A DNA stretch of 36,249 nt from Puniceicoccaceae bacterium MED-G32 (GTDB taxonomy: Bacteria > Verrucomicrobiota > Verrucomicrobiia > Opitutales > Coraliomargaritaceae), in assembly GCA_002457235.1 (NCBI GenBank), contig NTJV01000003.1:1-36249 (forward strand), written 5' to 3'. Made by a program: the position numbers and the translations under genes. A model generated the notes under the pieces. The model was not told the origin of the DNA. It made no database searches and saw only the letters and a program-made list of their open reading frames with translations. This document shows, one piece after another, positions 1-36,249 of the stretch (its first letter is position 1; every line of letters begins with the position of its first letter).

Positions 1-808
1 GGTTCACCGCTACACCGAGTTGAATATCCTCTGTAGCCTCTTCTTCAGCAACATCCAAAATATCATCAACAGTGACAATGCCGAGCAAGACGCCTTCTGA
101 ATCAACAACTGGCAAAGCATTGAAATCATATTTTTTAATCATTTCAACGGCCATCTCTCGATCGTCAAAAGCAGAAATCGAAATACAATTATAATTCAAA
201 AGATCTCGAATAATTTTCTCTGGATTTGAAAGAATCAAGCGACGCATACGAACTTTGTCGATTAGCTTACCTTCATGATCAGTCACATATAAAATATTAA
301 ATATCTCACTGTCTTGACCAAATTTACGGACGTGGGCCAATGCTTGTTCAACCGTCCATTCTGCGCGAATACGTATATATTCAGGGGTCATCAGGCGACC
401 GACGCTTTCTTCGGGATACCCAAGGAGTTGACGCGCTTCTGTGAGGTCTTCTAAACTGAGCAGTTGCATTAATCTTCGAGTGACGGTAGCGGGGAGTTCC
501 TGTAATAGTGAGGTACGGTCATCAGGATTTAGATTAGCGAGCAATGTACGAGTATCTGCATCGGTCAAAGCAGCAAGTAAGCTATCTTGATCTTGAGGCT
601 CTAAATAAGAAAAAACATCAGCGGCACGCTGCCTAGGCAAAGCACGAAAGACAAGGATTTGCTCAGCTTTATCTAGTTGTATGAGCAAATCAGCAATTTG
701 TGGGTCTACCCAAATTAGGATATTCTCTACAGCTGATTTTAAATTGTTTCCACGAATTAATTCTAGGATTGGTTCAATGGAATTTATTACTTTGCCTGTC
801 TCGCTCAT
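1..808 (-). CDS. mgtE: Magnesium transporter MgtE, N-terminal cytosolic part (cut by window edge)
   Basis: The open frame runs from an ATG at 808 off the left edge, giving 269 residues with no stop. MgtE is an inner-membrane Mg2+ channel gated by its cytosolic domains. Visible are the MgtE N domain (about residues 10-128, helical, with the LLxxLxPDDRTxLLxELP pattern near 90-107), the family signature [14 protein letters not shown] at 131-144, and a pair of CBS domains (about 141-205 and 206-265) with [18 protein letters not shown] at 234-251. The acidic stretch EEEATEDIQ at 255-263 normally leads into the membrane domain, which lies outside the window. The gene follows a small hypothetical gene on the same strand after about 58 bases. 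The family call is firm; whether the membrane half is intact cannot be seen. Confidence 0.93.
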
Positions 809-866
809 AACCTTTTCTAAATGCTGTACAGATTAATAATGAATAAATCAAAAGGAAAAGAAGAAT

Positions 867-1217
867 TTAATGATTTTTATTTGATTCATCACTTGAGCGC
901 TCACAACCATATTGTTCAAGTATTGAGTAAATAGCAGTTGCAAAATTATCCCAATGAGCTCCTTTGGCCATTATTTCCGTAGCACAATCCAAATATTGAA
1001 TTTTATTGGTAAGCGACATAACTCGATCTCTTTTTGTCAGCCACTCTGTCATGGTATCCAGTGCATCAAGCCATTCAGTCAAAGGATAATCGCTATTATC
1101 AACAGCAGAAACAAAAAGCTCGAGCGTCACAGGCTGATATTTAAAATATTTAAATAACTGTGTTGTTTGATCTGGATACACTTCAATCAAGTGCATTAAT
1201 TTTTGATTGTGATTCAT
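867..1217 (-). CDS. Hypothetical protein, small, probably helical
   Basis: I do not recognise this 116-residue protein. I chose the ATG at 1217; a TTG at 1238 would add seven residues, and neither has a Shine-Dalgarno sequence. It is rich in charged and aromatic residues (EWLDALDTMTEWLTKRDRV in the middle), has no signal peptide or membrane segment, and looks mostly alpha-helical. It has two cysteines and a polar tail. It lies about 58 bases upstream of mgtE on the same strand, so the two may be co-transcribed. It is divergent from the Nudix gene. A role with mgtE is possible by position only. A 67-codon frame on the opposite strand (954-1157) has no recognisable features and is probably a shadow. 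Confidence 0.6.
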   Translation of the reverse strand: MNHNQKLMHLIEVYPDQTTQLFKYFKYQPVTLELFVSAVDNSDYPLTEWLDALDTMTEWLTKRDRVMSLTNKIQYLDCATEIMAKGAHWDNFATAIYSILEQYGCERSSDESNKNH

Positions 1218-1272
1218 ATATACTGAAAACTGAGACAACTATTAGAAAAATATTCAAAGAGTCGATTCAGTA

Positions 1273-1301
1273 TTGAAAAGAGTTTGCAGTATGAATATAA
1301 G
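1273..1301 (+). promoter_or_regulatory. Sigma-70-like promoter for the Nudix-rodA-rng cluster
   Basis: TTGAAA (1273-1278) and TATAAG (1296-1301) are separated by exactly 17 bases. They match five of six consensus bases at -35 and five of six at -10. Transcription would start near 1308, giving a leader of about 13 bases before the ATG at 1321. It is the best promoter match between the divergent hypothetical gene and the Nudix gene. Found by eye only; AT-rich DNA gives chance matches. Confidence 0.5.
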
Positions 1302-1320
1302 GTGAATCTTATACTACACA

Positions 1321-1800
1321 ATGCATTCTATCAACTCGACAAATACCATAAGGTCAGCGGCTCGTGCCATAATCATAAAAAATGATTCAGTTTTATTAGT
1401 GCAGATGAAAAATGAGGAAGGTGAATTTTTTATTCTTCCTGGAGGTGGTCAAGTTCATGGTGAAACTCTAATTCAGGCAGTCGAAAGAGAGTGTATGGAA
1501 GAACTGGGTATTAGTGTTTCTGTTGGCCGATTGGTCTACACCCGTGAATACATCGGAAAAAATCATCAGTTTGATCATCGTCACAAAAATTTTCATCAAA
1601 TAGAGCATGTATTTGTCTGCAATATCTTAAATGATAAGCAACTTGGAAATGGACATGAGATAGACAAAAAACAGATTGGCTATCGCTGGATAAAGTTAAA
1701 TGAATTGTCAGAATATAAAGTCTTACCCAGTCCTATAAAATCTGTGTTACAGACGGATGATTTAACTTTAACCAATAGCTATTTAGGAGACGTGAATTAA
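1321..1800 (+). CDS. Nudix hydrolase
   Basis: This 159-residue protein carries a canonical Nudix box at residues 42-64, fitting Gx5Ex7REUxEExGU exactly (G42, E48, R56, E57, E60, E61, G63). The box binds a divalent metal and drives hydrolysis of a nucleoside diphosphate linked to another moiety. Before it lies the usual beta-strand (RSAARAIIIKNDSVLLVQ, 11-28), and FFILPGGG precedes the box. The protein is cytosolic with no extra domain. The substrate cannot be told from the sequence. It is the first gene of a plus-strand run and sits 27 bases before rodA, behind a good promoter. The ATG at 1321 is the only sensible start. Confidence 0.92.
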   Translation: MHSINSTNTIRSAARAIIIKNDSVLLVQMKNEEGEFFILPGGGQVHGETLIQAVERECMEELGISVSVGRLVYTREYIGKNHQFDHRHKNFHQIEHVFVCNILNDKQLGNGHEIDKKQIGYRWIKLNELSEYKVLPSPIKSVLQTDDLTLTNSYLGDVN

Positions 1801-1827
1801 AATCAGCATTGTGCGTTTAATTGGCTA

Positions 1828-3075
1828 ATGAACCTTCATAACACTAGATCAAATCAAAAAGAGAGCGATTTTGTACTCAAAAAAGATCTATTGAATTTTG
1901 ATTGGATAAACCTAATAGCTGTTATCATCTTATCACTGATTGGAATTACATTTATTTACTCTGCCCAATCCACAATTAACGATGCCGATTGGAAAAAACA
2001 AATCATTTGGGTGATTCTTGGAATTGTCGCCTATTCCATCATTTGCCGTATCAATTATAAACATATTTTAGGCTATGCCCATTATATTTACATATTGGGT
2101 GTTTTGGGATTACTTTTAGCTACCCCATTGAGCCCGATCAGTGTCGAAATGATGGGTGCACGTCGCTGGATCAATTTAGGATTTTCAACAGTCCAGCCGA
2201 CTGAAGCAGCAAAAATTGGCACATTGATAATGGTTGCTAGTTTACTAGCACGCTCTAATTTGGAAAATGTAAAAGATACGCTTGTAGTCCTTCTAAAAAT
2301 ACTATTGGTTTCATTACTCCCTATCTCTTTGATCTTCATTCAACCTGATTTAGGGTCAACTCTGGTGTTTCCTCCAATGATTTTCTCATTACTATACGTT
2401 TCTAATTTGTCTAAGCAGTATTTTGTTTCTGCGTTTATCGCATTTGCTTTGGCATTTAGTTTTCTCAGTATAGATATTTATAACTATAGTCGTCACTTAA
2501 ATATTACTCAAAATTCAAGTGACACAACAATTCAAAATTCAAATTACAATTCTATACTCCCTTTACATAACTACCAAAGAAATAGAATATTAACATTTAT
2601 AGCGCCAAAGGTCGTTGATCCCTCTGGAACGGGTGCAAGTTGGAATGCTAACCAAGCAAAAATCTCCACTGCGACTGGCGGACTTACCGGGAAGGGTTTT
2701 TTACAAGGAACCCAAGCCCAATTAGGCTACTTGCCCAAGGCAGTAGCTCACAACGATTTCATTTTTTCCGTAATCGCGGAAGAAACTGGTTTTATAGGAA
2801 GCTCTTTTGTAATAGGTTTATTCAGTCTAATAATTGCTAACGGTATCCGAATTTCTGGGATGGCTAAAGATAGCTTCGGTTCGCAATTAGCCATTGGAAT
2901 TAGTGTACTGTTTTTAGTACATTTTTTCATCAATATTGGCATGGCTATCGGAATAACACCTATTACGGGACTACCGCTTCCTTTTTTAAGTTACGGAGGC
3001 TCTTTTGTCTTAAGCTGTTTTATCTTACAAGGAATAATTCAAAGCATTTATCGATTCAGGAAAGATTTTTCATGA
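1828..3075 (+). CDS. rodA: Rod-shape peptidoglycan glycosyltransferase RodA (SEDS family)
   Basis: The 415-residue polytopic membrane protein belongs to the SEDS family (RodA/FtsW/SpoVE), which polymerises lipid II into glycan strands with a class B PBP. Family marks are [19 protein letters not shown] (112-130), [11 protein letters not shown] (171-181), the loop [22 protein letters not shown] (about 294-315) with the conserved aspartate D310, and [18 protein letters not shown] (375-392). About ten membrane helices are visible. The pattern fits RodA better than FtsW, but the cognate PBP2 and mreBCD are not in the window. An Asn/Ser-rich periplasmic insert at about 218-250 is longer than usual. 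The next gene, rng, follows after 67 bases; rng is often found near rod-shape genes. Confidence 0.93.
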
Positions 3076-3113
3076 TTATGCTCTATGAAAATAGATAAAA
3101 AAATTAAGCAAAA

Positions 3114-3137
3114 GGATCTCCTACAAAAAGAAGATCC
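3114..3137 (+). promoter_or_regulatory. Small hairpin in the leader of rng
   Basis: GGATCT (3114-3119) and AGATCC (3132-3137) form a perfect 6-bp stem with a 12-base loop, ending five bases before the rng ATG. RNase E of enterobacteria is autoregulated through leader hairpins, so this is a reasonable place for control. A 6-bp stem is weak evidence by itself. Confidence 0.25.
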
Positions 3138-3142
3138 AAATT

Positions 3143-4867
3143 ATGCAAGATTCAAACAAAACACTTTATACTAATAAAACAAACAATCATTCACCTCAAT
3201 TATCAGAATTAAAAGAGGACACTCAATCAAACAAACTGATTGATACAAAGGCTTTGGGCAAGGAGGCAGGACATCGATCCAAAAAGCTCCCATTTATCCA
3301 AAAGGTACAAAAAAAACTGAGCAAGGATACTAAACCTTTTTCCGAATTGCTCTTTAATTCTGGGGCCATTGAGAAACGTATGGTCTCATTACGAGATGGA
3401 GTCCTTGATAAATTCAACATTGAGCGCAAGGGTGACCGCCACGAAGTTGGTGCCATTTTTCGAGGTAAAATCCAAAATTTAGAACCTGGGCTCAAAGCCG
3501 CTTTCGTTGACATTGGACAAGAGAAAAACGCTTTTCTCCATTATTGGGACATTTTGCCTACTAGTAACGACAACTCCATAGAAGTTGTTAAAAACAACAA
3601 ATCAAAAAAACAACTACGTCAGGAAAAAATTTCTCTAAAAAATATTCCTGACCTTTATCCAATAGGCAGTGAAATATTAGTTCAAATAACTAAGGGGCAA
3701 ATTGGCAATAAGGGCCCGAGAACGACCACCAACATTTCCCTACCAGGGAGATTTCTTGTCCTCACACCATTCGGGGGAACTTTGGGAATATCTCGTAAGA
3801 TTGAAGATAAAGGTGAGCGTACCCGATTGAAGAAAATTCTCAGAAATATGACCCTTCCAGAAGGCATGGGATTAATCATACGAACTGCTGGTGAAGGTAA
3901 AAAGTTGCGCTATTTTGTACGTGATTTAGAAATTCTAAAAAAGCGTTGGCAAGGAATCAGTGATCGAATTAAACGCTCTAAATTACCCTCCTGTGTTTAC
4001 GTTGAACCTGACTTGATTGGAAGAACCGTCCGTGATTTCTTAACTGAAGATGTGGATCGTATCGTGGTGGACAACAAAGAAGCCCATGAATTGATTTTAA
4101 GTGAAGTCGATAAAATATCTCCTCGTTCTAAGTCTAAAGTATTCCACTACAAAGACGAAAAACCGATTTTCGATCAGTACAAGGTTGAGGAACAATTAAA
4201 TCAAATCTATCAAAGAAATGTACCCTTACCCTCTGGAGGAGAGATTGTCATCGAAGAAACAGAGGCCTTAATCTCAATCGATGTTAATACAGGCTCTCAT
4301 CGAAATAGTGAAAAAGATGGAAAAAATTTCATTTTGGCGGTGAACCTAGAAGCAGCGAAAGAAATCGCTAGACAAATTCGTCTCAGAAATATTGGCGGTT
4401 TGATCATTGTAGACTTCATAGATATGAAGGCGAAAAAAGATCGAGATTCGGTATTTAGAAAAATGAAAAGAGAAGTGGAAAATGATCGTGCAAAAACACA
4501 TTTGCTCCCTATCTCAAATTTTGGAATCATGCAAATGACACGACAAAGGCACTCTGAAAGCCATGCGAGTAATTTATTTTCAGGATGCCCGTATTGCGAG
4601 AGCCGAGGAAAGATAAAATCAATTCGTACAGTCACTATTGATCTACAAAGACGCGTACTGCAAAACCTAAAAGAAATCCGTAGCCGAGAAGGCATTGAAG
4701 AGGAAATTCACCTCAAAGTGACATTGCATCCAAGCTGCTTAAGTCAGGTAAAAGAGGATGCCCAAGTGCTATTGGATATTGAACGAAATTATGGCGCTCG
4801 CTTATCTTTTGCAACTAACCCTGCATTCCATATCGAGAGTTTCGAAATTATCCAAATCAAAGATTAA
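3143..4867 (+). CDS. rng: Ribonuclease G/E family endoribonuclease
   Basis: The 574-residue protein is an RNase E/G catalytic core that cleaves single-stranded AU-rich RNA in rRNA maturation and mRNA decay. An S1-type domain starts near residue 100 ([20 protein letters not shown]), followed by a 5'-sensor/RNase H-like region. The Mg2+-binding aspartates are in [11 protein letters not shown] (D380) and IIVDFIDMK (D424). The zinc-link motif [13 protein letters not shown] has C482 and C485. It lacks the long C-terminal scaffold of E. coli RNase E, so it is RNase G-like. The first 70 residues are a low-complexity, Lys/Ser/Asn-rich extension before the usual family start. The ATG at 3143 is used; no Shine-Dalgarno precedes it. 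The 3' end overlaps possible starts of namZ. Confidence 0.95.
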
Positions 4868-6137
4868 TTCCTATATTAAAATACTAAGTATTAATTCTCT
4901 TAAATCAATTCTTCTGCTATCGCTAATAGTTCCTTGGGTCGCTCTCAATGGAACAGAGTCAAAAGTGTACTTAGGGATTGATGTATTGGAAGAAAATCGC
5001 TTTTCCGTTCTCAAAGGAAAACGTGTGGGTATTTTGACGCATCCTGCAGGAGTAAATCGTAGAGGTATTTCAACGATCGATGTTTTATGCCGCAGTCGAT
5101 ACGTAACAGTCGTAGCTTTATATGGACCCGAGCACGGTATTTATGGAAATGAAAAAGCCAATCAGCCGATCGACAATCGAATAGACAAAAAAACAAATTT
5201 ACCGGTCTATTCACTCTATGGCCGATACCGAAAACCTCAGCCAGAAATGTTGGCTAATATCGATACTTTAGTCATTGATTTGCAGGATATCGGGGTTCGT
5301 TCTTATACCTATGTTAGTTGTATGCTTTATGCGATGGAGGCTTGCTTTGAAAACAATATAGAAGTCGTCATCTTGGATCGCCCCAACCCTCTAGGAGGTA
5401 AAAAAATTGATGGCCCCTTACTAGATAGAGAATGGAAAAGCTATGTTGGTGCCTTTCCTGTCCCTTATTTACATGGATTGACTATAGGTGAACTAGCAAT
5501 TTTGGCTAAATCCATGCCAAATTGGATGAATATTGAAAGTAAAACTCGCAAACAAGGCAGGCTCAAAGTAATCCCTATGCGCGGTTGGAAACGCTCAATG
5601 CTTTGGCCGGAAACAGGTTTGAAATGGATAGCAACTTCTCCCTATATTCCCAGTTTTTCCTCTGTTCTAGGATATGCAATGACGGGACTTGGGGCACAAG
5701 AAGGAGGCTTTTCTCATGGCATAGGGACACCCTATCCTTTTCGTTTGTTGACTCATAAAAATTTATCCTCTGATGCACTGATTAAGCGTTTACAAGCTCT
5801 AGATATTAGCGGCCTAGATTATAAAATAATCCGAACAAGAAATACCAAAGGGGATCCTGTCAGTGGAGTCTATGTAGGCATAAATAATTGGAGAAGATTA
5901 AAGCCTACAGAATTAAGTTTTTATATGATGTTAATGGTTATTGATCTTGAACGCCCTAACCCCTTTCAAACCACAACTCGCTCAGATTTATTTAACAAAC
6001 ATGTTGGAAGCACTCAATGGTGGTCAGAATTAATCCAAAATAAAGGAAAACCAAGAATTCAATACTTCATGAAACGATGGAAGCAAGAGCAAGAAAGCTA
6101 TAAGAAAAAAATTGAAAATTACTTAATCTACAACTAA
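4791..6137 (+). CDS. namZ: Exported DUF1343 protein, NamZ-like exo-beta-N-acetylmuramidase
   Basis: DUF1343 proteins include NamZ, an exo-lyase-independent muramidase that removes terminal MurNAc from peptidoglycan fragments. Family features are the opening YLGIDVLEE...[17 protein letters not shown], the conserved [45 protein letters not shown] and [13 protein letters not shown] hydrophobic export signal ([18 protein letters not shown]) lies just before the mature domain. The start is unclear: ATG at 4791 (448 residues) or 4758 would overlap rng and leave a 38- to 49-residue N-region. No ATG, GTG or TTG occurs in frame between the rng stop (4867) and the signal peptide. An ATT at 4875 would give an ordinary 26-residue signal peptide. 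Cell-wall recycling fits the nearby rodA. Confidence 0.88.
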
Positions 6138-6256
6138 TTCCTTTACAGTATGCGAAGAGAATTATTACCTAAAGTGAAACTTTGCACAATGATTTCAAAA
6201 ATAAATAAAGCCCACAGATTGTTCTCTAGTTTTGAGATTAATAAAGCATTTTCAAA

Positions 6257-7705
6257 ATGAATACTAGTCGCCAAATTCCAATTTTATTACGCCTCGTCCT
6301 GATAATTTCCTTGTCCACTATTTGCGCGATTCAATTATCCGCTGAGACTGATCCCGAAGCGTATGATTTCGAAGATTATATGGGCGTATGGCAAACTGAG
6401 ATAAACAATGAAGCCATTTATCTATTAATTAAAAAGCATTCTGTTGCACGTTATTTTTACAAAGACCGTATTGATAATAGCGTATATAAAGGCACCTGGA
6501 AACTTGCTGAAGATAATACCTTGTTGGTCTCAAGCTTAGATTTTGAAAACTTACGCTTTCAATTAAAGCGTGACTCTGAAGAAGGTAAAAATACTCACGA
6601 TGAGACGGGCATTACAGCTTTAACAAAAGTATCCGAAGGGTTACTTGGTGAATGGGCACGACCACCCGATTATGAAGCACCTAAAAATAAATATATGCCA
6701 TCAACCTACTTTGGACTATGGGAAACGCAGGATCAAAAAAACTCACAATTAATTAAAGTTTTGGATAATCGAACGGTTATCAGTTTCAATAAAGAGGAAT
6801 CAACTTCAAAACTTCGAAATATACTTCAAGGAGAATGGTATAAACACGGTAAACAATTACACATTGCATGGGAAGATGGTACCTATAGCATCATTGATAA
6901 TCGCAATGAAAACCAGGTGAAGTTGTTTAATTTCGATTCAGGCGAAGCAATTATTGATGACGCATCTGATTATACTCTGATAACTCAAAGCCAGGATGAA
7001 TCAGAAGAATCCAATTGGTCAACAAATCAACTTGCTCTAACTCAGCAACAAAACATATCGCTTTCTCAATTTAACTACAAATCATTGCTTAAATTTTATC
7101 GAGGTGAATGGATAACTCTCGACGAGACGCACCCTGATGCAATTGAGATTATGAAATTCAGCCGTTTTGGAGGAGTCGATTTAGCATCTGATAAAAAAAC
7201 CAATGGCAATTGGTATCTTTCCGGTAAGGGCTGTTTGATTAATTTAGAAGACGGTATTCGGATGCGATTAAAACATATAGGCAGCGCCTTTCTAATATTT
7301 GTTTACGAGGCAAACCGTCCGTTAGATGCATATCCTAATAAAATTTTAAAAGCCGCACCTTTACATCCCCAAAAGCTCGATATGCTAAATTCAGAGGTTT
7401 ATTTTACATTAAAATTACTCGATCAAGTCGAACAGCTTCACCCAAAAGAAAAAAATGCAATTCCCTTGATTTCAAATTGGTCGAATCGGGATACGATCAA
7501 TCCATCACCTAGTAGCCCATGGTGGTGGCCGATCTGGAGTGATAATCCGAAAACTAAAGAAGCCGATACTTTTTCTGCAAATAATCTATCTCCATCGTTG
7601 ACAAATGATGCAGATTCAATCGCTTCTAATAAAGAATCTAAACAAAAAAATTTGCCAGATCCTGTAGACCAACCAAATAAATCAAAATGGATATGGCCTT
7701 TTTAA
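6257..7705 (+). CDS. Exported protein with three tandem GxW modules and a Trp-rich tail; function unknown
   Basis: This 482-residue protein has a signal peptide (hydrophobic 8-26, probable cleavage after LSA at 29). I do not recognise its family. Three modules of about 65-80 residues each contain two GxW turns: YMGVW (41-45) with YKGTW (77-81), YFGLW (151-155) with LQGEW (190-194), and YRGEW (281-285) with TNGNW (315-319). Modules 2 and 3 also share a WEDG or LEDG turn. The pattern recalls lipocalin-like beta-barrels, but this is only a resemblance. A low-complexity Ser/Asn/Asp/Lys linker joins two Trp clusters, PWWWPIW (421-427) and KWIWPF (477-482), and the protein ends in Phe. It follows namZ by 119 bases and precedes glyA by 50. 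A periplasmic or outer-membrane location is inferred. Confidence 0.75.
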   Translation: MNTSRQIPILLRLVLIISLSTICAIQLSAETDPEAYDFEDYMGVWQTEINNEAIYLLIKKHSVARYFYKDRIDNSVYKGTWKLAEDNTLLVSSLDFENLRFQLKRDSEEGKNTHDETGITALTKVSEGLLGEWARPPDYEAPKNKYMPSTYFGLWETQDQKNSQLIKVLDNRTVISFNKEESTSKLRNILQGEWYKHGKQLHIAWEDGTYSIIDNRNENQVKLFNFDSGEAIIDDASDYTLITQSQDESEESNWSTNQLALTQQQNISLSQFNYKSLLKFYRGEWITLDETHPDAIEIMKFSRFGGVDLASDKKTNGNWYLSGKGCLINLEDGIRMRLKHIGSAFLIFVYEANRPLDAYPNKILKAAPLHPQKLDMLNSEVYFTLKLLDQVEQLHPKEKNAIPLISNWSNRDTINPSPSSPWWWPIWSDNPKTKEADTFSANNLSPSLTNDADSIASNKESKQKNLPDPVDQPNKSKWIWPF

Positions 7706-7755
7706 TTCACATATTTTATTTCAACCAATTTATCTGAGGATATTTTACACATATT

Positions 7756-9012
7756 ATGAATCCACTCAATGACACACCATTGGAGCAATTAGATCCTGAA
7801 ATCGCACAATTAATCGAGAAAGAGAAACAAAGGCAACAATCTCATATTGAATTAATTGCCTCTGAAAACTTTACCTACCCTGCCATTATGGAATCACAGG
7901 GAAGCATACTCACTAACAAATATGCTGAAGGTTACCCGAACAAGCGTTACTACGGAGGTTGTGAATTCGTTGATTCAATTGAGGAAATTGCAATTGAGAG
8001 AGCCAAATCCCTCTTCGGTGCCGATCATGCAAACGTGCAACCACATGCTGGAAGCCAAGCTAATGCAGCAGTATACCTATCCGTTTTGAAACCTGGTGAT
8101 AAGATTTTAACCATGAATTTGTCAGATGGAGGCCACCTAACACATGGACACCCAATGAATTTCAGTGGAATCTACCATGAAGTTGTTCATTACGGTGTGA
8201 GCAGTGACAAGGGCTTAATTGATTACGATGCAATTGAAGCAAGTGCAAAGAAAGAGCTACCAAAGATGATTACCGTAGGTGCATCTGCGTACTCAAGAGT
8301 GATTGATTTCGAGCGAATGGGTGCGATTGCTAAATCTGTTGGAGCTTATCTCTTAGCCGATATTGCTCACATTGCTGGACTCGTAGCTGCAGGGGTTCAT
8401 CCATCTCCCGTGCCGCATGCAGATTTTGTAACCACCACCACACACAAAACACTTCGTGGACCAAGAGGCGGTCTGATTTTATGCAAGGAAGAGCATGCAA
8501 AAAAAATAGATACAGCGGTTTTCCCTGGAACGCAAGGCGGACCTTTGATGCATGTAATTGCAGCAAAAGCAACCTGTTTCCAAGAAGCACAAACCGATCA
8601 ATTTAAAGCCTACCAAAGACAAGTCGCAAAGAATGCGAATGCCTTGGCGAACGCCCTTATTGAAAAAGGTCATACAGTTGTCAGTGGCGGTACTGACAAT
8701 CATTTATTCATGATTGATCTAAGAGTGAAATATCCAGATTTAACAGGTAAGATAGCTCAAAATGCACTTGATAAAGCAAATATTACAGCAAATAAAAATA
8801 CTGTCCCAGGTGAAACTCGAAGCCCTTTTCAAACAAGTGGAATTCGAATTGGGACCCCTGCCGTGACCAGCCGAGGTATGGTGGAAGACGATATGCTCGA
8901 AATCGCCAAGGCTATCAATTTAGTATTAGATAATATTGAAGATGAGGATAAAATTGCTGAAGCAAAGGCCATTGCTATTAATTTATGTGCGAAATATCCA
9001 CTGCCTTACTAG
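7756..9012 (+). CDS. glyA: Serine hydroxymethyltransferase
   Basis: GlyA interconverts serine and glycine with tetrahydrofolate in the cytosol and is the main source of one-carbon units. The 418-residue length is normal. Visible are [10 protein letters not shown] (30-39), [20 protein letters not shown] (54-73), the SDGGHLTHG loop (123-131), [17 protein letters not shown] (202-218) and the PLP-lysine motif [14 protein letters not shown] with K231. The C-terminal [16 protein letters not shown] is also standard. The ATG at 7756 gives the usual family N-terminus. A GAGGA about 17 bases upstream is too far away to act as a normal ribosome-binding site. The gap upstream is only 50 bases, so a glycine riboswitch does not fit there. 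Confidence 0.98.
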
Positions 9013-9065
9013 CTAGCACTAAGTTAAGTATTTACACCATCTGAAGATTCGATTTAATAAATAGA

Positions 9066-9776
9066 ATGAAGAAACAAATTAACAAACTTTCAGGATTTAC
9101 CCTCATTGAGTTGCTGACTGTTGTGGCAATCATTGGTGTTCTTGCCAGTATTTTGATACCGGTTGTTGGAAATGTACAACAAAGAGCACAACAACTGAAG
9201 TCTCAATCTAACCTCAGAGCGATTGGGCAAACTTACATTAATTACTCATCAGGTGGAGCTAGAGTGAAAACCATCACTCAAGCAAAACTAGAAAGAACCC
9301 AAAGTGGAGATAATATCTACGGAGTTATAGAATTATTGGCTAAGCATGGCGGTTTAACCGATGCATCTATTTGGTTTATTGACGCAGATCCAGCTATATC
9401 ACAATACGATGGAATCATGCCAGATATTATAGGTTTTAAAAATGATAATAATATTTTTGAATTATCCGATGAATGGGTAAATGATTTGCCAGTAGCGTAT
9501 GACTTTGCCATTGGACTTAATCCTTCAAGCGCAAATGCAACAAAAACCCCACTTGCATGGACTAGAGGTTTAAATTCATCTGGTACATGGCCAAAATCAA
9601 GTCCTTGGGGCGGAGGCGGACATATCTTATTTTATGATGGCCACGTAGAATTCTTCAATGAAATTGGCGAAGATGACGGCTTTCTTGTAAACCCTAAAAC
9701 GGGTAAACCAACCAGCAATATTTATGAAATCATTGATGAAGCCAATATTCGTAAAGCACCTGAATTCAACTTATAA
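9066..9776 (+). CDS. Type II secretion/type IV pilin-like pseudopilin with GHILFYDGHVEF tail
   Basis: The 236-residue protein has a class III prepilin signal: a short basic leader, then G10 and FTLIELLTVVAIIGVLASIL, with the conserved Glu five residues after the cleavage site. Prepilin peptidase would cut after G10 and methylate F11. The hydrophobic helix is followed by AQQLKSQSNLRAIG, as in the large Verrucomicrobiota/Planctomycetota/Lentisphaerota pseudopilin family. The C-terminal part has GGGGHILFYDGHVEFFNE, the variant H-x-x-x-x-x-D-G tail common in those phyla. These genomes usually carry many solitary copies, and no pilus assembly genes are nearby. It lies 53 bases after glyA and is followed at once by a strong terminator. 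Its role is unknown. Confidence 0.9.
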   Translation: MKKQINKLSGFTLIELLTVVAIIGVLASILIPVVGNVQQRAQQLKSQSNLRAIGQTYINYSSGGARVKTITQAKLERTQSGDNIYGVIELLAKHGGLTDASIWFIDADPAISQYDGIMPDIIGFKNDNNIFELSDEWVNDLPVAYDFAIGLNPSSANATKTPLAWTRGLNSSGTWPKSSPWGGGGHILFYDGHVEFFNEIGEDDGFLVNPKTGKPTSNIYEIIDEANIRKAPEFNL

Positions 9777-9797
9777 TTTAATCTCAATAAATTTGTA

Positions 9798-9839
9798 AAA
9801 GCTCAATTCAGTGCCAAGCTAATTGAGCTTTTTTTATTT
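9798..9839 (+). terminator. Rho-independent terminator after the pseudopilin gene
   Basis: A perfect 11-bp inverted repeat, AAAGCTCAATT (9798-9808) and AATTGAGCTTT (9821-9831), encloses a 12-base loop and runs into a T-rich tract (9829-9839). It lies 21 bases after the pseudopilin stop and likely ends the transcript that may begin at the Nudix gene. It is the clearest terminator in the window. Confidence 0.85.
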
Positions 9840-9882
9840 AAAAATCACAAAATTTTCCTAAAGTACTCAATATTCAATTAAT

Positions 9883-11556
9883 ATGAAAAAAGATAGGGTC
9901 TACATATTCGGTCACAAAAACCCTGACGCTGATGCGATTTGCTCTGCTATCGCCTATGAAGCATTCAAGCATGCGACTGGAAATAATGAATTTGTGGCGG
10001 CTCGCTGCGGAAATACGAATGCTCGTATCGAAGCAATTTTGGATTATTTCAGATGCCCTGTGCCTCAATTCATTGGTGATGTAACTCCAAGGATAAATGA
10101 TATTATGCGCAGTGAAGTTCAGTCTGTGAGTAAACAAAGTACCTGCTTTGAAGCGTTAGAAAAAATCGACCAACATGATGTCCGAGTTTTACCAGTTGTT
10201 GATGCAAAAAACCGCGTTGAAGGCTTAATTTCTTTTTTCCAATTAGGAGAGTTCTTTATTCCTAGTCCCAAAGAATCTCGAGATCTGCGCCGGGTTTATA
10301 CTAATATCGAATCCATCATTCGTTCACTGAATGCCATACCGATCAACACTATACAAAAGGACTTAATCGAAGAGCTTTCGGTTCATGTCGGAGCTATGGA
10401 TATAATCTCTTTTGGAGAACACCATAAAAAATTAAATACACCCATTGACCGATCGATTATAGTGGTTGGTGATCGCAAAGATATCCAAGAAAAATCAATT
10501 AACCTTGGCGTACGATTATTGATTATCTCTGGTGGCTTATCTGTAGAGGAATCAATTGTTGAAATGGCCAAAGTAAAAGGCGTGAGCTTAATCATCAGTC
10601 CTTATGACTCGGCCACTACCTCGTGGATTGTCCGAACGGCTAGCCAATTAGAAGGTCTTATCGAAAATCGCATACATTGCTTTCAAAAGGACGATCGAGT
10701 CAGTTCTATTAAAAAACGAATTGCTGGGTTAGATGATCCTTTGTACATGGTGGTTGAAGGCGAAAAAGAGCTGATTGGGGTATTTTCAAAAAGTGATATT
10801 TTGAGACCCACACGAAAGAAAATTGTTTTAGTGGATCACAATGAAATCAGCCAAGCTGTTGATGGAGCTAACGAAGTTAAAATATTAGAAGTGATTGACC
10901 ACCATAAACTCGGTAACTTACCGAGCGAAGAACCAGTATTATTCATCAATCGCCCTGTCGGCTCTACATGCTCGATTATTGCAGATTTATTTCGTTCACA
11001 AAGAATCCCTGTTGATCAAAGTATAGCGGGCATTCTCATGTCAGGTATTATTTCCGATACCCTACTTTTAAATAGTCCAACAACAACTCCTTTAGAAAAA
11101 GAGCTTTTAGAGTGGCTTGAGCCTACCGCTAAAATCCAATCAGAAAAATTGGCAGATATCATATTTTCAACGGGTTCTGTAGTTTTGAATCAAAGTGCAG
11201 AAGACACCATTGAAAGTGATTGTAAAATTTACGAAGAAAATGACATCACTTATTCTGTTTCGCAAATTGAAGAGCTTGGCTTCGATAATGTGAAAGGGAA
11301 AATTAAAGATTTAAAAAAAGCACTCAAACACTTTAGAGAAAGTCAAAAGCACTTCTTTAGTATGCTTTTAATTACAGATATTAATTCACACGATTCCTTA
11401 TTATTAGTTGCCTGTGATGCTGAATTAAAAGAGGAAATAAAATTTCCTGTTCACAGCAGATACAGCGCTAATTTACTTAAAGGCGTAGTCAGTCGTAAAA
11501 AACAACTACTCCCTTATATTGCCTCAATGTTAAAAAATTTAGGCATAAAGAGTTAA
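9883..11556 (+). CDS. ppaC: Manganese-dependent inorganic pyrophosphatase with regulatory CBS and DRTGG domains
   Basis: This cytosolic family II (DHH) pyrophosphatase hydrolyses PPi to phosphate. The 557-residue length fits the CBS-PPase subgroup. The DHH domain is split: GHKNPDADAICSA (10-22, ligands H11, D15, D17), then CBS1 (about 72-130), a DRTGG-like domain (about 150-250) and CBS2 (about 255-310). The DHH domain then resumes with VLVDHNEISQAVDG (315-328) and EVIDHHKLGNL (336-346). The DHHA2 domain carries SRKKQLLP near 537-544, which binds substrate phosphate. In this subgroup the CBS/DRTGG insert lets adenine nucleotides and diadenosine polyphosphates control activity. The gene stands alone between a terminator and a small regulator-like gene. 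Confidence 0.95.
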   Translation: MKKDRVYIFGHKNPDADAICSAIAYEAFKHATGNNEFVAARCGNTNARIEAILDYFRCPVPQFIGDVTPRINDIMRSEVQSVSKQSTCFEALEKIDQHDVRVLPVVDAKNRVEGLISFFQLGEFFIPSPKESRDLRRVYTNIESIIRSLNAIPINTIQKDLIEELSVHVGAMDIISFGEHHKKLNTPIDRSIIVVGDRKDIQEKSINLGVRLLIISGGLSVEESIVEMAKVKGVSLIISPYDSATTSWIVRTASQLEGLIENRIHCFQKDDRVSSIKKRIAGLDDPLYMVVEGEKELIGVFSKSDILRPTRKKIVLVDHNEISQAVDGANEVKILEVIDHHKLGNLPSEEPVLFINRPVGSTCSIIADLFRSQRIPVDQSIAGILMSGIISDTLLLNSPTTTPLEKELLEWLEPTAKIQSEKLADIIFSTGSVVLNQSAEDTIESDCKIYEENDITYSVSQIEELGFDNVKGKIKDLKKALKHFRESQKHFFSMLLITDINSHDSLLLVACDAELKEEIKFPVHSRYSANLLKGVVSRKKQLLPYIASMLKNLGIKS

Positions 11557-11644
11557 AACAATACATTTAGTTAAATTAAAAAAGTACCGTTTATAGTTTC
11601 TAGAAATTATAAATATTCTATTAAATCTCACTAGATAAGTCAGC

Positions 11645-11696
11645 TTGTGCTAGATTTTACAGTAATTTTACAATAACTTTAATGTCTAAATATTAA
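11645..11696 (+). promoter_or_regulatory. Promoter-like AT-rich region before the 70-residue gene
   Basis: Several overlapping weak sigma-70 matches occur here. Examples are TTTACA (11656-11661) with TTTAAT (11678-11683) at 16 bases, and TTGTGC (11645-11650) with TACAAT (11669-11674) at 18 bases. Which is used cannot be decided by eye. A TATAGT tandem repeat (11703-11714) and a TTTCTAGAAA palindrome (11597-11606) flank it. Confidence 0.25.
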
Positions 11697-11720
11697 AGAA
11701 TCTATAGTTATAGTTAATCA

Positions 11721-11933
11721 ATGAGTAATAAACAAATTAATTGTTGGATAGGCGACGATACCCTAAAAGAAATTGAAAGAAGAGCAAAGCTTCACAATAT
11801 GAAAACTTCAGCATACGGCTCTTTAATTCTTAATAATTGGTTTAAAAAATCGGGATCTCAAACTCCTATTGAGACCGAGCTAGAAGAACTCAGAAATCTA
11901 GTCAAAAAGGGGAAATTAGACAAAAAAAGATAA
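11721..11933 (+). CDS. Small possible ribbon-helix-helix (Arc/CopG-like) protein
   Basis: The 70-residue protein starts with a short strand (QINCWIGDDTL, 5-15) followed by two helices (KEIERRAKLHNM and TSAYGSLILNNWFKK). That order and length fit a ribbon-helix-helix DNA-binding fold, which works as a dimer at tandem or inverted operator repeats. A charged C-terminal helix (ETELEELRNLVKKGKLDKKR) follows. This is fold-level pattern reading; no specific family was recognised and no partner toxin gene is adjacent. It has 164 bases of non-coding DNA upstream with candidate promoters, and converges on sdhB after 24 bases. The ATG at 11721 is the only start. It could also be a mobilisation or plasmid-type accessory protein. 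Confidence 0.6.
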   Translation: MSNKQINCWIGDDTLKEIERRAKLHNMKTSAYGSLILNNWFKKSGSQTPIETELEELRNLVKKGKLDKKR

Positions 11934-11958
11934 GATTAAACGTGCTAAGCATTTAATC
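11921..11958 (-). terminator. Probable terminator of the sdhCAB operon
   Basis: GATTAAA (11934-11940) and TTTAATC (11952-11958) pair, with an inner TGC/GCA stem and a two-base bulge. Read on the minus strand, the hairpin overlaps the sdhB stop and is followed by a T-rich run ending in seven Ts (complement of 11923-11929). It also separates sdhB from the convergent 70-residue gene, but the plus strand has no T-run after it. The bulge makes it weaker than the 9798 terminator. Confidence 0.5.
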
Positions 11959-12713
11959 TAGAATTGTAAAATTTTCTTTAAGCTAGAGGTATGATAGTCT
12001 CTATTCAGTTGTGCAATTACATCTAAGTTAATTGATTTAGGGCAAACACTCTCACAGGCCCCAATATTTGTGCAGCCACCAAAGCCTGCTTGATCCATCG
12101 CTTGTACCATTAGAACGGAACGACGCTCTTTTTCTGCCTTTCCTTGCGGAAGACTGTTTAAATGACTGACTTTCGCTCCAGTGAATAGCATGGCTGATGC
12201 ATTTGGACATGCGGCCACGCAAGCTCCACAGCCAATACAAGCAGCCGCGTCCATTGCTTTATCTGCGACTTCTTTTGGGATAGGGATCTCATTGGCATCA
12301 ACTGCACTACCCGTTCTTGCTGTAACAAATCCGCCCGACTGCATAATCTTATCAAAGGCTGATCGATCTACTGCTAAGTCTTTAATTACCGGAAACGCAT
12401 TCGCTCTCCAAGGCTCAATTGTAATCGTGTCACCATCTTTGAAATGGCGCATGTGTAATTGACAGGTTGTTGTTGCTTTTTCGGGACCATGTGGCTCACC
12501 ATTGATCACTAAAGAACACATACCGCAGATTCCTTCTCGACAATCATGATCAAAAGCCACGGGTACAGAATTTTCAGAAACTAAAGATTCATTTAAAGTA
12601 TCCAACATTTCAAGAAAAGAGGCTTCTTCAGAAATATTATCGACTGAGTAATCAACATATTCACCTTTTGAATTCTTACTCTCTTGACGCCAAATTTTGA
12701 GATTTAATTTCAT
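11958..12713 (-). CDS. sdhB: Succinate dehydrogenase/fumarate reductase iron-sulfur subunit
   Basis: SdhB carries electrons from the flavin of SdhA to quinone at the cytoplasmic face of the inner membrane. The 251-residue protein has the [2Fe-2S] cysteines C58, C63, C66 (CREGICGMC) and C84. A ferredoxin-like [12 protein letters not shown] follows (C159, C162, C165, C169), and [16 protein letters not shown] supplies C214, C220 and C224 for the other two clusters. I chose the ATG at 12713; a TTG at 12722, directly against the sdhA stop, would add three residues. It is the last gene of the sdhC-sdhA-sdhB order typical of the b558 type found in Bacillus, Bacteroidota, Chlamydiota and Verrucomicrobiota. 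Confidence 0.96.
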
Positions 12714-12722
12714 ACCAAACAA

Positions 12723-14666
12723 TTATTTATAACTACGAGTCGCTAATGCTACATTTTCAAAAGCTAAATCTTCTTTCTGCAATACAGGTATTTGACCCTC
12801 TCCTTTATATTCCCAAACACCGACAAAAGCATAATCCGTATCATTTCTTAATGCTTCCCCTTCTTTTGTTTGGTGCTCTTCACGGAAATGTCCACCGCAG
12901 GATTCTTCACGCATTAGAGCATCACGACACATCAATTCTCCAAACTCGATAAAGTCCGCTACACGACCTGCACGTTCAAGCTCAGCATTCAATTGTTCAG
13001 CTTTCCCTACAACTAGAACGTTTTGCCAAAACTCCTCTTTCAATTTTTGCAATTTATCAATCGCTTCATTCAGGCCTTCTTGATTCCGAGACATTCCACA
13101 AAAATCCCAAATAATCTGCCCTGTTTCCTTATGAAAAGAACGCGGTGAGCGAGTTCCTTTTGTATTCATAAATTGACTGATTCTTTGTTTTACTTCCGCC
13201 TCAACTTGTTCAAAAGCGGTATTTTTGGTATCAGAAAAGCCTGCTTCAGCGATGCCCAACTCTCCCAGATAATTACCGACTGTATAAGGGACAACAAAAT
13301 AGCCATCGGCTAAGCCTTGCATCAAAGCAGAGGCTCCTAAACGATTAGCTCCATGATCAGAAAAGTTTGCCTCTCCAGCGACAAACAGGCCAGGGATTGT
13401 GCTTTGTAAATTATAGTCCACCCAGAGCCCTCCCATCGTATAATGCACCGCAGGGAAAATCATCATCGGTGTCTTATAAGGATTTTCTCCAGTGATTCGA
13501 TTATACATCTCGAACAGGTTGCCATAACGCTCCCGTATGGCTTGTTCTCCATCACGAAGAATGGCATCTCGAAAATCAAGATAGACTCCCAATCCTGAGC
13601 TCGCGACACCAAGACCTTCATCGCAAACTTCTTTCGCCGAGCGTGAAGATATATCTCTTGGTGCTAGATTACCGAAACTCGGGTATTTTCTTTCTAAATA
13701 ATAATCCCTATCTTCTTCCGCAATAGTATTTGGATCAAGCTCTCCTGAACGAATCTTTTCAGCGAGTTCTTTAGATTTGGGAACCCAAACCCGACCATCG
13801 TTTCGCAAAGACTCAGACATCAAAGTCAACTTAGCCTGATCTTCCCCATGAACCGGAATACAAGTTGGATGAATCTGAGTAAAACAAGGATTTGCAAAGC
13901 CAGCACCACGTTTGTAAGCTCGGTATGTAGCAGTTACATTACACGCCTGAGCATTGGTTGAAAGGTAAAATACATTACCATAACCACCGCTAGCTAAAAC
14001 GACACAATCCGCTGCGTGACGTGTGATTTCTCCCGTCACTAAATTTCTAACAATAATGCCTTTAGCATGACCCTCAACCACCACCAAATCCAACATCTCA
14101 TGACGAGTATACATCGTCACTTTGCCTAAACCTATTTGACGATTCAAACTAGAATAGGCACCTAAGAGCAATTGTTGCCCCGTCTGTCCTCGAGCATAAA
14201 AAGTTCTAGAGACTTGTGCACCGCCAAAGGAACGGTTGGCTAACAGACCTCCGTACTCTCGAGCGAATGGTACACCTTGTGAAACACATTGGTCGATGAT
14301 CTTAGTGCTAACTTCTGCCAGTCGATACACATTAGCTTCTCTCGAGCGATAGTCCCCTCCTTTAATTGTGTCATAAAATAATCGTTGGACGCTATCTCCG
14401 TCATTTTGGTAGTTTTTTGCAGCATTGATTCCGCCTTGAGCAGCGATACTATGAGCTCTTCTCGGACTATCTTGATAACAGAAACAGGATACATTATACC
14501 CTTGTTCAGCTAAACTTGCGGCTGCAGAACTGCCGGCTAAGCCAGATCCAACAACTATTACATTATATTTACGGCGATTCGATGGATTGACCAATCGCAT
14601 ATTAAATTTATGATTAGACCACTTTTCAGATAAAGGTCCTTCGGGTATTTTTGAGTCTAAATTCAT
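12723..14666 (-). CDS. sdhA: Succinate dehydrogenase/fumarate reductase flavoprotein subunit
   Basis: SdhA oxidises succinate to fumarate (or the reverse) using covalent FAD. The 647-residue protein has the dinucleotide-binding motif [12 protein letters not shown] (38-49) and [15 protein letters not shown] (69-83), in which H72 is the expected FAD-linking histidine. It also has the GQTGQQLL loop, the active-site region IHPTCIP and the C-terminal [17 protein letters not shown]. The 647-residue length matches the b558-type group and exceeds the proteobacterial enzyme (about 590). The N-terminal 30 residues (EGPLSEKW) are also typical of that group. It lies 31 bases after sdhC and nine bases before the sdhB ATG. 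No Shine-Dalgarno precedes the ATG at 14666. Confidence 0.97.
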
Positions 14667-14697
14667 TTCGTAATTGCGCTAAAAATTAAATCTTAAA

Positions 14698-15522
14698 TTA
14701 ATCTGAGGACGATTGATAGATATCTATTGATTGAGAAATCGAATTAATTGTCTCCGTGCTTTCCCAAGAATATTTTAATAAATTCAATTGTGTTGCTAAG
14801 GGAATGGATGCAAAACCAAGAAAAACAACCAAGCCATAAGCCAAGCCAATACGATCTAACCTGACTCGCCAAACCGTATTTCGAAGACCGAAGGTTTGAA
14901 ATAAGCTACTGATTCCATGCGCTAAATGCAGACAAAGGAGTCCAACCGATAGTATGTAGAAAAACGATACGTAAGGATTTTTAAATCCATGAATAAGCAT
15001 ATCGTACACGTTGAAGGTTTGAACTGCTTCACCATGTTTGATCACTGGGTGTGCCTCTTTATAAAGAGGTACATAATTTGAGTTCCCTGCAATATCAGAA
15101 AAAACAACATTATCATTGTATTCCATAGTGGGCACTACTCGTACTGTGTAATGTAAGAGATGAAAAATGATGAAAGACAGTAAAATAACGCCACTCATAC
15201 GCATTGTTCTAGATGCATAACTTGACTTCACTTTATTTTTGAAGCTCAAGGGCTTTGCTTTCTTATTTTCTAAAGTTAAAAGGACGGCCATCCAAATATG
15301 AACCCCAACCGCTACCAATAACGAAAGGCGTATAAAAGCCATAATAGGATCAGGAATGGAATGCAGTTTGTAGGCATAAGCATTAAGAGCATCTGGACCT
15401 AAATAAATCAACAAATTGCCTAACATATGCCCCATAACAAATAAAACGAGCACTAGTCCTGTGATTGCCATCAACCATTTACGTCCTAAAGACGATTGAA
15501 GATACTGACGTACGCTGATCAT
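14698..15522 (-). CDS. sdhC: Succinate dehydrogenase cytochrome b558 membrane subunit
   Basis: This 274-residue protein has five hydrophobic helices and resembles the single-subunit, di-haem cytochrome b558 anchor of Bacillus and Bacteroidota. Candidate haem-ligand histidines are H32 (MGHMLGN), H75 (VGVHIWM), H121 or H124 (IFHLLHYT) and H199 or H202 (CLHLAHGIS). One large anchor replaces the separate SdhC and SdhD of proteobacteria, and such enzymes usually use menaquinone. A loop of about 45 residues at 128-172 faces away from the second helix pair. The gene opens the operon and faces pyrG across a 187-base divergent region. The ATG at 15522 gives the usual start (SLGRKWLMAITG). Confidence 0.93.
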   Translation of the reverse strand: MISVRQYLQSSLGRKWLMAITGLVLVLFVMGHMLGNLLIYLGPDALNAYAYKLHSIPDPIMAFIRLSLLVAVGVHIWMAVLLTLENKKAKPLSFKNKVKSSYASRTMRMSGVILLSFIIFHLLHYTVRVVPTMEYNDNVVFSDIAGNSNYVPLYKEAHPVIKHGEAVQTFNVYDMLIHGFKNPYVSFFYILSVGLLCLHLAHGISSLFQTFGLRNTVWRVRLDRIGLAYGLVVFLGFASIPLATQLNLLKYSWESTETINSISQSIDIYQSSSD

Positions 15523-17320
<1,798 letters not shown>

Positions 17321-17341
17321 AGACGAATTCGAGTTCAACCC

Positions 17342-18136
17342 ATGGATAAACTTGAGGAAATAATGGCTAGCAAGCGAAAGTCGCTCGAGCATATCGCGCG
17401 TCCGATAAAAGCCAAAGAACTTGAAATACTTGGCCAATCAAAAAGCCCAAGCATTCCTTTTATTGAAGCTCTTTCCTCACCTGACCGACTCTCAGTAATA
17501 GCAGAGATAAAACGGAAATCACCCTCTGCTGGCAATATCGCAAAAGGTATGGATGCGGTAGAGCAAGCACGTGTTTACAACAATGCAGCAGCGGATGCAT
17601 TATCCATTTTAACTGATACAGATTATTTTGGCGGATCATTGAATGATCTATGGGATGTGGTAGATTTCCTTCATCAGCATCAACGCACTACCCCTTGTTT
17701 AAGAAAAGATTTCATGATCCACCCTATTCAAGTTCTTGAAGCGGCAGAAGCAGGCGCTAAATGTATTCTTATTATTGTTCGTGCCTTAACCAATGACGAA
17801 ATTAAAACCCTTCAGGAAGCTGCTTTTCATGCTAACCTAGATATTTTATATGAAATTCACAATGAGAGGGAGTTGGAGAATTGTCTCAATTTTGACCCTA
17901 AAATTGTCGGGGTGAATAATCGTGATTTGAGACAGTTCACAACAGATTTAGCTATTTCTGAAAATTTGATTCCTAAAATTCCTGAAGGCATTGTCAAAGT
18001 AAGCGAAAGTGGGATTTTTGATATCGAAGATGCATTGCGTGCACGAAATTGTGGGGCTGATGCGATTCTAGTAGGAGAAGCCTTAATGCGATCTGAAGAC
18101 CCAGATAATTTAATCGAAGAATTTCATTCTTTATAA
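17342..18136 (+). CDS. trpC: Indole-3-glycerol-phosphate synthase
   Basis: TrpC closes the indole ring in tryptophan synthesis, converting CdRP to indole-3-glycerol phosphate. The 264-residue TIM barrel has VIAEIKRKSPSAGNI (52-66, catalytic E55 and K57), LRKDFMIHPIQVLEA (120-134, K122), VGVNNRDLRQF, VSESGI and the phosphate-binding AILVGEALMRS. It is a stand-alone enzyme, not a TrpC-TrpF fusion, and no other trp gene is nearby, so tryptophan genes are probably dispersed. It sits 21 bases after pyrG and 11 bases before the rsmA start, which suggests co-transcription. The ATG at 17342 gives the usual length. Confidence 0.97.
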   Translation: MDKLEEIMASKRKSLEHIARPIKAKELEILGQSKSPSIPFIEALSSPDRLSVIAEIKRKSPSAGNIAKGMDAVEQARVYNNAAADALSILTDTDYFGGSLNDLWDVVDFLHQHQRTTPCLRKDFMIHPIQVLEAAEAGAKCILIIVRALTNDEIKTLQEAAFHANLDILYEIHNERELENCLNFDPKIVGVNNRDLRQFTTDLAISENLIPKIPEGIVKVSESGIFDIEDALRARNCGADAILVGEALMRSEDPDNLIEEFHSL

Positions 18137-18147
18137 CCAAATTAATT

Positions 18148-18990
18148 TTGCCGCTTAATCCAAACCAGACGCATACTATCCTTAATGCACTGGGACATTC
18201 TCCCAACAAAAAACTCGGTCAAAATTTTTTGATTGATGGAAACATTGTTAGAAAATCGATTGAGTTGGCGGGCATTTATAAAAACGAAGCTATTGTTGAA
18301 ATAGGACCTGGACTAGGGACACTATCCAAAGCGATTCTTTCGACAGGTGCTCAACTTTTCGCTGTTGAGAAAGACAAAACCTTAGCTAATTACCTAGAGG
18401 AAACCATATCTAAAGACTCGGATAATCTTCATTTATTAAACGAAGATTGTTTAAAAAAACCACTAGGTTCATTGATGGATCAAAACCAAACCAATGATTT
18501 TAAGATAGTCGCTAACCTCCCGTACGCAGTAGCCACCCCATGGCTGGAAGCGGTTCTTTCTACCGCACTTCCAACACGAATGGTACTTATGTTGCAAAAA
18601 GAAGCAGCTGATCGCTATAATGCACAACCAAAGACAAAAAATTTTGGGGCAATTTCTATCTTTCTTCAATCAGCATATATCGTTCATTCAACTCATACTG
18701 TATCCGCTTCATGCTTTTACCCTAAACCTAAAGTCGATTCTACCTTAATTCGTCTTGATTTAAAGCAAAGTGCAATTTGTTTTTCAAAAGAAACCAAAGC
18801 CTTGATACGCACTATTTTTACACAAAGGCGTAAGCAAATCGCATCTCTGTGTAAAAAAAGCGACAATGAAGTCATTAAGCACTGGCTAGAATCCCTATTC
18901 ACTAAAGGCTATACACAGAGCGTACGGGCCGAAGAAATAGACCTTCCCTCCTGGCAATTATTAGGCTATGAAAAAACGAATGAAAGTTAA
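18148..18990 (+). CDS. rsmA: 16S rRNA adenine(1518/1519)-N6-dimethyltransferase RsmA/KsgA
   Basis: RsmA dimethylates two adjacent adenines in the helix 45 loop of 16S rRNA late in 30S assembly. The 280-residue protein shows KKLGQNFLID (21-30), the SAM-binding VEIGPGLGTLSKAIL (50-64), the acidic VEKD and the catalytic NLPY (123-126). It also has SCFYPKPKVDSTLIRL further on, as in the family. The start is TTG at 18148: the QNFL motif, which must be included, lies only 25 residues in, and no ATG or GTG in frame is nearer. It follows trpC by 11 bases and overlaps the symporter gene by 23 bases. Confidence 0.95.
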   Translation: MPLNPNQTHTILNALGHSPNKKLGQNFLIDGNIVRKSIELAGIYKNEAIVEIGPGLGTLSKAILSTGAQLFAVEKDKTLANYLEETISKDSDNLHLLNEDCLKKPLGSLMDQNQTNDFKIVANLPYAVATPWLEAVLSTALPTRMVLMLQKEAADRYNAQPKTKNFGAISIFLQSAYIVHSTHTVSASCFYPKPKVDSTLIRLDLKQSAICFSKETKALIRTIFTQRRKQIASLCKKSDNEVIKHWLESLFTKGYTQSVRAEEIDLPSWQLLGYEKTNES

Positions 18991-20314
18991 TCCCTTACAG
19001 TGGAGTCTACATTGGCAAATCCTCTTTTCTCTGACATTATCAGCGATCATAGCCCTGGTTTTTTTACCACTAACAGATCCAGCTTTAACAAAACTTGTCT
19101 TACAAACTGCGCAATTTTTTGGCGATCTCTTTATGAACGCATTGAAAATGATGGTTGTTCCATTAATTGTTACTTCAATGGTTTCCGGGGTGATACAACT
19201 CGGTGCATCGTCAGGAATCGGATCCATTAGTTTAAAAACTATTCTCTATTATACCTTAAGCGGACTTCTTGCTGTTCTATTGGGCATCTTTCTCGTAAAT
19301 TTGATCCAGCCAGGTCATGTTGATGCCTCCGTTGCTCAAGCCTTATTGGGAGAAGCCTCACAAGTCACAGTTTCTTCCGGACTCCTTGAAGCCGTTGAAG
19401 GCAAAGATCAAAGCGATCTACTTGATATATTTAAACGAATGTTACCAACAAATATCTTCAAAGCAGCCAGCGATAATGGACAACTATTGGGGGTAATTCT
19501 ATTTTCAATATTATTTGGCTTCTTTGCTGGACGCTTACCTGATAATTTGCGAACCGTTCAAAAACAATTTTGGGAAAGCTTTCAGGCAGTTATATTAAAG
19601 TTAACGGAATGGATCATAAGTTTTGCACCTATTGGTGTATTTGGACTAGTCCTTCCTATACTGTATAGTGCCCCAATAGGAGACCTTATTCATACCCTAT
19701 CGGCATTCTTCTTAACCGTATTTCTAGGACTACTAATCCATCTTCTAATTGTCTTAAGCATTCTTATAAAGCTGTTTACTCGTATAAACCCTTTCACACA
19801 CTTGAAAGCGATGATACCCGTATTGCTAACTGCATTTTCTACAGCAAGTTCATCGGCAACACTTCCTTTAACCATGGACGTCGTAAAAGAAAAAGCAAAA
19901 GTTTCAAATAAAACCTGTGCTTTCACCTTACCCCTAGGAGCTACGATCAATATGGATGGTACCGCATTATATGAATGCATCGTGGTCTTATTTATTTCTC
20001 AGCTCTACGCCTCAATTGGGGGTGTTGATTTAACTGTCGGTCAACAATGCTTAGTCGTTTTTCTTGCATTAACCACAAGTATAGGTGTTGCAGGAATTCC
20101 CGCTGCAAGTCTCGTTGCTATTTCAATTATCTTACCTGCAGTTGGGCTACCTGTTGAAGCAATTGGAGTGATCTGGGTAACCGATCGTATTTTAGATATG
20201 TGCAGGACTTCAGTAAATGTTTACAGCGATACTGTTGCTGCTATTATTATTGATAATTCAGAAGGGGGCTCTCCATATCCCATGGAATTCCAAAAGATTG
20301 AACCTACTGCTTAA
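18968..20314 (+). CDS. Dicarboxylate/amino acid:cation symporter (DAACS, GltP/DctA family)
   Basis: The 448-residue polytopic membrane protein belongs to the glutamate transporter/DAACS family, importing acidic amino acids or C4-dicarboxylates with Na+ or H+. Visible are MNALKMMVVPLIVTSMVSG (55-73), the serine-rich tip STASSSATLPLTM (291-303), the helical break NMDGTALYE (328-336) and DRILDMCRTSVNVYSD (406-421). The last carries D410, R413 (the arginine that holds the substrate side-chain carboxylate), N417 and D421. The usual NVTGD is NVYSD here, a mild change at the metal/substrate site. The gene overlaps rsmA by 23 bases and converges on queF with an 11-base overlap. M5 at 18980 is an alternative start. 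Precise substrate is unknown. Confidence 0.94.
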   Translation: MKKRMKVNPLQWSLHWQILFSLTLSAIIALVFLPLTDPALTKLVLQTAQFFGDLFMNALKMMVVPLIVTSMVSGVIQLGASSGIGSISLKTILYYTLSGLLAVLLGIFLVNLIQPGHVDASVAQALLGEASQVTVSSGLLEAVEGKDQSDLLDIFKRMLPTNIFKAASDNGQLLGVILFSILFGFFAGRLPDNLRTVQKQFWESFQAVILKLTEWIISFAPIGVFGLVLPILYSAPIGDLIHTLSAFFLTVFLGLLIHLLIVLSILIKLFTRINPFTHLKAMIPVLLTAFSTASSSATLPLTMDVVKEKAKVSNKTCAFTLPLGATINMDGTALYECIVVLFISQLYASIGGVDLTVGQQCLVVFLALTTSIGVAGIPAASLVAISIILPAVGLPVEAIGVIWVTDRILDMCRTSVNVYSDTVAAIIIDNSEGGSPYPMEFQKIEPTA

Positions 20315-20678
20315 AAAGCTCTGCTTTGGGTCCTTGATAATCTGGCTTTTGGTCTTCAACTATCACATTTGAGCGAATGCCACCACGACCACGCCAAAGC
20401 GTCTCTAAACGAGCCCATTTCGGCTGAGTCACAGAAAATAAATCCTCAAATATTTTATTTGAAGCCGCCTCAAAGAAAATCCCTTTATTACGATATTCAT
20501 GCAGATACAATTTCATTGCCTTTAATTCCACACAGACTTGATCCGGCACATAAGTGAAAACCACTGTCGCATAATCGGGATGACCGGTCATCGGACAAGT
20601 CGAAGTAAACTCTTCTTGAATATGCTGTATTATATAATTCTGATTAGGATTTGGATTTGGAAATGTTTCGATGTCCAT
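20304..20678 (-). CDS. queF: 7-cyano-7-deazaguanine (preQ0) reductase QueF
   Basis: QueF reduces the nitrile of preQ0 to the amine of preQ1 with NADPH in queuosine biosynthesis. At 124 residues it is the short, unimodular (YkvM-like) type. The catalytic cysteine C28 lies in FTSTCPMTGHPD, D35 follows seven residues later, and E70 lies 42 residues after C28. The same spacing holds for C55, D62 and E97 of the Bacillus enzyme. The signature ELKAMKLYLHEYRNKG (51-66) is the QueF motif. The residue before E70 is Phe (GIFFEA) where many homologues have His. It is the last gene of the minus-strand lipoprotein-speA-metX-metW-queF run. The gap to metW is 24 bases, with no preQ1 riboswitch seen. Confidence 0.96.
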   Translation of the reverse strand: MDIETFPNPNPNQNYIIQHIQEEFTSTCPMTGHPDYATVVFTYVPDQVCVELKAMKLYLHEYRNKGIFFEAASNKIFEDLFSVTQPKWARLETLWRGRGGIRSNVIVEDQKPDYQGPKAELFKQ

Positions 20679-20702
20679 AGTTTTATAAGTGCGATACAGG
20701 AT

Positions 20703-21317
20703 TTAATTATCATTAAGTGATAGGTCATAAATGGCATATCCGGCCAAAAGATTACAGAATAAATTCTGCTTTTTCTTCCAATCTCCAGAATAACAAATAC
20801 GTGCCTCTATCTTGATGTTCTTTTCTAGACAAAATGCTTCAAATTCACGAATAGAAAAAGAATTAGAAGGAAGCGTTTTATACCAAGGATTAGGGAAAAC
20901 ATCGTTAATTGTTCTAGAGCCTTTTAGTAATGCATTCCAACGATTCACCCAAAATCCATTGTTGATAAACCCAACTGTCACTCGTTTGCCAACTTGTAAA
21001 CTCTTACTAATAATGAAGTCCGGTTCTTCAAGTTGATCAATGGTACGACTAAGAATTACATGATCAAAGCTGTTATCATCAAATTGATTTAGAAAAGATT
21101 TTATATCGCCCTGATATGCACTGACACCTCGCTTAATACAACTTAATATCTTTTGAAAATCAATATCCACTCCAATTCCATATACCTGATTTTTTTGTTT
21201 TAAATATTCAAGCAACACCCCTCGTCCACAACCTAAATCAAGTACACGCTCTCCCTTCCCTACCCATTGGGCAATGGCTTGAAAATCTACTTGGCGTTTA
21301 TTTTTAGTCGGATTCAT
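20703..21317 (-). CDS. metW: MetW-like methyltransferase-fold protein
   Basis: The 204-residue protein has a class I SAM-binding fold with VLDLGCGRGVLLEYL (25-39), GVDIDFQKILSCI, and the family text FDHVILSRTIDQLEEPDFI. These fit MetW, the usual partner of MetX. MetW is thought to boost or stabilise homoserine acylation, and studies report complex formation with MetX; its own methyltransferase activity is unclear. It lies four bases after metX on the same strand, exactly the metX-metW pair seen in many bacteria. It is the typical length (about 195-215 residues). The function of the pair is firmly supported by context; the biochemical role of MetW is not. Confidence 0.93.
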   Translation of the reverse strand: MNPTKNKRQVDFQAIAQWVGKGERVLDLGCGRGVLLEYLKQKNQVYGIGVDIDFQKILSCIKRGVSAYQGDIKSFLNQFDDNSFDHVILSRTIDQLEEPDFIISKSLQVGKRVTVGFINNGFWVNRWNALLKGSRTINDVFPNPWYKTLPSNSFSIREFEAFCLEKNIKIEARICYSGDWKKKQNLFCNLLAGYAIYDLSLNDN

Positions 21318-21321
21318 GAAT

Positions 21322-22461
21322 TTAAGAATTCAAATAAGTTTGTATGAGTTGATATAGGTCCTGAGATTGTACAAGGAATGAATCATGACCATAATCCATC
21401 GATAGCTCAACGTAGGAAGCTTCCTTTCCATATCTTAATAATTTTTCTACAATATCACGATTGCCTTCAGGGGGATAAAGCCAATCAGAATCAAAGCCTA
21501 CAACAAGTCCCTTAGCTTGAATTTTACTAACGGTTAATTCAGGGCTGTCTCCTTCAAAAAAATCAAAACGATCTAAAGCTTTTGTTAAGTATAAATATGA
21601 ATTAGCATCAAAACGAGTGACGAAACTTTTCCCTTGATAGTGCAAATAACTCTCTACTTCAAACTCTACATCAAAATGCTCTTTCGATACATCACCTTGT
21701 TTTAGTTTTCTCCCAAATTTTGCTTCAAGGCCAACATCTGACAAATAAGTTATGTGAGCCATCATTCGAGCAACAGACAATCCACTAAAAGGCCCATCTT
21801 CAGAATCGTACTCCCCTTTATTCCATTTAGCATCTCGCATGATTGCTTGACGACCTGTTTCGTTAAAAGCAATAGTTTGCGCCGTATGCCTTGAGCCACT
21901 GGCTAAAGCGATATATCGATTGAGGCGATTTGGGAAATCTTTAGCCCACTGCAAGGTTAACATACCGCCCATACTGCCACCGATTACCGCGTGTAACTTA
22001 TCAATCCCCAAGGAGTCAATTAACCGTGATTGTGCTTTAACCATATCTCTAAGCGTTAGCTTAGGAAACTCTAAATTATAACGTTTACCAGTTTCTGGAT
22101 TTATTGAATTAGGCCCAGTTGAACCTTGGCATCCTCCAAGAACATTTGAACAAATAACAAAATACTGATTCGTATCGATCGGCTTTCCAGGCCCGACCAT
22201 AAAATTCCACCAACCTCGCTTTCGTTCCGTAATATCATAGACTCCAGCGCAATGATGATCTCCAGTTAAAGCATGGCAGATCAAAATCGCATTATCTTTA
22301 GCCTGATTTAATTGACCGTAGGTTTCATAGCGAATTTTCAATTCTGGAATCACACCGCCCGATTCAAAATGAAACGATTCAAGAGAAACAAAATCTTGAT
22401 AATCAACAAACCCAACTTCACCTTCGTCGATCTGTTGTCCAATTGGTTCTGAGTCGTTCAT
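21322..22461 (-). CDS. metX: Homoserine O-acyltransferase MetX
   Basis: MetX activates homoserine with an acyl-CoA in the methionine pathway. The 379-residue alpha/beta hydrolase has the elbow GGSMGGMLTLQWA with nucleophile S163, FDSDWLYPPEGN with the catalytic aspartate (D326 likely) and the histidine of YGHDSFL (H359). The family stretch NVLGGCQGSTGPNS (106-119) is present. Acetyl- versus succinyl-CoA preference cannot be read reliably here, so acetyltransferase is the default name. It lies 54 bases after speA and four bases before metW. No SAM riboswitch is visible in that short gap. The ATG at 22461 is used. Confidence 0.96.
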   Translation of the reverse strand: MNDSEPIGQQIDEGEVGFVDYQDFVSLESFHFESGGVIPELKIRYETYGQLNQAKDNAILICHALTGDHHCAGVYDITERKRGWWNFMVGPGKPIDTNQYFVICSNVLGGCQGSTGPNSINPETGKRYNLEFPKLTLRDMVKAQSRLIDSLGIDKLHAVIGGSMGGMLTLQWAKDFPNRLNRYIALASGSRHTAQTIAFNETGRQAIMRDAKWNKGEYDSEDGPFSGLSVARMMAHITYLSDVGLEAKFGRKLKQGDVSKEHFDVEFEVESYLHYQGKSFVTRFDANSYLYLTKALDRFDFFEGDSPELTVSKIQAKGLVVGFDSDWLYPPEGNRDIVEKLLRYGKEASYVELSMDYGHDSFLVQSQDLYQLIQTYLNS

Positions 22462-22515
22462 AATAGCAGTAACAATTAACTTAGATTGTTGAGTGATTTA
22501 AAAGAATCAACTCAT

Positions 22516-24456
22516 TTAATTGCTTTCGTTTAAGTAGGTCTGAGATTTTAAGATCTGTAAATATTCATCTAAAATTCGAGTCCCCTCTCTCGGTTTTATC
22601 AAGTCTTCTTTTGTCGCTCTATCAATTTGTTTTTTCAATTTGCGAGACAATATCTGTCCATCATATTGCGTAAGTTTCAAAACTTCATTCACAGAAAAGC
22701 CTGGGATACTATCTTCAATATAAAATCCATCTTCTTCATCATCCTCTAAAAAAACATGCACTTCATTCACTCGTCCAAATAAATTGTGTAAATCGCCCAT
22801 AATATCCTGATAAGCGCCCATTAAGAAAAACCCTAAAAAATAGGATTCCTCTTTTTTAATTTCATGTAATCGCAACAATGAACGTTCATCCTCAGAATCA
22901 ACAAATGATGCGATTCGACCTTCACTATCGCATGTGATATCCACCAAAGTTGTATTGACTGTTGGCCGCTCATTCAGTCTGTGGATTGGTGCAATAGGAA
23001 ACAACTGATCGCAAGCCCAATGATCAATCAAAGACTGAAAGACAGAAAAATTACAGACATATTGATCTGCCATCATCGCTTTTAAAACATCCATCTCTTC
23101 TGGCTGAATTTTTTCTTCTTGATAAAATAATACTACGTCTTGGCATATCTTCCAAAATATTGCATCCGCTAAGCCCTTATCCTTAAGATTCAAATAACCT
23201 AAATTAAATAAATTATCAGCTTCTTCTTTTTTTTGTACAGCATCATGGTAGCGCTCTAAAGGAGCACCATGATAATCATTTTCTAAAATAGAAATGAAAT
23301 TCTCAATAATCGGCGCCTGATTTTCTTTACGCACTTTTGGTGCAATTGAATTTTTTGAAATTCTGTCGCAAACTTCGCTGACTAAGATCGAATGCGAGGC
23401 AACCACTGAACGCCCACTTTCGCTTATAATGTCCGGACAAGCCACAGCTGCTTCACTGCAAATAGCCTGTATATTATAAATCACATCCCTTGCATATTCC
23501 TTTAAGGTATAATTCATAGAACTTTCGAAATTGCTCATTGAACCATCGTAATCAACTCCAAGCCCACCACCTACATCTAAATATTTCATAGGAAATCCCA
23601 TTGCAGCTAATTCGCAATAATAGCGAGTCGCTTCCACTGTGGCCCGTTTAATCGTTTGTATATTTGGAACCTGCGAACCAATGTGAAAATGAATTAACTC
23701 CAAACAATCAGCTAATCCCGCTTCTTTAAGACTCTCGGCGGCATCAACTATTTCGGGACTGGTCAAACCAAATTTGGCTTCCTCTCCAGAAGAGCGCGCC
23801 CATTTCCCTTCCCCAACCGTTGATAATTTTATCCTAAATCCTATCTTCGGTTGTATCGCTAATTCTTTACTGATTCGAATGATTCGCTGAATCTCACTTA
23901 ATTGTTCTACAACAAGAAACACCGATTTACCTATACGATTCCCATATAAAGCTAGGCGAATAAATGCATCGTCTTTATAACCATTACAAACAATCAACGA
24001 ATTAAGATTTTTATGGTGCGCTAAAGCGATCATTAACTCAGGCTTACTACCACATTCTAGACCATAATTATACGCTTCTCCAGCTTCTAAGATTTCTTCC
24101 AGTACCTCACGCATTTGATTCACTTTTATCGGAAAAACTCCTCGATAAGATCCCGAGTATGCTTCCTGTTCTATCGCATCACGAAATGTTTCATTTAGCT
24201 CTTTGACCCGAGTTTGTAGCAAATCTTGAATCCGAATCGTCAACGGCAAATCATAGCCTTTGCTTTTTGCCTCTTGAATAATGTCAAAGATTCGAATCCC
24301 ATTAGAATCCTTAAGTGGGTGCACTTTTAAAAAACCCTCTTCATCAATCTTAAAATGACCTTTCCCCCAATTTTTTAATCCATAATACTTTTCAGAGGAT
24401 GCGATTGTCCAATCACTATCCTTAATATTTTTAGCTCTGTAATTATCTGCTCCCAT
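22516..24456 (-). CDS. speA: Biosynthetic arginine decarboxylase
   Basis: SpeA decarboxylates arginine to agmatine, the first step towards putrescine and spermidine. The 646-residue length matches the large biosynthetic type. The start is followed by WTIASSEKYYGLKNWGKGHF (16-35), the PLP-lysine motif GVFPIKVNQ with K111, ELIHFHIGSQ, YLDVGGGLGVDYDG and the C-terminal DITCDSEGRI, with the cysteine expected in the active site. All are as in the family. A weak promoter candidate lies in the 74-base upstream gap (TACAAT at 24477-24482, minus strand). It also may be read from the lipoprotein promoter, since it lies directly after that gene on the same strand. Confidence 0.97.
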   Translation of the reverse strand: MGADNYRAKNIKDSDWTIASSEKYYGLKNWGKGHFKIDEEGFLKVHPLKDSNGIRIFDIIQEAKSKGYDLPLTIRIQDLLQTRVKELNETFRDAIEQEAYSGSYRGVFPIKVNQMREVLEEILEAGEAYNYGLECGSKPELMIALAHHKNLNSLIVCNGYKDDAFIRLALYGNRIGKSVFLVVEQLSEIQRIIRISKELAIQPKIGFRIKLSTVGEGKWARSSGEEAKFGLTSPEIVDAAESLKEAGLADCLELIHFHIGSQVPNIQTIKRATVEATRYYCELAAMGFPMKYLDVGGGLGVDYDGSMSNFESSMNYTLKEYARDVIYNIQAICSEAAVACPDIISESGRSVVASHSILVSEVCDRISKNSIAPKVRKENQAPIIENFISILENDYHGAPLERYHDAVQKKEEADNLFNLGYLNLKDKGLADAIFWKICQDVVLFYQEEKIQPEEMDVLKAMMADQYVCNFSVFQSLIDHWACDQLFPIAPIHRLNERPTVNTTLVDITCDSEGRIASFVDSEDERSLLRLHEIKKEESYFLGFFLMGAYQDIMGDLHNLFGRVNEVHVFLEDDEEDGFYIEDSIPGFSVNEVLKLTQYDGQILSRKLKKQIDRATKEDLIKPREGTRILDEYLQILKSQTYLNESN

Positions 24457-24530
24457 AAGATCTCAAACAAGTGGATATTGTACACATGAATTAGAAGGTT
24501 CTTGAACCAAAGACAAATACGCTCAAAAAA

Positions 24531-25043
24531 CTAGTTTGAATTAAATAATTCGATAATTTGACGAATAATAATTTTATGTTCACCTAGAGTTAAATTCCCA
24601 GAAGACATTGCATTGTCTGCTTTTGCAATTAATTCGCTCATAGCTTCATAAGGGGAAATTCCTACAGTATTAGGTAAAGAATCCCAGTACATTTCAGCAA
24701 TGACATGATCAGACGATAACTTATAATAATGACCGAAATCTTTAGCTAATCCCCACTGAACATAAGGCTTTTTTTCATATTTCTGAATCGGATTTAAATG
24801 CTCAACAGTAGGTTTATAACCCTTTTTATGAAAATAAATTTCATGATTCAAATCTGACCGCAATCTCAGTACCATCGGAGTTTTACCAATAAATTCTCCA
24901 TCCATATAAATATCTGAGTCCGAAGGGACTGATTCTACTAAAACCTCTTGATTCGATTGGAGATTATTTTCAACAATTGTAGAACACGCTGTAGTGAAAA
25001 AAAGTATCAATACTAAGGACAAAAATGCATTTAAAATTCTCAT
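24531..25043 (-). CDS. Lipoprotein with PEGA-like domain
   Basis: The 170-residue protein begins with a short basic residue, a hydrophobic run and the lipobox TTAC, so C20 would be lipidated and the protein anchored in a membrane. After it, VLVESVPSDSDIYMDGEFIG followed by KTPMVLRL (about 34-61) matches the PEGA repeat pattern, a surface-layer-like beta-sandwich. The C-terminal half (YVQWGLAKDFGHYYKLSSDH and a helical tail) is not recognised. Its function is unknown. It is the first gene of the minus-strand run with speA, metX, metW and queF behind the promoter at 25069-25097. It is divergent from the CNNM-like gene. It could be involved in envelope structure; nothing links it to polyamines except position. 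Confidence 0.8.
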   Translation of the reverse strand: MRILNAFLSLVLILFFTTACSTIVENNLQSNQEVLVESVPSDSDIYMDGEFIGKTPMVLRLRSDLNHEIYFHKKGYKPTVEHLNPIQKYEKKPYVQWGLAKDFGHYYKLSSDHVIAEMYWDSLPNTVGISPYEAMSELIAKADNAMSSGNLTLGEHKIIIRQIIELFNSN

Positions 25044-25068
25044 GAGTTCAAAAAAAATAGTAGAACTT

Positions 25069-25097
25069 ATTATAATTTAAAGTTTTAAACTTGTTAA
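25069..25097 (-). promoter_or_regulatory. Strong sigma-70-like promoter with palindrome in the spacer
   Basis: On the minus strand TTAACA (25092-25097) and TATAAT (25069-25074) are 17 bases apart, a five-of-six and a perfect match. Transcription would start near 25062, about 19 bases before the lipoprotein ATG at 25043. A perfect 13-base palindrome, AAGTTTTAAACTT (25080-25092), lies between the two elements, a typical position for a repressor site. Confidence 0.65.
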
Positions 25098-25154
25098 AAA
25101 GCACTTTTTTTAAGAGAGTAATACTGTTGGATTTCCTTAATTCCAACTCACAAA

Positions 25155-26210
25155 ATGATAACATTATTTTTTCTTGCTCTAGTATTTACTATACTAGTAT
25201 CCGCCATTTGCTCAATTTTAGAAGCTCTGCTCCTCAGCACAACACCTGTAGATATTGAAAGACTGAGCCAGTCTCATTCTAAAAGAGGAAAACTTTTAGA
25301 CAAATACCTTTTGAATATAGAGGAAACCAGTTCGGCAATTCTCAGCTTGAACACAATTGCCAATACACTAGGTGCAACTCTTGTAGGCGGACTCGGTGTT
25401 CAACTTTGGCCTGAAGACCCAAATATTCTCCTAAAGATTTCAAGTTTTATGGCTGTTGCTATTCTTTTCTTCTCCGAGATTATTCCAAAAAATGTCGGCA
25501 TCGTGTATCGCTCTGAATTACTACCCTACATGCCCCATGTTCTAAATGGGGTCTGCTCCATTATGATGCCCTTATCTCGTTTAGTAGGTACTTTCGTTAA
25601 ATTTATCTTAAATTCAAAAAAGAAAGAATCAGATTCCGATGAAGACATTATTCTAATGGCTGAGAAAAGTGCAAAAGACGGTACACTTACCGATAACGAA
25701 CGAGACATGATCAGCAATGCATTAACCCTTGATGATATTGCCATAAGCGAGATCATGACCCCTTATTCCGTCATTTATGCCTTAGACGTAGATGAAACTA
25801 TTGGCACTTTATTTAAGGCAAACAGGGAACTTCCTTTTGGAAGAATACCCCTATTTTATAAAGATTTGAATACCATCGTCGGAATTGTTAGAAGAAGAGA
25901 TCTACTCAGCGCTAAGGCGAAAGACCAAGATGTAATGAAAATTCGTGCATTAGCACAAAAGCCAATTTTCATTAAAGAAAAGGCCGTAGCCGCAGAGGCT
26001 CTTGAACTCTTTCTAAAGCACAGACAACAACTGGCAATTGTTATCAATGACAATAAAGAAACGGTAGGTGTTCTCTCTATGGAAGATGTAATTGAGCATA
26101 TTATCGGAGAAGAAATTTTTGAAGACGACGACCCAGCAATTGATATGCGGGAGCTTGCTCGATTAAAAGATACCCAATCGAAAAAAAAGTCTCCTCCTAA
26201 TTCCCTGTGA
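25155..26210 (+). CDS. CNNM/CorC-family membrane protein (DUF21 plus CBS pair)
   Basis: The 351-residue protein starts with a DUF21 (CNNM) membrane domain of about 180 residues with three or four helices. It contains AILSLNTIANTLGATLVGG (62-80) and FFSEIIPKNVG (105-115), the conserved parts of the ion-binding region. Next come a CBS pair (about 195-325) with SEIMTPYSVIYALD, FGRIPLFYKDLNTIVGIVRR and IVINDNKETVGVLSMEDVIEH. It ends about 25 residues later and has no CorC_HlyC domain, as in short members. Such proteins are linked to Mg2+ efflux or tolerance. The gene stands alone, divergent from the lipoprotein, and its stop TGA abuts the hemB stop in a shared TGATCA. Confidence 0.93.
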   Translation: MITLFFLALVFTILVSAICSILEALLLSTTPVDIERLSQSHSKRGKLLDKYLLNIEETSSAILSLNTIANTLGATLVGGLGVQLWPEDPNILLKISSFMAVAILFFSEIIPKNVGIVYRSELLPYMPHVLNGVCSIMMPLSRLVGTFVKFILNSKKKESDSDEDIILMAEKSAKDGTLTDNERDMISNALTLDDIAISEIMTPYSVIYALDVDETIGTLFKANRELPFGRIPLFYKDLNTIVGIVRRRDLLSAKAKDQDVMKIRALAQKPIFIKEKAVAAEALELFLKHRQQLAIVINDNKETVGVLSMEDVIEHIIGEEIFEDDDPAIDMRELARLKDTQSKKKSPPNSL

Positions 26211-27227
26211 TCAATTTATATCTTGAGCATACGCTTTAGCAAAATAGGTAAGAATCATATCTGCCCCAGCTCGACGAATCGCCAGCAAGGATTCATTTCG
26301 ACAGGCCTTCAAATCTAACCAACCTTTTTCTGAAGCCGCCATAATTTGGGCATACTCACCTGAAACTTGATAAGCAGCAACTGGTAAAATGGTAGATTCT
26401 CGAACTTCACGAATAATGTCTAAATACTGGCCAGCCGGTTTCACCATAAGAATATCGGCACCTTCTGATTCATCCAAACTCGTTTCTAAAAGAGCTTCTC
26501 TTCGATTGGCTGGATTCAATTGGTAACTTCTTTTATCAATGATCGCACCTGTTTCTAAAGAGACACTCCCAACTGCATCTCTAAATGGTCCATAAAAAGC
26601 TGAAGCGTATTTGGCCGCATAGGAAAGAATTAAAACTGACTGAAAAGCATTTGCATCTAAGGTTTTTCGAATCACACCTACTCGTCCATCCATCATGTCT
26701 GAAGGGGCAACCATAGTCGCACCTGCATCCGCTGCTAAAACGGCCATCTCAGCAAGAATATCCACTGTCACATCATTCAAAGGAGATTGTGAACCAATTT
26801 CAACAATCCCATCATGCCCATCTATCGTGTAAGGGTCTAAGGCCAAATCAGCAATAATTGTCAACTCAGGGAAATGTTTGCGCAAAGCTTTTATTGCCCG
26901 ATAAATTAAGCTTTCCGGATTCAAGGCTTCACGACCCATATTACATTTCAAAGAGGCTTCTATCTTTGGAAACAAAGCAACTCCACCAATTCCAAGCTCA
27001 ATCAAGGACTCACATTCCTTAAGTAATAAATCAATTGAAAGTCGCTCAATCCCAGGCATAGAATCAACTGGCTCGCAAATCGAATCACCTTCAATCACAA
27101 AAAGAGGTTGAATTAACTTCGAAATTTTTAAATCTGTTTCCTCAACAAGATCACGTAAGGATTGAGTTTGACGCAATCTTCTTGGTCGATGAATCAAATC
27201 TAATTGATAATCTTTTTTATCTGACAT
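26211..27227 (-). CDS. hemB: Porphobilinogen synthase (delta-aminolevulinate dehydratase)
   Basis: HemB condenses two 5-aminolevulinate molecules to porphobilinogen for haem and other tetrapyrroles. I chose the ATG at 27227 (338 residues); a TTG at 27236 would add three. The active-site lysines lie in SYAAKYASAFYGPFRDAVGS (K206) and ILMVKPAGQYLDI (K263). The metal loop reads ADLALDPYTIDGHDG, without the three cysteines of zinc-dependent enzymes, so this is probably the Mg2+/Asp-rich type. It lies divergent from cysS over 77 bases and end-to-end with the CNNM-like gene, with no bases between stops. No terminator is visible at that junction. Confidence 0.97.
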   Translation of the reverse strand: MSDKKDYQLDLIHRPRRLRQTQSLRDLVEETDLKISKLIQPLFVIEGDSICEPVDSMPGIERLSIDLLLKECESLIELGIGGVALFPKIEASLKCNMGREALNPESLIYRAIKALRKHFPELTIIADLALDPYTIDGHDGIVEIGSQSPLNDVTVDILAEMAVLAADAGATMVAPSDMMDGRVGVIRKTLDANAFQSVLILSYAAKYASAFYGPFRDAVGSVSLETGAIIDKRSYQLNPANRREALLETSLDESEGADILMVKPAGQYLDIIREVRESTILPVAAYQVSGEYAQIMAASEKGWLDLKACRNESLLAIRRAGADMILTYFAKAYAQDIN

Positions 27228-27304
27228 ATGAATCAACTTAAATAAAACTGCTTACATATCAAGTATTTGCTCCAAACCTTTTAAACAAAACTGTTTTTAA
27301 AAAA

Positions 27305-28750
27305 ATGCCGGTTAAACTATACGATACATTAACTCGATCTAATCAAACATTAAGCCAACCCGAAGGCAGACCTTTTTATTTCTATTGCTGTGGACCTACT
27401 GTTTATGGTCCCGCACATATTGGAAACTTTCGTACTTTTTTAATTCAGGATGTTCTTAGACGAGTATTAGAAATAGATGGATTTCAAGTTAAGCATGTTC
27501 GAAATATCACGGATGTAGATGATAAAACGATTCGCGAATCCCAAGCGAAGAATCAAAGCCTCAAAACATTCACCGAACATTGGACGAAAAAATTTCATGC
27601 TGATTGTCAGAGCCTCAACTTACTGACACCAAGTTCAGAGCCTAAAGCAGTAGATCATATACAAGAACAGATACAGCTCGTTGAACAATTAATTCAGAAA
27701 AATCATGCCTATGTTGAAAAAGATGGGTCGGTGTATTTCCGCGTACAATCCTGCTGTGATTATGGAAGGCTCAATCGCATTGATCAATCTGAACTAAAAT
27801 CTCAAACCGAAAATTCTGCTGGCTCCGCAAATTTATCTGATGAATATGATCGTGAATCTATTTCAGATTTTGCACTTTGGAAAGCGCGCAAAGACGAAGA
27901 TGGAGATAACTATTGGACAAGCCCATGGGGTGAAGGACGCCCTGGTTGGCACTTAGAATGTAGTGCCATGATTCACCGTACTTTCGAAGGGCAGACCATT
28001 GATTTACACGGAGGGGGTATTGATCTTTGCTTTCCTCATCATGAAAATGAAATTGCACAATCTGAATCAGCCTACGAAAAAACGCTTTGTACCCATTGGT
28101 TCCATTCTGCTCACTTAAGAGTTGAAAACAAAAAAATGTCAAAAAGCTTAGGAAATTTATATACATTAGACGATCTAATTGCAAAAAACCATTCACCCAT
28201 GGCCTTGCGTTACACGCTCATAGCTTCCAGCTATCGACAGCCTCTTAACTTTACCTTCGATGGGTTACGGGCATCCGACAGTGCCCTAAACAAGATTGAG
28301 CGCTTCACCGAAGCCCTACTTCAAAATGTAAAAAAGAGCAAAGAGCAATTTAATGAACACTATGTAACCACGCATAAAATCGATCACTTCGGCCTTCTTC
28401 AAAACGCTTGGGAAGGACTCAGCAATAACCTCAACACCTCTGCGTGTTTAGGATCACTCTTTGGATTAATCGGCTCTAACCCAGTTAGTAAACTCGATTC
28501 AGATGAGACAGAAAAACTCCTCAAAGCACTTGGCTCTATTCTTTATGCACTTGGCTTAAAATTATTCTCAAATCCCTTGCAGGCTTCAAAAGCACCTCAA
28601 GCGATTCTTGAATTGGCAAAAGAGCGCTGGGAAGCCAAGCAAAACAAAGACTACGCCAAAGCTGACTCTTTAAGAAAAAGCTTACAAAATGATGGATGGG
28701 ATGTCAAAGATACCCCGACTGACTTTGAACTCTTCCCCCTCAATCAATAA
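27305..28750 (+). CDS. cysS: Cysteine--tRNA ligase
   Basis: CysS charges tRNA-Cys in the cytosol. The 481-residue class I synthetase shows CCGPTVYGPAHIGNFRTF (28-45), with zinc ligand C29 and the HIGH-like HIGN (38-41). Later come GRPGWHLECSAM (C219), FPHHENEIAQ (H245 and E249) for zinc, and KKMSKSLGN (276-284). The C-terminal anticodon-binding helices end in a family-like DYAKADSLRKSLQNDGWDVKDT. All metal and ATP residues are present. It heads a plus-strand run; the SMP-30-like gene begins 16 bases after the stop. The leader is AT-rich with no Shine-Dalgarno. The ATG at 27305 fits family length. Confidence 0.98.
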   Translation: MPVKLYDTLTRSNQTLSQPEGRPFYFYCCGPTVYGPAHIGNFRTFLIQDVLRRVLEIDGFQVKHVRNITDVDDKTIRESQAKNQSLKTFTEHWTKKFHADCQSLNLLTPSSEPKAVDHIQEQIQLVEQLIQKNHAYVEKDGSVYFRVQSCCDYGRLNRIDQSELKSQTENSAGSANLSDEYDRESISDFALWKARKDEDGDNYWTSPWGEGRPGWHLECSAMIHRTFEGQTIDLHGGGIDLCFPHHENEIAQSESAYEKTLCTHWFHSAHLRVENKKMSKSLGNLYTLDDLIAKNHSPMALRYTLIASSYRQPLNFTFDGLRASDSALNKIERFTEALLQNVKKSKEQFNEHYVTTHKIDHFGLLQNAWEGLSNNLNTSACLGSLFGLIGSNPVSKLDSDETEKLLKALGSILYALGLKLFSNPLQASKAPQAILELAKERWEAKQNKDYAKADSLRKSLQNDGWDVKDTPTDFELFPLNQ

Positions 28751-28766
28751 GACACCCACATTTATA

Positions 28767-29645
28767 ATGGATCAAAGTACCCTTACTATTAAAGCCATAG
28801 GTAATCGCCACTCACTTTGGGGTGAAGGCCCTATTTGGTGGAATGATTCGCTATATTATGTCGACATAGAAGGTAAGGCAATCATCCGACTCAACCCAGA
28901 TACCGAAGAAGAAACAATTTGGGAATTCCCTGAACGCATTGGCTGTATCGTCCCCTGCAATAATGGAAAGCTACTGTATGCAGGTGATAATGGTATCTCT
29001 ATTTTCGATCCCAAAACACAAAAAAGTAGCCAAATTACCGACCCAGAGTCCCACCTTCCAGATAATCGATTCAATGATGGTAAATGCGACCCTTGTGGTC
29101 GATTTTGGGGTGGAACCATCAGCTTAAAAAAAATTAAAGGTAGCGCCTCTCTCTACTGTCTTGATGCCCAACAAAATCTTGGAAAAAAACTTGAAGGACT
29201 GACCAATTCAAACGGGCTTGCTTGGTCTCAAAATAAGAAACGTTTTTTTCATATCGATACCCCAAATAGAAACATCCAAGCCTATGCCTATAACAAAGAT
29301 ACTTCTGAAATCACCCAAGCAGAAACCATCATCGATACAGAAGCTTTAGGATTCGATAGTTCGCCAGATGGTATGACTATTGATCACAAAGATAATCTAT
29401 GGGTAGCCTTCTGTCATGGCGGTTGCGTTGCTAGCTTTGATACAAAAAATGGAAGCCTTCTACAAACGATAAAAATACCTGCTATTGAAACTACTTCTTG
29501 CACCTTTGGTGGACGAGCACTCAACCGACTCTTTGTCACTACAGGTATTAAAAAAGATTACCCAGAAACGCATGCCGGAAAAATATTCGTTATTGATGGC
29601 TTACCGATAAAAGGAACATCCGCCCATACCTATACTCTTGTATAA
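28767..29645 (+). CDS. SMP-30/gluconolactonase/LRE family protein
   Basis: These six-bladed beta-propeller enzymes hydrolyse sugar lactones such as gluconolactone using a divalent metal. I chose the ATG at 28767 (292 residues), 16 bases after cysS; a longer frame from 28689 would overlap cysS and lacks homologous text. Metal-binding residues expected for the family are E20 (WGEGPIWW), N149 (TNSNGLAWS) and D201 (SSPDGMTID), and RFNDGKCDPCGRFWGGT (101-117) is the blade-two signature. The enzyme is probably cytosolic with no signal peptide. Its natural substrate is unknown; 4-carbon to 6-carbon sugar lactones are likely. The neighbours do not indicate a sugar pathway. Confidence 0.92.
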   Translation: MDQSTLTIKAIGNRHSLWGEGPIWWNDSLYYVDIEGKAIIRLNPDTEEETIWEFPERIGCIVPCNNGKLLYAGDNGISIFDPKTQKSSQITDPESHLPDNRFNDGKCDPCGRFWGGTISLKKIKGSASLYCLDAQQNLGKKLEGLTNSNGLAWSQNKKRFFHIDTPNRNIQAYAYNKDTSEITQAETIIDTEALGFDSSPDGMTIDHKDNLWVAFCHGGCVASFDTKNGSLLQTIKIPAIETTSCTFGGRALNRLFVTTGIKKDYPETHAGKIFVIDGLPIKGTSAHTYTLV

Positions 29646-29713
29646 AGATCAATGTATCTATTTCTTGTAATACATTATTGACTCTCCAACCAAAGATTCC
29701 CTTTTTAAAAATC

Positions 29714-31552
29714 ATGAAAGAAATGTCTCCACTAGAAACACTGCGTCACTCATGCTCTCATGTGCTCGCAACTGCGATTCTTAGGCTATACCCAGACACT
29801 CAACTTGATATCGGACCACCGACCGACAACGGCTTTTACTACGACATTGATTGCCAGAAAAAACTCGATGCCTCGGACCTTGAAGCCATTGAGAAAGAAA
29901 TGAAGAAGGTGATTAAAGAAAATCAGAAATTCACTCGAATCGAAGCCACACGGGAAGAGGCTAAAGCAAAAATTGAAGCCAGTGGACAGACCCGCTATAA
30001 ATTCGGCCGATTAGATGACATTCCCGAAGGCGAAGCTGTTAGTTTTTATCAAAACGGCGAATTTACTGATCTCTGTGCAGGCCCACATGTTAACTATACT
30101 AAAAAAATAAAGGCCTTTAAACTCCTTTCCATTGCTGGAGCCTATCACAGAGGAGACGAAAATAATACTCAACTTCAACGCATATACGGAACTGCATTTC
30201 CTTCTGCTCAAGAACTGGAAGATTATTTAGAAAAACTTGAGCAAGCAAAAGCACGTGACCACCGAAAACTCGGAAAAGAATTAAAACTCTTCCACATAGA
30301 TGACGCTGTTGGATCAGGCATGATATTGTGGACGCCGAACGGGTCTATTATTCGAAACGAACTTCAGAATTTCATCAGTGAAGAGCTAAGGAAATCAGGG
30401 TATAGCCAAGTGCACACACCACACATAGGGAAACTTGGACTTTATCGTACTTCTGGACACTTCCCCTATTATAAAGAATCTCAATTTCCTCCAGTCGTAG
30501 AACCTGGAACATTAGAGCAACTTGCAAAGGAAGGTTGCTCCTGTGGCGAACTTTCGAACCAACTCGATGAAGGGACTGTTGATGGCTATTTACTCAAGCC
30601 GATGAACTGTCCGATGCATATCAAGATTTTTGATAGCCAACCCCACTCCTACCGAGACTTACCCATCCGCTTGGCTGAATTTGGAACTGTTTATCGTTGG
30701 GAGCAATCTGGTGAACTAAATGGCATGACTCGTGTTCGAGGTTTCACTCAAGATGACGCACATCTTTTCTGCACTGAAGAGCAAATTGCTGAAGAAATTG
30801 TTGGGTGCTTAAACTTAGTAAAACTTGTTTTCAAAACATTAGGCATGAATAATTATCGTGTTCGAATAGGATTGCGTGACACTGACTCAACTAAATATGT
30901 CGGCGATTCTAAACAATGGGATCATGCAGAAGATGCCTTAAGAAAAGCAGCTAAAAACCTAGGGGTTGACTTTACCGAAGAAGAAGGAGAAGCAGCTTTC
31001 TATGGACCCAAAATTGATTTCGTGGTCAAAGATGTGATTGAACGAGAATGGCAACTCGGCACTGTACAAGTAGACTACAATTTACCCGAACGTTTCGACC
31101 TAAGTTATATTGGAGCAGATAATGAAAAACATCGCCCTGTGATGATTCACCGAGCACCCTTTGGATCTATGGAGCGTTTCTGTGGTGTCCTCATTGAACA
31201 CTTTGCCGGCAACTTCCCAACTTGGCTCGCTCCCGAACAAGTCCGTATTCTCCCTATGAATGATGAACTCGTTGATGCGGCGAAAGCAATTGAATCGCAA
31301 TTATCTTCTGCAAAAATACGATGCACGGTCGATGAAGTGGCGGATAAACTTGGCGCAAAAATTCGGAAAGCAGAAATCGCTAAGGTACCTCACATGATAA
31401 TTCTTGGAAAAAAAGAAGCAGAAGCTGGGAAAATATCGGTGCGTTCTCGAGCCAACAAAGAACTAGAAAATATCTCAAGCGCAGATGACTTTATAACTTC
31501 TTTACTTGATATTATAAATACGAAAAAATTGCCCGATAATCAACAGTCCTAA
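29714..31552 (+). CDS. thrS: Threonine--tRNA ligase lacking the N-terminal TGS domain
   Basis: ThrS charges tRNA-Thr. I chose the ATG at 29714 (612 residues); a TTG at 29678 and an ATG at 29723 are alternatives. No TGS domain precedes the editing domain. The protein opens directly with METLRHSCSHV-type text carrying editing residues H12 and H16, with C121 and H125 in DLCAGPHV. The class II core has NCPMH (C299), YRWEQSGELNGMTRVRGFTQ, H350 and IHRAPFGSMERF (H479), the zinc ligands being C299, H350 and H479. An insert of about 25 residues (around 255-292, with CSCG at 275-278) sits before KPMNCP. The anticodon-binding domain is normal. The gene lies 68 bases after the SMP-30 gene. Confidence 0.95.
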   Translation: MKEMSPLETLRHSCSHVLATAILRLYPDTQLDIGPPTDNGFYYDIDCQKKLDASDLEAIEKEMKKVIKENQKFTRIEATREEAKAKIEASGQTRYKFGRLDDIPEGEAVSFYQNGEFTDLCAGPHVNYTKKIKAFKLLSIAGAYHRGDENNTQLQRIYGTAFPSAQELEDYLEKLEQAKARDHRKLGKELKLFHIDDAVGSGMILWTPNGSIIRNELQNFISEELRKSGYSQVHTPHIGKLGLYRTSGHFPYYKESQFPPVVEPGTLEQLAKEGCSCGELSNQLDEGTVDGYLLKPMNCPMHIKIFDSQPHSYRDLPIRLAEFGTVYRWEQSGELNGMTRVRGFTQDDAHLFCTEEQIAEEIVGCLNLVKLVFKTLGMNNYRVRIGLRDTDSTKYVGDSKQWDHAEDALRKAAKNLGVDFTEEEGEAAFYGPKIDFVVKDVIEREWQLGTVQVDYNLPERFDLSYIGADNEKHRPVMIHRAPFGSMERFCGVLIEHFAGNFPTWLAPEQVRILPMNDELVDAAKAIESQLSSAKIRCTVDEVADKLGAKIRKAEIAKVPHMIILGKKEAEAGKISVRSRANKELENISSADDFITSLLDIINTKKLPDNQQS

Positions 31553-31566
31553 ATTAGCCACATTAA

Positions 31567-31584
31567 ATAGCAATCGATTGCTAT
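31567..31584. repeat. Perfect 18-bp palindrome between thrS and the tRNA
   Basis: ATAGCAATCGATTGCTAT reads the same on both strands, 14 bases after the thrS stop. As RNA it would form a 7-bp stem with a TCGA loop, but no T-run follows, so it is not a standard terminator. It could be a protein-binding site or an RNA-processing signal. Confidence 0.6.
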
Positions 31585-31617
31585 CTTGCTCAATAGTTTA
31601 GATTTTATCAAGAAATC

Positions 31618-31645
31618 TTGACTTCAAAGCGTGGTTAGCTTTGAT
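31618..31645 (+). promoter_or_regulatory. Candidate promoter for the tRNA
   Basis: TTGACT (31618-31623) and TTTGAT (31640-31645) are 16 bases apart, five-of-six and four-of-six matches. Transcription would begin near 31652, about seven bases before the mature tRNA. The distance is right, but the -10 is weak and read-through from thrS is also possible. Confidence 0.35.
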
Positions 31646-31658
31646 AACTCGTTCGGAA

Positions 31659-31733
<75 letters not shown>

Positions 31734-31753
31734 TTTTACATCAAGTATTAACT

Positions 31754-32353
31754 ATGTTTACAGGTATTGTTGAAGAGACAGGGATCGTCCGTTCTTTTGA
31801 AGAACTGGATCAAGCATGGCGTCTCGAAATAGAAGCAAAATTAATTTTAGACGACATTAAGCTTGGAGATAGTGTTTCAATCAATGGTTGCTGTTTAACG
31901 GTTGTTGGTATTCAGGGTGCATGCTTATTTTTTGATTTATTAGAAGAATCGATTCGAAAAACCTCTATTAAATCAGTGTCAAATGGTAGTTTAGTGAATC
32001 TTGAGCGAGCTCTACTCCCCACATCTCGAATGGGAGGACATTTTGTTTCTGGGCATGTTGATGGATTAGGTGCCATTCGTTCCATTGAAAAAAACGATAA
32101 AGATACCATTATTGAAATAAGCCCTGCGGAATCAGACGTTACTTCCTTAAAATATGTCGTGCCAAAGGGATGCATTACACTGGACGGTATTTCATTAACC
32201 ATTTACTCCGTAAATGAATCGAGTTTTAGTGTTTGGTTGATCCCTCATACCCTAGAAGTTACCAATTTGCACAGCAAATCGGTGGGCGATCCTATTAACA
32301 TTGAATATGATATGATCGCCAAGTATTTAGAAAAATTGCAGGTTTCAAAATAA
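31754..32353 (+). CDS. ribE: Riboflavin synthase alpha subunit
   Basis: RibE dismutates two 6,7-dimethyl-8-ribityllumazine molecules to riboflavin. The protein of 199 residues begins with the invariant [10 protein letters not shown] and contains two lumazine-binding repeats. The first is near 1-85, with SINGCCLTV. The second starts near [14 protein letters not shown] and includes GISLTIYSV and [10 protein letters not shown]. The ATG at 31754 is chosen because MFTGIVEE is the conserved family start. A longer frame back to 31631 would read through the tRNA. No FMN riboswitch is seen in the 20 bases between the tRNA and the gene. Other rib genes are not in the window. Confidence 0.97.
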
Positions 32354-32424
32354 CTCTACTATCTTTTCGCTAATTTTTATTGAGCTTATCATCTTAATCC
32401 CTTCTATTGAGATAACATTAAACT

Positions 32425-33351
32425 ATGGAAGATATAATCATTTTAGGAACAGGCTGTGCAGGTTTGACTGCGGCCATCTATACAGGGCGTGCACAATTAA
32501 ATCCTCTCGTTTTAGAGGGCTCTCAGCCTGGTGGACAATTAACCACCACTTCTGAAGTAGAAAATTTTCCAGGATTTCCTGAAGGAATTGATGGATACAC
32601 AATGATGGATCGCTTGAGAAAACAAGCCGCTCGATTCGGAGCACGTTTTGAACACGCAAAAATTGATTCCATAGAAGTGAATGGAACGACTAAAATTTTA
32701 CATGCAGGTGATAAAACCTTTGAGGCGAAAGCAGTGATTATTGCGACAGGGGCAAGACCAAGATTACTCGACATTCCTGGAGAAAAAGAAATGTACGGCG
32801 GAAAAGGAGTTACAACCTGTGCTACTTGCGATGGTGCTTTCTATCGAGATATGGATGTGACCGTGATTGGAGGTGGTGATTCAGCCTGCGAAGAAGCCCT
32901 CTTTTTAACACGCTTTTGTTCTAAAGTTACCTTAGTACATCGTCGTGATACTTTAAGAGCCTCAAAAATAATGGCCGAGCGGACTCTTGCCCACGAAAAA
33001 ATTGAAGTGGTATGGAATGCGAATCCCGAAGCAGTCCTTGCAGATGAGTCTGGTAATGCACGAGCTTTAAAAGTTAAGAAAACCGATACAGGAGATTCCG
33101 AAGAGATACCTTGCAAGGGGGTATTTATAGCTATTGGGCACATTCCAAATACAGACTTTGTTCAAGGCTTACTCGATAGAGATGACAATGGCTATATTGT
33201 TCCAGCTTCTGAAAGCCAAGTACGAACTTCTCTTCCTGGACTATTTGCTGCGGGCGATTGCGTTGACCATGTTTACCGCCAAGCAATCACAGCTGCGGGC
33301 ATGGGTTGCCAATCAGCAATTGAAGTGGAACGCTGGTTAGCCGAACTATAA
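32425..33351 (+). CDS. trxB: Thioredoxin reductase
   Basis: TrxB uses NADPH and FAD to reduce thioredoxin. The 308-residue protein has the FAD motif [10 protein letters not shown] (8-17), [19 protein letters not shown] (33-51), the redox pair CATC (C132, C135) and the NADPH motif [12 protein letters not shown] (147-158) with [10 protein letters not shown]. The C-terminal [21 protein letters not shown] closes the FAD domain. Length is normal. It begins 71 bases after ribE, and pdxH begins nine bases after its stop. The second position of the FAD motif has Thr and Cys (GTGCAG) rather than the usual GxGPAG, a small variation within the family. Confidence 0.97.
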
Positions 33352-33360
33352 TAAGAATTT

Positions 33361-33996
33361 ATGGATTTATCCGATTTAAGAATAAGCTACACCAAAGACA
33401 GCTTCAGTGAATCTGATCTTTTTAAAAGCCCTTTTGATCAATTTGAAAAATGGTTTTCTGAAGCACTTAAATCTAAATTAGATGAGCCCAATGCGATGAG
33501 TCTAGCTACGATATCACCGGATGGGAAGCCCCGCACTCGGATTGTATTGGTTAAGGATTTCTCTAAGGATGGTTTGATCTTTTATACCAATTACGAAAGT
33601 GCTAAAGCAAAGGGCATGGATGTTAATAAGGATGTTTCTGTGAATTTCGTTTGGCATCCTTTACAAAGGCAAATCAACATTCAAGGATTCACAGAAAAAG
33701 TGGATCGCAAAGTTTCAGAACTTTATTTTCACAGTCGCCCAAGGGGTAGCCAATTAGGCGCACTCGTCTCGCCTCAAAGTACGGTAATTGCATCTCGAAA
33801 GGTACTTGAAGATCGATTAGCTGAACTGGATGCTCGATATCAAGACGAGCCCATTCCTCTTCCTGAAAATTGGGGTGGTATTCGCATTATTCCCACACGT
33901 TTTGAATTTTGGCAAGGTCGTGATAATCGCTTACATGATCGCTTTGAATATAATTTGCAAAATGATCAATGGTTGAGTCAACGACTGGCTCCTTAA
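33361..33996 (+). CDS. pdxH: Pyridoxamine 5'-phosphate oxidase
   Basis: PdxH oxidises pyridoxine/pyridoxamine 5'-phosphate to PLP using FMN. The 211-residue protein has [20 protein letters not shown] (44-63), [33 protein letters not shown], the [16 protein letters not shown] stretch and C-terminal [16 protein letters not shown], all as in the family. It is cytosolic, close to normal length (E. coli 218). It lies nine bases after trxB and 16 bases before kdsA. PLP is required by GlyA and SpeA, both encoded in this window. Confidence 0.97.
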
Positions 33997-34012
33997 CTTA
34001 AAAAAATCTGAT

Positions 34013-34807
34013 ATGTTATACCAATCTGACAAACTCCTTCTCATAGCTGGTCCTTGTTCACTTGAAAGCATTGACCTTTGTCGTGAAGTAGCAGATACAC
34101 TTGCCAAATTAGAACAAGAATACCCTGCTCTTAATATAGTCTTTAAAGGCTCCTTTGATAAAGCGAATCGAACCTCAATCAAAAGCAATCGAGGAACGGG
34201 CATTGATGAAGGCTTGGCTATTTTTCGAAAGATTAAAGAAGAATATGGCTTCCCAACACTAACTGATATCCATTTGCCGGATCAGGCAGGAATCGTTTCC
34301 GAAGTGGTGGATGTTTTACAAATCCCTGCATTTTTATGCCGACAGACCGATTTAATCATAGCCGCTTCAGAAACTGATAGCGTGGTGAATGTGAAAAAAG
34401 GACAATTTTTATCACCTCAAGAAATGTCTCATGTGATTCACAAGCTAGAATCCTTAGAAGCTAAAGAAATATGGCAAACGGAACGTGGCAGCAGCTTTGG
34501 CTACCAAAACTTAGTCGTAGATATGCGAAGTTTTGGTATTATGAATGAAAACGGACATCCGACGATCATTGATGCGACTCATAGTGTACAACTTCCGGGA
34601 GCAGGTAACGGGACTAGCAGTGGTCAACGAGAATTTGTTCCTTTGTTAGCACGGTCTGCCTTAGCAGCAGGTGCGAACGGAGTCTTTCTTGAAACTCACC
34701 CCAACCCAGATAATGCAATATCAGATTCAGCAACACAGTTACCGCTGCACGAGCTCGCTAAATTAATTCCTCAATTAATTGCGATAAAAATGGCAACCCT
34801 TTCCTAG
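34013..34807 (+). CDS. kdsA: 3-deoxy-D-manno-octulosonate 8-phosphate synthase (metal-dependent type)
   Basis: KdsA condenses arabinose 5-phosphate with PEP to Kdo 8-phosphate for LPS, so the organism is very probably Gram-negative with Kdo. The 264-residue TIM barrel carries IAGPCSLES with C15, where E. coli has Asn. Together with H190 (DATHSVQ), E227 and D238 ([16 protein letters not shown]) this gives the metal ligands of the Aquifex-type metal-dependent enzyme, with nearly the same spacings. Substrate motifs [11 protein letters not shown] and RGTGIDEGL are present. It lies 16 bases after pdxH and 21 before rsmD. The ATG at 34013 puts C15 near the expected place. Confidence 0.97.
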
Positions 34808-34828
34808 TCATTCAATTCTCGATATAAC

Positions 34829-35413
34829 ATGCGCATCACCGGAGGCAAAGCACGAGGCATCGCCTTAAAATCTCCCAATGGTCAAAACACACGGCCTGCT
34901 ACCGATCGCACGAGAGAGTCACTTTTTTCCAGTTTAGCAAACAGCATAGAAGATGTTACTTGCGTAGACTTATTTGCTGGCTCTGGAAGCTACGGCCTTG
35001 AAGCCTTAAGCCGAGGAGCAAAATCTTGTCTGTTTATAGAGCACAATCGAACAGCAATTGAATGCATAAAGCAGAACGCTCAAACCGTAGTCAAAAGTGC
35101 TGAACTTAAATCAGAAGCGATTCAAATAAAGCAATCTGACTTACTTAAAGCTCACTCAGCCTCCAATCAACAAAGCTTTGATTTTATTTTCTTAGACCCA
35201 CCCTATGCTTTATGGGAAAGCCATAGCGAATATTTACTGGATACACTAGCTTTAAGCTGTGCCAATGAAACTACACAGCTCATTATAGAGTGTCCAAGTG
35301 AGTTTAAACTAAATGAGATTTCATCACATTGGAGTCTTGGAAAAAGACTGGGCAAAGAAGGTAAAGGAAAACCTAATATTCAGATATACAAGAGAATCAA
35401 TCTGAGCACTTAA
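34829..35413 (+). CDS. rsmD: 16S rRNA guanine(966)-N2-methyltransferase RsmD
   Basis: RsmD methylates N2 of G966 in 16S rRNA after 30S proteins bind. The 194-residue protein has RITGGKARGIALKSP (2-16), RPATDRTRESLFSSL, the SAM motif VDLFAGSGSYGLEALSRGA (46-64) and the catalytic FLDPPYALW (D123-Y126). It is a normal length. It lies 21 bases after kdsA. Its last 17 bases overlap the 3' end of tatD, convergent on the other strand. RsmD often sits near coaD; none is visible here. Confidence 0.95.
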   Translation: MRITGGKARGIALKSPNGQNTRPATDRTRESLFSSLANSIEDVTCVDLFAGSGSYGLEALSRGAKSCLFIEHNRTAIECIKQNAQTVVKSAELKSEAIQIKQSDLLKAHSASNQQSFDFIFLDPPYALWESHSEYLLDTLALSCANETTQLIIECPSEFKLNEISSHWSLGKRLGKEGKGKPNIQIYKRINLST

Positions 35414-36203
35414 GACCAAAAAAACTTCGAGTATTTTCAGCTAACTTTTCGGCTAAAGCTTCAGGCTCAATTCCAAATAATTCAGCACATTTTAATCCAA
35501 TATTGGCTACATAGGCCGGCTCATTCTTTTTACCCCTATAGGGCTCAGGAGTTAAATACGGACTGTCTGTTTCGATCATCAAATTATCAACACCCTGCTC
35601 GATTAAAGCCTTTTGAACATTAGGTGCATTTTTATAAGTAATGATCCCAGTAAAAGAAGCACGCCCTCCTCTCTGAATAAGCAATTTAATTTGCTCCGAT
35701 GAATAACTAAAACAATGCACCACCACTTTCTCCCAATCGACACCTGAAGCATCTATCATGGATAAAGTATCCTCAAAAGCATTTCGACTATGAATCACGA
35801 TGGCGCAATTTTGCCTCTTAGCGATCTGTAGCTGAACTTCAAAGGCCGATTGTTGATGAGCTTTTAGGGCTTCTGTTGCTTCCGCATCTTTTGGTAAATG
35901 AAAATAATCGAGTCCGATTTCTCCTAAAGCAACTGGTAATATAGGACGACTGAAATACGCTTCTAAGTGATCCACAGTCTTTGCCCAAGCTTCGGTCACA
36001 TAACAAGGATGCAATCCTACAGTATAAGCTATTCGATCAGGCAGCTCAGAAGCCAAATTATAATTGATCTCCCAATCCTTTAAATCAGTACCAATAGCAA
36101 TCATTTGATGCACGCCTGAAGCTTGCGCTCGATCTAAAATCTCAGGCAATACACCCTTATTCAAGAAACCATCTAAATGACAATGACTGTCGATCCATTC
36201 CAT
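35397..36203 (-). CDS. tatD: TatD-family metal-dependent hydrolase/DNase
   Basis: TatD proteins are TIM-barrel metal hydrolases with 3'-5' exonuclease/DNase activity, used in DNA repair or D-aminoacyl-tRNA removal in some groups. I chose the ATG at 36203 (268 residues), which yields MEWIDSHCHLD; a longer frame to 36245 lacks support. Metal-binding residues are H7 and H9 (SHCHLD), E95 (LGEIGLDYF), H138 (VIHSRNAFEDTL), H163 (VVHCFSYS) and D213 (IETDSPYLTPEPYRGKKNEP). All are present. It converges on rsmD with a 17-base overlap and no terminator. Its promoter lies in or beyond the last 46 bases of the window. Confidence 0.95.
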   Translation of the reverse strand: MEWIDSHCHLDGFLNKGVLPEILDRAQASGVHQMIAIGTDLKDWEINYNLASELPDRIAYTVGLHPCYVTEAWAKTVDHLEAYFSRPILPVALGEIGLDYFHLPKDAEATEALKAHQQSAFEVQLQIAKRQNCAIVIHSRNAFEDTLSMIDASGVDWEKVVVHCFSYSSEQIKLLIQRGGRASFTGIITYKNAPNVQKALIEQGVDNLMIETDSPYLTPEPYRGKKNEPAYVANIGLKCAELFGIEPEALAEKLAENTRSFFGLKCSD

Positions 36204-36249
36204 AGTAATTAAATGTGATAAAACAAAGCAGGAAAAAGTCATCACAAAA

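Follow-up and report, generated by a model that had tools for sequence, protein, structure and literature searches.

A previously uncatalogued exported protein of marine Verrucomicrobiota with three predicted barrel modules and a tryptophan-motif tail

Small lipocalin- and avidin-like β-barrels are mostly single domains, and many are exported or envelope proteins. Their first strand bears GxW, the classic signature of that strand in lipocalin-like barrels. In the C-terminal domain of Abn2 and in Pfam GH43_C (C-terminal lipocalin-like domain), a small β-barrel is attached to glycoside hydrolases. The protein described here likewise contains GxW turns; it is an exported protein of marine Verrucomicrobiota, encoded by a single-copy gene and not catalogued before. 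Its gene lies in a window of 36,249 nucleotides (the whole stretch of DNA analysed) from Puniceicoccaceae bacterium MED-G32. A literature search for its architecture found nothing relevant; PMC10076258, in which a lipocalin-like protein of Prevotella is mentioned among glycan binders from phage display, is too remote to use. The gene, its parts and its immediate neighbors are as follows.

4758..6137, + strand: NamZ (exo-β-N-acetylmuramidase), upstream neighbor
6257..7705, + strand: whole gene of the exported triple-barrel protein; ATG start, open reading frame of 482 aa
6257..6343, + strand: probable Sec signal peptide, residues 1-29, ending IQLSA-E, as read from the sequence
6383..6628, + strand: module 1, residues 43-124; 7 predicted strands, GxW at 43 and 79
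6641..6655, + strand: LLGEW, predicted linker helix, residues 129-133; conserved LGxWA
6713..6988, + strand: module 2, residues 153-244; 8 predicted strands, GxW at 153 and 192
7103..7360, + strand: module 3, residues 283-368; 8 predicted strands, GxW at 283 and 317
7385..7705, + strand: variable, low-confidence tail, residues 377-482, plus the stop codon
7517..7537, + strand: tail motif PWWWPIW, residues 421-427
7688..7702, + strand: C-terminal motif W-I-W-P-F-COOH, residues 478-482
7756..9012, + strand: GlyA (serine hydroxymethyltransferase), 50 bases downstream of the gene

The reading frame at 6257-7705, coding for 482 residues, is present as first annotated, and it occurs once in its own genome (about 71% complete). 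A scan for a promoter and a terminator at the gene found nothing above shuffled sequences. The product had been called exported, and its hydrophobic N-terminus, which ends in an SA-E or A-Q junction common to the aligned orthologues, supports a probable signal peptide. Residues 3-27 of this segment form a helix in the AlphaFold model. No lipobox cysteine is seen in the sequence at the cleavage site, where the only cysteine nearby sits in STIC, and an alignment of 36 sequences has no conserved cysteine near this point in the orthologues. Judged by the lipobox, as found in Omp19 and YedD, the protein appears not to be a bacterial lipoprotein.

GxW occurs at residues 43, 79, 131, 153, 192, 283, and 317 of the 482-residue protein. 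A mean of 0.63 occurrences would be expected, and none of 20,000 residue shuffles reaches the observed seven. The first-pass annotation had placed six of these turns exactly, and the seventh (131-133) falls inside its LLGEW. From the three pairs, spaced by 36, 39, and 34 residues, it had proposed three tandem copies of a β-rich domain of about 70 residues. Module profiles cut from the alignment of 36 sequences match one another with probabilities of 98.2% (modules 1 and 2), 97.4% (1 and 3), and 97.7% (2 and 3) over 74-86 columns, while column-permuted controls reach 13.5% at most. The order of strands is also alike in the three modules of the whole-protein AlphaFold model (mean pLDDT 76). Given these probabilities against the controls and the matching strand order, modules 1-3 are homologous tandem repeats. 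The three copies are thus borne out, but their limits are not, since the strands run longer (43-124, 153-244, and 283-368). Module 3 is the best conserved of the three. LLGEW, once thought a possible partial copy, is instead a predicted helix right after the last strand of module 1. Its G131 is present in all alignment rows with a residue there and its W133 in 89%, and in the model it is a conserved linker helix.

When module 2 is folded alone by structure prediction, the result has eight strands (pLDDT 81.7, pTM 0.74). VIA-align relates this model, with Z of about 8-10, to many small 8-stranded barrels, including a designed barrel, Treponema TP0435 and Tp0751, Bacteroides lipocalin-like proteins, avidins, U-Omp19 (Z 8.5), and YedD (Z 8.2). 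Foldseek finds no significant match for the module (best E 0.017), potempin E and LptDE-bound YedD being among its non-significant ones, and the module 2 profile has no significant match to PDB sequences. The absence of a fold from these lists was not counted as evidence. Full-length Foldseek matches to a DNA clamp and to BamB were rejected, with TM-scores of about 0.1 and rmsd near 20. By fold, the predicted model of module 2 is a calycin/avidin-like 8-stranded barrel. The first-pass annotation had proposed predicting the three modules separately; this gave the barrel for module 2, and modules 1 and 3 were seen in the full-length model only, where their likeness to module 2 would follow from strand order and from the homology of the profiles.

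For the window protein, every Pfam and NCBIfam model stays below its cut-off, and none is convincing among the relatives scanned. The first-pass annotation knew no family with this layout, and at the level of these models this holds, but the fold has precedent in the calycin/avidin-type barrels that module 2 resembles. DUF6705 (PF20448; 18.8 bits against a gathering cut-off of 24.4) and TIGR03066 (Gem_osc_para_1; 14.3 bits against 93.25) both stay below threshold; their resemblance to the protein is weak and local, near its signal peptide and first module. The lipocalin family profile has no match at cut-off for the window protein and no significant one among the relatives scanned; by sequence profile, then, the protein does not appear to be a member of the lipocalin family proper.

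A search of Verrucomicrobiota had been suggested; among the genomes sampled, matches are confined to the order Opitutales. Profile matches occur in 50 of 333 genomes of the order, and all 15 matching genomes in a phylum-wide sample of 388 fall within it. Of 92 relatives, 46 have matches. Relatives that carry a name include MAGs of Opitutales and of Puniceicoccaceae as well as Coraliomargarita sp. SDUM461004, and L089 holds a Coraliomargarita orthologue. The window's own family has matches in 36 of 44 genomes, and the 8 non-matching genomes are 64-91% complete, so that absence there is unproven. One copy (genome G019, L043/L092) looks broken by frameshifts; since the adjoining glyA is split in the same way, in a long-contig assembly, sequencing error is the most likely cause rather than gene decay. 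The gene is kept even in genomes of 1.2-1.4 Mb and in most genomes of this Coraliomargarita-related family, which suggests that it probably serves some basic envelope task.

The tail combines strict and loose conservation. PWWWPIW (421-427) and KWIWPF (477-482), with its terminal Phe, are as originally described, and the proposed check of their conservation found the motifs kept and the linkers variable. All 27 aligned sequences of the window's family have PWWWPxW, and 25 of them close with W-x-WPF-COOH. The motif columns are 93-100% conserved, except for two freely varying positions; the linker columns average 40%. Much of 413-480 has pLDDT below 50 in the AlphaFold model, and the tail is probably mostly disordered. 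Most genera of the family have a further internal WxWPF, and members of genera other than the window's carry an extra internal WxWPF or LWPF. A second family has a tail of about 40 residues with VWPF (L035) or, with one extra Asn, FWPFN (L037) at its end, and families other than these two lack the motif. With WPF at the end of the shorter second-family tail and further internal WxWPF in the window's family, the motif seems, from sequence comparison, to have multiplied. Among 29 genomes, a DNA word for W-x-WPF followed by a TAA or TAG stop occurs at the target gene and otherwise once, in G014, as a coincidence that ends no listed reading frame; a second tail-like match, on contig 118 of G016, was rejected as a chance frame overlapping a transporter-like reading frame.

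A constant C-terminus after a variable linker suggests a docking peptide. One could go further and see in the tail a new, order-specific envelope docking code, in which W-x-W-P-F-COOH and the internal Trp-Pro motifs, multiplied within one family, would fix a binding protein of three barrels to one conserved receptor; this extension is speculative and somewhat unlikely. In any case, strictly conserved Trp motifs in a variable tail offer a direct handle for a partner search.

The gene order in the window is rodA, RNase E/G, NamZ, target, glyA. Adjacency of the target to glyA is held throughout the window's family. A pseudopilin-like gene (FTLIELLTVVAIIGVLASILIP) lies downstream of glyA at 9066-9776 and keeps this place in several genera. 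On the other side, NamZ directly precedes the target only in the window's genus (congeners including L126). In the other genera of the family, surE lies close upstream on the same strand wherever enough upstream DNA is available, except at L090, where 1.9 kb of upstream sequence contains no surE match. The pair of surE and target is also found in families f3, f4, f5, f18, and f21, if not in every member, and so spans six families of the order; in these families surE often has pnp in front of it.

The module also occurs in other architectures within the order.

L117 4424-7735: modules plus C-terminal GH16, orthologous surE locus (family f5)
L045 2200-5163, - strand: modules plus C-terminal GH16, orthologous surE locus (family f5)
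L118 2741-4096, - strand: two modules plus GH16 (family f10)
L119 3780-4538; L120 3390-4142, - strand; L121 3133-3879: two-module proteins (family f20)

In the two f5 products, of about 1000-1100 residues, three modules are followed by a long charged stretch that looks like a coiled coil (seen in L117), then by one more module and the GH16 domain. The L117 stretch between modules and GH16 is long, highly repetitive, and rich in Ala, Glu, and Arg. By eye, the neighbors of the L118 gene resemble LPS-transport genes (an ABC ATPase and an LptA-like protein). The f20 proteins stand alone, with about 230 residues; their genes adjoin an oxidoreductase-like gene and, in two cases, rpsB- and tsf-like genes, again by eye. 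Searching back with the two-module type finds the triple-barrel family again and, in the phylum sample, nothing outside Opitutales. Through its GH16 fusions the module is loosely connected with polysaccharide handling, which is a central trait of these bacteria.

The reading that accounts best for these findings, with a probability of roughly one half, is that of an exported protein of the cell envelope, held there by its tail, with a binding or scaffold role and no catalysis. Gly and Trp are the best conserved residues in the alignment, and no catalytic set of polar residues is kept, which makes binding more likely than catalysis. In this mechanism the hydrophobic N-terminal signal would export the protein, the three calycin/avidin-type barrels would bind envelope material (glycan, lipid, or protein), and the Trp motifs, acting as short linear motifs, would dock it to one fixed envelope partner or membrane surface, where the free carboxylate and terminal Phe might be read together. 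Inheritance at a stable locus, seen in the surE-target pair of six families and the target-glyA pair across the window's family, counts for such a protein. Against an envelope role, the conserved neighbors surE, glyA, and pnp are housekeeping genes that give no pointer to the envelope. The GH16-linked modules belong to diverged members whose role may be different. Moreover, only two families have the tail motifs, which thus cannot be needed for the core function everywhere.

What the barrels bind is where the alternatives differ. Among specific roles, one related to polysaccharides is the most likely, given the GH16 fusions seen in two other families of the order; each barrel may bind extracellular or cell-wall polysaccharide, the window protein being a stand-alone relative of the modules in L045, L117, and L118. 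The weak matches of the full-length model to the Abn2 C-terminal domain and of one member to GH43_C point the same way. However, the strongest conservation falls on structural Gly and Trp, and the gene sits beside surE and glyA with no visible polysaccharide-utilization cluster; carbohydrate binding of this kind is possible yet doubtful. It is quite unlikely that the protein is instead a periplasmic accessory or inhibitor, like the Omp19/potempin-type protease inhibitors or YedD on LptDE: these proteins do appear among the neighbors of module 2, but at 8-19% identity and with non-significant Foldseek E-values, and many unrelated barrels score alike, so that the fold does not separate functions. 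A partnership with NamZ in peptidoglycan turnover, suggested by the position of NamZ in the window and its congeners, is highly improbable. Other genera have surE in that place, and two window congeners carry surE about 9 kb from the target on the same contig; the adjacency is best seen as a local rearrangement that says little on function, and a functional link to NamZ is not supported.

Set beside the described systems, the envelope binding protein proposed here shares, in the predicted model of module 2, the fold of the small lipocalin/avidin-like barrels (Z 8.2-9.9 over 83-101 residues) at 6-14% identity. The Abn2 C-terminal domain is a weaker structural match to the full-length model (Z 5.5-5.9), and GH43_C, at E 0.09 in one family member, is not significant; both are attached to enzymes, whereas the window protein has no enzyme domain, though GH16 fusions exist among its relatives. 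Atu4866 (2jmb), a single domain of 79 residues, is the size of one module and is listed among the sequence matches (E 0.8, module 3) as well as the fold matches, without significance in either. Unlike the known small barrels, which are mostly single, the window protein carries three in one chain, followed by a Trp-motif tail.
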